A program made the translations under genes and the position numbers. Below are positions 1 through 64,000 of a DNA stretch of 64,000 nucleotides, one piece after another (positions within the stretch are counted from its first letter, which is position 1; every line of letters starts with the position of its first letter). Source of the DNA: Acidimicrobiaceae bacterium (GTDB taxonomy: Bacteria > Actinomycetota > Acidimicrobiia > Acidimicrobiales > RAAP-2); NCBI GenBank assembly GCA_003133325.1, contig PKXA01000111.1, forward strand, positions 62,001 to 126,000, read 5' to 3'. Under the pieces are notes generated by a model. It was not told where the DNA came from and did no database searches. It saw nothing but the letters and a program-made list of their open reading frames with translations.

Positions 1-58
1 GTCGCTCGGTCGGGACCAAGGGCTTGACCCGGTTCGACGGGCAGGTTGCTTGTGTTGA

Positions 59-480
59 TTATGCCGCCTGATGGGCGGCGTTGCGGTGGATTGATTCCCC
101 TCCTGCTGGGCTGCAGTAATTCAGCGAGCTGTGAAGCCGGCGGAGGTTGTACCGACCCTCGATGTAATCGAAGACTGCGTGACGCAGGCCGTCGCGAGTT
201 TGCCAGCCGCGAGTGTCGATGAGTTCGCGTTCGATGGTGGCGAAGAAACGTTCGGCCACTGCGTTCGGCCACTGCATTGGCCCTTGCGCCCGATGGAGAG
301 CACGGCGCCGTTCAGCCTGGCGAGTTCACCATACTCAGCGCTCGGAGGTTGACGTTCGATGCTGATCACTCCGATTCGGGCGACGTCGGAAACGTGCCGA
401 ACGGTTCCACCACCCGCCAAACCTTCCAGGGTCAGTGGGGCGACCGCGAGGAATACATGGCAGTCTCCCTACCACTTGTT
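59..480 (-). pseudogene. Broken IS3-family transposase (OrfB, rve integrase core) remnant
   Basis: Reading on the minus strand, the last 72 codons carry the C-terminal part of an IS3 OrfB integrase: NAVAERFFATIERELIDTRG followed by a YNLRRLHSSLNY segment near the end, both typical of the family. The preceding part (SAEYGELARLNGAVLSIGRK) lies in another frame, and the two join at the conserved GQC / WPNAVAE position near base 272, where a 2-nt frame correction is needed. Upstream, only a shortened, degenerate piece of the catalytic core can be followed to about base 480, and the DDE aspartates and the N-terminal half are missing. A perfect 13-bp tandem repeat (gttcggccactgc, 250-262 and 263-275) sits at the break. 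This is a dead insertion-sequence fragment; the upstream boundary is approximate. Confidence 0.8.
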
Positions 481-514
481 CGACGGAGTGTGTCCAAGTG
501 CTGCAAGCAGATCA

Positions 515-1000
515 TCAATCGAGCTCGGTCAGCACCTCGCCGATGATCTTCGTCGTCTGGTGAGCGGGGAGCGGGTCGCCGCCTTCCGCCTCTGCGACCT
601 CTGCGGCAAAGTCTTCGACTGAGTGAACACCGCCGACGAGGACGTGGCGCAACGCTTCACCGCTCGCTTCGGGATCGTCGAGCGCCTCCACCGCCGGCGC
701 CACTGCATGGTCGGGTGAGGTCGCTACTGTGTGCACAAGCGCCATGGCTTCCTGCCGGCCGGTTGCTGTCGAGACAACCGGTGCACGATCGGGGTTCTGC
801 TGAAGGTCCCACTCGGCGAGCGCCTCGTCGTATCCTCCTTCGCCCGGATGGAGCAGCCGGGTCGTGGGCGCCGCATTCGTCTGGGTTTCTTCGCCCTCAG
901 AACTGTCAGACGAGGTATCGGTATCGTCATCGGTTTGGTGGCGCCGTTCCTGCTGCAAGGGAACGACGAGGGTGCTATCGGAGTTACGAACGATGTCCAT
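515..1000 (-). CDS. Hypothetical acidic protein; weak resemblance to N-terminus of FAD-linked oxidases
   Basis: 161 aa from the ATG preceded by a good Shine-Dalgarno (AAGGAGA, 8 nt away), which I prefer over the upstream in-frame start. Residues about 23-38 are a Ser/Asp/Glu-rich low-complexity linker. Residues about 50-95 (LLHPGEGGYDEALAEWD, then APVVSTATGRQEAMALV) resemble the opening of berberine-bridge/FAD-linked oxidases, where a 'PGDxGYDEARxxWN' segment precedes the FAD domain, but the flavin-attachment histidine and the rest of the FAD domain are absent. The C-terminal 60 residues look helical and acidic. No signal peptide or membrane segment is visible. It could be a shrunken or repurposed domain. 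Function unknown. Confidence 0.6.
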   Translation of the reverse strand: MDIVRNSDSTLVVPLQQERRHQTDDDTDTSSDSSEGEETQTNAAPTTRLLHPGEGGYDEALAEWDLQQNPDRAPVVSTATGRQEAMALVHTVATSPDHAVAPAVEALDDPEASGEALRHVLVGGVHSVEDFAAEVAEAEGGDPLPAHQTTKIIGEVLTELD

Positions 1001-1547
1001 GGGCAGTTCTCCTTGGGTTGACGACGCCTGCACGACGACCAAGACCTATTCTTACCCACGGTAGCCCTACGATGTCCTTCCTAAAACGCAGCGTTCGGCT
1101 TCACTCAATCTCGTAGGATTGCCCGCTCGGTTTCGGCAGGATCCGCACAAGGCTTGGGGGGCATTCGACCTTGCATCAATGACACCATCCCGGCATCCTT
1201 CCGCCTATGGGCGAAAAACACTGGGATGCACTGTGGATCACCTGTGCATTGGGTGGTCTGGGGTAGTTCGGGTTTCTTGTGGCTCGGAATGTGCGAGTGC
1301 CGTCATTTGCAGCCGGCGGCGCTGGTCCATCGAGGTTTCCGACGGAGAGTACCGCGCGGCCACCTGCCACTCGTCGTGGGCCTCGGACACTGCCGCTGCG
1401 GCTCAAACGGCCCGAACCCAGTGAAATACGGCGCGAATTCAGACGGCGTGTGGGGTGATTGTTGAGTTGCCGAAGGATGTTCCAGCACGCGTCTGGCGCG
1501 CAACGGCACTTTCGCCGTGCACCGTCGTCTATGTGACGATGGTGATC
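1001..1547. other. Intergenic stretch with no supported gene
   Basis: About 540 bp between the acidic hypothetical protein and the alpha/beta hydrolase. The ORFs here (several 66-187 aa on both strands) overlap each other, have no recognisable domains and no ribosome-binding sites. A 7-bp inverted repeat (CCTACGA at 1066, TCGTAGG at 1111) is the only structure I see. The promoters for the flanking genes must lie here, but I cannot place them with confidence. Confidence 0.5.
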
Positions 1548-2408
1548 ATGGACGCTGAACGGGTCATCTTCGAAGGCTTCGAGGGATTGCAGTTGGTTGC
1601 GGACGTGCGCGGGGATCCCGACGCCTGGCCCGTGCTCTTCCTCCATGGGGGTGGTCAGACCAGGCATGCATGGGGTTCGACAGCCGAGAAGGTCGCCAGC
1701 CAGGGATGGCGGACGATCGCGCTCGACCTCCGTGGCCACGGTGACAGCGACTGGGCACCCAACGGCGACTACTCCTTCACGGCGTTCTGCGCGGATTGTG
1801 TCGCAGTGGTCGACCAGTTGGGACGGCCACCGGTTCTGGTAGGGGCCTCACTCGGGGGCATGGCGGCGATGCTTGCCGAGGGAACCAGCGATCGAACCGT
1901 CTCGTCTGGCCTGGTGCTGGTGGACATCACACCCAAGGCCAACCCCGCGGGGATCGAGCGCATCACGGTGTTCATGCGATCGGGTTTCGCCGGGTTCGAC
2001 ACGCTGGACGAAGCGGCAGAGGCGATCGCCGCATACACCCCCGAGCGAACCAGGCGAGCCAATCCTGCTGGCCTCAAGAAGGTGCTGCGCCAGCGAAACG
2101 ACCGTTGGTACTGGCACTGGGACCCGAGGGTCATCGACCAGGATCGCACCGAGGTGGTGCCTGACCGTCTTGCCGGACTTCTCGACGTTGCGCTGAGCAA
2201 TATCCACGTACCCACGATGCTCGTCCGAGGACTCCTCAGCGACGTCGTCACCGAGGAAGGTGTCGATGACTTGCTGGCACGGATCCCCGACGCCACGGTC
2301 GTCGGGGTCGACGGGGCGGCCCACATGATCGCCGGTGACCGCAATGACGCCTTCTCCGATGCCGTGATCGCCTTCTTGCGGGACCGTGTCCGACCGACGA
2401 TCGACTAG
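1548..2408 (+). CDS. Alpha/beta-fold hydrolase
   Basis: 286 aa, usual length for the family. The fold markers are in order: oxyanion-hole HGGG near residue 33, the strand/turn LDLRGHGDSDW near 60, nucleophile elbow GASLGG with Ser at about 101, the acid in the LLSDVV segment and the catalytic His in GAAHMI near the C-terminus. It therefore should be an active serine hydrolase acting on an ester, lactone or C-C bond. The ORF track starts 31 codons earlier at a GTG; I chose the ATG before DAERVIFEG because the upstream extension has no homology-like content. An ATG/GTG 6-9 nt earlier, just behind a TATGTG hexamer, is equally possible. It stands alone, convergent with the amidohydrolase gene. 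Substrate unknown. Confidence 0.85.
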   Translation: MDAERVIFEGFEGLQLVADVRGDPDAWPVLFLHGGGQTRHAWGSTAEKVASQGWRTIALDLRGHGDSDWAPNGDYSFTAFCADCVAVVDQLGRPPVLVGASLGGMAAMLAEGTSDRTVSSGLVLVDITPKANPAGIERITVFMRSGFAGFDTLDEAAEAIAAYTPERTRRANPAGLKKVLRQRNDRWYWHWDPRVIDQDRTEVVPDRLAGLLDVALSNIHVPTMLVRGLLSDVVTEEGVDDLLARIPDATVVGVDGAAHMIAGDRNDAFSDAVIAFLRDRVRPTID

Positions 2409-2426
2409 AGGAAGGCCGAGCTTCCT
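2409..2426. terminator. Possible bidirectional hairpin between convergent genes
   Basis: AGGAAG-GCCGAG-CTTCCT forms a 6-bp perfect stem directly after the hydrolase stop codon and between two convergent genes. There is no T-run, so an intrinsic terminator is only a suggestion. Confidence 0.3.
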
Positions 2427-2474
2427 GCCCACGGGATGAGGTTACCCCCCCCAAAAAGGCGTCGGCCTCCCGGT

Positions 2475-3683
2475 TCAGGCGGCGGTGTCGAATCCCATCA
2501 GACGGTTCAGGTTGCCGCCCATGATCTTGGCGACATCATCGGTTGGGAGCGAGTGCAACTCGTCCACGAAGCTGAGGGGGTCGGCCATGCCCTCGGGGTG
2601 CGGGTAGTCGGATCCGAACAGCACCCGGTCGGCACCCAGGAGCTCGATCAGTCCCACCGGGTCTTCCTCGTGGAACGGATGCACATAGATATTTCGCTTG
2701 AACACCTCGACCGGGTCCTCTTCGAAGGAGTGAGGGGCTGACGAGTAGGCGTGCTCCATGTCCCGAATCAATGGGCGTACCCAGTTGCTGCCGTTCTCCA
2801 CCGGTGCGAACCTCAGCTCCGGGAATCGGGTGCACAAACCGTGGCCGATGAGCGATGCCATGGTGTCCATGATCGGCCGACCCTGGTGGCCGACGATGGC
2901 CATGAACCCCGAGCCACCTTTGAACGGGGTCATCTCACCTCTGGTTACCCCTTCCCACTCGTTGATGTACCGCTGGTACCCACTGTCGGAAGCGTGCATG
3001 CCCACGGGGATGCCGGCTTCGACCACCAGCTTCCAGAACGGGTCGAACTCGGGCAACGCCATGGAGCGGGGTCCCATGAACCCGGGCACAGGGGCCGGGC
3101 GGATGAGGATGATTTTGGCTCCGTGCTCGAGCACCCACTCGAGCTCCTCGATGGCCTGCTCCACAATGCCGAGGTGAATCACCGGGGTGGGGAAGATCCG
3201 GTTCTCGTAGTTGAACGTCCAGTGCTCGTGCATCCACTGGTTGAGGGCATGGACCACCGCATGGGTGGCCGGCGGATCACCACGGAGGCGCTCCTCGAGG
3301 AGGCTTGCCAACGTGGGCCACATGAGCGCCCGGTCGATTCCCAGTTCGTCCATGAGTTTGAGGCGGGGCTCGGGGGCGCTGAAACCGGGCAGGGACCGCA
3401 TGGGCTTGCCCATGATTTCGCGCCGCGATTTTCCCTCGGGGTTGCCGGACTTGAAGTACTCCTCCTGGGCACCGGGGGCAGCCACCACCTCGAAGGTGGG
3501 ATTGGGGATGTAATTGCTGATCAGCCCGCCCACCGCGATCTTGGTGCGGCCGTTGATCTCCACATACTGGATGAGCCCGGCGTACTCCGGCGGCAGGAAT
3601 TTGGTGAACGCATCAGTGGTCTCGTACAGATGGTTATCGGCGTCGAAGACCGGAAAACCCAACGTTCGTGGAGACATGGCCAT
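2475..3683 (-). CDS. Amidohydrolase family 2 (ACMSD-like metal-dependent hydrolase)
   Basis: 402 aa. The N-terminal FDADNHLYE is the metal-binding HxH-type opening as it appears in the actinobacterial branch of the amidohydrolase_2 / 2-amino-3-carboxymuconate-semialdehyde decarboxylase family, and FGSDYPHPEG near residue 370 carries the conserved Asp. GMHASD around the middle supplies another metal His. Such enzymes hydrolyse or decarboxylate carboxylated rings or CoA-pathway intermediates; this actinobacterial subgroup often sits with acyl-CoA and P450 genes, as here. The start MAMSP is preceded by AGAAGGG; the Met two codons later is better spaced and may be the real one. A possible -10 (TATCAT, complement of 3776-3781) lies about 90 nt upstream. 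Divergent from the ferredoxin gene. Confidence 0.85.
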   Translation of the reverse strand: MAMSPRTLGFPVFDADNHLYETTDAFTKFLPPEYAGLIQYVEINGRTKIAVGGLISNYIPNPTFEVVAAPGAQEEYFKSGNPEGKSRREIMGKPMRSLPGFSAPEPRLKLMDELGIDRALMWPTLASLLEERLRGDPPATHAVVHALNQWMHEHWTFNYENRIFPTPVIHLGIVEQAIEELEWVLEHGAKIILIRPAPVPGFMGPRSMALPEFDPFWKLVVEAGIPVGMHASDSGYQRYINEWEGVTRGEMTPFKGGSGFMAIVGHQGRPIMDTMASLIGHGLCTRFPELRFAPVENGSNWVRPLIRDMEHAYSSAPHSFEEDPVEVFKRNIYVHPFHEEDPVGLIELLGADRVLFGSDYPHPEGMADPLSFVDELHSLPTDDVAKIMGGNLNRLMGFDTAA

Positions 3684-3863
3684 CGCCCTTCTCTCGTGGG
3701 ATGCATTCCCCGGTTCTCGACAAACCGGGATGGCGGCAATGCAGCGGTGGGGCTCTCATGCGGAACCTGTCGGCGATGATACCAGTGCAGAGCCGCTGGC
3801 GGAAATGGCATTTGCGGTGAGGAATGAGTCTGGGAGAAGGTGGCCTGAGTGGAACCCATTCTG

Positions 3864-3869
3864 TACACT
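3864..3869 (+). promoter_or_regulatory. -10 hexamer TACACT of a predicted leaderless promoter
   Basis: TACACT ends 7 nt before the ferredoxin ATG, so transcription should begin at or next to the A of ATG. There is no Shine-Dalgarno upstream of this ATG, which fits a leaderless message. No clear -35 is visible. Confidence 0.5.
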
Positions 3870-3876
3870 CGGAACG

Positions 3877-4068
3877 ATGCGCGTGATCGTGGATTGGGAG
3901 TTGTGCGAGTCGAACGCGCTGTGTATGGCCGCGGCCCCCGAGGTCTTCGAGGTCCGCGACGACGACCGCCTCTATGTGCTGGTCGAGGAACCCGGCGAGG
4001 AGCTCCGATCGAAGGTGGAACTGGCGGTGAGGTCATGTCCTATGACGGCGCTGAGCATCGCCGGGTAA
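3877..4068 (+). CDS. Small [3Fe-4S] ferredoxin
   Basis: 63 aa starting MRVIVDWELC. Cys10 and Cys16 form a CX5C pair (CESNALC) and a third Cys lies in SCPMTAL near residue 54, giving three ligands: the pattern of single-cluster [3Fe-4S] ferredoxins that deliver electrons to actinobacterial P450s or other oxygenases. The ORF track shows this only as the tail of a longer shadow ORF; I place the start at the ATG just after the TACACT hexamer. It opens the rightward gene run and ends about 60 nt before the acyl-CoA synthetase. No P450 is adjacent, so its partner may be one of the two P450s further right or an enzyme outside the window. Confidence 0.9.
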   Translation: MRVIVDWELCESNALCMAAAPEVFEVRDDDRLYVLVEEPGEELRSKVELAVRSCPMTALSIAG

Positions 4069-4126
4069 TCGAGCATCGCCGATGCGGGCGGTCCGGATTG
4101 CCGCCGGTTTCGACGGGAGTGGAGAG

Positions 4127-5644
4127 ATGACCATGTCACCGACGGTGGGCGCGGCACTACCCGAAGAGGGAATCCCCTACGGGACGCGGTTGCACCAGGT
4201 GGCCGAGCCCCGGCGTGACGAGGTGGCCATCGTGTTTGTTGCCGAAGACGGCGGTGAACGGAATGTCGACTGGGGTGAGCTCGATGATCGGTCGACCCAG
4301 CTGGCCCGGGTGCTCTCCGACCAGGGGTTGGCGGCGGGGGACTCCCTGGCCATCTCCTTGAAGAACTCCCCCGAACACCTCTTTACCTGTTTCGCCGGGT
4401 GGAAGGTGGGGGCCACGGTGGTGCCCATGCGCTGGGACCTGCCCGATTGGGAGCTGAACCGTTTGCTCGGGGTGCTGAAACCGGCCGTCGTGGTGGGGGC
4501 CGACGAGATCGAGTGGCTGGAGAGGAGCCGTTCGGAGTCGACCGAACCGCTCCCCGACGTGACGGCGCCGCACGGCTGGGGAGTGTGCAGCTCGGGGTCC
4601 ACCGGGGCACCGAAGATCATCGTGCAGAAGGACCCGGCGCTGTTCCTCCCCACCATGGTCGTGACCTCGACCGTCGTCGAGTCATTCGGTCAGTTGCCCA
4701 AACCGCAACTGGTGCTGCTGCCGGCCCCGCTCTACCACAGCAATGGATTCACCGCCGTCCGGAATCTGATGGCGGGTGACCCCATCGTGTTGCTGGAGCG
4801 GTTCAACGCCGCCCTCATCGTGGATCTCATCGAACGACACCGGATCACCGGCTTCATCGCCGCCACCCCCATGCTGCAGCGCCTTGCCCAGTTGCCCGAC
4901 ATCGCAGAGCGGGACCTCTCCAGCCTCACCTGGGTGCAACAAGGCGCCGCCTCCCTCCCGATCTGGTTGGGCCGGTTCTGGATCGACCTGGTCGGGCCCG
5001 AGCACTTCTACCTCTCCTACGGGTCCTCGGAGGGCGCCGGGCTGGTGGTCTGCCGGGGTGACCAGTGGCTCGACCACCCCGGCACCCTGGGCCGGGGGTT
5101 CACCGACACCGAGGTCCGCATCATCGGTGCCGACGGCCAGACCCTTCCGCCCGGCGAGATCGGCGGTATCTACCTCAAGCGACCCCAGGGCCCGGCGGCC
5201 ATGTACGTGGGCGACGATGTGGCGCCCATGGAGACCACGGCCGATGGCTTCGTGACGGTGGGGGACGTGGGGTGGCTCGACGAGGACGGGTATCTGTTTA
5301 TGGCCGACCGACGGGTCGACATGATCGTCACCGGCGGGGTCAACGTCTTTCCCGCCGAGGTGGAGGAGGCACTGAGCGAGCACCCCGGCATCATCGACGT
5401 GGTGGTGGTCGGCTTGGCCGACCCGGACTGGGGACGGCGGGTCCATGCCATCGTGCAGGCCCGTGATGCCACGGTGGGCGCCGACGATGTGATCGAGTTC
5501 GCCCGGGACCGGCTGGCCCCGTACAAGGTCCCGAAGACCGTCGAGTTCGTCGACATCATCCCGCGCAGTGAGGCCATGAAGCTCAACCGGGCCCAACTCA
5601 CCGCCGAGCGCGACGACGCGGTGCCCGCTGAAGACGGCCGGTGA
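4127..5644 (+). CDS. Acyl-CoA synthetase (AMP-forming, FadD-like)
   Basis: 505 aa member of the ANL superfamily that activates a carboxylic acid to its CoA thioester via an acyl-adenylate. Visible motifs: the ATP-binding loop CSSGSTGAPKI near residue 155, the GSSEG adenine-site motif near 300, GDVGWLDEDGYLF with the ribose-binding Asp, the hinge RRVDMIVTGGVNVFPAEVE, and a C-terminal Lys in EAMKLNR. It starts at ATG behind GGGAG/GGAGAG; the Met two codons later is an alternative. It follows the ferredoxin and precedes an enoyl-CoA hydratase on the same strand, so the product is probably passed into a beta-oxidation-like route. The substrate class cannot be read from the sequence. Confidence 0.9.
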   Translation: MTMSPTVGAALPEEGIPYGTRLHQVAEPRRDEVAIVFVAEDGGERNVDWGELDDRSTQLARVLSDQGLAAGDSLAISLKNSPEHLFTCFAGWKVGATVVPMRWDLPDWELNRLLGVLKPAVVVGADEIEWLERSRSESTEPLPDVTAPHGWGVCSSGSTGAPKIIVQKDPALFLPTMVVTSTVVESFGQLPKPQLVLLPAPLYHSNGFTAVRNLMAGDPIVLLERFNAALIVDLIERHRITGFIAATPMLQRLAQLPDIAERDLSSLTWVQQGAASLPIWLGRFWIDLVGPEHFYLSYGSSEGAGLVVCRGDQWLDHPGTLGRGFTDTEVRIIGADGQTLPPGEIGGIYLKRPQGPAAMYVGDDVAPMETTADGFVTVGDVGWLDEDGYLFMADRRVDMIVTGGVNVFPAEVEEALSEHPGIIDVVVVGLADPDWGRRVHAIVQARDATVGADDVIEFARDRLAPYKVPKTVEFVDIIPRSEAMKLNRAQLTAERDDAVPAEDGR

Positions 5645-5685
5645 CCGCGTGCCGGCTCGACTAGGTGGCCCCAGCGGGACTGGGC

Positions 5686-5691
5686 TATACC
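5686..5691 (+). promoter_or_regulatory. Possible -10 hexamer TATACC upstream of enoyl-CoA hydratase
   Basis: TATACC lies about 50 nt before an ATG that has its own Shine-Dalgarno (AAGGGGAG). It would give a short leader. Only the -10 is recognisable. Confidence 0.3.
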
Positions 5692-5740
5692 GTGCCGAGT
5701 TGGCGGCGCGGCCGATACGACGAGAAGGGGAGTTTCGAAG

Positions 5741-6658
5741 ATGACCGAATACAAGTACGTCACCTACGAGGAGTTGGAGGGCGGCGAGATCGTTCGGATT
5801 CTCCTCAACCGTCCCGAGACCCGGAACGCCCAGAACCGCGGGCTGCTGGTCGACCTCGATGACGCCATGGGCCGCGCCGAGGAGGACGACAAGGTTCGGG
5901 TGGTCATTCTCGGCGGGGTCGGGCCGCTCTTCTCCTCCGGGCACGACATGGGCTCCAAGGAAGCCATCGCCGAGCGCCGTCCCGGACCGGACCAACACCG
6001 CACCGCCACCATCAATGGGGCCACCCGCGAGGGAACAGAGGCGCGCATGCTCCAAGAGTGGCACTACTACTTCCAGAACACGATGAGATGGCGGAACCTG
6101 CGGAAGATCACCGTGGCGCAAGTGCAGGGAACCGTGTACTCGGCCGGGCTCATGCTCATGTGGGCCTGTGATCTGATCGTGGCCGCCGACGACGTGTACT
6201 TCGCCGACGTGGTGGGCACCCGGCTCGGGATGTGTGGGATGGAGTACTTCGGGCACCCGTGGGAGTTCGGGCCGCGTCGGACCAAGGAACTGATGCTGAC
6301 CGGCGATGCCATCGATGTCGAAGAAGCGCACCGGCTGGGGATGGTGAGCAAAATCTTCCCCGTCGCCGAGTTGACGGAGCAGACCCTCGCCTACGCCCGC
6401 CGCATTGCCAACGTCCCCACCATGACGGCACTGATGATCAAGGAGTCGGTGAACCAGACGGTGGACAACATGGGCTTCTACAATTCGCTGCAGGCCTGCT
6501 TCAACCTCCATCAGCTCAATCATTCCCACTGGGCCGAGATCCACGACAGCAAGTACCCGGTGGCCGAGCCTGCCGATGGTGTTCCCAATTGGAAGAACGC
6601 CCCCCCGGTCCGGTTGGCAGTGAAGGATGCGGTGGAGGGACCCGTTCCGGCCCGGTGA
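5741..6658 (+). CDS. Enoyl-CoA hydratase/isomerase family protein
   Basis: 305 aa crotonase-fold protein, longer than the usual 260 because of an insertion after the first oxyanion-hole strand (LFSSGHDMG near residue 68 followed by about 40 extra residues). The second oxyanion segment is QGTVYSAGLMLMWACDLIVA near residue 130. Crotonase enzymes hydrate, isomerise or cleave acyl-CoA. It shares the FSSGHDMG/FCAGH insertion layout with the hydratase gene at 14.7 kb, so the two may be paralogs. The start is well supported by AAGGGGAG, 11 nt upstream. Its stop overlaps the GTG start of the following acyl-CoA synthetase, implying translational coupling and a common substrate path. Confidence 0.88.
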   Translation: MTEYKYVTYEELEGGEIVRILLNRPETRNAQNRGLLVDLDDAMGRAEEDDKVRVVILGGVGPLFSSGHDMGSKEAIAERRPGPDQHRTATINGATREGTEARMLQEWHYYFQNTMRWRNLRKITVAQVQGTVYSAGLMLMWACDLIVAADDVYFADVVGTRLGMCGMEYFGHPWEFGPRRTKELMLTGDAIDVEEAHRLGMVSKIFPVAELTEQTLAYARRIANVPTMTALMIKESVNQTVDNMGFYNSLQACFNLHQLNHSHWAEIHDSKYPVAEPADGVPNWKNAPPVRLAVKDAVEGPVPAR

Positions 6659-8205
6659 GACTTCGACCGACCTACCGCCAGGCTGACGCCACGCGGTATC
6701 GGCGTCCCGGTGGCGCCTGGGACGTCCCGACACTCGACGAGTTGCTGGCCTCGCCTCGTCCGGCCGACGGTTCGGCCATCGTCGACGGGGACAACCGACT
6801 CGATGCCGCCACCGTCGAGCGACTGGTGGCGGCGGTGTCCGGCGGGCTCCGGGCACTGGGTGTCCACCGGGGTGACGTGGTCTGCTGGCAACTTCCCAAC
6901 TGGTGGGAGGCCATCGTTCTCTTCCGGGCCTGTTGGAGATGCGGTGCGGTGGCCGCCCCGATCCACCACCAGGTGGGGCCGGCCGAAGTCGGCGAGATGC
7001 TCGACTCCTTGGATCCGGTGGCTTCGTTGGCATCGACCGGGATGCCCCTGGCCGAACGAAAAGGGACCATCGGAGTACGTAACGGAGATCCCCGTTTCGA
7101 TGACCTGATGGCTGGCCGCCCGCTGCAGTCACCTCTCGGGCGAGGAGCGGACGTGGCGGTGGTGCTGTTCACCACCGGATCCACCGGGCATCCCAAAGCG
7201 GTGCTGCACTCCAATCGGGGCCTGGCCTACAAGGCCCTGTCCATGACGACAGCCCACGGTTTGTCGAGCACCGACACCGCGCTGATGCCGTCGCCGCTGG
7301 CTCACGTGTCCGGATTGTTGAACGCCGTGCTCGTGCCCGGGACGGCGGCCATGCCGGTGGTGTTGATGGAGAAATGGGATCCCGAGCTGGGAGTCCGTCT
7401 GGTTGGCGAGCACGCCGTCTCATTCATGATCGGCCCGCCCACGCTCTTTTTGGGAATGATGGACGTGGCCGGATCTCGGACCCACCTGAAGAGCCTGCGG
7501 GTGGTCTCGTGCGGCGGCATGGGGGTGACCCCCGAGTTCATCGACGCGGCCCGCCAAGAGTTCGGCGCCACCGTGAAGCGCACTTACGGATCGACCGAAG
7601 CCCCGACCATCACCACGTGCACCGCCGGTGACGGAGCCGACAAGGCACGGGATACCGACGGGCACTCGGTCGGTGACGCGGTCATTCGGGTGGTGGACCC
7701 GGTCAGCAACCGCAGTGTCCCGGCCGGGGAGCGAGGGGAGGTTCTCTTGCGGGGCCCCGAGCTCTTCGTCGGCTACGCCGACGAGAGCCAGACCAGAGAA
7801 GCTGTCCGCCGGGGATGGTTTGCCACCGGCGACCTGGGCACGCTCGACGGCGAGGGTTGGTTGACCATCGTGGGACGGGTGAAGGACCTGATCATCAGGG
7901 CGGGCGAGAACATCGCATCGGCAGAGGTGGAACGGCTGCTCGAGCTGCACCCCGGTGTCCGCCAGGCGGTGGTGGTCGGGTGCCCGGACAAACGGGTGGG
8001 GGAGCGGGTGGCGGCGTTCATCGTGGGGGACCGCCATCTCGACGTGGAAGAGTGTCGACGCTGGTTCGCGGCCCAGGGAGTGGCCCGGTTCAAGACGCCG
8101 GAGTTGGTGGTGCACCTCGAGGAGATCCCGCTGTTGGGGATCGGGAAGCCCGACCGTCCGGCGTTGCGGGCCCGGGTGGCCGCACTGTCCGCGGTCGGCC
8201 GGTGA
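6655..8205 (+). CDS. Acyl-CoA synthetase (AMP-forming)
   Basis: 516 aa. I start it at the GTG that overlaps the upstream TGA (GTGA) rather than at the far upstream track start, which lies in the antisense-like overlap with the hydratase. ANL motifs: VLFTTGSTGHPKAVLH near residue 165, YGSTEAP near 310, GWFATGDLGTLDGEGWL near 387, the hinge GRVKDLIIRAGENIASAEVE and the C-terminal catalytic Lys in LGIGKPDR. It is a second, distinct synthetase in the same run, which suggests either a different acid or re-activation of a chain-shortened product. Active-site elements are all present. Confidence 0.9.
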   Translation: MRLRPTYRQADATRYRRPGGAWDVPTLDELLASPRPADGSAIVDGDNRLDAATVERLVAAVSGGLRALGVHRGDVVCWQLPNWWEAIVLFRACWRCGAVAAPIHHQVGPAEVGEMLDSLDPVASLASTGMPLAERKGTIGVRNGDPRFDDLMAGRPLQSPLGRGADVAVVLFTTGSTGHPKAVLHSNRGLAYKALSMTTAHGLSSTDTALMPSPLAHVSGLLNAVLVPGTAAMPVVLMEKWDPELGVRLVGEHAVSFMIGPPTLFLGMMDVAGSRTHLKSLRVVSCGGMGVTPEFIDAARQEFGATVKRTYGSTEAPTITTCTAGDGADKARDTDGHSVGDAVIRVVDPVSNRSVPAGERGEVLLRGPELFVGYADESQTREAVRRGWFATGDLGTLDGEGWLTIVGRVKDLIIRAGENIASAEVERLLELHPGVRQAVVVGCPDKRVGERVAAFIVGDRHLDVEECRRWFAAQGVARFKTPELVVHLEEIPLLGIGKPDRPALRARVAALSAVGR

Positions 8206-8247
8206 CGGTGATGAAATGACAATCCATCGATCTGAAAGGAAGTGGTG

Positions 8248-9735
8248 ATGTCCGGAGGGATTGTGTCGTGGGGGGTTTATCTGCCCTACTGGCGGCTCGA
8301 GCGCGCTGCCATCGGCGCGGCGTTCGGCACTGCCACCGCCAGGGGAACCCGGGCGGTTGCCTCCTATGACGAGGACACCACCACCCTGGGTGTGGAGGCA
8401 GGGCGCCGGGCGCTGAGCATCGCCGGGGTGCCGGTTCCCGAGGATCTCTTCTTCTCCACCCCGGCTCCGGCATATCTCGACAAGACCAACGCCACCACGA
8501 TTCACGCTGCACTGGGCCTTCCGCCGGGTGCCGGCGCCTATGACCTCTGCGGTTCGGTGCGTTCGGCCTGGGCCACCATGAGCCTGACCGCCCTCAGCGG
8601 TGAGCGGCGTCCGTCCATGGCCGTCATCTCTGATCTGCGCACCGGTCTGCCGGGTGGGGCCGAAGAGAGCCAGGGAGGGGATGGTGCGGTGGCATTCGTC
8701 TTCGCTCCCGAGGGCGGTGTGGCCGAGGTGAAGGGACATGCATCGGTCACCGACGAATTCCTCGAGCGCTGGCGGATTCCGGGCGAGACAGCCTCCCGTC
8801 AATGGGAGGATCGCTTCGGCGAGGAGGTCTACCTACCTGCGGCCCGAGCCGCCTTCACCGCTGCGCTGCAGAACGCAGGCCTGACCATCGACGACGTCGA
8901 CCATTTGGTGGTGGCCGGCCTGCATGCCCGGGCCGTCGGTTCGCTGCGGAAATCGCTCGGCGTTCCGTCGGACCGTGTGGCCCCCGACCATGTGGCGCGC
9001 ATCGGGAATCTCGGTGCCGCCCAAGCCGGAGTGGGTCTGGCTGATGTGTTGGAACGCGGGTCTCCCGGCCAGGTGGTGGTGGTGCTCGAGCTCGCCGACG
9101 GGGCTGACGCGGTCGTGTTGCGCACCACGCCCGCCCTGGCCGCGGTACAAGAGGAACGGCGGAAGGCGGGCTCGATCGATGTCGCGGCACTGGCCGGCCA
9201 GGGTCGCGCCGACCTCCCGTATGCGGTGTTCCTCACCTGGCGGGGCCACCTCCGCCGTGAGCCCCCGCGCCGACCCGATCCCGAACGGCCCGATGCTCCC
9301 GCCATGCGACGGAACGAGAGTTGGAAATTCGGCTTCGTTGCCAGCCGTTGTGTGGCGTGCGGTTTTGTCCACCTTCCGCCCACCCGGGTCTGCCTGTCGT
9401 GCCGGGCCGTCGACCGGATGGAACCTCTGCGGCTGGCCGATGTGAGGGGCACGGTGGCCACCTACACCGTCGATCGATTGGCGTTCAGTCTTTCACCGCC
9501 CATGGTCGGAGCGGTGATCGACTTCGACGGCGGCGGTCGATACCGGGGAGAGATGACCGACGTCGACCCCGGGACGGTGTCCATTGGCACCCGGGTCGAG
9601 ATGACCTTCCGGCGCCTCTACACCGCCGAAGGGGTACATAATTACTTCTGGAAGGCTCGGCCCCTGTCCGACGGCGGCGGAGCAACGGACGAGGACGCCG
9701 GGTCGGTTGACGCGGGTGGAACAGAGAGAGGCTGA
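8248..9735 (+). CDS. HMG-CoA synthase-like thiolase-fold protein fused to a DUF35 (rubredoxin/OB-fold) domain
   Basis: 495 aa from the ATG six nt after AAAGGAAG. Residues 1 to about 330 match the archaeal/bacterial HMG-CoA synthase-like branch of the thiolase superfamily: SYDEDTTTLGVEAGRRAL near residue 40 and the probable nucleophile Cys101 in YDLCGSVRSAW. From about 350 a zinc ribbon (CVACGF plus CLSC) leads into an OB fold, the DUF35 pair that in archaea bridges thiolase and HMG-CoA synthase and in mycobacteria partners Ltp2 aldolases. Here the bridge is fused to the synthase-like domain. The thiolase gene starts two bases after the stop. The pair probably does a C-C bond forming or breaking step on an acyl-CoA. 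Which reaction is inference. Confidence 0.85.
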   Translation: MSGGIVSWGVYLPYWRLERAAIGAAFGTATARGTRAVASYDEDTTTLGVEAGRRALSIAGVPVPEDLFFSTPAPAYLDKTNATTIHAALGLPPGAGAYDLCGSVRSAWATMSLTALSGERRPSMAVISDLRTGLPGGAEESQGGDGAVAFVFAPEGGVAEVKGHASVTDEFLERWRIPGETASRQWEDRFGEEVYLPAARAAFTAALQNAGLTIDDVDHLVVAGLHARAVGSLRKSLGVPSDRVAPDHVARIGNLGAAQAGVGLADVLERGSPGQVVVVLELADGADAVVLRTTPALAAVQEERRKAGSIDVAALAGQGRADLPYAVFLTWRGHLRREPPRRPDPERPDAPAMRRNESWKFGFVASRCVACGFVHLPPTRVCLSCRAVDRMEPLRLADVRGTVATYTVDRLAFSLSPPMVGAVIDFDGGGRYRGEMTDVDPGTVSIGTRVEMTFRRLYTAEGVHNYFWKARPLSDGGGATDEDAGSVDAGGTERG

Positions 9736-9736
9736 C

Positions 9737-10942
9737 ATGGCCAGCAGAGGGATTCGTGACCGGGTGGCGATCGTGGGAATGGGTTGCACCCCCTTCGGCG
9801 AACTGTGGGACAAGAGCGTCGACGACCTCCTCACCGATGCCACCGTGGAGTGTGTGGACTCGGCTGGCATCTCCCTCGACGACGTCGACGCCTTCTGGTT
9901 GGGGACCATGGGTTCGGGCCTCTCGGGCCTCACCCTCTCCCGACCGCTCAAGATCGATTACAAACCGGTGACCCATGTGGAGAACTTCTGCGCCACCGGC
10001 TCGGAAGCGTATCGAAATGCCTGTTACGCGGTGGCCTCCGGCGCCTACGACCTGGCCATGGCCGTCGGGGTGGAGAAGCTGAAGGACTCGGGCTATTCCG
10101 GACTCACCGGGATCCGACAGGTCGGGGACGGGACCCTCGCCGGGCTGAGCTCTCCCGCGGCGTTTTCGTTTCTGGTGCCGGCGTATGCCCACAAGTACGG
10201 GGTGGATCCGGACGAGTTGAAGTCGGTGCTCACCCGGATCGCCTGGAAGAACCACCGGAACGGGGCCGTGAACCCCCGGGCCCAATTTCGCAAGGAGGTC
10301 TCCATGGAGAAGATCGCCTCCTCGCCACTGGTGGCGGGCGAGCTCGGAGTGTTCGACTGCAGCGGAGTGAGCGATGGGGCCGCCGCGGTGGTGGTGTGCC
10401 GGGCTGAGGATGCGCACCGGTATACCGACACGCCGCTCTACGTCAAGGGACTCAGCTTGGTGGCCGGACCGGCGGCCGGCATCATCGATCCCGACTATGA
10501 CTACACCAGTTTCGAAGAGGTGGTCAGGTCAGCCGCCGATGCCTATCACCAGGCCGGGATCACCGATCCCCGCGCCCAGCTGGCCATGGCTGAAGTCCAC
10601 GACTGCTTCACCCCGACCGAGTTGGTACTGATGGAGGACCTCGGTTTCGCCGAGCGGGGCACGGCGTGGAAGGAGGTGATGGCCGGGACGTTCGACCGGG
10701 ACGGGGAGCTTCCCGTCAACCCCGACGGTGGACTCAAGAGCTTCGGGCACCCGATCGGGGCCTCGGGATTGCGGATGCTCTTCGAGTGTTGGCTGCAGCT
10801 GAGGGGAAAGGCCCCACCCGAACGTCAGATCGCCGGCGTGGGCGAGGGCGGCCGTACGCTCGGTCTCACCCACAACCTCGGCGGTGGCCCAGGTGAGTGC
10901 GTCAGTTTCGTGGGTGTGGTGGGAAGCCAACTGTCGGACTGA
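9737..10942 (+). CDS. SCP-x type thiolase / lipid-transfer thiolase-fold protein
   Basis: 401 aa starting MASRGIRDRVAIVGMGCTPF, directly after the DUF35 fusion gene and with AGAGAGAGG just upstream of its ATG. NFCATGSEAYRNACYAV carries the first active-site Cys near residue 91, SFGHPIGASG near 335 carries the conserved His, and GECVSFVGVVG near the end the second Cys. It belongs to the SCPx/Ltp group, whose members are thiolases of branched or steroid side chains, or aldolases when partnered with DUF35 proteins. Its position next to an HMG-CoA-synthase-like/DUF35 fusion argues for a physical complex. Substrate unknown. Confidence 0.88.
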   Translation: MASRGIRDRVAIVGMGCTPFGELWDKSVDDLLTDATVECVDSAGISLDDVDAFWLGTMGSGLSGLTLSRPLKIDYKPVTHVENFCATGSEAYRNACYAVASGAYDLAMAVGVEKLKDSGYSGLTGIRQVGDGTLAGLSSPAAFSFLVPAYAHKYGVDPDELKSVLTRIAWKNHRNGAVNPRAQFRKEVSMEKIASSPLVAGELGVFDCSGVSDGAAAVVVCRAEDAHRYTDTPLYVKGLSLVAGPAAGIIDPDYDYTSFEEVVRSAADAYHQAGITDPRAQLAMAEVHDCFTPTELVLMEDLGFAERGTAWKEVMAGTFDRDGELPVNPDGGLKSFGHPIGASGLRMLFECWLQLRGKAPPERQIAGVGEGGRTLGLTHNLGGGPGECVSFVGVVGSQLSD

Positions 10943-11023
10943 GAGCCTGGGTGCGATTGCCCGGCAGGCCTTGGCTACCATGGCCCGGTCCGGTCTTCGG
11001 TTCGTAGCGACAAGGGGGGACAC

Positions 11024-12247
11024 ATGGGGCATGGTGGAGGTGTCGATCCTTTCGCCGAGAACGAGGACCAGACGGCTCTCCGCCAACTGGCCCGTGAGGT
11101 GGCGGCCCGGGAGATCGCCCCGCGCGCCGCCCATCACGACGAGACGGGCGAGCTGCCGCGCCAGGCCATCAAGGCGCTGGCCGATGCCGACCTCTTTCGT
11201 GTGACGATCGGCGAACAATGGGGCGGCCTGGGCATGGGCGACGTGGAGGCGGCCATCGTGCTGGAGGAGATCGCCCGCCACGACGTGTCGTCAGCCATCT
11301 GTTGTCAGCTGGCGTACAACGGCCCGGCCAGGGGAATCGAGCATCTGGGTAGCCCGGGGCTGAAAGACCGGTGGCTACCCGCGGTGGCCGACGGCGATGC
11401 CATCATCAGCATCGGGATCACCGAACCCGATGCCGGCTCCGCCGTGCAGTCCATGCGCTCCGCGTTGACCGAGGACGGTCAGGGACGGTGGCGGCTCAAC
11501 GGCTACAAGAACTACTCGACACTCGGGCATGGGGCGGCCGCCGTGCTGGTCTGGTGCCGATGGCCGGGAGGCGACGGGGCCCGGGGGATCGGAGCCGTGG
11601 TGGTGCCGACCGATCGGCAAGGGGTGGAGCTGACCGGTCTGCATCGGGGAATGGGAATCCACGCCGCCACCGAATCGGAGATGGCCTTCGACGGGGTATT
11701 GATCACCGAGGAAGATGTGCTGCTGGCCGGTGACCCGGGTTCCTCCGAGCCGTTCAAGCTCTTGTTGTCCCATCTCAATCATGAGCGCTGCGGCAACGCC
11801 GCCATGTGTGTGGGGGCCGCCCAGGGTGCTCTCGAACTCTCGGTCGACTATATGAACGATCGCATCGTCGGTGGGCGGCCGATCGCCGAACTGCAGGGCC
11901 TGCAGTGGAAGCTGGCGGACATGGCGGTGGCTCTCGAGGGCGCGCGCATGCTGTTGGCCCGAGCCGTACGCCTGGCCGGGCCGGGGGGCACGCCACCGCC
12001 GATGGAGACGGCCATGGCCAAGGCCGCCGCCAACCTGGCGGCCAAGTACGTCTGTGACGAGGCCATACAGATTCACGGTGGGTACGGCTACAGCCGCGAG
12101 TATCCGCTGGAGCGGGCCTATCGGGATATCCGCGGACTGTGCATCGGGGCCGGCACTGTCGAGGCACAGCGCAATTTCATCGGCTCGAGCATGGTTCGGG
12201 GCCGGACCACCGTTTCCGCCGGCTGGCGGACCCCGGCGCCGGGATGA
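11024..12247 (+). CDS. Acyl-CoA dehydrogenase
   Basis: 407 aa, full length for a FAD acyl-CoA dehydrogenase. Start ATG follows AAGGGGGGA. Flavin and substrate segments: ITEPDAGSAVQSM near residue 135 and IQIHGGYGYSREYPLERAYR near 348. At the usual base position (YEGT in medium-chain enzymes) it reads IGAGTVEAQR, so the Glu is absent there; an alternative Glu sits in NHERCGNAAM, as in isovaleryl-CoA dehydrogenase. It should introduce an alpha,beta double bond into an acyl-CoA. Placed 80 nt after the thiolase and 55 nt before the E1 alpha gene, so it probably belongs to the same transcription run. Confidence 0.9.
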   Translation: MGHGGGVDPFAENEDQTALRQLAREVAAREIAPRAAHHDETGELPRQAIKALADADLFRVTIGEQWGGLGMGDVEAAIVLEEIARHDVSSAICCQLAYNGPARGIEHLGSPGLKDRWLPAVADGDAIISIGITEPDAGSAVQSMRSALTEDGQGRWRLNGYKNYSTLGHGAAAVLVWCRWPGGDGARGIGAVVVPTDRQGVELTGLHRGMGIHAATESEMAFDGVLITEEDVLLAGDPGSSEPFKLLLSHLNHERCGNAAMCVGAAQGALELSVDYMNDRIVGGRPIAELQGLQWKLADMAVALEGARMLLARAVRLAGPGGTPPPMETAMAKAAANLAAKYVCDEAIQIHGGYGYSREYPLERAYRDIRGLCIGAGTVEAQRNFIGSSMVRGRTTVSAGWRTPAPG

Positions 12248-12301
12248 CGTCGCCGGCTGGTTCGCTCCGGACCGATCGATGATGGACGAAGGGGGACTGG
12301 G

Positions 12302-13327
12302 ATGACGGTGTCCACAACGCAGCCCGTTGGGTCAGGCGGCTCGAACGAAGGCCTCACCGACGATGCCGCGCTGCGCATCTTCCGCACCGTGACCACCATC
12401 CGTTCCACCGAGGACCGGATCATCAGGGGATTGAGTTCGGGGGAGCTCCGGATGACCTACTACACGGTCAGGGGCCAGGAGGTGATCCCGGCGGCCATCT
12501 GCGAGCATCTGCGGCGCGACGACTACATGGTCACCACCTACCGCGGGATGCACGACTGCATCGCCAAGGGGGTTCCTCTCGACGAACTGGTGGCGGAGAT
12601 GTGCGGAAAGGTGACCGGCACCTCCAAGGGGAAGGGCGGGCCCATGCACCTCTCCGACCCGCAGTCGGGACTGATGGTCACCACCGGAGTGGTGGGCGGC
12701 GGACTCCCCATCGCGGTCGGCCTGGCTCTGTCGAGCAAACTCCGGGGCACCGATCAGGTCACCGTGGTGAACTTCGGTGACGGAGCCACCAGCATCGGTG
12801 CCACCCACGAGGCGTGCAACCTGGCCGCGCTCTGGGAGGTCCCCGTCGTCTTCGTGTGCCAGAACAACCAGTACGGCGAGCACACCAAGTTCGCCGACTA
12901 CACCCGGTCGCCGAGCCTGGCCGAACGATTTCGCGGCTACGGGATGGAGGCCCGGACGGTGGACGGGAACAGCGTCCCCGCCATGCACGAGGCGGCCGCG
13001 GAGGCCATCGGGGCGGCACGCTCCGGCTCTGGCCCGGTCTTCTTGGAGTGCCTGACCTACCGACTGGGCGGCCATTCCTTCGGGGCCACCACCGAGTACA
13101 TGGACCCCGACGAGTTGTCGCAGGCAGAGGCGAACGAGCCGGTCGGCCGGTACCGCCGATGGCTGGTGGACCAGCGGGGGATCGGCGAGGACGTGCTTGC
13201 CGACATCGAGGCGGCGGTGGTGTCGAGCGTCGAGGCGGCGGTCGAGGCGGCGAAGGCCAGCCCACCTCCGGCGCCCGAAGAACTGTTGACCGATGTGTTC
13301 TCGAGCGTGGAGGCGCTCCCGCGATGA
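12302..13327 (+). CDS. TPP-dependent 2-oxoacid dehydrogenase E1 component, alpha subunit
   Basis: 341 aa. The thiamine-diphosphate motif is clear: VNFGDGATSIG at about residue 158 through to QNNQYGEH near 190 (GDG...N spacing about 27). TTYRGMHDCIAKG and GGPMHLSD are also E1-alpha hallmarks. The family decarboxylates pyruvate, branched 2-oxoacids or acetoin and transfers the acyl or hydroxyalkyl group to a lipoyl arm. The start has GAAGGGGG upstream. It overlaps the beta-subunit start by 4 bp (ATGA). Which oxoacid is used cannot be told; the position among acyl-CoA genes favours a branched-chain-like or acetoin-like role over central pyruvate dehydrogenase. Confidence 0.9.
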   Translation: MTVSTTQPVGSGGSNEGLTDDAALRIFRTVTTIRSTEDRIIRGLSSGELRMTYYTVRGQEVIPAAICEHLRRDDYMVTTYRGMHDCIAKGVPLDELVAEMCGKVTGTSKGKGGPMHLSDPQSGLMVTTGVVGGGLPIAVGLALSSKLRGTDQVTVVNFGDGATSIGATHEACNLAALWEVPVVFVCQNNQYGEHTKFADYTRSPSLAERFRGYGMEARTVDGNSVPAMHEAAAEAIGAARSGSGPVFLECLTYRLGGHSFGATTEYMDPDELSQAEANEPVGRYRRWLVDQRGIGEDVLADIEAAVVSSVEAAVEAAKASPPPAPEELLTDVFSSVEALPR

Positions 13328-14310
13328 CGACGGATGATCCGATCCACACCCTGTCCGAAGCCGTGAACCAGGCGATGGACATCGCCATGGCCGAGGACCC
13401 CGATGTCTTCGCCCTCGGTGAGGACATCGAGGACCCCATCGGTGGCGTCATGAAGGGGACCAAGGGCCTCTCGACGAAGTACGGACGGGAGCGGGTACGC
13501 AACACCCCGATCTCCGAGCAGGCCATCGTGGGGGCCGCCATCGGCGCGTCATTGGTGGGGATGCGCCCGATCGCCGAGGTGATGCTGATGGACTTCTTCG
13601 CGGTGGCCATGGACCAGGTGGCGAACCACGCGGCCAAGCTCCGGTACATGTCGGGTGGGCGGACCAACGTCCCCATCACCATCCGCACATCTGTCGGGGG
13701 CGGCCGCCAATTCGGGGCGCAGCACTCCCAGTCGCTCGAGGCCTGGATGATGCACATCCCCGGTCTGAAGGTGGCGGTTCCGAGTACGCCCCGCGACGCC
13801 AAGGGCCTGCTGTACTCGTGCATCTTCGATGACGACCCCTGCATCTTCATGGAGACCATGTCGTTGTTGTTCACCCGTGGGCCGGTGCCACCCGGACGTT
13901 TCGAGATTCCCCTCGGCGTCGCCGACGTGAAGCGGGCCGGTGACGACGTCTCGGTGGTGACCTGGGGGTGGCAGGTGCCCGAGGCCCTGGCCGCGGCCGA
14001 GACCCTGGCCGACGAGGGCATCAGCGTGGAGGTGGTCGACCTCCGGACCCTGGTACCGCTGGACCGGGATGCCATTCTCCGCAGTGTGGCCAAGACGACC
14101 CGGGCGGTGGTGGTGCATGCCGCCACCCAGTTCGCCGGCCCCGGGGCGGAGATCGCCTCGCTGGTGGGACACGAGCTCTTCGGCCGGCTTTCGGCCCCGG
14201 TCGAACGCATGGGCGCCGCCTACTCGCCGGTGCCATACGCCGCCGAGTTGGAGTCGTTGCACTATCCCGAGCGGAAACGGATCGCCGCCACCATCCGGGC
14301 CATGGCCTGA
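13324..14310 (+). CDS. TPP-dependent 2-oxoacid dehydrogenase E1 component, beta subunit
   Basis: 328 aa, starting at the ATG that overlaps the alpha-subunit stop; the ORF track extends it far upstream in error. It has the transketolase-like pyrimidine-binding layout: FALGEDIEDPIGGVMKGTKG near residue 27, RVRNTPISEQAIVGAAIG near 59 (with the conserved Glu of E1 beta) and the C-terminal regulatory domain GPGAEIASLVGHELF near 275. Forms the alpha2beta2 E1 with the preceding gene. The stop is one base from the lipoyl-protein ATG, so the three genes form one translational unit. Confidence 0.9.
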   Translation: MTTDDPIHTLSEAVNQAMDIAMAEDPDVFALGEDIEDPIGGVMKGTKGLSTKYGRERVRNTPISEQAIVGAAIGASLVGMRPIAEVMLMDFFAVAMDQVANHAAKLRYMSGGRTNVPITIRTSVGGGRQFGAQHSQSLEAWMMHIPGLKVAVPSTPRDAKGLLYSCIFDDDPCIFMETMSLLFTRGPVPPGRFEIPLGVADVKRAGDDVSVVTWGWQVPEALAAAETLADEGISVEVVDLRTLVPLDRDAILRSVAKTTRAVVVHAATQFAGPGAEIASLVGHELFGRLSAPVERMGAAYSPVPYAAELESLHYPERKRIAATIRAMA

Positions 14311-14311
14311 C

Positions 14312-14581
14312 ATGAACGATACCGGCGACTCTTCCATGCCGGAGAAGAATCGGACCCCGATCAAGATCCCTCAGGCCGGCGTGGCCATCACCGAGGGCAC
14401 CATCATCGAATGGCTGGCAGCCGAAGGCGATCAGGTCGCTTCGGGACAGCCGCTGTACCGGCTCGAGACCGAGAAGGTGGAGATGGAAATGGAGTGCCCG
14501 GCGTCGGGCACCATCCACCTCATCGGCCAGATCGGGCAGCCCTATCCGGTCGGCGAGGACATCGGCTTCATCGATCCCTGA
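14312..14581 (+). CDS. Free-standing lipoyl (biotinyl/lipoyl-attachment) domain protein
   Basis: 89 aa, about one lipoyl domain and nothing else. IPQAGVAITEGTIIEWLAAE opens the beta-barrel and the Lys of LETEKVEMEME sits on the expected hairpin turn for lipoylation (E-T-D/E-K pattern). It lacks the peripheral-subunit binding domain and the acyltransferase domain of an E2. A Met nine codons in (MPEKNR) is an alternative start. It starts one base after the E1 beta stop, so it is presumably the swinging arm for this E1; the acyltransferase and E3 would have to come from elsewhere. Compared with glycine cleavage H protein it is too short. Confidence 0.87.
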   Translation: MNDTGDSSMPEKNRTPIKIPQAGVAITEGTIIEWLAAEGDQVASGQPLYRLETEKVEMEMECPASGTIHLIGQIGQPYPVGEDIGFIDP

Positions 14582-14673
14582 GAGGCCATCGGCAAAGTAC
14601 CCTGTTGGCTCACCGTCAAGGTGGCCGTGGAGAACGGGGCAAACCCGTCCTGCGCCTTACCAGGAGGAGTGGC

Positions 14674-15525
14674 ATGGAGAGCACGGAACTCGAGACGATC
14701 ATCTACGAGAAGGACGGCGCGATCGCCCGCATCGTGTTGAACATGCCGGAGAAGGCGAACATCCAGACCGCGCAACAGGTATGGGACTTCGAGGACTGCC
14801 TGACCCGGGCCGACCGTGACGAGGAGGTGAAGGTCGTCATCGTGAAGGCGAACGGGAAGGGGTTCTGTGCCGGCCACGCCATCGTCAGCCACGAAGAGAT
14901 GGCCGACGTCTATCCCACCACCGGCCCGACGCCGGAGCGGACCTGGAAGAAGCACAACTACGACCTCTTCCTCTGGCCGCCGCTGCGACTCTGGGAGTTC
15001 CCCAAGGCGACCATCGCCCAGGTCCACGGCTACTGCCTCGGGGGCGGCACCATCTATAGCCATATGTGTGATCTCACCATCGCATCCGACGACGCGTACT
15101 TTCAGATGCCCCTGCCCCAGGGGTTCGGGCTGCCCGGCGCCCAGACCCTCGTCGAGCCCTGGATGTTGATGAACTGGAAGCGGGCCTACGAGTACCTGTA
15201 CCTGTCGCCGACCCTGTCGGCGGAGAAGGCTCGCGAATGGGGCCTGGTCAACCGGGTGGTGCCACGAGCGGACCTCGAGGCGACTGTGGAGGAGACAGCC
15301 AGGACCATCGCCCAGATGCCCCTGACCACCATCATGACGGTGAAGGCCGGGGTGAAGCGGGCCTGGGAGACGATGGGCATGCGTGTCCATCTCCAGAGCA
15401 CCGCCGACTTCACCTCGATCGCCAGTTCGGCCACCGACGTGCGGGAGTTCATGGTGAAACAAAGTGGGCAGCGGCCGCGCCAGGTGGCCGAGAACCAGTC
15501 GCAGGCGGCGCGCCAGGCGGACTGA
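14674..15525 (+). CDS. Enoyl-CoA hydratase/isomerase family protein
   Basis: 283 aa crotonase-fold protein with a very good Shine-Dalgarno (AGGAGGAG, 4 nt before ATG). First oxyanion strand GKGFCAGHAIVSHEEM near residue 65 followed by a 35-residue insertion, second oxyanion segment GYCLGGGTIYSHMCDLTIA near 120. The His-Ala in FCAGHAI differs from the usual GHD. The layout resembles the hydratase at 5.7 kb and both have an aromatic-rich insertion (NYDLFLWPPLRLWEF here), suggesting a bulky substrate. The last 20 residues are a Gln/Arg-rich tail. It ends convergent with the SnoaL-like gene, 19 bp away. Confidence 0.88.
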   Translation: MESTELETIIYEKDGAIARIVLNMPEKANIQTAQQVWDFEDCLTRADRDEEVKVVIVKANGKGFCAGHAIVSHEEMADVYPTTGPTPERTWKKHNYDLFLWPPLRLWEFPKATIAQVHGYCLGGGTIYSHMCDLTIASDDAYFQMPLPQGFGLPGAQTLVEPWMLMNWKRAYEYLYLSPTLSAEKAREWGLVNRVVPRADLEATVEETARTIAQMPLTTIMTVKAGVKRAWETMGMRVHLQSTADFTSIASSATDVREFMVKQSGQRPRQVAENQSQAARQAD

Positions 15526-15544
15526 CCCGGGGCTCGTTCGAAGC

Positions 15545-15940
15545 TCACCCGTCCTTGGTGAATGTGCGCGTGACGAACCGCCAGCGTCCGTGGACCTTCA
15601 CCAGGGTGTCGGCATACTTGCCCGAGTGGGTGACCTCCTGACGGGGAGGATCACCCACCAGGGCATAGAGCTGTACGTACGCCTGCCCGGTCGCCCGGTC
15701 GCCGTCGCCCTCGATCACCAGGTTGGAAACCACGTGGCGGGGTGCCCGCACCGAGTCGGGAAACCCCCGGGCGAACTCTTCGAGCGCGTTGCGTCCTTCG
15801 AGGACCAGCCCACCGGCGTCGAACACGCCGTCGTCGACGAACGTTCCGGCCAACGCCGCTCCGTCGCCGCTGTCCATGGCGTGGCTGTAGCGGGCCACCA
15901 GTTGCCGGATGGCCAGCTGGTCGTCGGCCGTCAATCCCAT
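15545..15940 (-). CDS. SnoaL-like / NTF2-fold polyketide-cyclase-type protein
   Basis: 131 aa, starting at the ATG of MGLTADDQLAIRQ, which has GGAGAGGAAC just upstream; the longer track start is not supported. The sequence has the SnoaL_4 profile: an N-terminal helix pair with RYSHAMDSGDGAALAGTF, then FDAGGLVLEGR and a C-terminal strand GRWRFVTRTFTKDG. Proteins of this fold are isomerases, dehydratases or ring-hydroxylating dioxygenase beta-subunit-like. It lies between an enoyl-CoA hydratase and a ketosteroid-dehydrogenase-like flavoprotein and is divergent from the latter; a role in ketone/steroid-like isomerisation is possible but not shown. Confidence 0.82.
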   Translation of the reverse strand: MGLTADDQLAIRQLVARYSHAMDSGDGAALAGTFVDDGVFDAGGLVLEGRNALEEFARGFPDSVRAPRHVVSNLVIEGDGDRATGQAYVQLYALVGDPPRQEVTHSGKYADTLVKVHGRWRFVTRTFTKDG

Positions 15941-16040
15941 GTTCCTCTCCGTTCCCCGGCTGCGCACCTGTGTGATCCCGTGCCGAACCCGATGGTCGAC
16001 CGCCGGTGCCGACATCGGTCCGGAGGTTCGGTCGCGATGC

Positions 16041-16046
16041 TATAAC
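16041..16046 (+). promoter_or_regulatory. Possible -10 hexamer TATAAC for the flavoprotein operon
   Basis: TATAAC differs from TATAAT in the last base only and lies about 50 nt before the flavoprotein start in the divergent SnoaL/flavoprotein spacer. There is no convincing -35. Confidence 0.4.
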
Positions 16047-16096
16047 TGTCGCCAATCGGAAGAGCAGATCGTCTGGGTCTCGGGAGGGCGTCGACA

Positions 16097-17824
16097 ATGG
16101 CCGAAAGCGCACGCCGGCCGTCGCTGGGACAGCGGGTGGCCGATCTCGCCGGGCTCGCCCACCGGCCCGGGGTCCCGTCCTCACCGACGACACCCCGCAC
16201 CGCGGCTCCCGAGGAGCACGACGTGGTGGTGGTGGGCAGTGGTGCCTCCGCCCTCTCCGCCGCGGCCGGCGCTCTCAGCACCGGCGCCTCGGTGGTGGTG
16301 TGTGAGAAGGGGCCGGTGCCCGGGGGGACGACCGCCTGCTCGGGCGGCGTGGCCCACATCTATGCGAATGCGGTGATGCAGGCGGCCGGGATCGCCGATG
16401 ACCGCCACGAAGCGCTGGCCTATATGGCCCGGGTGGGCTATCCGGGTGCCTACGATCCCGACGCTCCCTGTTGTGGGCTCCTGCCCGAGGCCTACGCGCT
16501 GCTCGAGACGTACTACGACCGGGGGGCCGAGGTGATGGCCCGCCTGGGAGTCCTCGACGCGGTCCACATGAAGGCTCCCTGGTTGGCATGGGACGGCCAG
16601 ATGTTCCCCGACTACTACGAGTTTCCCGAGAACCGGGCCCTGCGGGGACGGGGCATCCAGGCGGTGGCGCCCGACGGCGGAGCCGGCAGCGGGGGTGAGC
16701 TGGTGCGCCAGCTCATGGCCTTCGCCGCCGGCCGGGGCACCGAGGTGCGGCTGGGCAATCGGGTCGTCGACCTGGTGGTGGAGGCCGGCGAGGTGACCGG
16801 GGTGGTGGTGGACGACGGATCGCACTGTCGGACAATCCGGGCCCATGGGGGAGTGGTGTTCGGGTCGGGCGGCTTCGCCCACAGCCCCGAGCTCCGCCAG
16901 CGCTTCCTGCGCGGTCCGGTCGCCGGTGGCTCGGGCACCCCATCGAATACCGGCGATCTGGTGGGGATCGGGGTGCGGGTCGGTGCCGAGTTCGGTGCCA
17001 TGCAGAACGGATGGTGGAACCAACAGGTACTCGAGGCCGTCGACGACTACGCCACCTCGGTGCTCGATGTCTGGTCGATGCCCGGCGACGGCATGCTGAT
17101 GGTCAACCGGTTCGGGGTCCGGGCCATCGGCGAGAAGCGGGAGTACGAGTCGCGCGGGCGGGTGCACCACGTATTCGCGGACGACGAATACGTGAATCGG
17201 GTGATGTTCATGGTCTATGACCGACGGACGGCTGAACGCTACGGGGGCCGGTACCCGATCCCGCCGGTGGGAGCGGTGGCCGATCACGTGGTCACCGGCT
17301 CGGGGGTCCTCGGCCTGGCCGAGGCCCTGGGCCAACGGCTCCGCAGTCGGTCGAGGGCGGCCATGCCCGCCGGGATCGCTCCGGTGGACCTGTCTCCCGG
17401 GTTCGCCGAGACCCTCACCGCCACCATCACGAAGTTCAATTTCATGGCCGAACAGGGGAGGGACGACGACTTCGGTCGGGGCTCGAAGGCTGTCGAGTTC
17501 GCCTTCCACGGTCCCCGCGCCGCGGACAATCACCTGCCCAACGCCCTCATGCACCCCCTCGATCTCGAGGGTCAGCTGTATGCCATCTCCCTGGTCGGCA
17601 CCACCTTCGATACCAACAGTGGACCTCGCATCGGCACCCAGGGTCGGATTCTGGGCACGGCTGGGCCCATCGGGGGCCTCTACGGAGCGGGAAACTGTGT
17701 CGACGGAGTGTTCGGGGAGGGCTACCCGGGCGGCGGATCGACCATAGGCCCGGGCATGGTGTTCGGGTTCCTGGCCGGGGCGCACGCCGGGGCGCGGTCA
17801 TCCCGCGTCGGCAGCCTCCGATGA
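16097..17824 (+). CDS. FAD-dependent oxidoreductase of the 3-ketosteroid dehydrogenase / fumarate reductase family
   Basis: 575 aa. The dinucleotide-binding motif VVVGSGASALSAAAGAL lies near residue 38, followed by GGTTACSGGVAHIY and, at the C-terminus, GLYGAGNCVDGVFGEGYPGG with STIGPGMVFGFLAG, the closing FAD segment of the KstD/FRD-like family. Members dehydrogenate 3-ketosteroid A rings (delta-1 or delta-4) or reduce double bonds. The extra 35 N-terminal residues are Pro/Ala-rich. The stop overlaps the next gene by 4 bp (ATGA). I call the family with confidence, but a steroid substrate is only suggested by the Rieske oxygenase two genes downstream. Confidence 0.87.
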   Translation: MAESARRPSLGQRVADLAGLAHRPGVPSSPTTPRTAAPEEHDVVVVGSGASALSAAAGALSTGASVVVCEKGPVPGGTTACSGGVAHIYANAVMQAAGIADDRHEALAYMARVGYPGAYDPDAPCCGLLPEAYALLETYYDRGAEVMARLGVLDAVHMKAPWLAWDGQMFPDYYEFPENRALRGRGIQAVAPDGGAGSGGELVRQLMAFAAGRGTEVRLGNRVVDLVVEAGEVTGVVVDDGSHCRTIRAHGGVVFGSGGFAHSPELRQRFLRGPVAGGSGTPSNTGDLVGIGVRVGAEFGAMQNGWWNQQVLEAVDDYATSVLDVWSMPGDGMLMVNRFGVRAIGEKREYESRGRVHHVFADDEYVNRVMFMVYDRRTAERYGGRYPIPPVGAVADHVVTGSGVLGLAEALGQRLRSRSRAAMPAGIAPVDLSPGFAETLTATITKFNFMAEQGRDDDFGRGSKAVEFAFHGPRAADNHLPNALMHPLDLEGQLYAISLVGTTFDTNSGPRIGTQGRILGTAGPIGGLYGAGNCVDGVFGEGYPGGGSTIGPGMVFGFLAGAHAGARSSRVGSLR

Positions 17825-18453
17825 AACTCGCCTATCGGGACAGTGGCGCAGTTGTCCCGGGAGTTCCGGGAATTCCCGCGGTCGTCTTCCACCGCGACGG
17901 CATGACTTCGATCGACGAACTCTCCGGGGTGGCGGTGGCCAGCGGCATGGTCGGACGGGTGGTGGCCCCCTACGGCGACTACGCCTTCTACCCGAGCGGG
18001 ATGGAGGTCGGAGGTATCTGTTGGTACCGGGCTCTACCCGGGTCCTTGGGGACCGACCCCATCTCCCTCACCCGGGCGGTGGTGCAGGCCGGTGATCTCC
18101 TCGACGACCTCGACCTCGACCGCCCGGTGCTCATCGGCTGGGGACAGGGAGGGGTGGTGGCCCTGGGGGCCGGCCTGCTCCGGCCCGATCGGGTGGGCTC
18201 GGTGATCTGTGTGGATGCTCTGTCCGAGCACTTCGATCTTCTGCCGGCCCCTGCGCTCACCGCCGACCCGGCTCCGCCGGTGCTCCTGGCCATCACCGAC
18301 CCGGACGGGGGCCCGACCCTCACCGATCAACAGGCGCGACTCGCCGGCCATGGCATCACCTCGGCCACCTGGCAGTGGTCGGGTGGGGGCACCGGAGAGG
18401 ACCGGGACTCGGCGATGGCCGAACGGATCGGGCAGTGGCTCGAGGATGGCTAG
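17821..18453 (+). CDS. Alpha/beta-hydrolase-like protein lacking the nucleophile serine
   Basis: 210 aa with the short carboxylesterase/phospholipase layout: VLIGWGQGGVVALGAGLL near residue 103 is the nucleophile-elbow strand-turn-helix, then SVICVDALSEHFD and LLAITDPDGGPTL for the acid region. The elbow reads G-W-G-Q-G, so Gly108 stands where the catalytic Ser should be, and no His follows in a good GxxH context near the C-terminus. It is probably non-catalytic or works by another mechanism. It is translationally coupled to the flavoprotein (ATGA overlap) and followed 18 bp later by the Rieske oxygenase, so the three genes form an operon. Confidence 0.7.
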   Translation: MKLAYRDSGAVVPGVPGIPAVVFHRDGMTSIDELSGVAVASGMVGRVVAPYGDYAFYPSGMEVGGICWYRALPGSLGTDPISLTRAVVQAGDLLDDLDLDRPVLIGWGQGGVVALGAGLLRPDRVGSVICVDALSEHFDLLPAPALTADPAPPVLLAITDPDGGPTLTDQQARLAGHGITSATWQWSGGGTGEDRDSAMAERIGQWLEDG

Positions 18454-18471
18454 TGCAGAGTGGGGTCGGCG

Positions 18472-19842
18472 ATGACCACCACGCCGGTGCCGGACCTCAA
18501 TGGGGGTCTCGAGGTGCCTGACCATTGGCGATTGGGCACGGCGTTCGTGCCCAAGGGCCGCTATCTCGACTCCGAGTTCCTCGGTCTCGAGCTCGAACGC
18601 CTCTTCCCCCGGACGTGGTTGAACGCCTGCCGGCACGACGAGGTGGAGCGGGTCGGGCAGTACGTCAACTTCGAGATCGGGGACCAGTCGGTAGTGGTGG
18701 TCCGGACCGAGGCCGGGCTGAAGGCGTACCTCAACGCCTGTCGCCACCGCGGGACCCGGCTGGTGAACGGGCAGGGCCGGATGGCCGAGTTCCGCTGCCC
18801 GTTCCACGCCTGGCGTTGGAATCTCGACGGGTCACTCAAGTATCAGGCCGACGCCGAGCACTTCGTTCCGCGGCCGGCCGAGGAGATCTGCCTGGCCGAG
18901 TGCCGGATCGGGACGTGGGGAGGATGGGTCTTCATCAACCTGGACGGCGGTGCCGAGCCGCTGGAGGACTTCCTCGACCCGCTGCCGGAACGGCTGGACG
19001 GCTTCAAACTCGAGGACATGCGGATCGCCTGGTACAAGTCGGTCATCCTCCCGGCCAACTGGAAGACGGCTCTCGACGCCTTCATCGAGAGTTGGCACGT
19101 CCCGGGCACCCACCCCCAACTCCTCCGTCCCGACAAGCACGCGACGCCACCGACGATCACCGAGTGCCGGCAGTACGGCTCCACCTTCAACGAGCTCTTC
19201 CGGCTGCACTCGCGGCATGCGGACCTCTTCCGGTACGGCCCGGATGGCGACTCGAGCAAGCTCCGTGCCGGGTACCGGGCCGATCCCGAGGCGATCTACC
19301 GGAACATCGAGTACTCGCTGCGTGAGCTCGGCGCGCTCTACCTGAAGTCCGATCTGGCCGCCGCGGCCGAGTTGCGGATCACCGAGGGAGGGGACGGCCC
19401 AACGGGCAACGCCATCTACCAGCAGCTCCGCCGACAGCATGCCCGGGCCGCGGGCATCGACTACCCCGAGCTCACCGACGAGCAGTTGAAAGGGGCCATG
19501 TACGACTGGCACGTGTTCCCCAACAGTGTGTTCCTCATCGATATGGGCTGTTGCCTCACCTACCGGGCCAGACCCAACGGTGGCGACCCGGACAGCTGCA
19601 TCTTCGACGTGCAGGGTCTCGAGCTCCCACCGGCCGACGGCCTGCCCACCGCCTCGCCCCAGATCTTCGGTGACTGGCGGGACGGGAACATGGGAGAGAT
19701 CCTCAGCCAGGATTTCTCCAACATGTCGGAGGTGACCGCCGGGATGCACTCCCGGGGGTACGACGGTCATCGTCTGAATACGGCACAGGAGATGACGATC
19801 TGGAACTATCACCGGGCCATGGACGGCTACCTGTTCAGCTGA
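18472..19842 (+). CDS. Rieske non-heme iron ring-hydroxylating oxygenase, alpha subunit
   Basis: 456 aa. The Rieske cluster ligands are NACRHRGTRLV near residue 85 and FRCPFHAWRW near 105 (CxH...CxxH). The catalytic-domain iron site shows in ALDAFIESWHVPGTHPQLL near residue 200, with two His spaced five apart. Such oxygenases hydroxylate aromatic or steroid rings using electrons from a reductase. No beta subunit or reductase gene is adjacent; the ferredoxins at 3.9 and 33.4 kb are not Rieske-type. The start chosen is ATG; an in-frame GTG four codons earlier is possible. Genes upstream (flavoprotein, hydrolase-like) are probably co-transcribed. Confidence 0.9.
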   Translation: MTTTPVPDLNGGLEVPDHWRLGTAFVPKGRYLDSEFLGLELERLFPRTWLNACRHDEVERVGQYVNFEIGDQSVVVVRTEAGLKAYLNACRHRGTRLVNGQGRMAEFRCPFHAWRWNLDGSLKYQADAEHFVPRPAEEICLAECRIGTWGGWVFINLDGGAEPLEDFLDPLPERLDGFKLEDMRIAWYKSVILPANWKTALDAFIESWHVPGTHPQLLRPDKHATPPTITECRQYGSTFNELFRLHSRHADLFRYGPDGDSSKLRAGYRADPEAIYRNIEYSLRELGALYLKSDLAAAAELRITEGGDGPTGNAIYQQLRRQHARAAGIDYPELTDEQLKGAMYDWHVFPNSVFLIDMGCCLTYRARPNGGDPDSCIFDVQGLELPPADGLPTASPQIFGDWRDGNMGEILSQDFSNMSEVTAGMHSRGYDGHRLNTAQEMTIWNYHRAMDGYLFS

Positions 19843-19850
19843 TTGCCTGC

Positions 19851-19870
19851 CACCGTGGCTCACCGTGGCT
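19851..19870. repeat. 10-bp tandem duplication after the Rieske gene
   Basis: caccgtggct is repeated exactly twice, 8 bp after the Rieske oxygenase stop. Each copy contains the palindrome CCACCGTGG. Significance unclear; it may be part of a transcript end or a recent slip duplication. Confidence 0.4.
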
Positions 19871-19930
19871 CATGTACATCCATCCACGGGTCCCGCCAGA
19901 TTATCGGGCCGCGACCCGCAAGTTCGGGGC

Positions 19931-19951
19931 ACTGAAAGTGTTCCTTTCAGT
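19931..19951. promoter_or_regulatory. Perfect 8-bp inverted repeat, candidate operator of the Liv-type operon
   Basis: ACTGAAAG-TGTTC-CTTTCAGT is an exact 8-bp dyad with a 5-bp spacer, AT-rich compared with its surroundings and about 60 bp before the start of the transporter lipoprotein. It has the size of a dimeric regulator site. It could also act as a hairpin at the end of the Rieske operon, but it has no T-tract. Confidence 0.5.
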
Positions 19952-20012
19952 AGGTCGAGGGCAAGGTGATAGGCAGTACCGGCTCGTGGTACTTGGCCAA
20001 TGGGGGGGATCC

Positions 20013-21560
20013 GTGCGCAGGGACAGTCGAAACCAGGGGGCTACAAGTCGCACCGGGCTCGTGGTCGTGCTGGTGGTGGCCATCGTCGCCACCGCCTGCG
20101 GGGCCAGGGTGGCAGCCTACGAGCCATCGATAGCGGGCACGGGCGGATCCTCGGCCCAGGCCGGTGGGGCCCAGGCCGGCGGGGTCACCACTGCCACCGG
20201 GTTGAGTGGTGCCGGCGGAGTGGGAAGCGGAGGCGGGACTGCGGGCGGAGCGACAGGGTCCGGGGCAACTGGTTCGGGCGGGGCCGGGCAGGCTTCGGGC
20301 GGACCCACCGGCCCGGCGGCCAAATCGCCGGTGTCGCCGACATCGACCGGGTTCGACTTCTCGCCCCATGCCGAGGCGGCCGCTTGTCCGGGTACGGCGG
20401 GCAATGGCGCGTCGGATGTGGGTGTCACCGCGTCACAGCTGACATTCGGCAATGTGAGCGGTTTGACAGGTCCGCTCAGCGGGAGCTTCAGCCAGGGTGC
20501 CCAAGGCGTTCAGGCACTCTTTTCGGCGGTCAACGCAGCCGGCGGGATCTGCGGACGCAAGCTGGCCCTCGATGCCGAGGACGACAAACAGAACGCCTCG
20601 ACCAACGCCTCGGATGTGGCTGACCTGGTTCCCAAGGTGTTGGCCTTCGTGGGCTCGACCTCCGATGCCGACAACGGAGGCGTGCCGGGAATGACCCAGG
20701 CCAACGTGCCCGACGTCGGATTCGCCATCAACTGCGACCGCAGTGAGTCGCCGGTCTACTGGTCGCCGGCCGGGGGGAGCTGCAATCAACCCCAGGGTGC
20801 CGGCGGGCCGTACTACGTCAGCAACTCCATCTTCACGCTGGCCAAACAGGGGGGGTACTTCCCGACCAAGATGGCGTTCCTCTCCTACGCGATTGCCATC
20901 AGTACCCAGGCGGCCCAACAGTTCGAGTACGTCTACAAGGCCATGGGTGGGACGGTGTGTTACTCCGACTTCGCGGTGTCCCCGGCGACGGCGTCGCTGG
21001 AGAGCGATGTGGTCGCCATGCAACAGGCCGGCTGCAACGGCTCGTTCGACACCATGGACGTCACCGGCAATGTCAAGTTGCTCCAGGCCATGCAGCAGCT
21101 GTCCTACCGCCCGCCCTACGTGGCCGCTACCTTCGACGCCTACACCCCTGACATGATCACCAAAGCCGGCCAGAGTGCCGCCCAGGGACTCATCGTCGGG
21201 TTGCCGTTCGTGCCGCTAGCCGAATCTCAGCCGATGGTGCAGCTCTACCAACAACAGCTCGCCACCTACGAGCCGGGCAACCTACCCAGCGGCTTCGGCT
21301 TCCTCGCCTGGGAGGCGGCCCAGATGCTGATGTACGCCCTGATCCAGAGCGGACACTCTCCGACCCGGGCTTCCATCGTGAAGATCTTCAGCTCCCTCCA
21401 GAACTGGACCGGAGGCGGCGCCCTGGGCGGCTACACACCCAGCGGGCGGGGCGTCTACACCTGTGACGTGGACGTGACGGTGAAGGGGTCGTCCTTCGTG
21501 CGAAAGGCACCTTCATCGGGCATCTACTGTGGTGGGCAGGCGGCGAAGGCGTCGTCGTGA
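20013..21560 (+). CDS. Branched-chain-amino-acid-type ABC transporter substrate-binding lipoprotein
   Basis: 515 aa from the GTG following GGGGGGGAT; the track's longer start adds an implausible N-terminus. A signal sequence (LVVVLVVAIVATAC, near residue 19-30) ends in a lipoprotein-type Cys, then a 75-residue Gly/Ala/Ser-rich linker leads to a type I periplasmic-binding domain (TFGNVSGLTGPLSGSFSQG, AVNAAGGICGRKLAL, LVPKVLAFVGSTSDAD). It should tether outside the membrane and capture the transporter substrate. The LivK/Leu-binding family in such actinobacteria often binds hydrophobic carboxylates, not only amino acids; given the catabolic neighbours that is plausible here. First gene of a six-gene coupled operon. 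Confidence 0.9.
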   Translation: MRRDSRNQGATSRTGLVVVLVVAIVATACGARVAAYEPSIAGTGGSSAQAGGAQAGGVTTATGLSGAGGVGSGGGTAGGATGSGATGSGGAGQASGGPTGPAAKSPVSPTSTGFDFSPHAEAAACPGTAGNGASDVGVTASQLTFGNVSGLTGPLSGSFSQGAQGVQALFSAVNAAGGICGRKLALDAEDDKQNASTNASDVADLVPKVLAFVGSTSDADNGGVPGMTQANVPDVGFAINCDRSESPVYWSPAGGSCNQPQGAGGPYYVSNSIFTLAKQGGYFPTKMAFLSYAIAISTQAAQQFEYVYKAMGGTVCYSDFAVSPATASLESDVVAMQQAGCNGSFDTMDVTGNVKLLQAMQQLSYRPPYVAATFDAYTPDMITKAGQSAAQGLIVGLPFVPLAESQPMVQLYQQQLATYEPGNLPSGFGFLAWEAAQMLMYALIQSGHSPTRASIVKIFSSLQNWTGGGALGGYTPSGRGVYTCDVDVTVKGSSFVRKAPSSGIYCGGQAAKASS

Positions 21561-23587
21561 GCCAGTACTGGCCGTTCATCATCATCGGCTTGTTCACCGG
21601 GAGTATCTACGGGCTGGCGGCCATGGGTGTGGTCCTGACCTACAAGACGGTCGGGGTCTTCAACTTCGCCTACGGCGCCATCGCCATGTTCTGCGCCTTC
21701 ACCTACTGGCAGCTGCACGACTCCTGGGGCCTGACCGCCTGGGTGGCCATGCCCATCCTGTTTCTGGTGGTGGCCCCGCTGCTCGGTGTTGCCCTCGAAG
21801 CCCTCTACCGTCCCCTGGCTGGACTGTCGGCCGAGGTCCTCATCGTGGTGAGTGTGGGCGTGCTGGCGGCGCTCGGGGCGGTGGTGCCGATCATTTACGG
21901 AAAACAGGACCGCACCCTCCAGCCCATCTTCCCCACCTCGACCTTCGCCCTGGGGTCCCATTTCCATGTGGGCTATGACCAGCTGGGCACCTTGGTGATC
22001 TCGCTGGCGGTGGCGGCCCTCCTCTGGGCCCTGTTGCGCCACACCCGGTTCGGCACCTCTACCCGGGCGGCGGTGGACAATCCGGATCTGGCCGACATGG
22101 TGGGTGTCCACGGTGACAATGTCCGCCGTTCAGCCTGGATCCTCTCCGTCATGTTCGCCGCCCTGGTCGGCATCCTCATCAGCCCGACCCAGGGCCTCGA
22201 CGTGAATCAACTGGTGCTGGTGGTGATCTACGCCTTCGCCCCCGCGGTTTTCGGGCGGTTGGTCAGCCTCCCGCTGGCCTACATCGGCGCCCTGGTGCTG
22301 GGGGTGGTCGTCAGCCTGCTGTCCAAATATGCCAACTCGGGCACGGTGGCCAATCTCGAAGCGGCCGTGCCCTACCTGGCCCTGTTCGCTCTCCTGATCA
22401 TCATGGGCGGACGCTTGAAAGAGGCCGGCGCCTCGTCCCGGCGGTTGTCGGTGTCGACCCGCAGTGGGGGCGGATCGGGGGGTGCCGGAGCGGTCCGGGC
22501 CCGACACTGGGTGGTCGGGGTTCTGGGGTGGCGACTACGTCTCGACCGCAGTCTGGCCCTCGGTCTGGTCGGCTTTGCCCTGGCCCTGTTCATTCCCCTG
22601 GCCGTGCCCGGGCCCCGACTCATCGACATCACCTTCGCCGTCGTCTATGGGTTGGTGGCCCTCACCCTGGTGGTGCTCACCGGGTGGGCCGGGCAGATCT
22701 CCCTGGCCCAGTTCGCCTTCGTGGGTGTGGGTGCGTTCACCGCCGGTCACCTCTCCGGATCCCACGGACAGCACTTCCTGTTGGCCGTGCTGGTCGCCAT
22801 GCTGGTGGCCGCCCCGCTCGGGATCCTGGTTGGGCTGCCCTCCTTGCGGCTGTCCGGCCTCTACCTGGCCCTGGCCACCTTGGCCTTCGCCCTCATCATG
22901 GACAATGTGGTGTTCAACCGGGGTGACGTGAGCGGGGGCCTGACCGGCATCACCGTGCCCCGTCCGAAGATCTTCGGGTTGTCGTTCACCGGACGGGCCA
23001 GCCTCTATGAACTGGCGCTGGTGGTGTTCGGAGTGGTGGCCGTCGCCGCCTATGCCATACGGCTGGGCCCGATCGGCCGCCGGTTGCAGATCGTGCGCGA
23101 CTCACCGTTGGCCGCCTCCACCCTCGGAGTCAACCTGACGGTGACCAAGCTGGTGGTCTTCGCCGTCTGCGGCATGGTGGCCGCACTCGGTGGCACCTTT
23201 TACGGCGCGTTACAGCAGGCCGTCACCCCCTTCGATTTCATGTGGTCGACCTCGTTGACCCTGCTTCTGCTGGTGGTACTGGGCGGCCGATCGCTCATCA
23301 GCGGCGCGCTGATCGCCGGGGCCGTCTACGGCGTGGAGCAGCTGCCCATCCCGGCCAGCGTGAACCAGTACTTCCCGCTGGCCATTGCCCTCGGGGTCAT
23401 AGCCCTGGCCCAGGAGCCAGAGGGAACCGTGGCCCTGGCCCGGCGCGAAGCCCGTCGGGTCATGACCGTGTTGCGTCCTCTGCCGCGTCGTAGCGTTGGA
23501 GGGGGCCACCAGATTCCGATGACCTCCGGCCCCGACGTGGCCGTTGCGGCAGGCAGCTCACCCATGGGGAGTGGTCATGGCCACTGA
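21557..23587 (+). CDS. Fused LivH-LivM type ABC transporter permease
   Basis: 676 aa, twice a usual permease. The first half (YGLAAMGVVLTYKTVGVFNF to about residue 290) is LivH-like and the second (LVALTLVVLTGWAGQISLAQ onward from about 370) is LivM-like with the typical FVGVGAFTAGHLSG segment. A soluble Ser/Gly-rich linker of about 60 residues joins them. Starts at a GTG that overlaps the lipoprotein stop (GTGA) and overlaps the ATPase gene by 11 bp. It would form the whole membrane channel as one chain. Single-chain LivHM fusions are known in Actinobacteria, so this is unusual rather than new. Confidence 0.92.
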   Translation: MSQYWPFIIIGLFTGSIYGLAAMGVVLTYKTVGVFNFAYGAIAMFCAFTYWQLHDSWGLTAWVAMPILFLVVAPLLGVALEALYRPLAGLSAEVLIVVSVGVLAALGAVVPIIYGKQDRTLQPIFPTSTFALGSHFHVGYDQLGTLVISLAVAALLWALLRHTRFGTSTRAAVDNPDLADMVGVHGDNVRRSAWILSVMFAALVGILISPTQGLDVNQLVLVVIYAFAPAVFGRLVSLPLAYIGALVLGVVVSLLSKYANSGTVANLEAAVPYLALFALLIIMGGRLKEAGASSRRLSVSTRSGGGSGGAGAVRARHWVVGVLGWRLRLDRSLALGLVGFALALFIPLAVPGPRLIDITFAVVYGLVALTLVVLTGWAGQISLAQFAFVGVGAFTAGHLSGSHGQHFLLAVLVAMLVAAPLGILVGLPSLRLSGLYLALATLAFALIMDNVVFNRGDVSGGLTGITVPRPKIFGLSFTGRASLYELALVVFGVVAVAAYAIRLGPIGRRLQIVRDSPLAASTLGVNLTVTKLVVFAVCGMVAALGGTFYGALQQAVTPFDFMWSTSLTLLLLVVLGGRSLISGALIAGAVYGVEQLPIPASVNQYFPLAIALGVIALAQEPEGTVALARREARRVMTVLRPLPRRSVGGGHQIPMTSGPDVAVAAGSSPMGSGHGH

Positions 23588-24368
23588 GACCGGGTGGGAG
23601 GAGCCGGTGCTGCGGGCCACCGACATCACCATGCGCTTCGGAGGGCTCATCGCCCTCGATGACGTCTCACTCGAAGTACCGGCCGGGCGCATCGTCGGTC
23701 TCATCGGTCCCAATGGGGCCGGGAAGACCACCATGTTCAACGTGCTCACCGGGCTCCAAGAGCCGACCCGGGGGCGTGTCGACTACCTCGGCGACAACAT
23801 CTCGCGCTGGCCGCCCCATCGGCGCGGACGCGCCGGTATCGCCCGGACCTTCCAGCGGCTGGCCCTCTTCAGCCGGCTCAGCGTTCACGACAACCTGGTG
23901 GCCAGTTGGGAGTCATCACACCCCGGCGCCGTGCTCGGCCGGAACCGGGCCAAGCGGATCGAGCGGGTGGCCGAGGTGATGGGGTTGTTGGACCTCTGGC
24001 CGGTGGCCGACCGGATGGCCGGGGAGCTGTCGACCGGGAAGGGACGCATGGTCGAGTTGGGACGGGCATTGTGCACCGATCCCCGGGTACTGCTGCTCGA
24101 CGAGCCCGGGTCGGGACTCGACGCCAACGAGACGGCCGCATTCAGTGCGGTGCTCCGGGCCGTGGTGTCGGATGGCGGCGACCGACATCCCGACGTGGCA
24201 CCACCCGCCATCTTGATGGTCGAGCACGACATGGCCCTGGTGATGGACGTCTGCTCCTCTCTCACCGTCCTCGATTTCGGCAGGGTCATCGCCCGCGGCA
24301 CGCCGAGCCAAGTCCGCGCCGACGCCAACGTGCGTGCCGCCTATCTCGGAGATGCCAGTGCCGTCTGA
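23577..24368 (+). CDS. ABC transporter ATP-binding protein, LivG type
   Basis: 263 aa. Walker A GPNGAGKTTMF near residue 45, Walker B VLLLDEPGSGLD near 170, and the switch His in MVEHDMALVMD near 220. The signature loop reads ELSTGKGRMVELGRAL rather than LSGGQ, a common LivG variant. The LivG-type FQRLALFSRLSVHDNLV segment is present. Start is the ATG inside the end of the permease gene; the track start 11 codons earlier lacks support. Pairs with the next gene to power the fused permease. Confidence 0.92.
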   Translation: MATETGWEEPVLRATDITMRFGGLIALDDVSLEVPAGRIVGLIGPNGAGKTTMFNVLTGLQEPTRGRVDYLGDNISRWPPHRRGRAGIARTFQRLALFSRLSVHDNLVASWESSHPGAVLGRNRAKRIERVAEVMGLLDLWPVADRMAGELSTGKGRMVELGRALCTDPRVLLLDEPGSGLDANETAAFSAVLRAVVSDGGDRHPDVAPPAILMVEHDMALVMDVCSSLTVLDFGRVIARGTPSQVRADANVRAAYLGDASAV

Positions 24369-25071
24369 ACCTGCGCTCGAGCTGGATGGCGTCTCGGTCT
24401 CCTATGCCGGGCTCAGGGCATTGCACAATGTCTCCATGGTCGTGCCCCAAGGGGCGGCGGTGGCCCTGTTGGGCGCCAACGGAGCGGGGAAGAGCACCAT
24501 GTTGCGCACCATCTCCGGGGTGATCCGGGCCGAGGGAGGCCGGATCCGCGTGCACGGCCAGCGGATCGAGCGCCGACCCGCCTACCGGATCGCCCGGATG
24601 GGAGTGGTGCACGTTCCCGAGGGCCGCGGTGTCTTCCCGAGTCTCACCGTGCGTGAGAATCTCCTCATGGCCACCTCGGCCATGAGCGGTGCGGTCGACC
24701 CGGTGGAAGAGGGCACTGAGCTCTTCCCGGCGCTCGGGAACCGGCTGGCCCAAATCGCCGGCAGCCTCTCGGGAGGCGAGCAGCAGATGCTGGCCCTGGC
24801 CCGAGCGCTGATGGCCAAGCCCAAGGTGCTCATGGTGGATGAGATCAGCATGGGATTGGCCCCTATCATCGTCGGCCAGTTGTTCGAGACCCTGAGGGAG
24901 CGGGTGGCCACGGGGATTAGCCTGTTGATCGTCGAGCAGTACGTGGAAGCCGCATTGGGGATGGCTGATTACGCCTACGTGATGGACAAGGGTGTCATTG
25001 TGGATGTGGGCGAGCCGGCGGACCTCCGGCGACGAGGACTGGTCACCGCGTATCTGGGAGGTGCGGCGTGA
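24352..25071 (+). CDS. ABC transporter ATP-binding protein, LivF type
   Basis: 239 aa. Walker A GANGAGKSTMLRTISG near residue 37, canonical signature SLSGGEQQMLALARAL near 138, Walker B VLMVDEISMGLAP and the switch His replaced by Gln in LIVEQYVEAAL, as usual for LivF. FPSLTVRENLLMA identifies the LivF branch. It starts 17 bp inside the preceding gene and its stop overlaps the next gene (GTGA). It is the second ATPase of the transporter. Confidence 0.92.
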   Translation: MPVPSEPALELDGVSVSYAGLRALHNVSMVVPQGAAVALLGANGAGKSTMLRTISGVIRAEGGRIRVHGQRIERRPAYRIARMGVVHVPEGRGVFPSLTVRENLLMATSAMSGAVDPVEEGTELFPALGNRLAQIAGSLSGGEQQMLALARALMAKPKVLMVDEISMGLAPIIVGQLFETLRERVATGISLLIVEQYVEAALGMADYAYVMDKGVIVDVGEPADLRRRGLVTAYLGGAA

Positions 25072-26558
25072 GGATCTCCTTGGCAGGGAAGGCATTGGCC
25101 CGGTTGGGTGTGGCCACCGGAGTATGGGTTGCCGTCATGACAGGACCGGCCACCACCGCACTCGCCTCCACGCCGGCAGCCACCCTGGTCGGATTCAGCG
25201 CCACCACCCAGGCCATCGGCGCCCAGTTCGCCTTCAACGTCCCCGGTGTCGTACCGCTGCCCGATCAGAACCTCATCGAAGAGGATGTCCCGTTCTCGCG
25301 TGTCAATGTGGGCGGCGGTCCGATCGTCGACTCCTTGAGTGCCCCGTACTATCCCGGTGACATCGCCGCCAACCTCGGGAGCTTGTTGTCCACCTTCGGT
25401 CACCCGGGTATCCCGGTCAATGACCCCTTCCTGGCCGAGGCCAAGTTCCCCACGTCGCCGGGCTTTCCCGCCGTCTCCAGCTTCGGCGGCACCCCCCCGG
25501 CCGGTTCGCCACTGGCGCCGAGCATCTTCAGTGCGGTGTCCCATGCCGGCACCGGCGGGGGTGACGCCACCGCCGCCATCAGCGATCTGGCTCTCGACTC
25601 GCTGGGAGGCAAGCTCCCGCTCCCGGTGCCCGGCGTTCCCTCGGGAGCCTCGAGTCTGCTCGACGTGGGCAACACCAGCGCGTCCAATGCGGTGGCAGTC
25701 GGCGGCTCGTCGATTCAGGCCACCTCCACCAGTCAGGTGAAGGCGATCAACATCGCCGGCATGGTCGATGTCAGTGGTTTGACCAGCACCGCCGCCTGCA
25801 CGTCGGACGGGACGACTGCCACCCCTACCGCCAGCCTGCAACTGGGTGCGGTCACCGTTGACGGGGTCAAGGCGTTCATCGACAACACCGGCGTCCATAT
25901 AGCGGCCACCAGCACCGGGAGGTTGGGCGTGACCCCGGCCACCCTTCAAAAGACCCTCGATGCCACCCTGGTCCAGGACGGTATCTCCGTCCGGGCGCTC
26001 GATCCGAAGTTGACGACCAATGGTGCCGAAGGGACAGCCAATGCCGGTGGCCTCTCCGTCGCCCTGGCCCACCAATTCGATGTGCCGTTCATCCCCGGAG
26101 AGCCCACCATCCCGGTGCCTCAACTGGGCAACGTGGGACTACCGGCGGGCCTCTACACGATGACGACTTCGGTCACCTTCGGGATGGCCCAGGTCGACGT
26201 GAGCGCAACCGCGCTGGGAGCGGACCTCGCTACCGGTTCTGGCGCCGCGGGTAGTGGCAGTACGGATGCGAGTGGGGTCACCCCACCCGACTCATCGTCA
26301 TTCGACGGTTCATCGGGGACCGGGCTCACCACGTTCGGGGGCACGTCGGGAATGGTGCAGAACCTTTCGACCACCGGGCCCGGGAGTGCCGACGCCAACC
26401 GGACGTCACCGACGGCGACATCTGCCACCTCCTTCCCCGTCCGGGGGGTACCCGCTCCTCTGGGATGGGCAGTTGGCGCCCTGTTGCTGTGCATGCTGCT
26501 CGCGTATCCCCTGTTGTTGCTGGCCAGGTGGCAGTTCCTGGCCGGAAGGAGACCATAA
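25068..26558 (+). CDS. Exported, C-terminally anchored surface protein of the Liv-type operon
   Basis: 496 aa. N-terminal signal peptide (Arg/Lys start, hydrophobic VATGVWVAVMTGP, cleavage after TTALAS). The body is Gly/Ser/Thr/Pro-rich, beta-type, with no Cys pair apart from one isolated Cys near residue 243 and no domain I recognise. The last 35 residues hold a membrane span (GWAVGALLLCMLLAYPLLLL) followed by a basic tail, an anchor topology without an LPXTG. It is translationally coupled to LivF (GTGA) and overlaps the next gene (TAATG), so it is part of the transporter operon. It may present or channel a hydrophobic substrate to the lipoprotein; that is inference. Confidence 0.75.
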   Translation: MRISLAGKALARLGVATGVWVAVMTGPATTALASTPAATLVGFSATTQAIGAQFAFNVPGVVPLPDQNLIEEDVPFSRVNVGGGPIVDSLSAPYYPGDIAANLGSLLSTFGHPGIPVNDPFLAEAKFPTSPGFPAVSSFGGTPPAGSPLAPSIFSAVSHAGTGGGDATAAISDLALDSLGGKLPLPVPGVPSGASSLLDVGNTSASNAVAVGGSSIQATSTSQVKAINIAGMVDVSGLTSTAACTSDGTTATPTASLQLGAVTVDGVKAFIDNTGVHIAATSTGRLGVTPATLQKTLDATLVQDGISVRALDPKLTTNGAEGTANAGGLSVALAHQFDVPFIPGEPTIPVPQLGNVGLPAGLYTMTTSVTFGMAQVDVSATALGADLATGSGAAGSGSTDASGVTPPDSSSFDGSSGTGLTTFGGTSGMVQNLSTTGPGSADANRTSPTATSATSFPVRGVPAPLGWAVGALLLCMLLAYPLLLLARWQFLAGRRP

Positions 26559-27271
26559 TGCTCGACATGGAACATCCGGTGAGGGGCAACCCGGGTGTGG
26601 TGCCCGTTGAAGATCGGGCCCTCCACGCTGATGGCGACGGCGCGACGGGCTCCGGCGGGAGCCTCGGACGACTCCGGCAGCGGCTGCCCAAGGGGCGGGG
26701 GGGCAGGGCCGCGAAGGTTCGAGCCGACGGTGAGGACAGCGGAAGCTACGACCTGCGGAATGCCTGGCAGGTGGTGGCCGGTTCGATCCTGATCCCCTTG
26801 GGTCTCATCTTCATCCTGCTGGCCTGGTACGGAGCCGCCCATGCCCGGGTCGTCCAACAGCAGATCCCGTACATGGTGAGTGGCTCCTTCATCGGGCTCG
26901 GCTGCATGGTGTTGGGCGGGTTCCTCTACTGGGGCCATTGGCTCTACCGGCTCTATGACCAGAAGGAACTGCATCACGAGGAAGAGCTCCGGGTCTTACG
27001 GGAGTTGGTGGGCACCTTGGCTTCCACCGCGGCCGGGGGTGGCGCCCACTCGCCTGCCCCGTCCCCGGATGTGCGCCCTGGCACCGCGGCCGGGACGTTG
27101 CTGGTGACGGAAACGGGGACCGTGTACCACCGGGCCGGTTGCCCGGTGACCGCCCATCACCCCGAGGACGTGAGGGTGGCCGGAGCCGCGGATCTGGCGG
27201 GTCTGCACCCGTGCCAGATCTGCTCGCCCGGAACGGAACCCTCGGTGGCGGCCCCCTCTTCTGGTGGCTGA
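26558..27271 (+). CDS. Two-TM membrane protein with C-terminal Cys/His metal-site-like tail
   Basis: 237 aa from the ATG overlapping the previous TAA, preceded by AAGGAGA. About 65 charged/Gly-rich cytoplasmic residues come first, then two membrane spans (GSILIPLGLIFILLAWYGAA and GSFIGLGCMVLGGFLYWG), a coiled, charged helix (QKELHHEEELRVLRELV) and a Pro/Ala linker. The tail TGTVYHRAGCPVT...LHPCQIC resembles the Ada/'YHxxxC...C..C' metal-binding motif found at the ends of other bacterial membrane proteins. Last gene of the transporter operon. Function unknown; a sensory or assembly role is possible. Confidence 0.75.
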   Translation: MLDMEHPVRGNPGVVPVEDRALHADGDGATGSGGSLGRLRQRLPKGRGGRAAKVRADGEDSGSYDLRNAWQVVAGSILIPLGLIFILLAWYGAAHARVVQQQIPYMVSGSFIGLGCMVLGGFLYWGHWLYRLYDQKELHHEEELRVLRELVGTLASTAAGGGAHSPAPSPDVRPGTAAGTLLVTETGTVYHRAGCPVTAHHPEDVRVAGAADLAGLHPCQICSPGTEPSVAAPSSGG

Positions 27272-27287
27272 CGTTGGTTCTGCCTCC

Positions 27288-28475
27288 TCAGCCCTCGCCG
27301 CCGCCCAAGGGACCATGACCGTGTCCGGTGAGGAACTCGTGACCACCTTCGGTGATGAGGATCGTCTCCCCGGCCACGATGGTCCCCACCTCGGGCTCGA
27401 CCACCTGGCCTGACACAAAGAGGACCATGCCGGGGGCAAATCCGGTGGTGGCTCCCGCATCAGCGGGGAATCCGGCCCCGATCAACGGCGGCTCCATGCC
27501 CAGCCCGACCCCGTGGGCCACCGGCCCGGAGGGAAGGGGCTCACCCGCCATCTCGTATGCCGCCAGTAGATCGGTTCCGCTGCCGCCCGGTCGGCACGCT
27601 TCCATCAGCCGATCGAACAACGCCGACCACCGCCCGGCCAGATGCCTTTGGCCGGGGGTCGGGACTGCGGCAAGTCCCTTCGCACCGGGGTTGAGCCAGG
27701 TGCGGACGACCTCACCCTCATAGCCGGCATAGATGGCACCTACGTGACAGCTGACAAGCGCACCGGCAGGGAGTTCGTCGCCGGGTGCCTGACCCCCGGG
27801 CGAAGCCGAAGAGAACACCGCTTCGAGATCGGGGGTGGTGACACCGAGCCCGGCCATTCGCTCGGCGACCCGGCCGGTGAGCTCCCGTCCGCGCACGCCT
27901 GGCCGGAGCCCGGCCAGGGCGTGAGCCAGCGCGGAGTCCGCCACCGCCACCGCCACCCGGATGCAGGCCAGTTCGTCGGGGGTCTTGATCCGCCGGCGAT
28001 CGGTCAACGCCGCCGATGCGTCTTCGATATCGGCCTGGGGCGCCACCGCATGCAACAGGCGGGCGGCGCCCGGTGTCATGGCGTCGACCCCGATACGCCG
28101 GGATTCGGACAACCCGGGGATGGCGGCCAACTCGGCGGCCAGGGTGGCGCCGTTCCAGGTCATGCCATACAACTGATCGTGCCCGATCTCGGCAGGGACG
28201 CCGTCGGCCCAGGTGCTCATGAGGTAGACCAGGCCGGACCCGGCGATCATCACGCAGCCGGGGTTGAACGGATTGGCACCCTCCGTCCAGAACCGGTGCG
28301 CCCCCGAGACGTACTGGATGGTGGCCTCCCGGCCGACCACCAGGGCGTCGAGATCGAGAGCGTCCATCACGGCCATGCAGGTGCGACGGTGTTCGGCGCG
28401 CAGCCGATCGAAATCGATCTGGCTTCCGTTCCCCGGTGCGGGGGCAACCCTGCCGTTGTCGGTTGGCGGGCTCAT
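27288..28475 (-). CDS. M24 (creatinase/prolidase-fold) protein with degenerate metal site
   Basis: 395 aa. The creatinase-type N-domain (RHRTCMAVMDALDLDALVV region) and the pita-bread C-domain are both present. Comparing with the gene upstream, the metal Asp of the first ligand motif is His244 (SCHVGAIYAGYEGEVVRTW), the second Asp is Glu255, and the first Glu (LEPV position) is replaced within FVSGQVVE; the C-terminal Glu (ITEGG region) and the His in VAHGVGLGME remain. It probably does not bind the two metals and may act like creatinase, which needs none, or serve as a partner subunit. It overlaps the other M24 gene by 4 bp and is translated after it. Confidence 0.82.
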   Translation of the reverse strand: MSPPTDNGRVAPAPGNGSQIDFDRLRAEHRRTCMAVMDALDLDALVVGREATIQYVSGAHRFWTEGANPFNPGCVMIAGSGLVYLMSTWADGVPAEIGHDQLYGMTWNGATLAAELAAIPGLSESRRIGVDAMTPGAARLLHAVAPQADIEDASAALTDRRRIKTPDELACIRVAVAVADSALAHALAGLRPGVRGRELTGRVAERMAGLGVTTPDLEAVFSSASPGGQAPGDELPAGALVSCHVGAIYAGYEGEVVRTWLNPGAKGLAAVPTPGQRHLAGRWSALFDRLMEACRPGGSGTDLLAAYEMAGEPLPSGPVAHGVGLGMEPPLIGAGFPADAGATTGFAPGMVLFVSGQVVEPEVGTIVAGETILITEGGHEFLTGHGHGPLGGGEG

Positions 28476-29692
28476 CCGTCGTAGGGGTCATAGGGGTAAT
28501 CGGACAGGCCAACCCAGGCGTCTTCGGTAACGGCCACAATGTCCTCGGAGCGATAGCCCGCATAGCCGTCATCCCAGATCACCGGCTCCAGCACTAGCAC
28601 CATGCCCGGCTGCAATACCAGGGCGGCGTCGTGCTCGGGCCCCATGTCGGTACCGATCATGGGCGCTTCTGCACTCTCGGTCCCCAACCCGTGGATCAGG
28701 TAGAAGTGGGGGAGCCACGGCGTCTGACCTCCGACCACGGCCCTGGCGGCAGCGGTCAGGTCGCTTCCGGTGGACCCCGGGCGGACCTCGGCCAGAGTGG
28801 CCGCCACCACATCCCGCCAACGGCGGTACTGGTCGCGCTGGCGGGCGGTGGCCCGGGGTTCGTGGCCCACGATCCAGGTGCGCCCGAAATCAGAGGCGTA
28901 GCCGTGGTAGTGGACACCGGTGTCCACCCAGATCACCTCCCCTTCAGCCAGCACCCGATCGGTGGTGACGAGGGGGAAGGCCACATCGCCGTGGGTGGTG
29001 TAGGGACCGCCCTTTCGGGTGGGGGCCATGACCTGCCAGATGGGGTCGATGCCATTGCCGGTGGCACCGAGCTCGAACGCCCGCCGGAGGAACATCCCGG
29101 TCAGTTCGGTCTGGCGGATGCCCGGCACCATGGCGGCCTGCACCTCGTGCATGGCCACTTCGTTGATGCGCTGGGCATGGCGGATGCATCCGAGCTCGTC
29201 GGAAGTCTTGATCAACCGGGCCGACCCGAGGAGCCTCGATGCGTCGACCAACTCGGTTCCTTCGAGCACCCGAGAGGCCAATCGGTACATCGGGCCACTG
29301 AGGTCGTCGACGGCCAACCGGTCGAGACCCCCGGGGGACAGTGCCGAAAGGATGTCGGCCAGGTCGGCCACCCCCTGGTCCGATTCGGTATAGAGCGGAG
29401 GATGGACGTGGTCGGGAACGAGCTCGGGGGGTGCGCCCTCGGGGTCGGGAGTGAACAGGTGGGGTTGGTCGTCACCCGCCAGCACAAGGGCGGCGGTGCG
29501 CAGGTGGGAGGCCCGGCCGGAATCTGCAGAGATGACCGAAGGTCCGGCGGCATACTGCACGGCGCCACTGCCGAACACCAGAAGCGCCGGAATGTCGCGC
29601 CGGCCCATCTCCGCCTGCAGCCTCGAGTACCGCTGACGACGCATGCGGGGAAGATCGACCTGACCGGTGAAGATATCTGCATCCGTCGCCAT
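28472..29692 (-). CDS. M24 family metallopeptidase (Xaa-Pro aminopeptidase-like)
   Basis: 406 aa from the ATG of MATDADIFTG, which has GGGGAGG upstream (track start 18 codons earlier not supported). All five ligands of the dinuclear metal site are in place: Asp257 in VDTGVHYHG, Asp268 in YASDFGRTW, His in LIHGLGTES, Glu in VLEPVIWDD and Glu in YRSEDIVAV. It should cleave a peptide bond before proline or another amide/dipeptide. It is the first gene of a two-gene operon with the metal-site-degenerate paralog, which suggests a heteromer or a matched substrate pathway. Confidence 0.88.
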   Translation of the reverse strand: MATDADIFTGQVDLPRMRRQRYSRLQAEMGRRDIPALLVFGSGAVQYAAGPSVISADSGRASHLRTAALVLAGDDQPHLFTPDPEGAPPELVPDHVHPPLYTESDQGVADLADILSALSPGGLDRLAVDDLSGPMYRLASRVLEGTELVDASRLLGSARLIKTSDELGCIRHAQRINEVAMHEVQAAMVPGIRQTELTGMFLRRAFELGATGNGIDPIWQVMAPTRKGGPYTTHGDVAFPLVTTDRVLAEGEVIWVDTGVHYHGYASDFGRTWIVGHEPRATARQRDQYRRWRDVVAATLAEVRPGSTGSDLTAAARAVVGGQTPWLPHFYLIHGLGTESAEAPMIGTDMGPEHDAALVLQPGMVLVLEPVIWDDGYAGYRSEDIVAVTEDAWVGLSDYPYDPYDG

Positions 29693-29796
29693 CGTTGCCT
29701 CCCCATACTCTGGCACCGAGACTCTAACCGGCCGTCTGATCCCCAACGGAGTGGGCCCACCCGGCCGGCACCACCACCGCGGCTCGGTCGGGTGCC

Positions 29797-29802
29797 TAAC
29801 AT
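29797..29802 (+). promoter_or_regulatory. -10 hexamer TAACAT of a predicted leaderless promoter
   Basis: TAACAT ends 6 nt before the ATG of the small zinc-ribbon-like protein, so the mRNA probably starts at that ATG. No Shine-Dalgarno is present. Confidence 0.45.
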
Positions 29803-29808
29803 AGCGGC

Positions 29809-30111
29809 ATGTTGAAAGCCGGTCTTCGTCTGGCCTGTCCGCGCTGCACGACCGAGGTGGTGGTCGTCCGGGCCTCCGCCGACGACGTGATGCTCACCTG
29901 TAGCGAAAGCGTCCTGGTCAGCGTGGACTCAGCGCGGGAGGGGACCGGCCATCCGACCATCGGGTCCGACGGCATGCTCCTGGGCAAGCGCTATGTCGAT
30001 GAGCCCGCCGACCTCGAGTTGCTCTGCACCAAGGCCGGGCCCGGGGCGCTGGCGTGTGACGGTCGGGTGCTGGGGATCAGAGGCGCCAAACCCCTGCCAT
30101 CCTCGGACTGA
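29809..30111 (+). CDS. Small hypothetical protein with zinc-ribbon-like N-terminus
   Basis: 100 aa, beginning MLKAGLRLACPRCTTEVVVV. CPRC near residue 10, a Cys in MLTCSES near 31 and two more Cys (ELLCTKAG, ALACDGRV) suggest a small metal ribbon. HPTIGSDGMLLGKRYVDE is a short conserved-looking middle. It precedes a FadD-type acyl-CoA synthetase by 10 bp, an arrangement that recurs in actinobacteria, so the two are probably co-expressed. I do not recognise a known function. Confidence 0.7.
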   Translation: MLKAGLRLACPRCTTEVVVVRASADDVMLTCSESVLVSVDSAREGTGHPTIGSDGMLLGKRYVDEPADLELLCTKAGPGALACDGRVLGIRGAKPLPSSD

Positions 30112-30121
30112 GGTCGCCTCG

Positions 30122-31654
30122 GTGGACCTGAACCTGCTTCTCGACATGGCCGTGACCGGCTATGGGAACAGAACAGCCGTGAGTGAGGGCGGAGACGCGC
30201 TCACCTATGCCGAGCTGGGCCGGGCGGCGGACCTCGGGGCCCGATTGGTCCGCCGGATCGGCGCCGACGCGGTCATCTTCGTCGGACCCAGTCACCCGGC
30301 CTATCCGGCCGCGCTGTTCGCCTCGGCTGCGGCCGGCGTGCCCTTCATCCCGCTCAACTACCGGTTGGGTCGCGAACAGCTCCAAGGTCTGATGGCTGCC
30401 CACCCCAAGGCCCTTGTGGTGAGCGACGAACCTTGGATCGGTGAGGAGATGCCCGAGAGGGCGAGATCCCTCCGCGGCTATCTCGCCACCCTCCGGGATG
30501 ACCGTCCCTCCCCCGACGAGCCCGACGTCGTGCCGCTGTCACCGGGCCAATCCGACGATGTGGCGGTGGTGCTGCACACCAGTGGGACGTCGGGGACACC
30601 CAAGGCCGCCCTCCTGCGTCACCGGAACCTGGCTTCCTATGTCTTCACCACCGTCGAGTTCGCCAACGCCTCCGATGAGGAGGCCGCGTTGGTGACGGTT
30701 CCGACCTACCACATCGCCGGGCTCGCCAACCTGGTGTCCAACCTCTACGCCGGTCGTCGGATCGTCTATCTCGAAGCCTTCGATCCCCAGGGTTGGCTCG
30801 AGACGATCCGGTCGGAGGGGATCACCCAGGCCATGGTGGTCCCGACCATGTTGGCCCGGGTCGTCCGGTTCCTCGATGGTGCCGATGCCAGCGTGCCCAC
30901 CCTACGGACCCTCGCCTACGGCGGGTCCCGCATGCCCATTCCGGTGCTCGAGGAAGCGCTGGCCCGCTTCGCCGACACCGATTTTGTCAATGCCTACGGT
31001 CTCACCGAGACCAGCTCCACCATCGCCCTGCTCGGCCCCGACGATCACCGGGCTGCGCTGACCTCGAACGAACCGGGAGCCCGCGCCCGGTTGGGCTCCG
31101 TCGGGCGGGTGATACCCAGCGTGGAAGTTGAGGTGCGCGACGACGACGGCGCGCCGACTGCCGGGCAGGTACCGGGCCTGATATTCCTGCGCGGCGATCA
31201 GGTGTCGGGGGAGTACGCGGGGGAATCGGCCCTCGACGTCGATGGATGGTTCCCCACCGGTGACCGTGGATGGTTGGATGACGAGGGGTACCTCTTCATC
31301 GAGGGTCGAGCCGACGACACCATCATCAGAGGCGGCGAAAATGTCTCACCGGCGGAAATCGAGGACGTGCTGATGGCGCACCCGGCCGTCGCCGATGCAG
31401 CGGTGGTGGGCCTCTCCGACGACGAGTGGGGTCAGCGCATTGCCGCCGTGGTGACGATCGACGGAGACGGTGACGCCGTCACCCCGGCCGTCCTCCGCGA
31501 ATGGGTGCGTGATCACTTGCGCTCGTCCAAGACGCCCGATCTGGTGGCCTTCTGGCCCGAGCTGCCCCGCACCGCCACGGGAAAATTGCTACGCCGCCAG
31601 ATCTTGGAGGAACTGTCGTCGACTCTGTCGACCGAGAATCCGGCAACGTCGTAA
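30122..31654 (+). CDS. Acyl-CoA synthetase (AMP-forming)
   Basis: 510 aa, starting at the GTG of VDLNLLLDMAVTGY. ANL motifs: HTSGTSGTPKAALLRH near residue 153, YGLTETS near 295, GWFPTGDRGWLDDEGYLF near 375, GRADDTIIRGGENVSPAEIE, and the catalytic Lys in RTATGKLLRRQI near the end. The overall sequence is of the medium-chain/aromatic acyl-CoA ligase type. Located between the small ribbon protein and a TetR regulator; a chain-length or ring substrate is not deducible. Confidence 0.9.
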   Translation: MDLNLLLDMAVTGYGNRTAVSEGGDALTYAELGRAADLGARLVRRIGADAVIFVGPSHPAYPAALFASAAAGVPFIPLNYRLGREQLQGLMAAHPKALVVSDEPWIGEEMPERARSLRGYLATLRDDRPSPDEPDVVPLSPGQSDDVAVVLHTSGTSGTPKAALLRHRNLASYVFTTVEFANASDEEAALVTVPTYHIAGLANLVSNLYAGRRIVYLEAFDPQGWLETIRSEGITQAMVVPTMLARVVRFLDGADASVPTLRTLAYGGSRMPIPVLEEALARFADTDFVNAYGLTETSSTIALLGPDDHRAALTSNEPGARARLGSVGRVIPSVEVEVRDDDGAPTAGQVPGLIFLRGDQVSGEYAGESALDVDGWFPTGDRGWLDDEGYLFIEGRADDTIIRGGENVSPAEIEDVLMAHPAVADAAVVGLSDDEWGQRIAAVVTIDGDGDAVTPAVLREWVRDHLRSSKTPDLVAFWPELPRTATGKLLRRQILEELSSTLSTENPATS

Positions 31655-31664
31655 GGGCGACCGG

Positions 31665-31670
31665 TATCGT
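31665..31670 (+). promoter_or_regulatory. -10 hexamer TATCGT of a predicted leaderless promoter
   Basis: TATCGT ends 7 nt before the TetR GTG start, which therefore would be the first codon of a leaderless message. It supports the GTG as the true start. Confidence 0.45.
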
Positions 31671-31677
31671 AGCCAGG

Positions 31678-32316
31678 GTGTCCGCTCTCCCCGACGACGT
31701 TGTCCCTGTGGCCGTGGTGCCGACCCCCGGGGCAGAGGCCGAGCGTGCCCAGCTCATGGACGCGGCATTGAAGGTGATGCGCCGGAACGGCTTTCAGGGC
31801 GCCAGCGTGCAGGACATCCTCGATCATGCCGGACTCTCGACCCGCGCCTTCTATAGGCAGTTCCAGTCCAAGGACGATCTCTTGTTGGCCATGTTCCGCA
31901 CGGCGTCCGGGCCTGACGTGGCCCAGGTGGCCCGATCGGTGGAGGAGTCATCGGAGCCGATCGATGCCGTCCATCGGTGGATCGACGAGATATTGGCCAT
32001 CGCCTACGACCGGAAGCGGATCCAACGACTCGTCATGTTCAGCGTGGTGGCCCGCCAGACCGTCGGCTACGACCGGGAAGAGGCGTCACTTCGCGACGGG
32101 TTGATCTTCCCCCTGCTGCAGGCACTCCTCCGGGGCTCGGCCGACGGGTCGTTCCCCGCCACCGACCCCCTTCCCGATGCCCACGCCATCTTCGATCTGG
32201 TGTGGAGCCTGGCCAGTCCCCATGTGCGCCGGCTGCGACCGATGGATCGCGACGAAGCGAGGTCGCACGTCCTCCGCTTCTGCCTGCCGGCACTCGGGGC
32301 CGAGCGGGCAGGCTAG
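31678..32316 (+). CDS. TetR/AcrR-family transcriptional regulator
   Basis: 212 aa. N-terminal helix-turn-helix: ERAQLMDAALKVMRRNGFQG then VQDILDHAGLSTRAFYRQF with the recognition helix, near residues 20-65, followed by the usual helical ligand-binding domain of about 140 residues. Begins with GTG just behind a TATCGT -10. Regulators of this type in such regions commonly sense acyl-CoA or a hydrophobic substrate and repress adjacent fad-type genes; the acyl-CoA synthetase upstream and the LLM oxidoreductase 3 bp downstream are the nearest candidates. Confidence 0.9.
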   Translation: MSALPDDVVPVAVVPTPGAEAERAQLMDAALKVMRRNGFQGASVQDILDHAGLSTRAFYRQFQSKDDLLLAMFRTASGPDVAQVARSVEESSEPIDAVHRWIDEILAIAYDRKRIQRLVMFSVVARQTVGYDREEASLRDGLIFPLLQALLRGSADGSFPATDPLPDAHAIFDLVWSLASPHVRRLRPMDRDEARSHVLRFCLPALGAERAG

Positions 32317-32319
32317 GAG

Positions 32320-33267
32320 GTGGCGAGGTCCGGACAGGGGGTCGAGGTCGGCATCTTCGTACCCCAGGTGGGGTTCGGCCGCGACGACATCCTCCTCCGG
32401 GCCTCCATGGCCGAGGACCTGGGCATCCATTCGGTGTGGTTCTACGATCACCTCTACAGTCCCGGGCTCCCCGACCTCGACTCGTTGGAAGCGTGGACCC
32501 TGGCCAGCTACGTCCTGGCCCGGACCGAGCGGCTGCGAGTGGGCCACCTGGTGCTCTGCAGCAACTTCAGGCACCCGGCCCTGTTGGCCAAAATGGCCAC
32601 TACCCTCGATGTCCTGTCCCAAGGCCGGGTGGAAATCGGCCTGGGAAGCGGGTCGGTGGCTCTGGAGCATCACCAGGCCGGCCTCCCGTGGGGAACGGCC
32701 GCCCAACGCTCCGAGCGCCTTGGCGAAACGCTCGAAATCGTGTCCCGGATGTTGTCACAAGAGGTCACGTCCTTCGAGGGCCACCACTACCAGGTGTCCG
32801 AACTGCCCAACCGACCCGGACCGATTCAGCGCCCGAGACCGCCCATTCACGTGGGTGGGATCGGCCCGCGTCGCACCCTTCCCCTGGTGGCCCGTTACGC
32901 CGATGTGTGGAGCATCCCGACCTACGGCCTGGCCGACTGGGAGGCCAGCCAGGTGCTCCTCGATGCAGAGTGCACCAGGATCGCCCGGGACCCGGACACC
33001 ATCCGACGGTCACACCAGGCCGTGCTGGTCCTGGTGCCCGACGCGTCGGGGCTCGACGAGGCCAGGGAACGGGCCGCCCGCCGGTACGGAGGACCGGGAT
33101 GGGGGGTGGCCGAAGGGGGGTATGTGGGTACCCCGGCCATGGTCATCGAGCGGATGGCGCAGGCGGTCGAGAAGGGCATCTCCATGTTCATCTTCTTCGC
33201 CCACGATCGGGGTGAGCCGGCGACGCTCGAGTTGTTGGCCCACGAGGTCATGCCCGCCTTCGCCTGA
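32320..33267 (+). CDS. LLM-class (luciferase-like) flavin/F420-dependent oxidoreductase
   Basis: 315 aa. Has the bacterial-luciferase TIM-barrel pattern: EVGIFVPQVGFGRDD at the N-terminus, HSVWFYDHLYSPG near residue 38, GHLVLCSNFRHPALLAKMA near 72 and SQGRVEIGLGSGSV near 100. The branch is that of actinobacterial F420-dependent or FMN-dependent oxidoreductases, which reduce or oxidise hydrophobic substrates. Starts with GTG three bases after the TetR stop, so it is co-transcribed with the regulator. Confidence 0.88.
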   Translation: MARSGQGVEVGIFVPQVGFGRDDILLRASMAEDLGIHSVWFYDHLYSPGLPDLDSLEAWTLASYVLARTERLRVGHLVLCSNFRHPALLAKMATTLDVLSQGRVEIGLGSGSVALEHHQAGLPWGTAAQRSERLGETLEIVSRMLSQEVTSFEGHHYQVSELPNRPGPIQRPRPPIHVGGIGPRRTLPLVARYADVWSIPTYGLADWEASQVLLDAECTRIARDPDTIRRSHQAVLVLVPDASGLDEARERAARRYGGPGWGVAEGGYVGTPAMVIERMAQAVEKGISMFIFFAHDRGEPATLELLAHEVMPAFA

Positions 33268-33347
33268 GGTCCGCCCGGTCGAACTTCGCGTCGGCATCGG
33301 GCCGGGGTGGAGGTGGAGTTGGAGGTGGTGTGTGGCAGAAGCAGGCT

Positions 33348-33353
33348 TAGGAT
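33348..33353 (+). promoter_or_regulatory. -10 hexamer TAGGAT of a predicted leaderless promoter
   Basis: TAGGAT ends 6 nt before the ferredoxin GTG start, matching the other leaderless candidates in this window. No ribosome-binding site is present. Confidence 0.45.
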
Positions 33354-33359
33354 GACGCG

Positions 33360-33551
33360 GTGAACATCACGTTGGATACCGGCCGGTGCACGGGCCACGG
33401 CCGGTGCTACTCATTGGCAGAGGATCTCTTTGACTGCGATGACCGCGGCTACGGCACGGTCATCCACCCTGAGGTGCCGGTGGGGCTCGAAGCACAGGCC
33501 CGTATGGCTGCCGCCAACTGTCCGGAGACGGCCATCACCATCGAGAGCTGA
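33360..33551 (+). CDS. Small [3Fe-4S] ferredoxin
   Basis: 63 aa starting at GTG, MNITLDTGRC. Cys10 and Cys16 (RCTGHGRC, CX5C) plus a third Cys in ANCPETA near residue 55 make a three-Cys [3Fe-4S] ferredoxin, the same class as the one at 3.9 kb and the P450-linked type. It probably donates electrons to an oxygenase. Nearest P450s are at 40.3 and 48.7 kb. Preceded by a leaderless-type promoter, 108 bp before the acyl-CoA dehydrogenase. Confidence 0.9.
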   Translation: MNITLDTGRCTGHGRCYSLAEDLFDCDDRGYGTVIHPEVPVGLEAQARMAAANCPETAITIES

Positions 33552-33659
33552 GCGGTGCCGACCACCGAAAACGGGATTGTCGGGGGAGCTGATGGTGGTC
33601 TAACCTGACCGATCGAGCCGGCACGGGCGCCGAGCCGCAGTGGGCGACCTAGGGGGGCC

Positions 33660-34862
33660 GTGGACATCGATGGTGCAGTGACCCTGATGCCGAATCGGTC
33701 CGGACCGCAGAGCCCGCCCCCGGCGCAGGTGGCACCGGACGGGCTCGATCAGTTCCGCGCCTCACTGACCAACTGGCTCAGCGCCAACCTCACCCCGGAG
33801 GTGGTGGCGTCCGGTCGTGGCGGCCTGGTGGTCGCCGAAACCATCGAGATCCTGAGGGCATGGAACCGCACCCTGGCCGATGCGGGGTGGGCGGCGATCT
33901 CATGGCCCGTCGAGTATGGCGGCCGCGACGCCACAGTTGGCGAGCAGTTGGCGTTCCATGAGGTGATGACCGAGGCTCAGGCCCCGGGCCCGGTGAACTC
34001 CATCGGCGTGGCCAACATTGCTCCCGCCATCTTGGCCTTCGGCACTTCCGAGCAAAAGGACAGGTATCTGGCACCCATGCTCCGAGGCGACGAGATCTGG
34101 TGCCAGGGCATGTCCGAGCCCGATGCCGGTTCCGACCTTGCCTCACTGAAGACCAGTGCCGTTGCCGACGATGGCGGGTTCGTCGTCAACGGGCAGAAGA
34201 CTTGGAACAGCCTCGGACAGTTCGCCGACTGGTGTCAGCTCTATGTACGTACCGACCCATCGGTCCCCAAGCACAAGGGCATCACGTGCCTTTTGGTCGA
34301 TATGAGATCCGCCGGCGTCGAGGTGAGACCGGTGCGGACCATGGCCGGTGATTCGAGCTTCTCCGAGATCTTCCTCACCGATGTGTGGGTGCCGAACACT
34401 GCGCTTCTCGGATCGATCCACCAGGGTTGGCGGGTGGCGATGACCACCCTCAGCCACGAGCGGGCCGGGGTGGCCCGCCTCCATCTGGGACTGACCGCCA
34501 GGTTCAACGAGCTGTTGGACGATGCCCGTTCGGCGGGGGTGGTGGCGACCCCCGTGCAGCGCGACCGGTTGGCCCGGCTCTTTGCCTACATCTCCGCCAT
34601 GCGGTGGATGACGACCCGTGAGTTGGCGGCGATCGGCGGCGGTGGCCAGGCGTCCCCGGCCAGGGGGAGCGTGGCCAAGCTCATGTGGGCCCAGGCGACC
34701 CAGGAGCTGGCCGGCCTGGCCGTGGACCTGCTCGGGACCGGTGCGCTGGCCGGCCCGTGGACGAAGAATCTGGCGGCAGCACCGGCGGTGTCGATCGCCG
34801 GCGGTACCAGCGAGATCAACCGGAACATCGTGGCGGAGCAAGGCCTGGGGCTACCCCGGTGA
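33660..34862 (+). CDS. Acyl-CoA dehydrogenase
   Basis: 400 aa, starting GTG after AGGGGGG. Fold markers: ISWPVEYGGRDATVGEQ near residue 80, CQGMSEPDAGSDLASLKTSA near 147 and TWNSLGQFADWCQLYVRTD near 181. At the usual Glu position near the C-terminus it reads SIAGGTSEINRN, so the MCAD-type base is missing, while LSHERAGVARL near 265 offers an isovaleryl-CoA-dehydrogenase-like Glu. Similar subunits in mycobacteria form heteromers that act on steroid-side-chain acyl-CoAs. Whether this one is homo- or heteromeric is unknown. Confidence 0.9.
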   Translation: MDIDGAVTLMPNRSGPQSPPPAQVAPDGLDQFRASLTNWLSANLTPEVVASGRGGLVVAETIEILRAWNRTLADAGWAAISWPVEYGGRDATVGEQLAFHEVMTEAQAPGPVNSIGVANIAPAILAFGTSEQKDRYLAPMLRGDEIWCQGMSEPDAGSDLASLKTSAVADDGGFVVNGQKTWNSLGQFADWCQLYVRTDPSVPKHKGITCLLVDMRSAGVEVRPVRTMAGDSSFSEIFLTDVWVPNTALLGSIHQGWRVAMTTLSHERAGVARLHLGLTARFNELLDDARSAGVVATPVQRDRLARLFAYISAMRWMTTRELAAIGGGGQASPARGSVAKLMWAQATQELAGLAVDLLGTGALAGPWTKNLAAAPAVSIAGGTSEINRNIVAEQGLGLPR

Positions 34863-34949
34863 GCGAGGTGTTCGCCGGGGACCTGTGCTGTCACCGATCC
34901 GCCCGGTTCGCCAGCTACGACCTGCAGGCCGATGAAAGAGAGGGACACC

Positions 34950-35774
34950 ATGACATCAGTGTGGGATTACGAGGGCAGACGAGTCATTGTCAGTGGCGGC
35001 GGGGGTGCCGGCATGGGTGCGGCGACCGTCCGGGAGTTGGGCCAACTCGGCGCCGAGATCCACGTCATCGACCTGAAGGAACCGCCGGTGGACGTGGCCA
35101 GCTACCAGTGCGTGGACCTGCGTGACCCCGATGCCATCGCCGGCGCCGTCGAGATGGTCGGGGGAACGATCGATGCATTGTTCAACTGCGCCGGTCTCCC
35201 CGGGGGACGGTTCTCCGATTACGACACCATGCTGGTGAACTTCGCGGCCATGCGACATCTGACCGATCTGGTGGTGCCGCACATGGGGGAGGGAGCGGCC
35301 ATTGCCAATATCTCTTCGGGCGCGGGCGCGGCGTGGATGACCAACATCGCCAAGTGGATGCCCTTGGTCACCTGCGACGGCTTTGCCGCGACGTCCCGTT
35401 GGCTGAAGGACCATCCCGAGGAGATCGCAAGTGGGTACTCGCCCTCCAAGGAGGCCATCATCGTCTGGACGATCTGGCGGTCGTTCGAGTTGGGCAAGTC
35501 GGGGATCCGCATCAACTGCACCAGTCCCGGACCGACCGATACCCCGATGATGCCGGACTTCGAGGAGCAGGTGGGCAAGGCCTTCATGGACAACTATCCG
35601 ATCCCGTTGGGACACCGGGCCACGCCCGAGGAGCAGGCCTACCCGCTCATCTTCCTGAACTCGCGGGCGGCTTCAGCCATCACCGGCGAGAACATCCTCA
35701 CCGATGGGGGCACCATGGGAGCCATGACGGTGGGCACCATGGACATATCGGCGTTCGGGGCCTTCCCCGAATGA
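34950..35774 (+). CDS. Short-chain dehydrogenase/reductase
   Basis: 274 aa from the ATG of MTSVWDYEGRRVIV, with AGAGAGGG upstream. The nucleotide motif is VSGGGGAGMGAATVREL near residue 15 (SGGGGAGMG, a glycine-rich version of TGxxxGxG). IDALFNCAGLP matches the NAG strand, ISSGAGAAW carries the catalytic Ser and GYSPSKEAI the Tyr-x3-Lys. It oxidises or reduces a hydroxyl/keto group, likely of a CoA ester or a cyclic alcohol. Overlaps the following thioesterase gene (ATGA). Confidence 0.9.
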   Translation: MTSVWDYEGRRVIVSGGGGAGMGAATVRELGQLGAEIHVIDLKEPPVDVASYQCVDLRDPDAIAGAVEMVGGTIDALFNCAGLPGGRFSDYDTMLVNFAAMRHLTDLVVPHMGEGAAIANISSGAGAAWMTNIAKWMPLVTCDGFAATSRWLKDHPEEIASGYSPSKEAIIVWTIWRSFELGKSGIRINCTSPGPTDTPMMPDFEEQVGKAFMDNYPIPLGHRATPEEQAYPLIFLNSRAASAITGENILTDGGTMGAMTVGTMDISAFGAFPE

Positions 35775-36628
35775 ACGAGATTCCCGAGGCGTTTCGCCTC
35801 GAGCAGGTGGGGGAGCACCGGTTCCGGGCATCGAGCATCGGTGACCCGACGGTGCACGACGTGGTATTCGGTGGCCAGATCATGGCGCAGATGATCCTCG
35901 CAGCCGGCTTGGGCTCGGCGGGCAAGGACGTCACGTCCATCCACACCATCTTCGCCCGCAGTGCCAGCCTTTCGGTGCCCATCGATATCGAGGTGGACGT
36001 GATGCACGATGGGCGCACCCTCGGCAGTGAGACGGTCACCGTGCGCCAGGGGGACCGGTTGTGTGCCCGTGGGCTCGTCCTCCGGCACGCCGAGGAGCCC
36101 GATCTCATCCGTCACCAGCCCCCCATGCCCGAGGTCGACGGCCCCGACATGGCCCCGGCCACCGGGCAGGACATGCTGGTGGCCCCGGGGACCGAACTTC
36201 GGGTGGTCGGAGGTGTGAACACCTGGGACCCAGAGTCTCCGGTGGGTGCTGCCGAGCTGTTCGTCTGGATCCGGCTCCCGGCCGGCCTCGGCGACTTCAC
36301 CCTCACCCAGGCCATGTTGGCCTACGCCACCGACGGGTTTCTCATCGGCACGGCCATGCGTCCCCATGCCGGCATCGGTCAGAATATGGCCCACCGTTCC
36401 ATTGCCACCGGCGTGGTATCGCACACTCTTACCTTCCACGACCGCTTCGAGGCCGGAGTGTGGCTGCTGATGGCCCATGAGGGCGCCTATGCCGGACGAG
36501 GCCGAAGTTATGGAAGGGCTCACGTCTTCACCGAGGACGGCAGGGCGGTGGCGTCGTTCGTCCAGGAGAGCCTCATCCGCGCTGCCCACCCAGAGGGAAG
36601 CACATCCACCACAGGGAGAAGGAATTGA
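35771..36628 (+). CDS. Acyl-CoA thioesterase II (TesB-like double hotdog)
   Basis: 285 aa starting at the ATG overlapping the SDR stop. N-terminal hotdog: RASSIGDPTVHDVVFGGQIMAQ near residues 20-40; C-terminal hotdog with AYATDGFLIGTAMRPHAG near 195, which carries the catalytic Asp region. Family members hydrolyse medium- to long-chain acyl-CoA. The stop overlaps the aldehyde dehydrogenase start (TGATG), so SDR, thioesterase and aldehyde dehydrogenase are one operon. Together they could release or recycle CoA at the end of a side-chain pathway. Confidence 0.88.
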   Translation: MNEIPEAFRLEQVGEHRFRASSIGDPTVHDVVFGGQIMAQMILAAGLGSAGKDVTSIHTIFARSASLSVPIDIEVDVMHDGRTLGSETVTVRQGDRLCARGLVLRHAEEPDLIRHQPPMPEVDGPDMAPATGQDMLVAPGTELRVVGGVNTWDPESPVGAAELFVWIRLPAGLGDFTLTQAMLAYATDGFLIGTAMRPHAGIGQNMAHRSIATGVVSHTLTFHDRFEAGVWLLMAHEGAYAGRGRSYGRAHVFTEDGRAVASFVQESLIRAAHPEGSTSTTGRRN

Positions 36629-38130
36629 TGACGAATCAGAACGACACGCCGGCCGGACCCACCGGAGAGACCCGGATGCTCATCGACGGCGAGCTGGTTC
36701 CGGCCGCCTCGGGCAAGCAATTCGACAATGTCAATCCGGCCACCGAGGGCGTGCTCGGTCAGGTGGCCGACGCCGGTCACGAGGACATGGACCGTGCCAT
36801 CGGAAGCGCCCGCCGGGCCTTTGACGAGACGGGCTGGGCCACCGACAAGAAGTTCCGCCAGCGGTGCCTGGCTCAACTGCAGGATGCACTCGAAGAGGAA
36901 CACGAGTTGCTCCGGGCCGAGCTGGTGGCCGAAGTGGGGACCCCTGTGCTTCTGACCTACGGACCTCAACTCGACGCTCCCCTGGCCGAGGGCCTGACAT
37001 GGCCGGCCCGGTTCATCGACGAGTTCCCCTGGGAGCGCGACCTTCCTGAGGGGACGGCGTTCGGCACCCGTAGCTGGCGCAAGGTGGTCAAGGAGGCGGC
37101 CGGGGTGGTGGCGGCCATCGTGCCGTGGAACTACCCCTTCGAGGTGACCATCAACAAGCTGGGCCAAGCGTTGGCCACCGGCAACTCGGTGATCCTGAAG
37201 GCGGCCCCCCTCACGCCGTGGAACGCTACCCGCATCGGTCGGCTGGTGGCGGAGAAGACCGACATCCCGGCCGGGATCCTTCAGGTGGTGACCACATCGG
37301 ACAACACGGTGGCCGAGGACCTCGTCACCGACCCACGGGTCGATCTGGTGTCCTTCACCGGTTCCACCGCGGTGGGCCGGCGCATCATGGAGAAAGGGGC
37401 ACCCACCCTGAAGCGGCTGTTCCTCGAGCTCGGGGGCAAGTCGGCCGACATCGTGTTGGAGGACGCCGACTTCGCCGCCAAGCTGTCCATGGCCTGGACG
37501 GTGTGCGTCCACGGCGGGCAGGGATGCGTGATGCTCACCCGGATGCTGCTGCCGCGGTCCCGGTACGACGAGGGAATTGCCGCCATGGAAGAGGGATTTC
37601 GGACCATGGCCTACGGGGACCCGACCGATGCGTCCAACCTGCAGGGGCCGCAGATCAGCGCTGCCCAACGCCAGCGGGTGCTGGACCTCATCGAGTCCGG
37701 CGTGGACGAGGGAGCTCGGGTGGTGGTGGGTGGTGGGCGTCCGGCCCACCTGGACAAGGGGTTCTATGTGGAGCCGACCCTGATCGCCGACGTCGACAAT
37801 TCGATGAGAATCGCCCAGGAGGAGATATTCGGGCCCGTCCTGGTGGTGGTGCCTTTCGAGGACGACGACGACGCAGTCCGCATTGCCAATGAGAATCAGT
37901 ATGGGCTCGGTTGTGGTGTGACCTCCGGCTCGGAGGAACGGGCACTGTCGGTGGCGAGAAGGATCCGGGCCGGAACCGCCTCGGTGAACGGGGGGGTGTG
38001 GTACGGAGCCGATGCCCCCTTCGGTGGCTACAAGGCCAGTGGCGTCGGCAGGCAGAACGGGCTGGAGGGATTCGAGCAGTACACGGAGACCAAAACGATC
38101 GCCGGCGGGTTGCCACCACTATCCCAATAG
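36628..38130 (+). CDS. NAD(P)-dependent aldehyde dehydrogenase
   Basis: 500 aa. The active-site Cys lies in HGGQGCVMLTRMLLPRS near residue 292 and the general-base Glu in LFLELGGKSADIVLED near 268. IVPWNYPFEVTINKLGQALA and VTTSDNTVAEDLVTDP are the NAD-binding core. The start ATG overlaps the thioesterase stop. It oxidises an aldehyde to an acid (or acyl-CoA) and shares the general catabolic role with the second aldehyde dehydrogenase at 49.8 kb. Confidence 0.92.
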   Translation: MTNQNDTPAGPTGETRMLIDGELVPAASGKQFDNVNPATEGVLGQVADAGHEDMDRAIGSARRAFDETGWATDKKFRQRCLAQLQDALEEEHELLRAELVAEVGTPVLLTYGPQLDAPLAEGLTWPARFIDEFPWERDLPEGTAFGTRSWRKVVKEAAGVVAAIVPWNYPFEVTINKLGQALATGNSVILKAAPLTPWNATRIGRLVAEKTDIPAGILQVVTTSDNTVAEDLVTDPRVDLVSFTGSTAVGRRIMEKGAPTLKRLFLELGGKSADIVLEDADFAAKLSMAWTVCVHGGQGCVMLTRMLLPRSRYDEGIAAMEEGFRTMAYGDPTDASNLQGPQISAAQRQRVLDLIESGVDEGARVVVGGGRPAHLDKGFYVEPTLIADVDNSMRIAQEEIFGPVLVVVPFEDDDDAVRIANENQYGLGCGVTSGSEERALSVARRIRAGTASVNGGVWYGADAPFGGYKASGVGRQNGLEGFEQYTETKTIAGGLPPLSQ

Positions 38131-38185
38131 TTCGTACCAGGACCGTGAGGTCGTCGAAGCGTCCGCCGTCGAAAAGGAGAACACA

Positions 38186-39403
38186 GTGAAGGGCATCATG
38201 AGCGGTATCCGAGTGGTCGAGGTGGCGGCATGGACCTACGTGCCGATAGCCGGGGCGGTCCTGGCCGAGTGGGGTGCCGATGTCATCAAGATCGAGCACC
38301 CCGAGGTCGGTGACCCCCAACGAGGCCTGGTGAACTCCGGGCTGGTCCCCAGCGGGCCGGGCGGGGTCAACCACATGATGGAGCTGCCCAACCGGGGGAA
38401 GCGCAGTGTCGGCCTCAATCTGAAGACCGAAGAAGGTCACGCCCTCCTCCTCAAGTTGGTGGAGAGCGCCGATGTCTTCTTGACCAATTTCCGTCCGCAG
38501 GCCCGCGCCAAACTGAAGATCGACGCGGAGGACATCCGGGCCGTCAACCCCGACATCATTTATGTGCGGGGCTCGGGCAACGGCCAACGCGGGCCGGAGT
38601 CGGAGAGGGGTGGGTATGACAACTGCACCTTCTGGGGACGTGGAGGTTCGGCCGACATCCTCAGTGCCCCCGGGGAGTACCCGACGAGCCAGCCGGGACC
38701 GGGATACGGGGATGTCATCGGAGGCCTGACCATTGCCGGCGGGGTATCGGCGGCCCTCTTCCACCGCCAGCGGACCGGGGAAGCTGTCACCGTCGACAAT
38801 TCGTTGTTGGCCAACGGCATCTGGGCCACCGGGGCGACCGTGTTGGCCGCCGACCTCTTCGGGTTCAGCCGCATGCCACGCGGGGACCGGACCAAGATGC
38901 CGAATCCGCTGGTCAATAACTACAAGACCAAGGACGACCGCTTCCTGTCCCTCATCATGCTCGAATCAGACAGGTTCTGGGCCGACCTGGTCATCAAGAT
39001 CGGTCGACCGGAGTTGGCCGATGATCCCCGCTTCGCGGACTCGGTGGTGCGGGCCCAGAACTGTCAGGAGTGTGTCATCACCCTCGACGAGATCTTCGCC
39101 GGTCGCACCCTTGACGAGTGGAAGCCGATCCTTCTCGAGGTGGAAGGGGTGTGGGCTCCGGTGCAGACGGCCAGCGAGTTGTTGGAGGACCCCCAGGTCC
39201 TCGCCAACGACTACATCCGCGAGGTCACCTCGGCGTCGGGGACGACCTTCCACATGGTGGCGTCACCGCTGCAGTTCAATGAGCAAGCGCCGGACCTCAC
39301 CCGGGCACCCGACCACGGGGAACACACCGACCAGGTCCTCGAGGAGTTGGGCCTGGACATGGACGCCATCCTCGATCTCAAACTGAAGGGGGCCGTGCTC
39401 TGA
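38186..39403 (+). CDS. Class III CoA-transferase (CaiB/BaiF)
   Basis: 405 aa starting at GTG behind AAAGGAGA; the track's longer N-terminus is not supported. Characteristic sequences: VVEVAAWTYVPIAGAVLAEWGADVIKIEHPEVGDP near the start, VFLTNFRPQARAKLKID near residue 95, and PGYGDVIGGLTIAGGVSAAL near 175, where the catalytic Asp is expected (GYGD). It moves CoA between an acyl-CoA and a free acid. Follows the aldehyde dehydrogenase by 55 bp; convergent with the enoyl-CoA hydratase. Confidence 0.9.
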   Translation: MKGIMSGIRVVEVAAWTYVPIAGAVLAEWGADVIKIEHPEVGDPQRGLVNSGLVPSGPGGVNHMMELPNRGKRSVGLNLKTEEGHALLLKLVESADVFLTNFRPQARAKLKIDAEDIRAVNPDIIYVRGSGNGQRGPESERGGYDNCTFWGRGGSADILSAPGEYPTSQPGPGYGDVIGGLTIAGGVSAALFHRQRTGEAVTVDNSLLANGIWATGATVLAADLFGFSRMPRGDRTKMPNPLVNNYKTKDDRFLSLIMLESDRFWADLVIKIGRPELADDPRFADSVVRAQNCQECVITLDEIFAGRTLDEWKPILLEVEGVWAPVQTASELLEDPQVLANDYIREVTSASGTTFHMVASPLQFNEQAPDLTRAPDHGEHTDQVLEELGLDMDAILDLKLKGAVL

Positions 39404-39408
39404 TCAGG

Positions 39409-40224
39409 TCAGCGGAGATGCCAGTCAATTCGTGTGCCCGACGAGAAGCGCTCCTGGCCCTCGGCCAGGGTGGCGGCATCGGTTCCGATGTTGGTGAACA
39501 AGTAGGCGTGATCAAGTGCTTGACGCCGGGTCAGCTCCAGTCCGGTCCACAGGGCCCGAACGGTGCCCTGCACCGCCAGGGCAGGTTGACCGGCGATGGC
39601 GCCGGCCGCCCACGCCGTCCGGGAGTGGAGCTCGGCGGAAGGCACGACTTCGGAGACCAGGCCGACCTGGTGGGCCCGGTTCGCCGACATGCGTTCGTGG
39701 GCACCGAGCAGCGACAGTCGCGCAACCTCCTGGAACGGCATCTTGTGAAGCAGAAAGATGGGTTCGAAGGCGGCAGGCATGCCGTAGGTGACATGCGGGT
39801 CGAAAAAGGTGGCGTGATCGGCGGCAATGATGAAGTCCACTTCGCCGAGGAGGTAGAAGGCCCCTCCGCACGCCATACCGTTGACAGCGGCGATCACCGG
39901 CTTCCAGAGGTCATTGGATTTGGGGCAGACGCTCTTGCCCGGGTCGTCGAAGTCCCAGGGCGTGTTGTAGCCGGGGAGCTTTCCTGGGGGCAGGCCGTCC
40001 ATCGATTCGATCTGACCACGGTCCAGGCCGGTGCAGAATGCCTTCTCACCACTTCCGGTGAGCACCACGCAGCGGACATCGTCGTTCTTCCGAAGCATCG
40101 ACCACAGTTCCCGGAGTTCGATCTGCATCACCGAGTCGAAGGCGTTATAGGCCTCGGGGCGATTGAGGGTGACCCATGCCACGCCGTCTGATTCTTCGTA
40201 GAGGAGGGTCTCTCGTTTGGACAT
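39409..40224 (-). CDS. Enoyl-CoA hydratase/isomerase family protein
   Basis: 271 aa from the ATG of MSKRETLLYEE; the track start 46 codons earlier lacks support. FCTGLDRGQIESMDGLPPG near residue 60 and GMACGGAFYLLGEVDFIIAADH near 105 are the two oxyanion segments; GLDRG replaces the usual GHDL. YGMPAAFEPIFLLHKMPF is in the region of the catalytic acids. Crotonase function on an acyl-CoA is expected. A TAGCAT -10 immediately upstream (7 nt) implies a leaderless transcript. Single gene on the minus strand between the CoA-transferase and the P450. Confidence 0.88.
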   Translation of the reverse strand: MSKRETLLYEESDGVAWVTLNRPEAYNAFDSVMQIELRELWSMLRKNDDVRCVVLTGSGEKAFCTGLDRGQIESMDGLPPGKLPGYNTPWDFDDPGKSVCPKSNDLWKPVIAAVNGMACGGAFYLLGEVDFIIAADHATFFDPHVTYGMPAAFEPIFLLHKMPFQEVARLSLLGAHERMSANRAHQVGLVSEVVPSAELHSRTAWAAGAIAGQPALAVQGTVRALWTGLELTRRQALDHAYLFTNIGTDAATLAEGQERFSSGTRIDWHLR

Positions 40225-40231
40225 GGCCGCG

Positions 40232-40237
40232 ATGCTA
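40232..40237 (-). promoter_or_regulatory. -10 hexamer TAGCAT of a predicted leaderless promoter (minus strand)
   Basis: The reverse complement reads TAGCAT, 7 nt before the ATG of the minus-strand enoyl-CoA hydratase, with no Shine-Dalgarno between. Confidence 0.45.
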
Positions 40238-40293
40238 TCCGTGGCCGATCGAGGGGCTGTCGTTCCGGCCCCCGGAAGAAGGGATGGAGCGCC

Positions 40294-41553
40294 ATGGGTG
40301 ACGTTGAACCGACCGCGGCCGACTTTGACCCCCATGCCGAAAGCTACCTGGATGACCGCCACGCCACCTGGGCCGCACTGCGACGATGCCCGGTTTCACG
40401 CAGCCCCCACTACGGGGGATTCTGGGTGGTGAGTGGGTACGACGAGGTGGCCCAGGTGGCCCGGGACGACGCCACATTCTCGAGCCGGTACGAGCCGGCG
40501 TCGGTCGGCGGTCTCGACTACCTGGGGATCACCGGGATCCCGCGGGCCCGGGGCATCCCACAAGCCGGCATTGCCGAAGCCGACCGGGACGTGCACGTTG
40601 CCCTCCGGCGACTCCTCAATCCGTTTCTTCTTCCCGCCGCCATCGAGGCTCTCACCCCATTCATGGAGGAGACGACCACCTGGTTCCTCGACCAGAAGAT
40701 CGGTGACGGCCAGATGGACATGGTGCTCGATTTCGCCAATCCGGTTCCGGCCGTCATCACCATGCAGCTGATTGGTCTCCCCTGTGACCAGTGGGCCCGG
40801 TATGCGGAGGTCTTCCATGGAACCGTGGCCTACGGCACACGAACGCCTCAACATCGCCAGGCCTTGGCCCTCATCCCGGCCATGGTGACCGAGCTGGTGG
40901 CTGCAGTGGAGGAACGGAGGCGGAAACCCCAAGCCGACATCCTCACCGAGCTGACCCGTCTGCGACTGGACGATGGCCGCTTGCTCACCGACGAGCAGAT
41001 CGGATCCGTGCTGTGGAACCTGGTCGGCGGAGGCCTGGACACCACCACGTCATTGACATCCCTGGCCCTGCACCACCTCAACACCGATGCCGGGGCACGG
41101 CGGCGATTGGTCGAGAATCCGGACCTTCTTCCCACCGCAACCGAGGAGTACCTCCGTTTCTTCTGTGTCAACGAGACGCTCACCCGCACGGTCACCAAGG
41201 ACACCGAACTCGGGGGCCGGCACCTTCAACGGGGCGACTACCTGATGTTGAGTTGGTTGTCCGCCAATCTCGACGAGAAGGTGTTCGACGACGCCGAGGA
41301 GCTGGTGCTGGATCGCGCCCCCAACCGCCACCTGGCCTTCGGGGTCGGGGCACACCGGTGCATCGGCATGCATATGGCGCGAACTCTCTTCCGGATCATG
41401 ATGCGTGAAGTACTGAGACGGATCCCCGACTATCAGATCGACATAGATGCAACCCGCTTCTATCAGGGAAACCCCGAGCTCACAGGGGTCGTCACCATGC
41501 CGACCACCTTCACTCCGGGAGCCATCACCGGTCGATCCGGGCCGCCGTTCTGA
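40294..41553 (+). CDS. Cytochrome P450 monooxygenase
   Basis: 419 aa. The heme-thiolate motif is HLAFGVGAHRCIGMHMAR near residue 348, the I-helix is LVGGGLDTTTSLTSLAL near 243 (GGLDTT in place of AGxDTT), and the K-helix ExxR is in EEYLRFF near 290. The opening HAESYLDDRHATWAALRRCP is typical of soluble bacterial P450s. It hydroxylates a hydrophobic substrate using electrons from a [3Fe-4S] ferredoxin. AAGGG occurs upstream of the start. The gene stands between a divergent enoyl-CoA hydratase and a long intergenic stretch. Confidence 0.92.
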   Translation: MGDVEPTAADFDPHAESYLDDRHATWAALRRCPVSRSPHYGGFWVVSGYDEVAQVARDDATFSSRYEPASVGGLDYLGITGIPRARGIPQAGIAEADRDVHVALRRLLNPFLLPAAIEALTPFMEETTTWFLDQKIGDGQMDMVLDFANPVPAVITMQLIGLPCDQWARYAEVFHGTVAYGTRTPQHRQALALIPAMVTELVAAVEERRRKPQADILTELTRLRLDDGRLLTDEQIGSVLWNLVGGGLDTTTSLTSLALHHLNTDAGARRRLVENPDLLPTATEEYLRFFCVNETLTRTVTKDTELGGRHLQRGDYLMLSWLSANLDEKVFDDAEELVLDRAPNRHLAFGVGAHRCIGMHMARTLFRIMMREVLRRIPDYQIDIDATRFYQGNPELTGVVTMPTTFTPGAITGRSGPPF

Positions 41554-42293
41554 TGGATGAGCCGACCTGGGTGGAGATCCTTAAAAAAGTAGGTGGCGAC
41601 CCTGGCATGCGAAGGCCGCATCCACGAAGCTCGCTCGGCACGGCGCGACATCGTCGGCGGCTGATGGCCTCCCGCATGGCGGTGCTGAGCGCGCCGATGG
41701 GTTCGAGGCCGATCGCCATCGGCGGCGGTCACTCTCCGTGGTGCGGCGGAGGGGACGGGAGGGGATGGGAGCCACGTTCGTTCCACGTCGCGGCGAAAGC
41801 GGTTCCTGTGATCGGCAAAGTGCCACGCAGCGTGTTGGTCTCATCCGTAGATGCGCAATTTGCAACCGATGCCAATTCGCCGCGACGTGGAACGAAACCA
41901 ACGTGAAGGCGTTCCCGGTGCGGCCAATATCGACCACCGGGAAGCCATCGCCGGTGGTGGGGTGGATCCGCTGCGATGATGCCGGCTACGCCAATCTGCC
42001 TGGGCTCCCCGCCTGGCGGGCCGGCAAGCGGCCGAAGGGGGGGTGCCCGATTTCGCCGCTGGAGGCCGGGCACGCCCTCTCGTCCCGGCTGAAGGCAAAC
42101 CTGGGTGAGCGGTACCGGCGGATCTCACCTCCTTGGGCGGGGTGGCATCCGGCCGGGTGGGACTGACCGGTCGCCATCCGGTAACTGCCGGCCGGCGCGC
42201 TAGGTTCGCGGCGGCGCCCGGCGGCGCGAGATTCCTGTCGCCGGTCCGGCCGGGTCATGGTGCGCAACTATTCGAAGACAAGGGAGGACTGAG
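41554..42293. other. Long intergenic stretch with no supported gene
   Basis: About 740 bp between the P450 stop and the MaoC-like gene. ORFs listed here (77-142 aa, both strands) have no recognisable domain, no ribosome-binding site and are mutually overlapping. The stretch contains a 120-bp element with 21-bp inverted ends (separate entry). The last 30 bp include an AAGGGAGG ribosome-binding site for the next gene. Confidence 0.55.
41777..41896. repeat. 120-bp element bounded by perfect 21-bp inverted repeats
   Basis: TTCGTTCCACGTCGCGGCGA(A) at 41777-41797 is the exact reverse complement of the sequence at 41876-41896; all 21 bases match. The 78-bp interior is non-coding. Size and structure match a MITE-type non-autonomous element or a large attenuator-like hairpin. 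No second copy is visible in this window and no clear target-site duplication flanks it. Confidence 0.6.
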
Positions 42294-42791
42294 GTGCCGC
42301 AAAGCGTCCTGAGTGAGATAATCGGCCAGCCGACGGGAAAATCGGTGGTGACCGTGGAGCGCGGGCATCTGGCCACGTTTGCCGGGGCCGTGAAAGACGC
42401 CAGCCCGGTGTATCGGGACCCGCGGGCGGCCACCGAGGCCGGCCTGGCTGGGATCCCGGCGCCTCCGACCTATCCGTTCGTCATGGAGAACTTCGGTGTC
42501 TTTCCCGAGCTACAGCCGTCTGATGCACCTACCGGCAATCCGATGGTGTCGGTGCTCGGTCCGCTGATGGCCAAAGGCGGCCTCATTCTCCACGGAGAAC
42601 AGGAGTTCACCTACCACCGGCCGATCTTTGCCGGGGACGTTCTCGAAGGCGAAGGCAAGGTGGTCGACGCGTATCAAAAGGAGTCCAAGGGCAAGACGAT
42701 GACCTTCGTAGTGGTGGAGACGGTGTGGACCGATCAGGCCACCGGGGATCCCGTCTGCACCTCGCGTATGAACATCATCCACCGGATCTGA
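42294..42791 (+). CDS. MaoC-like (FAS1-type) dehydratase N-terminal domain protein
   Basis: 165 aa starting GTG after AAGGGAGG. MPQSVLSEIIGQPTGKSVVTVERG then ATFAGAVKDASPVYRDP and GIPAPPTYPFVMENFG match the hotdog domain of HadA/HadC-type (3R)-hydroxyacyl dehydratases (MaoC_dehydrat_N). Such subunits pair with a second MaoC-fold protein carrying the catalytic Asp-His. A matching second subunit lies at 44.2 kb. The stop overlaps the following enoyl-CoA hydratase start (TGATG). Confidence 0.85.
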   Translation: MPQSVLSEIIGQPTGKSVVTVERGHLATFAGAVKDASPVYRDPRAATEAGLAGIPAPPTYPFVMENFGVFPELQPSDAPTGNPMVSVLGPLMAKGGLILHGEQEFTYHRPIFAGDVLEGEGKVVDAYQKESKGKTMTFVVVETVWTDQATGDPVCTSRMNIIHRI

Positions 42792-43621
42792 TGGTTGCCT
42801 CCGCCCCCCCCTCCACTGACGTCCTTCGCCGGGTCGAGAACGGAGTGGCATGGATCACTCTCAACCGGCCCGAAGCCGGAAACGCCATCACCGCCGAGAT
42901 GAGGACCCAGCTCATCTCGTGGTTGGAGGAGGCCTCGGGCGACCTGGCCGTGCGAGCGGTGGTGCTGACCGGGGCCGGGGAGAAGGGGTTCTGCACCGGA
43001 GCCGACCTCCGCAGCAGCCCCGCCGGCCCACCTCGCCCGGTAGGCGCCCCCGACCGGGCAGTAGGCGATGCCGCCCGGCTCATCCGAACCGGCTGGCAGC
43101 GTCTGGTCGGAGCGGTGCTCGACTGTGAGAAGCCGGTGATCGCGGCAGTGAACGCCACAGCCGCCGGAGGGGGGATGCATCTCGCCCTGGCCTGCGATCT
43201 GGTGATCGCGGCGGAGGAGTCGAAGTTCATCGAGGTGTTCGTTCGCCGGGGGATTGCACCCGATGCCGGCGGTGCCTACCTTCTGGCCCGGCTCATCGGT
43301 CCCCAAAAAGCGAAGGAGCTCTTCTTCTTCGGGGACGCGGTGCCCGCCGCGGCGGCGGAACGCCTGGGTCTCGTCAATCGGGTGGTCCCCCGGGCCGAGT
43401 TGACGTCCGTGGTGGGCGAATGGGCGACCCGGTTGGCATCGGGCCCGACCCAGGCCATCGGCATGGCCAAGTACCTGACCAATCGGGCCCTCGAGTCGGA
43501 CAGGTCGACCGCCTTCTGGGATGAGGCTGTCGGTCAGGAGCTGATCACCGGGACCGAGGACTGTCGAGAGGGCCTGGCGTCGTTCGCCGAACGACGGACG
43601 CCGGAGTTCCGTGGATGGTAA
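42791..43621 (+). CDS. Enoyl-CoA hydratase/isomerase family protein
   Basis: 276 aa starting at the ATG that overlaps the MaoC-like stop. GFCTGADLRSSPAGPPRP near residue 75 and ATAAGGGMHLALACDLVIAA near 125 are the oxyanion-hole segments; KFIEVFVRRGIAPDAGGAYL near 150 is the catalytic region and reads as a typical FadB/EchA-type hydratase. It would hydrate or isomerise an enoyl-CoA. Coupled to the MaoC-like dehydratase, so both act on the same kind of acyl chain. Confidence 0.9.
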   Translation: MVASAPPSTDVLRRVENGVAWITLNRPEAGNAITAEMRTQLISWLEEASGDLAVRAVVLTGAGEKGFCTGADLRSSPAGPPRPVGAPDRAVGDAARLIRTGWQRLVGAVLDCEKPVIAAVNATAAGGGMHLALACDLVIAAEESKFIEVFVRRGIAPDAGGAYLLARLIGPQKAKELFFFGDAVPAAAAERLGLVNRVVPRAELTSVVGEWATRLASGPTQAIGMAKYLTNRALESDRSTAFWDEAVGQELITGTEDCREGLASFAERRTPEFRGW

Positions 43622-43677
43622 CGCCGACCGGTGACGGCCCTACTGGAACCGGTTCTTAACCCTGGGGGCGAAAATGC

Positions 43678-43683
43678 TAGAAC
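43678..43683 (+). promoter_or_regulatory. -10 hexamer TAGAAC of a predicted leaderless promoter
   Basis: TAGAAC ends 7 nt before the GTG of the DoxX-like gene and supports that internal GTG over the earlier track start. Confidence 0.45.
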
Positions 43684-43690
43684 GTGTCGC

Positions 43691-44146
43691 GTGAACTCGA
43701 CCTGGTTGACCACGGTGGAATGGCTGGCCGTACTGCGAATCGGCCTCGGCCTCTGGTGGCTGAAGAGCTTCCTCCACAAGGACCTCGGGGCATGGTTGAA
43801 GCGAGGTGCCGGAATTTCGTGGGGCGGGTCTGTCGCCGAGAAGCACAAGTGGTCCTTCGTGAAGACCGGGTTCGACAAGGTCGTCCGACCCCATCCGATC
43901 CCCATGGCCTACATCGTGGTCTTCGCCGAGCTCGCTCTCGGATTGGGTCTCGTCCTGGGGTTTCTGACCCCGATCGCCGCCATCGCCGGCATCGTGCTCA
44001 ACCTTCTGTACTTCGTGCTGATGATCAATGACTGGGCCGAACAAGGGCAGAACCTGATGATGATCCTGGCCGCGGTGGTGGTGCTCGGAACCCACGGTTG
44101 GGATGTGTGGTCGGTCGACCACCTCCTTCACCTCTTCGGAGCCTGA
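43691..44146 (+). CDS. DoxX-like integral membrane protein
   Basis: 151 aa from the GTG of VNSTWLTTVEWLAVLRIG; the track start 20 codons earlier places the -10 inside the gene. Four hydrophobic segments (LAVLRIGLGLWWLKSFL, YIVVFAELALGLGLVLGFL, IAAIAGIVLNLLYFVLMI, LMMILAAVVVLG) have the DoxX/TQO-small-subunit layout. DoxX family proteins are membrane parts of quinone-linked oxidoreductases, but many are of unknown role. It lies between the hydratase and the MaoC gene and may only share the neighbourhood. Confidence 0.8.
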   Translation: MNSTWLTTVEWLAVLRIGLGLWWLKSFLHKDLGAWLKRGAGISWGGSVAEKHKWSFVKTGFDKVVRPHPIPMAYIVVFAELALGLGLVLGFLTPIAAIAGIVLNLLYFVLMINDWAEQGQNLMMILAAVVVLGTHGWDVWSVDHLLHLFGA

Positions 44147-44206
44147 CCGGTGGATGTGACATTGTGTTTTCAGGACGAAGCAGACCGTGACAAGGAGGAC
44201 TGACCG

Positions 44207-44638
44207 ATGGCTCCAGGGACGTTGTATGTCGAGGACGTGGCCGAAGGCGACGAAGCGCCGGTTCGTAGCCACGTATTGACCCGCACCGATCTGGTTGCCT
44301 ACGCCGGGGCATCAGGTGACTACAACCCCATGCATCATGACGAGGTGATTGCCACCGCATCGGGCCAACCCAGTGTGTTCGGACACGGCATGTTCTCGAT
44401 GGGGTTCCTGGGCTCCGCGCTCACCGACTATGTGGGCATCGGGAATGTCCGTCGTTTTCAGGTACGCTTCGCCAAACAGACCTGGCCGAGCGAGAAGCTC
44501 GAGACGAAGATTGTCGTAACCGGTACCCGCAACGAGGCCGGCGAACATCTGGTTGATCTCGATGTCCGTCTCCACAACGCCGACGGCGAGGAGAAGGTGG
44601 TCGGGCAGGCAACCGCTGTGCTCGCCAGCCGATCGTGA
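44207..44638 (+). CDS. MaoC-like (R)-specific enoyl-CoA hydratase
   Basis: 143 aa, ATG preceded by AAGGAGGAC. The hydratase-2 motif is YAGASGDYNPMHHDE near residue 30-45, which includes the Asp and His used for (R)-specific hydration, and GQPSVFGHGMFSMGF follows. With the MaoC-like N-domain protein at 42.3 kb it makes the two halves of a HadAB/HadBC-type dehydratase; separate placement in the same strand run is common. Followed by a hairpin that may end the transcript. Confidence 0.9.
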   Translation: MAPGTLYVEDVAEGDEAPVRSHVLTRTDLVAYAGASGDYNPMHHDEVIATASGQPSVFGHGMFSMGFLGSALTDYVGIGNVRRFQVRFAKQTWPSEKLETKIVVTGTRNEAGEHLVDLDVRLHNADGEEKVVGQATAVLASRS

Positions 44639-44644
44639 ACCGCG

Positions 44645-44680
44645 CCCGGCCTTCCCCTCGTCATTAGACGACCGGCCGGG
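44645..44680 (+). terminator. Hairpin after the MaoC gene, possible terminator
   Basis: CCCGGCC (44645-44651) pairs with GGCCGGG (44674-44680), and inside the loop CGTC-ATTA-GACG (44659-44670) forms a second stem. It follows the MaoC stop directly and lies between convergent genes. No T-run, so intrinsic termination is tentative. Confidence 0.4.
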
Positions 44681-44807
44681 TTGGCTTCACACACCCCAAA
44701 CACCAATCCCGAACGAGAGCCCTGAGCTTCCCGAATCCACTGGATACCGGTTGAAGCAGTTCCGGCTCGGTCCGCCGATCGTCAGCGAGGCGCGCCGCGG
44801 GTTCGGC

Positions 44808-45710
44808 TCAGAAGAAGCTGAACTTCGGGATACCTGATGAGATTCCCTTGAAGAGCTCGCCCTTGGCATCGGCCAACTCTTTGGGGGTCCACATCGAGTC
44901 GCGGTGAATTTCGCCCACCGGATGGAAGCCGCCGGTGGCCCACACGTTGCCGCCGAAGACTATGAAGTTCTGACCGGTCACGTCGGAGGCCTCATCGGAG
45001 GCCAGGAAACCGACCAGTTGGGCGACATTACGGGGATCCCATTCGTCGAAGCCCTTGTCGACCTTGGCCATCTCCCCGAACAGACCCTCGGTCATCCGGG
45101 TACGGGCCCGGGGGGAGATGGAGTTGACGGTGATCCCGTAACGCTCGAGCTCGCGAGCCAGCACCCAGGTCATCGACGCGATCCCGGCTTTGGCCGCCGA
45201 GTAGTTGGCCTGGCCGGCGTTGCCGTAGAGCCCGGCCTCCGAGGAGGTGTTGATGATGTGACCGGTCACCGTCTCGCCCGCCTTGGCCCGCCCTCGCCAG
45301 TAGATGGCGGCGTGATGCGAGGGGGCGAAGTGACCCTTCAGGTGGACCCGGATGACATCGTCCCAGTCCGACTCCTCCATGTTGAAACTCATCTTGTCCC
45401 GCAGAATTCCGGCATTGTTGACCAGGATGTCGAGCTGGCCGAAGGTATCGACGGCTTGGTCGACGAGGGCCTTGGCCCCTTCCCACGAGCTGACGTCAGA
45501 AGAGTTGACGGCCCCGTCACTCCCCCCGGCCTTGATCAGCTCCACCACCTCTTCGGCCGGGTTCTTGTCGCCCCCTTCGCCCTGGAGGGAGGAACCGACG
45601 TCATTGACGATGACCTTGGCTCCCTCGGATGCCAGCAGAAGGGCCTCCTCGCGTCCGATTCCCCGACCTGCGCCGGTGACGATGGCTACCTTGCCGTCGA
45701 GCAGTCCCAT
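44808..45710 (-). CDS. Short-chain dehydrogenase/reductase (MFE-2 / 17-beta-HSD4-like)
   Basis: 300 aa from the ATG of MGLLDGKVAIVTGAGRGIG (GGAGG upstream). The TGxxxGxG motif is TGAGRGIG near residue 12, ILVNNAGILRDK near 95, and NYSAAKAGIASM near 175 holds the catalytic Tyr-Lys. SPRARTRMTEGLFGEM and the long C-terminal tail SMWTPKELADAKGELFKG are typical of the SDR (hydroxyacyl-CoA dehydrogenase) domains of multifunctional enzyme 2, and such SDRs occur with MaoC hydratases in beta-oxidation. Convergent with the MaoC gene on the other strand; the distance of 170 bp includes the hairpin. Confidence 0.9.
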   Translation of the reverse strand: MGLLDGKVAIVTGAGRGIGREEALLLASEGAKVIVNDVGSSLQGEGGDKNPAEEVVELIKAGGSDGAVNSSDVSSWEGAKALVDQAVDTFGQLDILVNNAGILRDKMSFNMEESDWDDVIRVHLKGHFAPSHHAAIYWRGRAKAGETVTGHIINTSSEAGLYGNAGQANYSAAKAGIASMTWVLARELERYGITVNSISPRARTRMTEGLFGEMAKVDKGFDEWDPRNVAQLVGFLASDEASDVTGQNFIVFGGNVWATGGFHPVGEIHRDSMWTPKELADAKGELFKGISSGIPKFSFF

Positions 45711-45857
45711 AGTGGCCTCCAATGCCTAGTTGCAGAATGTGGGTACAGCGTGTGTGATTCGATAAGCGCCGCCCATCGGAGCCGAAGCCCTGGTGATGGT
45801 GCGGTGGACCCCGGGAAGCATGGCCGAAACCCACCCCTCCCGGCAAGACGGCGATGG

Positions 45858-45863
45858 TAGGTT
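45858..45863 (+). promoter_or_regulatory. Possible -10 hexamer TAGGTT before the methyltransferase
   Basis: TAGGTT lies 13 nt before the ATG of MVNGDG and would give a leader of only a few bases. It is the basis for preferring this start. Confidence 0.3.
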
Positions 45864-45876
45864 CGGAACTCGGCCG

Positions 45877-46890
45877 ATGGTGAACGGAGATGGTGTGAGC
45901 GGAAAGACAACGGCGGCAGCTGGGCCGAACCTCGCTGAGTCGCCGAGTACTGCGATGGGCAAGGTCAAGCCACTTCTGTCCCGGGTGGAGATGAAGGCGC
46001 GCCGAGAGGCCACCCGCCTGGCGGGGCTGTCGTTCACCCAGCTTCCTCCCCGTCAGGCGGTGCGAATGGTGTACAACGTCCTGCTGCGACGTGAACCCGA
46101 TATCGACGCCTGGAACGATCTGACCGCGGCCATGGTGGATGGCCATCTCACCCACCATGACGTGATGGACAGGGTCCGTTGTTCGAGCGAATACCGCACC
46201 CAAGTGCCGGTCGGAGTGGACAACCTCCACAGCTCGTTGCACGCCAGCCGGTGTGAATTCATTGTCGGCCTACCAGCCGCCCGGCAGATCGTCGACCTCG
46301 GGGGCGGTCACACCATCGACCCCCGGGGGGCACTGGTGGTGCTCGGTTATCCCTATGCCTTCGATGAGCTGGTGGTGGTCGATCTCCCGCCTGACGATCG
46401 ACATCCCCTCTATCACTCCGAACGGTTCGGAGCCGGGGACACCGGGCGGGGCACGGTGCGCTATGAGTACCGTTCGATGGCAGATCTTTCGTTTGCCGAG
46501 GACAGCTCCGTCGATCTCATCTACAGCGGGCAGTCCATCGAGCACGTGACCCCGGCGGACGGTGACATCGTGCTCGCCGAGGCCCTCCGCATCCTGAAGC
46601 CGGGCGGGTTCCTGGCCATCGACACGCCCAATGGCAAGGTATGCCGCCTCCAACAGGACGCCTTCATCGATCCCGACCACAAGGTGGAGTACACCCTGTC
46701 CGAACTGCGGTCCAAAGTCGGCTCGGCCGGATTCGACGTGGTGGCTGAGCGTGGTCTGAACTGGGGGGGGGAGGCCGTCTCACGGGGAGAGTTCGACCCG
46801 GTCGCCCTGGCTGCCAACTACGGGACCTACTTCGATGCCGAGTCCTGTTATCTGTTGGCGCTGCTCTGCCAGAAACCCTCGCCCGGCTAG
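45877..46890 (+). CDS. SAM-dependent methyltransferase with DUF4214-like N-terminal segment
   Basis: About 337 aa; the start is uncertain (track start 28 codons earlier, other in-frame starts at MGKVKP). Residues near 60-115 (MVYNVLLRREPDIDAWNDL, VMDRVRCSSEYRTQ) match the DUF4214 repeat seen in surface-glycan and S-layer proteins. The class I Rossmann core follows: QIVDLGGGHTIDPRG is motif I, SVDLIYSGQSIEHVTPAD motif IV, LKPGGFLAIDTPNGK motif V. It is likely to methylate a sugar or lipid. Isolated between an SDR and the MerR gene and not adjacent to the glycan locus at 55 kb. Confidence 0.8.
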   Translation: MVNGDGVSGKTTAAAGPNLAESPSTAMGKVKPLLSRVEMKARREATRLAGLSFTQLPPRQAVRMVYNVLLRREPDIDAWNDLTAAMVDGHLTHHDVMDRVRCSSEYRTQVPVGVDNLHSSLHASRCEFIVGLPAARQIVDLGGGHTIDPRGALVVLGYPYAFDELVVVDLPPDDRHPLYHSERFGAGDTGRGTVRYEYRSMADLSFAEDSSVDLIYSGQSIEHVTPADGDIVLAEALRILKPGGFLAIDTPNGKVCRLQQDAFIDPDHKVEYTLSELRSKVGSAGFDVVAERGLNWGGEAVSRGEFDPVALAANYGTYFDAESCYLLALLCQKPSPG

Positions 46891-46893
46891 TCC

Positions 46894-47772
46894 TCACCCA
46901 CCGTCGGCCGCTCGGGGCATGACGATGACACCGAGCACCGAGGCGTTCTGGCGCTCGGACTCTGCCTCCACTTCGTGCATGAAGCGCCCGGCCTGGGGCG
47001 AGAGAGACTCGGACCAGGCCCGCAGACCCCGTTGGATCACCGTCAGGTCAGCCAGTCTGGGAACGCAGTCGCCAAGGGCGGCGGACACCGCGGCGGGAAA
47101 CGGGTAGGCGAGTTGCTCGGCCACCCAACCCCGGGCCAGTCGCCGGGCGGCGTCGTCGTCGGGGGGCAGAGCCACCACCTGAGTGGCCAGGTCGCGCAAG
47201 CGGGCAAAGAGGGCGTCGTGACCGTCGGCCATCACCAAACGCTCGAGCAACTCGGTGATCTGCTCAGGGAGGACCATCTGGCCGAAGAGTAGGGGCACCG
47301 GGAGTTCCCACGAGCTGAAGATCTTCAGATAGGCGACCGCGGCTCGATCGGAAAGTGGTCGGCTCAGGCGTCCGAACATGCCGATGCTGTCCCGTTGGGT
47401 GGTGGCCAGTCGGGCCATGGAGCCCGAAGGATCGTCATCGCTGTGCCCCAGGGCGGTGTCGACGGCCTCGAGGAGACGCTCGATGCGCCGCCGTTCGCCA
47501 TCGAGCACCAACCGGTGTTGCACCAGGGCAGCGTGAAGGGTCTCCGGCTCGTCGTTCAGACACGCCCGGATGGCGCCCAGTCCCATGCCGAGGCTCCGGA
47601 GCAGGTCGATGCGGAGCAAGAGGAGAACGTCGGCAGGCCGAAAGGTGCGATAGCCGCTGTTCAGGTGGTCGGGGGCGATGAGCCCGATGGCCTCGTAGTG
47701 GCGAATGCGCCCGGCCGTGATCCCGGTGAGGGCGGTCACGTCGCCGATGAACAAACAGCCTGGTTGCGGCAC
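46894..47772 (-). CDS. MerR-family transcriptional regulator
   Basis: 292 aa, starting GTG (VPQPGCLFIGDVTALT). N-terminal winged HTH: LFIGDVTALTGITAGRIRHYEAIGLIAP near residues 6-35 followed by GYRTFRPADVLLLLRID, then a long dimer helix (LLRSLGMGLGAIRACLNDE). The C-terminal 180 residues form an effector domain that I do not recognise. Predicted leaderless from TAGAGT 8 nt upstream. It is divergent from the CruF-like gene, and the start region of the two overlaps a TATAG dyad, so it may regulate that gene. Confidence 0.88.
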   Translation of the reverse strand: MPQPGCLFIGDVTALTGITAGRIRHYEAIGLIAPDHLNSGYRTFRPADVLLLLRIDLLRSLGMGLGAIRACLNDEPETLHAALVQHRLVLDGERRRIERLLEAVDTALGHSDDDPSGSMARLATTQRDSIGMFGRLSRPLSDRAAVAYLKIFSSWELPVPLLFGQMVLPEQITELLERLVMADGHDALFARLRDLATQVVALPPDDDAARRLARGWVAEQLAYPFPAAVSAALGDCVPRLADLTVIQRGLRAWSESLSPQAGRFMHEVEAESERQNASVLGVIVMPRAADGG

Positions 47773-47780
47773 GCCCCTTG

Positions 47781-47786
47781 ACTCTA
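47781..47786 (-). promoter_or_regulatory. -10 hexamer TAGAGT before merR-type gene, within divergent spacer
   Basis: On the minus strand TAGAGT is 8 nt before the MerR GTG. On the plus strand the same spacer has CCTTGACTCTACAACTATAG with outer CCTT/AAGG arms, a plausible regulator-binding dyad shared with the CruF-like gene (TATAGG, 50 nt upstream of its TTG). Confidence 0.4.
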
Positions 47787-47846
47787 CAACTATAGGAAGG
47801 TCTTGGATGGTGGGGCGAAGCTTCGTGTGGGTGACAGGAGAGCCAG

Positions 47847-48677
47847 TTGCATCAGATCTATGGCACGCTCGTCGGACGATGGTACGTCACCCTGTTCGGA
47901 TTGACTTTCCTCTGGCGGGCCAGCCGACACCTCGGTTGGCGTAGGACGATCCTCTACGCCGTGGCGGCGGTGGGGATCGGCTCTCTGGCGGAGAACTGCT
48001 CGGTTCACTTCGGGGTTCCCTACACCGGCTACAACTTCAACCCGCTTCTTCGCCATAAAGAGATCTTCATCGGCGACGTGCCCTTGATGGTCCCGCTCTC
48101 CTATACCTTCTTGGGCTATTTCGGGTTTTCCGCCGGCCGGCTCTTGACCAGTGGCCCATGGCAGACCCGGGCCCGCCGCCCATGGCACGAGTATCTGGTC
48201 GGCTTGGTCCTCACCGTATGGGCACTGTGGATCATGGATCCGGTCTCGCGGCTCGGGAACCGGTGGTTCCTGGGCACGGTGTTCCACTACCGCGGCCCGG
48301 GGTTCTGGTTCGGCCTCCCTCTCGGCAGCCAGGTCGGCTTCACCCTCACCGCTGCCGTCCTGTTGGCCATCCTCACCTACATGACCAGGAGTGAGCCCAA
48401 CCGGCGGGTCGAACGCTGGATGGACCACCCCCACATGGTGAGCCTGGTCACCTACAACTGTCAGATTCTGTGGTTGGCCATTGTGGCCGCCGTACTGGGT
48501 GCCAATGAGATCGCCGGGTCGGCATTGCTCATGTGGGTGCCGGCCGCCGCAGTGTCCGCGGTGCTGTGGAGCACCCTCCGCCAGCTTCCCGCCGTGGTCG
48601 GATCACCCACACCCGAATCGCCGGCCGCGGCAAGGCCGCCGGTGCCCGATTCCCCGAGGAGTGAGGTCAGTACATGA
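47847..48677 (+). CDS. CruF-like carotenoid-biosynthesis membrane protein (DUF422)
   Basis: 276 aa, starting at TTG behind ACAGGAG. Seven or so hydrophobic segments with the family signature GIGSLAENCSVHFGVPYTGY, IFIGDVPLMVPLSYTFLGYFG and LVLTVWALWIMDPVSRLGN are characteristic of the carotenoid 1',2'-hydratase / CruF family. It hydrates the end groups of carotenoids or related isoprenoids, or has an unassigned role; here it lies with P450s, so hydration of another hydrophobic substrate is also possible. Its stop overlaps the P450 start (ATGA), so it and the two following genes are coupled. Confidence 0.82.
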   Translation: MHQIYGTLVGRWYVTLFGLTFLWRASRHLGWRRTILYAVAAVGIGSLAENCSVHFGVPYTGYNFNPLLRHKEIFIGDVPLMVPLSYTFLGYFGFSAGRLLTSGPWQTRARRPWHEYLVGLVLTVWALWIMDPVSRLGNRWFLGTVFHYRGPGFWFGLPLGSQVGFTLTAAVLLAILTYMTRSEPNRRVERWMDHPHMVSLVTYNCQILWLAIVAAVLGANEIAGSALLMWVPAAAVSAVLWSTLRQLPAVVGSPTPESPAAARPPVPDSPRSEVST

Positions 48678-49852
48678 CGGGTGGGAGCTTTGAGATCCCG
48701 CTGGGAGATCCGGCGTTCTTCGCCGGTGATCCCGATCCGGAGATGGCCGAGCTCCGCCGGCACTGTCCGGTCAGTTGGCAGAAAGGTGGTGAGTTCTGGG
48801 CGGTGACCAGCCTCCGCGACATTCAAACCGTCGGCAAGGACCCAGCCAACTTCTGTTCCGGCCAGGGTGTGCTCATGTCCGACCGTGGCCGGGAGATTGC
48901 GGCCGAGGACTCCGTCCTCTACCTCGACCCTCCGCGCCACGAGCAGTACCGGAAGCTTGTCAACCGGGCGTTCACGCCACGCCGGGTGGCTACCCTCGAG
49001 CCACGGGTGCGGGAGCTGACCGTAGGTCTGCTCGACCGGATCGACCCCACCCATCCGGTCGATCTGGTGGACGCCTTGTGCGCCCCGCTGCCGTTGTTGG
49101 TCATCGCCGAGCTCCTCGGCCTCCCGGCCGAAGACCGCGACAGCTTCCGCCGGTGGTCCGATGCCATCATGGAAGCGGCCACCAACCTCACCGAGGAGAA
49201 TGCCCTGCTGGCCCTCGAACTCATCGGCTACTTCGATGGGCAACTCGACGCCCGAGCGGAAGCTCCCACCGATGACCTGCTGAGTGCCCTTCTGGTGGCC
49301 GAGGTCGACGGGACCCGGCTCACCAGGGCTGAGGTGCAGGGTTTTTGCATGACCCTCATGGTGGCGGGCAATGAGACCACCCGGTCGCTCATGTCGGGCG
49401 GTTTGGTCACCCTGGCCGATCATCCCCATCAACGGCGCCGGCTCGAGCAGGAGCCCGAGCTTCTGGCGCCGGCCATCGAAGAGATGCTCAGATGGGTGAC
49501 CCCGATCATGGCCATGGCCCGCACCACCACCGGCGAGGTCGTTCTCCATGACACCGAGCTCGGTGGGGGGGAGTACGTGGTTCTCGCCTACGGGGCGGCC
49601 AACCGAGATGAGGAGGTGTTCGGCGAGACGGCCGATCGTTTCGACATCACCCGGTCGCCCAATCCCCACGTCTCGTTCGGCTTCGGCGAGCACTTCTGTA
49701 TCGGGGCGAGCCTGGCCCGGCTCGAGGCCCGTGTCCTCCTCGAGGAGGTCTTGGCCCGTTGGCCCGACTATGCCGTGGCCGGGGATATCGACCGCGCACC
49801 GTCGACCCTATTTCGCCAGATCACCCACGTGCCGGTACTGTTCGCGCCGTGA
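48674..49852 (+). CDS. Cytochrome P450 monooxygenase
   Basis: 392 aa. Heme motif VSFGFGEHFCIGASLARLE near residue 336, I-helix LMVAGNETTRSLMSGG near 228, K-helix EEMLRWV near 275. FYTP-like YLDPPRHEQYRKLVNRAF near 84 is the common B/C-helix motif. A soluble class I P450 like the one at 40.3 kb but only distantly similar. Start ATG overlaps the CruF-like stop; stop overlaps the aldehyde dehydrogenase start (GTGA). In such a unit the P450 could hydroxylate a terminal methyl and the dehydrogenase could oxidise the resulting aldehyde to an acid. Confidence 0.92.
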   Translation: MTGGSFEIPLGDPAFFAGDPDPEMAELRRHCPVSWQKGGEFWAVTSLRDIQTVGKDPANFCSGQGVLMSDRGREIAAEDSVLYLDPPRHEQYRKLVNRAFTPRRVATLEPRVRELTVGLLDRIDPTHPVDLVDALCAPLPLLVIAELLGLPAEDRDSFRRWSDAIMEAATNLTEENALLALELIGYFDGQLDARAEAPTDDLLSALLVAEVDGTRLTRAEVQGFCMTLMVAGNETTRSLMSGGLVTLADHPHQRRRLEQEPELLAPAIEEMLRWVTPIMAMARTTTGEVVLHDTELGGGEYVVLAYGAANRDEEVFGETADRFDITRSPNPHVSFGFGEHFCIGASLARLEARVLLEEVLARWPDYAVAGDIDRAPSTLFRQITHVPVLFAP

Positions 49853-51327
49853 CGACAGGGGCCACGACCACCGGTGATCGCGCCGACCATCGTGTGCCCG
49901 AGTGGGACGCGCTGTTCATCGGCGGTCGCTGGGCCCCCCGGCCTATGAGTCCGGCCATCGAAGTGGTCTCACCCCACGACGCTCACGTCGTCGGTCGGGC
50001 TCCGATGGCCACCCCCGATGACGTGGACCTGGCGGTGGCGAGCGCTCGCCATGCCTTCGACACCGGGCCCTGGCCGCACCTCGAGCCCAGTGAGCGAGTG
50101 GCGCTGCTCCGGCGATTCGCGGATGTCTACGAAGCCCGACAAGAGGAGATGGCTCTGCTCATCACCGCGGAGATGGGCTCGCCGGTCACTTTCTCCAGGC
50201 TCGCCCAGGCGTGGGCCCCATGGTCGCTCCTCGATGTGACGCTCGGTCTCGCCTCCCTCATCGAGTGGGAGGAGGAGCGACCGGGTCTGTTCGGTCGCAC
50301 GCTCGTCCGGCGCGAACCGGTGGGCGTGGTGGCGGCGATTGCCCCATGGAATGTGCCCCAGATGACCATCATGTCGAAGCTGGCCCCGGCGTTGGTCGCC
50401 GGGTGCACGGTGGTGGTCAAGCCCTCGCCCGAGACCCCGCTCGATGCGTTGCTCATGGCCGAGTGGATCGCCGAGGCCGGGCTCCCCGAAGGGGTGGTCA
50501 GTGTGCTGCCGGCGGGACGGGAGGTCGGGGAGTACCTGGTCTCCCACCCCGGGATCGACAAGGTCGCCTTCACCGGTTCGACAGTCGCCGGCCGGCGCAT
50601 CGGTTCGATATGTGGAGACCAGATCAAGCGGGTGGGCCTCGAGCTGGGTGGCAAGTCGGCGGCGATCATTCTGGACGACGCCGATCTGGCCGGGGTCGCC
50701 ACCGGGCTGCGTTTCGCCTCTTTCATGAACAGTGGACAGGCGTGCGCCGCCCAGACCCGGGTGCTCGCCCCCCGACATCGCCACGACGAGGTGGCCGATG
50801 CCCTGGGCGAGGTGGCCCGGAGCCTGGTCGTGGGCAACCCGTTCGAAGAGGCCACCGAGATCGGGCCGATGGTCTCGCGACGCCATCAGAACCGGGTTTC
50901 GGGCTACATCGCGCTCGGGATCGACGAGGGTGCCCGGGTGGTGGCCGGCGGTCCCGGCGAACCCGACGGCTTGGGCGGGGGCTGCTACGTGCGTCCGACC
51001 GTCTTTGCCTCCGTCGAGAATTCCATGAGGATCGCCAGTGAGGAGATCTTCGGCCCGGTGGTGGTGGTCATCCCGTACGACGGCGAGGAGGAGGCGGTGC
51101 GCATCGCCAACGAATCGGAGTATGGACTGGCTGGTTCCGTCTGGACGGGCGATCAGTCGCACGGGCTCGAGGTGGCTCGCCGAATCCGGACCGGGACCAT
51201 CGGCATCAACAAGTATGCGCCCGACCTTTCCAGCCCCTTCGGCGGATACAAGGCGAGTGGCATCGGTCGGGAGTACGGGAGAGAGGGGCTCGAGGAGTAC
51301 TTCGAGCTGAAGTCCATTGCCCCGTGA
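49849..51327 (+). CDS. NAD(P)-dependent aldehyde dehydrogenase
   Basis: 492 aa from the GTG that overlaps the P450 stop. The catalytic Cys is in FMNSGQACAAQTRVL near residue 300 and the Glu base in LELGGKSAAIILDDADL near 265. AAIAPWNVPQMTIMSKLAPAL is the NAD-binding strand. It is coupled to the P450 and overlaps the following acyl-CoA synthetase start by 11 bp, so alcohol/aldehyde to acid to acyl-CoA is a reasonable path for the three gene products. Confidence 0.92.
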   Translation: MTTGATTTGDRADHRVPEWDALFIGGRWAPRPMSPAIEVVSPHDAHVVGRAPMATPDDVDLAVASARHAFDTGPWPHLEPSERVALLRRFADVYEARQEEMALLITAEMGSPVTFSRLAQAWAPWSLLDVTLGLASLIEWEEERPGLFGRTLVRREPVGVVAAIAPWNVPQMTIMSKLAPALVAGCTVVVKPSPETPLDALLMAEWIAEAGLPEGVVSVLPAGREVGEYLVSHPGIDKVAFTGSTVAGRRIGSICGDQIKRVGLELGGKSAAIILDDADLAGVATGLRFASFMNSGQACAAQTRVLAPRHRHDEVADALGEVARSLVVGNPFEEATEIGPMVSRRHQNRVSGYIALGIDEGARVVAGGPGEPDGLGGGCYVRPTVFASVENSMRIASEEIFGPVVVVIPYDGEEEAVRIANESEYGLAGSVWTGDQSHGLEVARRIRTGTIGINKYAPDLSSPFGGYKASGIGREYGREGLEEYFELKSIAP

Positions 51328-52960
51328 GGCTTTTGCGACGGCTGCGGAAGTTGTGCTGGCCCGGGCCAACGACACCAACCCCGGTTTGGTGTTCGAGGGT
51401 GAGTGTTGGACCTGGGCCGAAGTGGTGGCCGAGATGTCGGCCCGGGCCACCTGGCTTCGTGAGTTCACCGCCGGTCGCCCGCCCCATGTGGGGATTTTGC
51501 TTGACAATGTCCCCGAGTACCTATTCGCCCTTGGGGCGACAATCCTGTCGGGGTCGGTCCTCGTCGGCCTGAACTCGACCCGGCGGGGCGGTGAACTGGC
51601 CACCGACATCATTCACACCGACTGTGCGGTCATCCTCACCGATGCCGAGCACCGACCCCTGCTCGAGGGACTCGACCTCTCGTCGACCCGGATTGTCGAA
51701 GTTGACGACCCTCCTTCCATCACCGGTGGCAAGGATCCGGAGACGTTCGCCGCGTCTCCTGACGACCTTGCCCTGCTGTTGTTCACCTCCGGCTCCACCG
51801 GTGCACCCAAGGCAGTGCGGGTCACCCAGGGCAGGATCGCCCGGTCGGCCCCCGGTTTCGGATTCTCGTCCGCCGACGTGATGTACTGCGCCATGCCGCT
51901 CTTCCATGGCAACGCGCTCTTCTCGAGCGTGTTTCCCGCCATGGGGTGCGGAGCCTCCCTGGTGCTCCGCCGCCGATTCTCAGCCTCGGAGTGCATGCCG
52001 GAAATCCGGGCAACCTCGGCCACCTTCTTCGCCACCATCGGGCGTGCACTCTCGTTCGTCGTGGGCACGCCGCCCGACCCCCACGACCGCGATCATCATC
52101 TCCGGTTCGTTCTCGCCCCCGAGTCCTCCCTTTCCGACATGGCGGCGTTCGAAGATCGATTCGGTTGCAAAGTCTTTTCCGGTTACGGCTCCAGTGAGAA
52201 CGCAGTGATCTTCGTCCCCAAGCCCGGGCTCCCTCCTGACGCTCTCGGGGTTCCCTTGGAGGGTCTCGATGTGGCCATCGTGAATCCGGCAACGGGGGAG
52301 GAGTGCGAAGCCGCGCGATTCGACGGGTTCGGGAAGTTGTTGAATGCCGGTGACGCCACCGGGGAGATTGTGGGCCGGAACGCCCTCGGGCGCTTCGAGG
52401 GGTATTACAACAACCCCGAGGCGAGCCGAGAACGGTCGCGTGGTGGCTGGTACTGGTCAGGTGACCTCGGCTATCGCGACGAGCAGGGTGTGTTCTTCTT
52501 CGCCGGGCGGACCATCGATTGGTTGCGGGTGGACGGCGAGAACTTCGCCTCGGCCCCTCTCGAACGCATGCTGGCCCGATTCGAGGGGGTGACCGGCGTG
52601 GCCGTATTCGGCGTCCCCGATGAGCGAACCGCCGATGATCAGGTCATGGCCGTCGTCGAACTCGATGACCCGACCAGGTTCGACCCATCGGCGTTCGACG
52701 AGTTCCTCGCCGCCCAGCCCGACCTGGGAACCAAGTGGGCACCCCGCTACGTCCGGGTGATGGGCGCCCTACCGGTGGGCGCCACCAACAAGGTCGACAA
52801 GCGGGCGTTGAGAGAGAGGGGCTGGCGGATCGACGACCCGGTCTACTGGCGGCCCGATCGACGCGCGTCCCTCCGGTTGATGTCCCCCGGTGACGTGGCC
52901 GGCCTCGAGGCTTCGTTCGGGCTCCACCGTCAGGTCGACCATCAGGGAGCGGATACATGA
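51317..52960 (+). CDS. Acyl-CoA synthetase (FadD17-like)
   Basis: 547 aa with a TTG start inside the end of the aldehyde dehydrogenase (a GTG 12 codons later is the alternative). Motifs: LFTSGSTGAPKAVRVTQGRI near residue 155, GYGSSENA near 290, GGWYWSGDLGYRDEQG near 375, GRTIDWLRVDGENFASAPLE and the Lys in GATNKVDKRALRER. EFTAGRPPHVGILLDNVPEY at the N-terminus gives it the look of the mycobacterial FadD17/steroid-acyl ligase group. It should activate the acid made by the two preceding genes. Confidence 0.88.
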   Translation: MPREAFATAAEVVLARANDTNPGLVFEGECWTWAEVVAEMSARATWLREFTAGRPPHVGILLDNVPEYLFALGATILSGSVLVGLNSTRRGGELATDIIHTDCAVILTDAEHRPLLEGLDLSSTRIVEVDDPPSITGGKDPETFAASPDDLALLLFTSGSTGAPKAVRVTQGRIARSAPGFGFSSADVMYCAMPLFHGNALFSSVFPAMGCGASLVLRRRFSASECMPEIRATSATFFATIGRALSFVVGTPPDPHDRDHHLRFVLAPESSLSDMAAFEDRFGCKVFSGYGSSENAVIFVPKPGLPPDALGVPLEGLDVAIVNPATGEECEAARFDGFGKLLNAGDATGEIVGRNALGRFEGYYNNPEASRERSRGGWYWSGDLGYRDEQGVFFFAGRTIDWLRVDGENFASAPLERMLARFEGVTGVAVFGVPDERTADDQVMAVVELDDPTRFDPSAFDEFLAAQPDLGTKWAPRYVRVMGALPVGATNKVDKRALRERGWRIDDPVYWRPDRRASLRLMSPGDVAGLEASFGLHRQVDHQGADT

Positions 52961-52992
52961 GATGAGTCGCTGCTGACAGGCCACAATGGTGC

Positions 52993-54045
52993 ATGCCTAT
53001 AAGCGTGCGGTATGGCCAGAGTGCCGGCGGTCGCCAGATGCGGACGGCCAAGAGGCTGCGTTCGGGGCTGATCGGGCTGTTGGTGGTGCTGGTTGCGGGC
53101 ACCGTGGGCTATGTACTGTTCGGATACGGGGTCATCGACGCGATCTTTCAGACGATCATCACCGTCACCACCGTGGGGTTCGGTGAGGTCCACCGTTTCG
53201 GGACGGGCCAGGAGTTATTCACCATCTTCCTGATCGTCACCGGAGTCGGGACGGCTGCGTACACGTTCAGCGTGATGATCGAGACACTCGTCGAGGGTTA
53301 CCTCGCCGACGAATTCGGGAGGCGGAGAATGGAACGTCAGATCAGGGAGATGCGGAATCATGTGGTCCTCTGCGGCTGGGGTCGAGTGGGACAGGCGATC
53401 GCCCGTTACCTGCTGACCTCGAACGATGACGTGGTGGTGGTCGATACCTCCGCCGAACGGGTTGCCACGGTGGGAGGCCCGGCCGTGTGTGGCGATGCCA
53501 CCGACGAGGATGTCCTACGCTCTGCCGGCATCGATCGCGCCCGGGTGCTCATTACCGCTCTCAACGGTGATGCCGACAACCTCTACGTGACCTTGACGGG
53601 CCGGTCGATGCGTCCTGACCTGTTCATCGTCTCCCGAATCGCCTCGGAATCCGCCGCCGCCAAGCTGATTCAGGCGGGTGCCGACCGGGTTGTGAATCCG
53701 CAGGACCTCGGCGGCGCTCGCATGGCGGCGCTCGCCGTGCAACCTCACGTTGCGGAGTTCCTCGATGTCGTCATGCACGACGGCAGTCTCGAGTTCCGCC
53801 TCGAGCAGATAGATGTGCCCGCCCGCTCATCGCTGGTCGGCCAGACGTTGCGCAGTGCACGGGTCCACGCCCACACCGGTGCTCTCGTTCTCGCGCTCCG
53901 GCATCCCGGTGAGGCATTTCGCACCAACCCGCCTCCCGAAGCTGAGGTCGAAGCGGGAGATGTCCTGGTGGTGATCGGCAACGTGGAACAGATCGAGTCC
54001 CTCCGCTCCCTGGCCGAGAGCGAGGAGCTCCCGGGCGAGAACTGA
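52993..54045 (+). CDS. 2-TM potassium channel with RCK/TrkA domain
   Basis: 350 aa; a Met 15 codons later (MRTAKR) may be the start. First TM RSGLIGLLVVLVAGTVGYVL, pore loop with the filter ITVTTVGFGE near residue 60, second TM ELFTIFLIVTGVGTAAYTF, then a cytoplasmic RCK_N Rossmann domain NHVVLCGWGRVGQAIARYL near 118 and an RCK_C domain (VDGSLEFRLEQIDVP region, near 255). Gated K+ channel of the MthK/TrkA type. No operon partner; not obviously related to the catabolic genes. Confidence 0.9.
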   Translation: MPISVRYGQSAGGRQMRTAKRLRSGLIGLLVVLVAGTVGYVLFGYGVIDAIFQTIITVTTVGFGEVHRFGTGQELFTIFLIVTGVGTAAYTFSVMIETLVEGYLADEFGRRRMERQIREMRNHVVLCGWGRVGQAIARYLLTSNDDVVVVDTSAERVATVGGPAVCGDATDEDVLRSAGIDRARVLITALNGDADNLYVTLTGRSMRPDLFIVSRIASESAAAKLIQAGADRVVNPQDLGGARMAALAVQPHVAEFLDVVMHDGSLEFRLEQIDVPARSSLVGQTLRSARVHAHTGALVLALRHPGEAFRTNPPPEAEVEAGDVLVVIGNVEQIESLRSLAESEELPGEN

Positions 54046-54047
54046 CT

Positions 54048-54605
54048 TCAGCGCAGCCGGGCCGTCCACTCCCCGATGGTGGTGACGTCGGCCTGCCTCG
54101 GAAACACCTTCTCGGTGAGCACCCGGTGGACTTCCTCGTCGCCGTCCCGGCAACCGTCGGCCAGCACCACCAGCCGGTAGTCGAGATCTGCTGCCTGGCG
54201 GAGGGTGGAGAGCACCACTCCGCTGGTAGCGACCCCGGCCAGCACCAGAGTGTCCACGTCTGCGGCACGGAGCACAACCTCGAGGTCGCTGCCGGTGAAG
54301 GCGCTGACTCGCCGTTTGACGACCACGATATCGCTGTCCTGCGGTTCGAGGCCGGGGTGGAGGTCGCTGGCCGGGTCGGTGTCGACGAACCCGCCGCCGG
54401 CGGTGAGTGCGGAGAAGGTCCTGTTCCGTGCGGACACCTCGGGATGACCTCGACGGAACCCGACCTTCACCCATATCACCGGTAGCCCCGCGGTCCCGGC
54501 TGCGTCGGCGGCGGCGGTGATCCGCGGCACGAAGCCGGTATCGGTGACGTAGCGGTCGACGATGCCGGCTTGCAGGTCCATCAGCAACAGGGCAGGCGTG
54601 GTCAT
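54048..54605 (-). CDS. Isochorismatase-family hydrolase
   Basis: 185 aa from the ATG of MTTPALLLMDLQ with AAGGAG upstream (track start 8 codons earlier is a GTG without a good site). LLLMDLQAGIVDRYV holds the catalytic Asp, VVVKRRVSAFTGSDLEVVLR the Lys and cis-peptide region. The usual Cys nucleophile position reads GVATSGVVLSTLRQA, with no Cys, as in true isochorismatases and in a subgroup of uncertain substrate, rather than nicotinamidase-like amidases. Next to no other gene of a clear pathway. Confidence 0.85.
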   Translation of the reverse strand: MTTPALLLMDLQAGIVDRYVTDTGFVPRITAAADAAGTAGLPVIWVKVGFRRGHPEVSARNRTFSALTAGGGFVDTDPASDLHPGLEPQDSDIVVVKRRVSAFTGSDLEVVLRAADVDTLVLAGVATSGVVLSTLRQAADLDYRLVVLADGCRDGDEEVHRVLTEKVFPRQADVTTIGEWTARLR

Positions 54606-54763
54606 GGCGAACTCCTTACCTGATCGCACCGGCGACCTTATCGGGACGGACGTGACCCACAGCGCAACCGGTCCGCCCAGGCTGCCCCGTCCAGTTGGCG
54701 ATCCATCCGGGAGCAGAATGCGCGGTGCATGGCGACGAGGTCGTCGTCACCGGATCGCTCCGC

Positions 54764-54901
54764 TCAGTACGCGGTCTCGATTGCGTCCCGCATCAGGGAG
54801 GAGACGGATCGACCCGTGCGGGTGGCCACCGTGTCGAGGGCTCGCCGTTCCTCGATCGTGAGCGAGTTCTGAGTCCGCAGCATGATGTGGTCCTGCGGCA
54901 T
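54764..54901 (-). CDS. Small ribbon-helix-helix (CopG/Arc-type) protein, likely orphan antitoxin-like regulator
   Basis: Missed by the ORF track because it is only 45 aa. MPQDHIMLRTQNSLTIEERR then ALDTVATRTGRSVSSLMRDA has the RHH pattern: a short strand (MLRTQNSLT), a first helix (EERRALDTVATRTG), then SVSSLMRDAIETAY as the second helix. The Met at codon 7 has CAGGA 7 nt upstream and may be the true start. RHH proteins bind operator DNA, often as antitoxins with a PIN or RelE toxin, but no toxin gene follows on either side. Lies between tRNA-Leu and the isochorismatase gene. Confidence 0.6.
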   Translation of the reverse strand: MPQDHIMLRTQNSLTIEERRALDTVATRTGRSVSSLMRDAIETAY

Positions 54902-54933
54902 GCTGACCGCGTGGTGCGGGCGACATCACAGAG

Positions 54934-55015
54934 TGCGGGCGAGAGGACTCGAACCTCCACCCCCGAAGGGACCGGGACCTAAACCCGGCGCGTCTGCCAA
55001 TTCCGCCACACCCGC
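54934..55015 (-). tRNA. tRNA-Leu (anticodon UAG)
   Basis: Minus-strand cloverleaf of 82 nt: acceptor arms GCGGGTG / CGCCCGC with one U-G pair, D-loop segment GGCGGAATTGGCAGACGC, anticodon stem CCGGG / CCCGG around the loop TTTAGGT (UAG), a long variable arm GTCCCTTCGGGGGT and the T-arm GGTTCGAGTCC. The long variable arm and D-arm sequence mark it as tRNA-Leu. The CCA end is not encoded. The 3' end faces the RHH gene. Confidence 0.95.
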
Positions 55016-55076
55016 AAGACCGACAATCTACCAAGCCGGGTTTCTCCGGTTCACGAGAACGCTTTGCCCCGCTGGC

Positions 55077-55082
55077 TATAGT
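55077..55082 (+). promoter_or_regulatory. -10 hexamer TATAGT of a predicted leaderless promoter for the glycan operon
   Basis: TATAGT matches the consensus except for the fifth base and ends 7 nt before the first gene's ATG. There is no ribosome-binding site in between, so the operon probably opens with a leaderless start. Confidence 0.55.
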
Positions 55083-55089
55083 CGTCGGA

Positions 55090-56250
55090 ATGCCCGCATC
55101 GACCCCGTCCGAGCCCACGGCGGCCCCCTCAGGAACCGAGTCCACATCGCCGGTGGTCCCGAAGGAACCCCTGTCGCCGAAGCCGGACGAGCTCGACGCC
55201 GCCGAGCGTGCCGAGTACCTCGCCGAGGTGATGGCCGAGATCGACGCCGAGGTCAGGCACCGACGGGCGTCGGGTGATCTGCCCGCCGGCCTCGAACGGG
55301 AACTCGACGAGCTCTTCCTCGAGTTCTCACCCGTCGGCCTGCAGGGCAAGGCCCGGTTACGCGAGAACTTGGCGTTGGTGGATGGGGCCGCCTACGTCGA
55401 TATTGCCGTGCCGGTCGAGTCCGAGAAGAAGATAGGTGTTTACATCAAGCGACTGATCCGCAAGTCGCTGAACTGGTATCTCGGTTTCATAGTTCATCAG
55501 GTCGTGAAGTTCGCGTGGGCGGTTTCCCGGATGTTCCATCTCGTCGTGGACCACATCGAGGACATCGAGACGACCGTGGAGTCTTTGCGCATTCCCGAAC
55601 TTCCCGCCACCGCCGTCCCTGTCACCGACCCCGGGGCCAGCTGGTGGGCGGACCAGGCCCTCGCAGCAGTGTCGGGGACCCGGGGCCGGGTTCTTCACGC
55701 CGAGTGCGGGAACGGGTCGTTGGTAGCGCGTTTCATCGCCGATGGAGTGGACGCCTACGGGGTGGACCCGGTGGAGACGACTATCGAACCGGCCATCGAA
55801 CGGGGCTTGGATGTGCGGGCAGAGGCGGCCCTTGATCATCTCGAGGTGGTGGCCGAGGAAGCGTTGGCCGGGATCGTGTTGAGCGGTTCGGTCCAGTGGC
55901 TTCACCCCAATGAGCGCGATCGCCTCATCGCCCTGGCTTCGTCCCGATTGGCAGTCGACGGCGTCCTCGTACTTCACTCCGCCACCCCGGAGGCGTGGCG
56001 ACGGAGCACGTCACCACTGGTGGCGGACTTGGCTCCCGGTCATCCGCTCCACGCCGACACCTGGACCCACGTGCTGGCGGCCTTCGGGCTGTCCCGAACC
56101 GCACTTCACACCGGGGGCGAAGACCGGCGACTCGATCGTCTGGCGACATCGAGCACCGATGCCACCACCATCAACGCAGCCATCGATACGGTCAACGATC
56201 TGTTGTTGGGACCCGGCGAGTACCTGCTGGTTGCCGTACGGGCTCGGTGA
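55090..56250 (+). CDS. Methyltransferase-like protein of the glycan locus (module copy 1)
   Basis: 386 aa. A Pro/Ser-rich N-terminus, then a helical region (AEYLAEVMAEIDAEVRHRRA) and a membrane-proximal amphipathic/hydrophobic part (GFIVHQVVKFAWAVSRMFHL). The C-terminal domain has a class I SAM fold: RVLHAECGNGSLVARFIADG is motif I, VDAYGVDP the acidic loop end, AGIVLSGSVQWLHPNER the central strand. It shares DLAPGHPLHADTWTHVLAAF with the gene at 58.6 kb, so the two are paralogs. It is likely to methylate a sugar in the exported glycan, though motif I is not perfect and a non-catalytic role is possible. Coupled to the GT gene (GTGA). Confidence 0.75.
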   Translation: MPASTPSEPTAAPSGTESTSPVVPKEPLSPKPDELDAAERAEYLAEVMAEIDAEVRHRRASGDLPAGLERELDELFLEFSPVGLQGKARLRENLALVDGAAYVDIAVPVESEKKIGVYIKRLIRKSLNWYLGFIVHQVVKFAWAVSRMFHLVVDHIEDIETTVESLRIPELPATAVPVTDPGASWWADQALAAVSGTRGRVLHAECGNGSLVARFIADGVDAYGVDPVETTIEPAIERGLDVRAEAALDHLEVVAEEALAGIVLSGSVQWLHPNERDRLIALASSRLAVDGVLVLHSATPEAWRRSTSPLVADLAPGHPLHADTWTHVLAAFGLSRTALHTGGEDRRLDRLATSSTDATTINAAIDTVNDLLLGPGEYLLVAVRAR

Positions 56251-57347
56251 CCACCGTTCACCAGTTCGTCCCGGCGCTCCTCCCTCGGGACGCCACCGGC
56301 GATCACACCCTCGCCTTGCGCGACACCTTCCGCAATGCAGGGTGGACCTCGGACATCTACGTCGAGGCGGCCCACGACGAGCTCCTCACCGAAGCCACCT
56401 ACTTCGAGGAGTACCCCGATCATGCGCAACCCGGCGACGTCCTCCTCTATCAGTTGAGTACCGCATCGCCGGTGGCCGACTTCCTGTTGGGCCGGCCCGA
56501 GACCCTGGTGCTCGATTATCACAACATCACTCCGGCCAGCTTCTACGAAGGTTGGGAAGAGAACACCGCGGAAAAGGTGGCGTTGGCCCGGCGACAGATG
56601 GCCGAGCTGGCACCGCGGGCAACGTTGGGCATCGCCGACTCAGCCTTCAATGCGGCCGAGCTCCAGGCTTTCGGCTGTCCCGAGACCGAGATCGTGCCCA
56701 TCCTCACCGACATCGACGCCTGGGCGAGCCGGCATCTCGTCGATGCCGCCGAGGCGGCACGATTGAAGGAGTCCCACGGCACCGGCGCCCGGCTGCTGTT
56801 TGTCGGTCGCCTGTCGCCCAACAAGAACCAGCATCTGTTGGTGGAGATGCTCTGGCTCTATCGGCGGTGGTACGACCCCGAGGCGCGCTTGGCATTGGTG
56901 GGGCCGGCCATCACCGGCACCTACGCCCGGGCGGTGATGGAGTATGCCGAGGAGTTGGGACTGTCGGGGGCTGTCGACCACGGAGAGAACCTGACTCCGG
57001 CCCAACTTGCCGCCTGGTATTCGGATGCCGACGTGTTCGTCTGCCTGTCCGACCACGAGGGGTTCTGCATCCCTCTCCTCGAGGCCATGCACTTCGATCT
57101 GCCCATCGTGGCTTTCGCAGCCGGCGCGGTGCCCGAGACCCTGGGCCAGGCCGGGATCCTGATCGACTCGAAGCGTCCCAGCCTGGTGGCGGCGGCCGTC
57201 CATCGGGCGCGGGGTGATGCGTCGTTGGCCGAGCACCTGGCCGAGCAGGGGCGCCGGCGTCTTGATGCGTTCGGCGTGGCTGCCACCCGAGCCCGGTTCA
57301 TCGAAGTGGTGGGCGGGCTCGAGGCCGACCGGGCGGTCAGCGGGTGA
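56247..57347 (+). CDS. GT4-family glycosyltransferase (module copy 1)
   Basis: 366 aa from the GTG overlapping the upstream stop. N-terminal VHQFVPALLPRDATGDHTLAL and GDVLLYQLSTASPVADF are shared with the other GT paralogs here. The GT-B C-domain shows RLLFVGRLSPNKNQHLLVEM near residue 187 and the donor-binding CLSDHEGFCIPLLEAMHFD with the EX7E-type Glu near 268. It transfers a sugar from a nucleotide-sugar donor to the growing surface glycan on the cytoplasmic side. Its stop overlaps the next GT start. Confidence 0.88.
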   Translation: MTTVHQFVPALLPRDATGDHTLALRDTFRNAGWTSDIYVEAAHDELLTEATYFEEYPDHAQPGDVLLYQLSTASPVADFLLGRPETLVLDYHNITPASFYEGWEENTAEKVALARRQMAELAPRATLGIADSAFNAAELQAFGCPETEIVPILTDIDAWASRHLVDAAEAARLKESHGTGARLLFVGRLSPNKNQHLLVEMLWLYRRWYDPEARLALVGPAITGTYARAVMEYAEELGLSGAVDHGENLTPAQLAAWYSDADVFVCLSDHEGFCIPLLEAMHFDLPIVAFAAGAVPETLGQAGILIDSKRPSLVAAAVHRARGDASLAEHLAEQGRRRLDAFGVAATRARFIEVVGGLEADRAVSG

Positions 57348-58591
57348 AACTCGCATTTGTCACCCCGCGGTACGGATCCGAGGTCATCGGCGGGGCGGAG
57401 ACGGCGGCTCGCATGCTGGCCGAAAGGATGAGCCTGCGTCCCGACTGGGACGTGGAGATCCTCACCAGCTGTGCGCTGGACCATCTCACCTGGGAGAACA
57501 CCGAGCCGGCGGGAACGTCGTCGGTGAACGGGGTCACCGTGCGGAGATTCCCCACCGCCAGTCGACGATTGCTCGAATACTTCGAACTCGACGGCAGGCT
57601 GCGGGTGTCGCCGACCACCGCCAGCCTGGCCGAGTCCCGTAGATGGGTTGCGCTCAATGGGCCGATGTGCCCGGAGTTGGTCGACGCCGTCGCCACCAGC
57701 GATGCCGATGTCATTGCGTGCTATCCCTATCTGTTTGCCACCACCGTCGATGCCATCGCCGCCGCCCGGGTCCCCACCGTCCTCCACCCGGCCGCTCACG
57801 ATGAGCCGGCGCTGTACCTGAAGGCGTTCCAGCAGAGTTTTCGGGATATCGACGGACTCGTCTACCACACCCGAGCCGAACGGGATCTGATGGAGCACGT
57901 CTTCGGAATTGGTGCCAAACCCCAGATCGTGCTCGGGCTCGGGGTGAACGAGCCGGCAGGCGACGGGAGGCGTGGAGGGGAGATTCTCGGGATCGGCGAC
58001 CGTCCCTATCTCTGCTACCTGGGCCGGGTCGACGAACACAAAGGGTGCGGGATGCTCGCCGAGTACTTCGCCCACTACAAGGACCGCCACCCAGGTGACC
58101 TTGTCCTGGCCTTCGTCGGCCCGGTGTCGGACAAGGCACCCGAGCATCCCGACATGGTCGTCACCGGCACGGTCTCCGAGGCCGAGAAGTGGGACATCCT
58201 GGCCGACGCCCAGGTGATGGTCTCGCCTTCTGCCTATGAGTCGTTCTCACTGGTTCTGTTGGAGGCATGGACCCTCGACGTTCCCGTCCTGGTGAACGCC
58301 GGATGTGCCGCCACCATGGAGCACTGTCGTCGGTCCGGGGGTGGCTTGTACTTCGAGTCCTACCGGACGTTCGAAGCCACGGTGGACAGGCTGGTGGGGG
58401 ACGCGGAGACCAGGGCGCGACTTGGCTGCGCCGGCCGGGACTATACCGAGCGGTACTACCGTTGGCCCTCGATCATCGATCGCTACGCTGAGTTTCTGCA
58501 GGCAGTGGTGTCCCGAGGTCCCCGCACGTCGATTCGCACCGGCCGACTTCCCCTGGTGACGGGCGGTCCGGCCTACGAACGAGGAGGATGA
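57344..58591 (+). CDS. GT4-family glycosyltransferase
   Basis: 415 aa. Starts with GTG overlapping the previous stop. KLAFVTPRYGSEVIGGAETA is the GT4 N-terminal signature, and YLCYLGRVDEHKGCGMLAEY with SPSAYESFSLVLLEAWTLDVP form the donor site including the EX7E Glu pair. Belongs to a different GT4 subgroup than the two that flank it. Probably adds another sugar of the same polymer. Its stop is followed by an AGGAGG ribosome-binding site for the next gene. Confidence 0.9.
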   Translation: MKLAFVTPRYGSEVIGGAETAARMLAERMSLRPDWDVEILTSCALDHLTWENTEPAGTSSVNGVTVRRFPTASRRLLEYFELDGRLRVSPTTASLAESRRWVALNGPMCPELVDAVATSDADVIACYPYLFATTVDAIAAARVPTVLHPAAHDEPALYLKAFQQSFRDIDGLVYHTRAERDLMEHVFGIGAKPQIVLGLGVNEPAGDGRRGGEILGIGDRPYLCYLGRVDEHKGCGMLAEYFAHYKDRHPGDLVLAFVGPVSDKAPEHPDMVVTGTVSEAEKWDILADAQVMVSPSAYESFSLVLLEAWTLDVPVLVNAGCAATMEHCRRSGGGLYFESYRTFEATVDRLVGDAETRARLGCAGRDYTERYYRWPSIIDRYAEFLQAVVSRGPRTSIRTGRLPLVTGGPAYERGG

Positions 58592-58595
58592 GCCG

Positions 58596-59618
58596 ATGAC
58601 TCCCGAGGATGGCATTCCCGACGCCACCGTCTCCGACGATGGCCCCGAACCCGACGATGCCACCGTCTCCGACGATGGCCCCGAACCCGACGAGGTGGAA
58701 TTGCTGGCGGGGTTCGACCGGTTGCGTCCTCAGGGCGGCCTGAAGTGGGGGTTCGACGATGCCATGCGCCGGCTTTCCGAGCGAGGGACGGGCACGGGAG
58801 CCGCGGGCATCCCCTGGGAAGGACTGCCGGAGGATCTCTGGCAGCGCGGACGATCGGCGCGGATCGGACAGCGGTTTGTGGGGGACGTGGCCGGGGTACT
58901 CGCTTCCACCCTCGCCGCGGACGCCCGAAGAGCCGCCGACGCGGCCATGGATGACCGACTGGTTGCCACCTGGGACGCGCTCCGTTACCTGGCCGCCCGG
59001 ATGGAGTCCCTTGCCTCGCGGGTGGACCCCATCGGCGCCCTGCTGGACGAGCCTCTGGAGCCCATGCCCGAACCCGACGTGTCGGTGTGGTCCGACATGC
59101 TGGCCGGGTGGTTCGGGTCCCCGCACAGTTCGGGGCCGGTCATCGTGGGCGAGTCGGGCGATGGGGAACTGACCGCCACGCTGCGACGCGCCGGTCACCG
59201 GGTGTGCGGAGTGGAACCTCGGGGGTGGGAAGTCTGGCGAACCTTCGGGGATCCCGGGCCCGAGGACTGTGTGGTCTTCAGCGAGGTGGCGGAGTTTCTC
59301 GCCTCGGCGGAGGACAACAGCGTGTCAGGGGTGGTTCTGGTCGGAGTCGTCGACCGGCTCGAGCTCTCCGGCAAACTGGGTCTGTTGGGGAACACCGTGC
59401 GGGCGGTGGGTCCGGCGGGGACAGTTGTGCTGTTGGTCAGCGACCAGGCGGCCTGGGAGGGGAGCCTTCCGGCAGTGGCCCGGGATCTGGCTCCGGGACG
59501 CCCGCTGCATCCCGAGACGTGGCTCTTTCTGCTTCGGCGTTTCGGAGTGGTGGATCTGCAGTGGCACCCGTCGCCGGATGGCTCCATGCACGCGTTGGTG
59601 GGGACGGTGGGCCGATGA
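58596..59618 (+). CDS. Methyltransferase-like protein of the glycan locus (module copy 2)
   Basis: 340 aa with AGGAGG upstream. The N-terminus contains two exact 12-residue repeats DATVSDDGPEPD, acidic and probably disordered. A helical region (QRFVGDVAGVLASTLAADAR) precedes a SAM-fold domain: VIVGESGDGELTATLRRAGH near residue 188 (degenerate motif I), HRVCGVEP and DNSVSGVVLVGVVDRLELSG. It shares DLAPGRPLHPETWLFLLRRF with the 55.1-kb paralog. Motif I lacks some acidic residues, so whether it is catalytic is open. ATGA-coupled to the next GT gene. Confidence 0.7.
   Translation: MTPEDGIPDATVSDDGPEPDDATVSDDGPEPDEVELLAGFDRLRPQGGLKWGFDDAMRRLSERGTGTGAAGIPWEGLPEDLWQRGRSARIGQRFVGDVAGVLASTLAADARRAADAAMDDRLVATWDALRYLAARMESLASRVDPIGALLDEPLEPMPEPDVSVWSDMLAGWFGSPHSSGPVIVGESGDGELTATLRRAGHRVCGVEPRGWEVWRTFGDPGPEDCVVFSEVAEFLASAEDNSVSGVVLVGVVDRLELSGKLGLLGNTVRAVGPAGTVVLLVSDQAAWEGSLPAVARDLAPGRPLHPETWLFLLRRFGVVDLQWHPSPDGSMHALVGTVGR
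58620..58691 (+). repeat. 36-bp tandem repeat in coding sequence, two copies
   Basis: Copies at 58620-58655 and 58656-58691 differ in a single base and encode the same 12 residues. Copy number change would lengthen or shorten the acidic N-terminus in frame, since 36 is a multiple of 3. Confidence 0.85.
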
Positions 59619-60748
59619 GCGGTATTCATCAGTTCGTCCCCATGCTGCACCGCTTCGACGCGGTGGGGGAGCACACCCGGGCTCTCCGCGATCAGCTGGC
59701 GGCCCAGGGGGTGACGACCCGGATCTACACAGAGCTTCCCGATCCCGGGACAGTTGGCGAAACCCGTCCGTACCTCGCCTACGAGGACGAGGCCGAACCC
59801 GGCGATGTGCTGGTGTATCAGTTCGCCACCCAGTCGGTGATGGCCCGCTGGCTGGTGGCTCGCCGCGAACGCCTGGTGGTGAATTATCACAGTGTCACCC
59901 CGCCCCGGTTCTTCGCCCCCTGGAACAATGGCATCGCCCGGTTGCAGGTCGAGAGCCTCTACGAACTGGCTGAGATCGGACCCCGCGCCGTTCTGGGGAT
60001 CGCCGTCTCGGAGTTCGACGCGGCTGAACTCCGAGAGGCCGGGTGCACCTCGACGGTGGTGATTCCGGTGGCCAATGTGGCCACTCCACCCACCCCGCCC
60101 GACCCGGTCACGGCCGAACGACTGCGAAGGGACCGTGATCGCAGGCCTGGCGCGGATGCCGCCGGCGCCCGCTGGCTGTCGGTCGGGCGTCTGGCACCCA
60201 ATAAGGGGCACCACGACGCGGTGGCCGCGTTGTTCGTGGCCCGCATGACCACCGACCCCGGGGCGCGCCTGACGCTGGTGGGCACGCCCTCCGAGCCCAA
60301 CTACGCCCACGCCCTTCGTCACTACGTGATCTCCCTGGGCCTGTCCGGCGCGGTGGACTTCGTGAGCGGTATCGACGACGCTCAACTCTCCGCCTATTAC
60401 GGAGCTTCCGACGTACTGGTGATGCTGTCGGACCACGAGGGTTTCGGGGTACCGCTGGTCGAGGCCATGGCCCGTGGGGTGCCGGTGGTGGCCTACGACG
60501 CCGGGGCAGTTTCCGAGGTTCTCGGTGACGCCGGGTTGCTCCTGACCAGGAAACATCCACGTCACGTGGTGTCTGCTCTCTACGGGCTCCTCGGTGATCC
60601 CGCTGAGTGTGAGCGGTTGATGGCGAAAGGCCGGGAACGGGTGGTGGGTATGGACCTCGCCAATGCCGGGAATCGCCTGGTGGCGACGGTGCGGGCGTTG
60701 GCCGACAAGGCGATGGCCCCGGGGGCAACCGGGGCCGCACCGTCCTGA
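59615..60748 (+). CDS. GT4-family glycosyltransferase (module copy 2)
   Basis: 377 aa from the ATG overlapping the methyltransferase-like stop; the track extends it far upstream in error. GIHQFVPMLHRFDAVGEHTRAL and GDVLVYQFATQSVMARWL align with the first-module GT, as does the YHSVTPPRFFAPWN segment. Donor site: RWLSVGRLAPNKGHHDAVAA and MLSDHEGFGVPLVEAMARGV. It is a duplicated and diverged paralog of the GT at 56.2 kb. Function as for that gene. The last residues are a short Ala/Pro tail. A leaderless-type promoter and ClpP follow. Confidence 0.88.
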   Translation: MSGIHQFVPMLHRFDAVGEHTRALRDQLAAQGVTTRIYTELPDPGTVGETRPYLAYEDEAEPGDVLVYQFATQSVMARWLVARRERLVVNYHSVTPPRFFAPWNNGIARLQVESLYELAEIGPRAVLGIAVSEFDAAELREAGCTSTVVIPVANVATPPTPPDPVTAERLRRDRDRRPGADAAGARWLSVGRLAPNKGHHDAVAALFVARMTTDPGARLTLVGTPSEPNYAHALRHYVISLGLSGAVDFVSGIDDAQLSAYYGASDVLVMLSDHEGFGVPLVEAMARGVPVVAYDAGAVSEVLGDAGLLLTRKHPRHVVSALYGLLGDPAECERLMAKGRERVVGMDLANAGNRLVATVRALADKAMAPGATGAAPS

Positions 60749-60777
60749 GGCTGCATCACCGCAGGGCGGTGAGCAAG

Positions 60778-60783
60778 TAGGCT
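60778..60783 (+). promoter_or_regulatory. -10 hexamer TAGGCT of a predicted leaderless promoter for clpP
   Basis: TAGGCT lies 8 nt before the ClpP ATG in the 43-bp gap after the GT gene. It would let clpP, wzm and wzt be expressed separately from the GT genes. Confidence 0.4.
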
Positions 60784-60791
60784 TGCGGCCT

Positions 60792-61457
60792 ATGGACGAC
60801 GCCCGTCACCTTTCTCTGCACGCCCGCTCCCCCCTCGCTGTGGGTGGACTTGTCGAATCAAAGTCTGGCGCTGACACCGGCCCCGGATCTGATATTTTCC
60901 AGCGGCTGCTGAAGGAGCGGATCGTATTCATCGGATCAGCCATCGACCAGGACACGGCCAATCTGGTCTGTTCCCAGTTGATCTTGCTCGAGGCGGAGGA
61001 TCCGGACCGGGATATCTCCGTTTACATCAACTCGCCAGGTGGATCAGTCACCGATGGCTTGGCCATCTACGACACCCTGCAGTTCGTGCGGTGCGACATT
61101 CGGACCATCTGCGTGGGCCTGGCTGCCTCGATGGGACAGTTCCTGTTGTGCTCGGGCACGCCGGGCAAGCGGTTCGCCCTGCCACACAGCCGGATCCTCA
61201 TGCACCAGCCGTCAGGTCAGATGCAGGGGCAGGCGTCCGACATCGCCATCCAGGCCGAGCAGATCATCTACCTGAAGCGGATGATGGCCGAGCGGATCGC
61301 CTTCCACACCGGTCAAACGGTGGAGCGTATCGAGGCCGACTCGGATCGGGACCGTTGGTTTACCGCCGACGAGGCCCGTGACTACGGGTTCATCGACGCG
61401 GTGATTCAAAAGGACGGGGTCGATGGTCCGTCCACCGCGGGGGCCGTGGTCAAGTGA
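60792..61457 (+). CDS. clpP: ATP-dependent Clp protease proteolytic subunit
   Basis: 221 aa from the ATG of MDDARHLSLHA; the track start is in the GT gene. The Ser-His-Asp triad is in place: Ser113 in GLAASMGQF, His138 in ILMHQPSGQ and Asp187 in SDRDRWF. KERIVFIGSAIDQDTANLV and INSPGGSVTDGLAIYDT are standard ClpP strands. It is the proteolytic barrel that works with ClpX or ClpC. It is unusual that it lies between a GT gene and Wzm, coupled to Wzm by GTGA. It may be a second paralog rather than the housekeeping copy, which is normally next to tig/clpX. Confidence 0.9.
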   Translation: MDDARHLSLHARSPLAVGGLVESKSGADTGPGSDIFQRLLKERIVFIGSAIDQDTANLVCSQLILLEAEDPDRDISVYINSPGGSVTDGLAIYDTLQFVRCDIRTICVGLAASMGQFLLCSGTPGKRFALPHSRILMHQPSGQMQGQASDIAIQAEQIIYLKRMMAERIAFHTGQTVERIEADSDRDRWFTADEARDYGFIDAVIQKDGVDGPSTAGAVVK

Positions 61458-62476
61458 GTGTGGGCGCGGTAGAGCCCGCGCCTGCGGACTCGGTACCGGC
61501 ACCCACCGGCAAGGACAAGGGAAGGGGCGGGCAGACCTCGACCATCGGGGGAAGCGCCCGGTTCGTCCCCGGTCAGTCGAACCGGCAGATCACCGTGGTC
61601 AACGGCAAGGCCCAGGTCCGACAACGACTGAAGGACCTCTGGCGCAACCGCGACCTGCTGGTTCTGCTCACCCGCACCCAGCTGAAGGTGAAGTACAAGA
61701 ACTCGGTGCTCGGCTACCTCTGGTCGATGTTGAACCCGGCCCTGGTGCTGGCCGTCTATTACGTGGTCTTCAAGGTCATCGCCAGAAATACCATTCCTTC
61801 CTTCGCCATCTTTCTCTTCTGTGGTCTGTTGGTGTGGAACCTGTTCAACAACTCGGCCATGGCGGCCACCGGCGTGGTGGTGGCGAACGCCGGCATCGTC
61901 AAGAAGGTGGCGTTCCCGAGGGAGCTGCTGGCTCTGTCCACGGTGGGGGTCGCCCTTGTGCTGTTCGCCATCCAGGTGGTGGTGCTCATTTTGGCCCTGG
62001 TCGTCTTCGGAATCACGCCCAGTGTTCCCTTTCTCATCACCCTCCCCATCGCCCTGTTGGCGCTGGTCGTCTTCACCAGTGCCATTTCCGTCTTTCTGTC
62101 GGCGGTCAATGTCTACCTCCGGGACACCCAGCACCTCACCGAGGTGCTTCTGATGGCCTGGTTCTGGAGCATCCCGGTCGTCTACCCCTACGGGCAGATC
62201 GCCGGCGCGCTGAGCGACCATCATCTCGGCAGTTTCAAGTGGGTGTACCTCATGGACCCGGTCACCCCCATTGCCTTGGCGTTTCAACGAACGATGTATG
62301 GGAGATCGCAATACACCGTCAAGGGAGCTTCAACGGTGACCCACATGCTTCCGAATTGGGGCCCCAGTACCTACTGCCTGATCCTCGGGGTGGTGCTGGT
62401 GGCCAGTATCATCCTCTTCCTTCTCTCGTTGATCGTCTTCGGTCGCCTCGAAGGCAACTTCGCCGAGGAGCTCTGA
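61454..62476 (+). CDS. ABC-2 type polysaccharide export permease (Wzm-like)
   Basis: 340 aa, GTG start overlapping the ClpP stop. About 70 Gly/Pro-rich cytoplasmic residues come first, then the ABC-2 permease domain: RDLLVLLTRTQLKVKYKNSV near residue 65, LGYLWSMLNPALVLAVYYVV and five more membrane spans including LLALVVFTSAISVFLSAVNV with VYLRDTQHLTEVLLMAWF. It should form the channel that exports undecaprenyl-linked glycan with the following ATPase. The typical start MxxRxL is not clear at the GTG, but the domain itself is. Confidence 0.9.
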   Translation: MSVGAVEPAPADSVPAPTGKDKGRGGQTSTIGGSARFVPGQSNRQITVVNGKAQVRQRLKDLWRNRDLLVLLTRTQLKVKYKNSVLGYLWSMLNPALVLAVYYVVFKVIARNTIPSFAIFLFCGLLVWNLFNNSAMAATGVVVANAGIVKKVAFPRELLALSTVGVALVLFAIQVVVLILALVVFGITPSVPFLITLPIALLALVVFTSAISVFLSAVNVYLRDTQHLTEVLLMAWFWSIPVVYPYGQIAGALSDHHLGSFKWVYLMDPVTPIALAFQRTMYGRSQYTVKGASTVTHMLPNWGPSTYCLILGVVLVASIILFLLSLIVFGRLEGNFAEEL

Positions 62477-62478
62477 CC

Positions 62479-63750
62479 ATGGCTGTCGCTATTGAAGTTT
62501 CCGATATCTCCAAGCAGTTTCGGTTGTACAACGAGAGGTACACCTCGCTCAAAGAGAGGGTGATCCACGGTGGCAAAATGCCGTTCACCCCGTTCTGGGC
62601 CTTACAGGACGTGAACGTCGAGATCAACGAGGGTGAGACGTTCGGCATCCTGGGCCGTAACGGGTGCGGCAAGTCGACCCTGCTCAAGTGCATCGCCGGC
62701 ATCCTGAAGCCGACCTCGGGTGAGATCCGGGTCCGGGGCAGCCTGGCCGCCATGTTGGAGCTGGGTGCCGGTTTCCAACCGGAGCTCTCGGGCCGGGACA
62801 ACATCTTTCTCAACGGTTCGTTGCTGGGTTTGCCCCGCTCGGAGATCGAGAAGCGTTTCGACGACATCGTGGCCTTCGCCGAACTCGAGCAGTTCATCGA
62901 CAACCAGGTGAAGTACTACTCGTCCGGTATGTACGTCCGGCTCGGGTTCGCGGTGGCCGTGAACGTGGAACCGGACGTGCTGTTGGTCGATGAGGTGTTG
63001 GCGGTGGGAGATGCCGCCTTTCAGCGGAAATGCCTCGACCATGTTCGGAAGTTCCAACAAGAGGGCCGGACCATCGTGGTTGTCAGCCACGCCACCGACA
63101 CCATTCGCCAGAACTGTGAACGGGCGATGGTGATGAACCACGGCAAGGTGATCACTATTGACGAGCCCGGAGAGGCCATCCGGGTCTACCTGGCGGACCT
63201 CCTCGGGGTGGGTACGTTGGATAATTCGGAGACGGGGGGGATCGAAGGCAATGTGTTCGCCATCGGTACCGTGCAGGCCGAACACGGCGGCATGGGCACT
63301 CGGTCCCACCTCTACCCGGGGGAGTCGTTGTCCATCATCGCGGACCTCGACAGCCTGGCGCCCGTCCAGAACGCCATCGCCACCATCGCCATCCACGACG
63401 AAAAGAACGAACTGGTCTTCGCCTCTGATCCCGACGATCCGGGGTGCCAGATGGAGGTGCCTCTGGGCGGCGGACAGATCCGGTTCGACTTCGCCGAGGT
63501 TCCCCTCCTCGACGGCACCTACTCGGTGAGCGTCGGCATCCGCAGCCTGACCGAGACGGCCATCTTCGATTGGAAAGATCAGGTCACCCAGTTCGAAGTG
63601 GCCAACCCCGGTCGGGCCACCGGCCGGGTGAGATTGTTGCCGGCGGTGAGCTTCCGTCGCCGGTCGACCGGTTTGACCGGTGAGGTGCCGGTGGTGGAGA
63701 GGATCGGTGGCATCTCCGGCTCACCGGTGGCCGAGACCATCACCTCTTGA
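62479..63750 (+). CDS. ABC transporter ATP-binding protein with C-terminal glycan-binding domain (Wzt-like)
   Basis: 423 aa from the ATG of MAVAIEVSDISKQFRLYNER. Walker A GRNGCGKSTLLKCIAGIL near residue 57, signature KYYSSGMYVRLGFAVAV near 148, Walker B VLLVDEVLAVGDAAFQ near 173. After the nucleotide domain (to about 250) comes an approximately 170-residue beta-rich domain (GNVFAIGTVQAEHGG, AIATIAIHDEKNELVFA), the Wzt_C type that recognises the cap of the polymer in some O-antigens. Two base pairs after Wzm. The export ATPase of the locus. The stop overlaps the next GT (TTGA). Confidence 0.92.
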   Translation: MAVAIEVSDISKQFRLYNERYTSLKERVIHGGKMPFTPFWALQDVNVEINEGETFGILGRNGCGKSTLLKCIAGILKPTSGEIRVRGSLAAMLELGAGFQPELSGRDNIFLNGSLLGLPRSEIEKRFDDIVAFAELEQFIDNQVKYYSSGMYVRLGFAVAVNVEPDVLLVDEVLAVGDAAFQRKCLDHVRKFQQEGRTIVVVSHATDTIRQNCERAMVMNHGKVITIDEPGEAIRVYLADLLGVGTLDNSETGGIEGNVFAIGTVQAEHGGMGTRSHLYPGESLSIIADLDSLAPVQNAIATIAIHDEKNELVFASDPDDPGCQMEVPLGGGQIRFDFAEVPLLDGTYSVSVGIRSLTETAIFDWKDQVTQFEVANPGRATGRVRLLPAVSFRRRSTGLTGEVPVVERIGGISGSPVAETITS

Positions 63751-64000
63751 CCCGTCGCATCGACCAGGTCATCCCGTCGCTGGCCAGCCGGGATGCCATC
63801 GGGGGCCACGTCGTGCAACTCCGGGACCTCCTTCGATCCCGGGGCTTCGAATCCGACATCTTCTATGGAAACGCCACTCCTGACCGCCTCGACTACGGAT
63901 TCCCGGTCTCCCGACTGGGTGACCGGTCATCGACGGATCGGGTGTTGTTGTACCAACTTTCGATCGGGAGCGGGGTTGCCGACATCTTCCGTGACCGCGG
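63747..64000 (+). CDS. GT4-like glycosyltransferase, N-terminal fragment cut by window edge (module-type paralog 3)
   Basis: Not in the ORF track. A TTG that overlaps the Wzt stop (TTGA) opens a frame that runs to the end of the window: LTRRIDQVIPSLASRDAIGG, then HVVQLRDLLRSRGFESDIFYG and DRVLLYQLSIGSGVADIFRD. It aligns with the N-termini of the GTs at 56.2 and 59.6 kb (shared QxxP...RDA.G.H...LRD and VLLYQLS). It is the third member of this local GT family. The remainder lies outside the window. Confidence 0.8.
   Translation, partial: MTRRIDQVIPSLASRDAIGGHVVQLRDLLRSRGFESDIFYGNATPDRLDYGFPVSRLGDRSSTDRVLLYQLSIGSGVADIFRDR

Follow-up and report, generated by a model that had tools for sequence, protein, structure and literature searches.

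The window (the whole stretch of 64,000 nucleotides analysed here) derives from a genome of 4.05 Mb and 66% G+C, and contains two closely spaced genes in a probable acyl-CoA catabolic operon (Table 1). The first encodes a protein, hereafter the fusion, in which an HMG-CoA-synthase (HMGS)-like domain is continued by a DUF35 zinc ribbon and OB fold; its stop codon (TGA, 9733-9735) is followed by a single base and then by the ATG of the second gene, a thiolase, just 5' of which lies a purine-rich AG stretch. The locus is thus as an earlier note on this DNA had described it, with an HMGS-like protein fused to DUF35 and a thiolase starting right behind. Three Pfam families score above their cut-offs in the one fusion protein, namely ACP_syn_III_C (residues 207-281), zf-ChsH2 and OB_ChsH2_C, the last two forming the zinc ribbon/OB fold tandem that characterises DUF35, and the ribbon cysteines are spaced C-x2-C-x10-C-x2-C. 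With phmmer, residues 4-335 align to the HMGS of 6ESQ, and the entire first two-thirds of the fusion is therefore an HMGS-like thiolase-fold domain.

Table 1. Positions, in window coordinates, of the fusion, the thiolase and their principal features.
Feature	Position	Strand	Basis or remark
Probable acyl-CoA catabolic operon around the pair	4082..15525	+	
Shine-Dalgarno-like AAGGAAG, 5' of ATG 8248	8236..8242	+	sequence
Fusion gene, pseudo-HMGS + zinc ribbon + OB fold (DUF35)	8248..9735	+	single ORF, 495 aa
HMGS/FabH-like thiolase-fold domain, aa 1-335, without catalytic residues	8248..9252	+	
Pro72, aligned with catalytic Glu82 of M. thermolithotrophicus (Mt) HMGS	8461..8463	+	family alignment
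Cys101, catalytic Cys proposed in the earlier note; aligns with Mt Glu111	8548..8550	+	family alignment
Val104, aligned with catalytic Cys114 of Mt HMGS	8557..8559	+	family alignment
Ala223, aligned with His238 of Mt HMGS	8914..8916	+	family alignment
Zinc ribbon zf-ChsH2, aa 363-387; Cys368, 371, 382, 385	9334..9408	+	Pfam
OB fold OB_ChsH2_C, aa 400-455	9445..9612	+	Pfam; best PDB match 6esq_E
SCP2-type thiolase (NCBIfam PRK06157), 401 aa	9737..10942	+	
Nucleophilic Cys85 of the thiolase	9989..9991	+	conserved 109/109
HDCF motif, residues 288-291 of the thiolase	10598..10609	+	conserved 109/109
His338 of the GHP motif of the thiolase	10748..10750	+	conserved 109/109

An AlphaFold2 model of the fusion, computed from 86 family sequences after five rows from annotated plasmid records were left out, reached a mean pLDDT of 92.5 and a pTM of 0.92, with disorder only in the last 20 residues and a weaker linker at about residues 340-360. 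The fusion is accordingly predicted with confidence to fold as a single chain, and the high pTM suggests that its DUF35 part is held in a fixed position on the synthase-like part. Against the PDB, the fusion matches the HMGS (6esq_I, 1e-19) and the DUF35 protein (6esq_E, 9e-11) of the archaeal acetoacetyl-CoA thiolase/DUF35/HMG-CoA synthase complex (6ESQ, 6ET9). The ten best Foldseek matches of the model are all HMGS-like subunits, from 6ESQ/6ET9, PhlABC (5M3K, 5MG5), its homologue 9SKH and MucABC (9VBO, 9VBT), and no chain among the listed matches spans the full fused architecture.

Full-length homologues of the fusion are present in 91/296 genomes of the class and 27/150 genomes of the phylum, which excludes a chance arrangement, and a scan of genome contigs recovered at least 569 relatives. 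The matches listed include Actinomycetota, Myxococcota/Deltaproteobacteria, Gammaproteobacteria, Acidobacteriota (Thermoanaerobaculia), Rokubacteria and Chloroflexi bins, the nearest named relatives among them being Acidimicrobiia. A thiolase lies directly 3' of the fusion in every testable relative that we fetched (about 140 loci from several phyla). In an automatic search, 115/119 fusion entries (a few of which repeat one another) had a same-strand downstream thiolase, mostly -20 to +152 bases away; at two further loci (L064 and L076) it was found on inspection, two (L054 and L090) end at a contig edge, and some 25 additional loci gave no exception. Judged by this gene order, the fusion and the thiolase form an old, conserved and obligate gene pair, whose divergences are correlated (r = 0.91 over 106 pairs, partly reflecting shared descent). 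The source genome holds a second pair on another contig (51% and 70% identity), adjoining acyl-CoA-dehydrogenase-type genes. All three component families (thiolase, DUF35, HMGS-like) are encoded together, two of them as one chain in the window and its relatives; a natural fusion of all three was not found, as a stop or a change of frame separates the genes at twelve loci with long frames and at all other new loci. A candidate triple fusion at L064, with a frame of 831 residues, was rejected, its second half being out of frame with the thiolase. At that locus (L064:7995-10490) the fusion gene lacks a stop and reads out of frame over the overlapping thiolase gene, which is either a sequence error or real readthrough.

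By alignment, the synthase-like domain is without an active site across the whole fused family. From the general HMGS mechanism and the alignment, we take His238 of Mt HMGS to be its third catalytic residue. The two residues described as key for this enzyme are Glu82 and Cys114 (PMC6392133). None of the 118 rows of the family alignment has the catalytic Glu, Cys or His at these three positions; the Glu82 column contains Thr/Ala/Ser/Val/Pro, the Cys114 column mostly Val/Leu/Ala/Pro/Ile, and the His238 column mostly Thr/Ala/Ser/Pro/Asp. Cys101 lies three columns before the catalytic Cys position and is Cys in 5/118 rows, so the synthase catalysis that the earlier note had made depend on this residue falls with it. 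Cysteines anywhere within columns 99-107 occur in scattered family members only, and the loss of the catalytic Cys in the window is therefore not a lone alignment slip. The thiolase/FabH-type fold itself is retained (TM 0.88-0.89 of target length for the model against 6esq_I/J), and the fusion falls far short of the NCBIfam equivalog models for HMG-CoA synthase (PRK04262, 134.5 against a cut-off of 244 bits; TIGR00748, 91.6 against 353.35). A candidate for a true HMGS elsewhere in the source genome, on contig C113, was discarded as an ordinary FabH-like ORF on the basis of its N-terminus.

The thiolase contains Thiolase_N and Thiolase_C_1 and no SCP2 domain (Pfam); the label “SCP-x thiolase” in the earlier note consequently fits the type of thiolase domain and not the absent SCP2 domain. 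Its PRK06157 score is 589.4 against a cut-off of 403 bits, the family name “acetyl-CoA acetyltransferase” being no proof of activity. HDCF is a hallmark of SCP2-type thiolases and carries their second catalytic Cys (PMC7682436), and from its conserved motifs the active site is intact in the window and in the family. The best PDB match of the thiolase is that of the archaeal complex (6esq_A, 6e-57, 197 bits), with other thiolases next in rank. All three parts of the assembly thus match 6ESQ first or near-first, and the analogy drawn by the earlier note holds. As the motif would suit Claisen condensation or acyl transfer equally well (PhlC has the same Cys and His), the direction of the reaction rests on gene context.

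That context is one of acyl-CoA catabolism, at the window and at related loci, as had been proposed. The probable operon has two genes each for acyl-CoA ligases and enoyl-CoA hydratases, one for an acyl-CoA dehydrogenase, and those for 2-oxoacid dehydrogenase E1 alpha/beta and a free lipoyl domain; neighbours of the pair elsewhere comprise acyl-CoA ligases, acyl-CoA dehydrogenases, hydratases, SDRs, CoA-transferases and MaoC dehydratases. The E1 alpha, E1 beta and free 83-residue lipoyl (14330-14578) genes occupy 12302-14581 of the window. A hydratase gene follows the lipoyl gene at 14584, and an E2 acyltransferase is absent between these two. A conserved role of these genes with the pair was considered and dropped, since E1 alpha homologues occur at none of 62 long related loci. 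Beyond the operon (16097-19842) lie an FAD_binding_2 oxidoreductase and a Rieske ring-hydroxylating oxygenase, which hint at a ring substrate.

The pair also occurs in a cluster of the type known for estradiol degradation (edc). On plasmid p3 of Novosphingobium ES2-1, genes for an acyl-CoA dehydrogenase and an SDR, in this order, precede the fusion and the thiolase, which are followed by two hydratases, a lipid-transfer protein, an OB-fold protein and a P450; VOC genes and an indolepyruvate ferredoxin oxidoreductase lie divergently to this series. The edc OpA operon of N. tardaugens has been described with the same gene order. In the ES2-1 pair, too, all three catalytic residues are missing from the fusion, and Cys, HDCF and GHP are retained in the thiolase. 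From gene order we infer that EGO55_13555 and the thiolase EGO55_13550 of N. tardaugens are a fusion/thiolase pair. The accessible part of the 2020 description of EGO55_13555 calls it an “HMG-CoA synthase” that its authors could not place and proposed might be non-condensing; a DUF35 domain and a loss of catalytic residues are not mentioned there (PMC7793797). The edc-type cluster (L125:13517-15108) additionally encodes a separate lipid-transfer protein with a YDAF motif region and a stand-alone DUF35 protein, so that two different thiolase-fold/DUF35 pairs are present in one pathway.

We consider it probable that the two genes encode one heteromeric degradative thiolase, putatively cleaving bulky 3-ketoacyl-CoA with the aid of a fused pseudo-synthase/DUF35 scaffold; the physical complex, the roles of the non-catalytic domains, the direction of the reaction and the class of substrate are what we infer within this proposal. 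The SCP2-type thiolase would be the catalytic subunit, with Cys85 as nucleophile, Cys290 of HDCF as acid/base and His338 in the oxyanion hole, and the dead HMGS-like domain fused to DUF35 would be the other subunit. If the archaeal complex and PhlABC are a guide, DUF35 would dock on the thiolase and help to form the acyl-CoA cleft, and the pseudo-synthase domain would serve as a rigid scaffold and as one wall of the substrate cavity. The most likely reaction would be CoA-dependent thiolysis of a bulky 3-ketoacyl-CoA, as a step in the breakdown of a ring or steroid-like substrate by a pathway resembling beta-oxidation. A degradative thiolase with a zinc-finger DUF35 partner is known in benzoylsuccinyl-CoA thiolase BbsAB (7PXP), which differs in that the accessible parts of the open-licence literature examined report no HMGS-like partner domain for it; the window thiolase matches BbsB at 8e-34 and scores 132.9 bits on the BbsAB equivalog NF053628, whose cut-off is 750. 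A bolder version of the proposal, which we regard as rather doubtful, is that the vacated pseudo-synthase pocket binds the bulky ring part of the substrate. A pseudoenzyme domain would then determine the specificity of a new type of enzyme, a thiolase or retro-Claisen enzyme dedicated to steroids or rings, which in Acidimicrobiia would also exist in zinc-free form.

Alternatively, the pair could be an acyltransferase resembling PhlABC, moving an acyl group onto a carbon of a nucleophilic acceptor, or could perform a biosynthetic Claisen step, rather than thiolysis. The PhlABC Friedel-Crafts acylase (5M3K; homologue 9SKH) likewise combines a dead HMGS-like A subunit, a DUF35 B subunit and an active thiolase-like C subunit (PMC6392133), PhlA being non-catalytic with Gly115 and Cys83 in place of HMGS catalytic residues (PMC6392133). 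A profile of the fusion family is almost equally close to PhlA (9skh, 195 bits; 5m3k, 188) and to the 6esq HMGS (189). The window pair shares the dead A-type and the active C-type subunit, but its A and B parts are fused, and its thiolase is much nearer to the archaeal acetoacetyl-CoA thiolase than to PhlC and its homologue (1e-21 to 9e-24, 80-87 bits); no close PhlC-type subunit in a polyketide cluster is present, and in place of polyketide (DAPG) genes the neighbours are of beta-oxidation type. We therefore judge such an acyltransferase unlikely. The multicomponent acyltransferase MucABC, whose thiolase-like partner is matched as well as its HMGS-like subunit, is more distant (131 bits with the family profile) and without a fusion.

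It is also conceivable, and to us quite improbable, that the fusion acts on the thiolase only as a chaperone-like or regulatory pseudoenzyme, keeping it stable but taking no part in forming its active site. In favour of this, the fusion has the faster divergence of the two proteins (mean identity 0.45 vs 0.61 for the thiolase), and some family members have lost the zinc site: of 106 relatives, 63 have all four zinc cysteines and 43 have none, with no partial cases. Against such a role, residues invariant in the family (P13, D41, D43, E140, R355, D409, R455, W468, K469) are spread across the synthase-like part as well as the OB part. In a tree built without the ribbon columns, zinc presence and absence require about three changes; forms without zinc (e.g. 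L002, L008, L012) are concentrated in Acidimicrobiia, with a few further actinobacteria, and include the second fusion copy of the source genome. As the complete set of zinc cysteines has disappeared from certain Acidimicrobiia relatives, the contribution of DUF35 may vary, and the fused family contains lineages whose DUF35 has lost its zinc site entirely.

That two active sites held together by DUF35 channel acyl-CoA between condensation and cleavage, as the earlier note proposed, is very improbable: the three-part architecture is that of the archaeal complex, in which thiolase and HMGS share a CoA site, but the catalytic residues of the synthase are missing in the window and throughout the family. 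The archaeal HMGS and DUF35 are separate and the synthase is active in the mevalonate pathway, whereas the window has one chain, a dead synthase and a setting of acyl-CoA catabolism. Retro-aldol cleavage of a 3-hydroxyacyl-CoA side chain, with DUF35 as the partner domain, is scarcely credible either. In the steroid aldolases Ltp2-ChsH2 and Sal-Shy, a thiolase-fold enzyme does partner a DUF35 domain that is itself part of a different protein of the pathway (PMC12329534), and the edc cluster is a steroid-type context; however, DUF35 is there fused to a hydratase, the aldolase motif is YDHF in Ltp2 and YDCY in Sal, which has Gly at the position of the nucleophilic Cys (PMC12329534), and all 109 family thiolases have HDCF together with Cys85, while the edc-type cluster already possesses its separate lipid-transfer protein/DUF35 pair.

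With the degradative heteromeric thiolase as the preferred reading, a large family whose members carry the annotation “HMG-CoA synthase” or “OB-fold domain-containing protein” would most likely be a non-catalytic subunit of such thiolases and not a synthase. The fused family would also represent a third natural wiring of the thiolase/DUF35/HMGS-like assembly, which is otherwise separate with an active synthase or separate with a dead one. Fusion of DUF35 to thiolase-superfamily domains and the active/inactive pair in phlABC were noted in 2010 (PMC2954200). It appears, from the open-licence literature and with priority uncertain, not to have been stated before that the synthase domain is dead throughout the fused family, which is always accompanied by an intact SCP2-type thiolase and is found in catabolic clusters including edc.

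Rieske oxygenase genes also lie near the pair on Rhodococcus and M. avium plasmids. Three such loci (L037, L038 and L126, from Rhodococcus and Mycobacterium avium plasmids) share a cluster in which the fusion/thiolase pair is accompanied by three hydratases, an AMP-ligase and a Rieske oxygenase of two subunits, possibly an undescribed pathway for aromatic or ring acyl-CoA.
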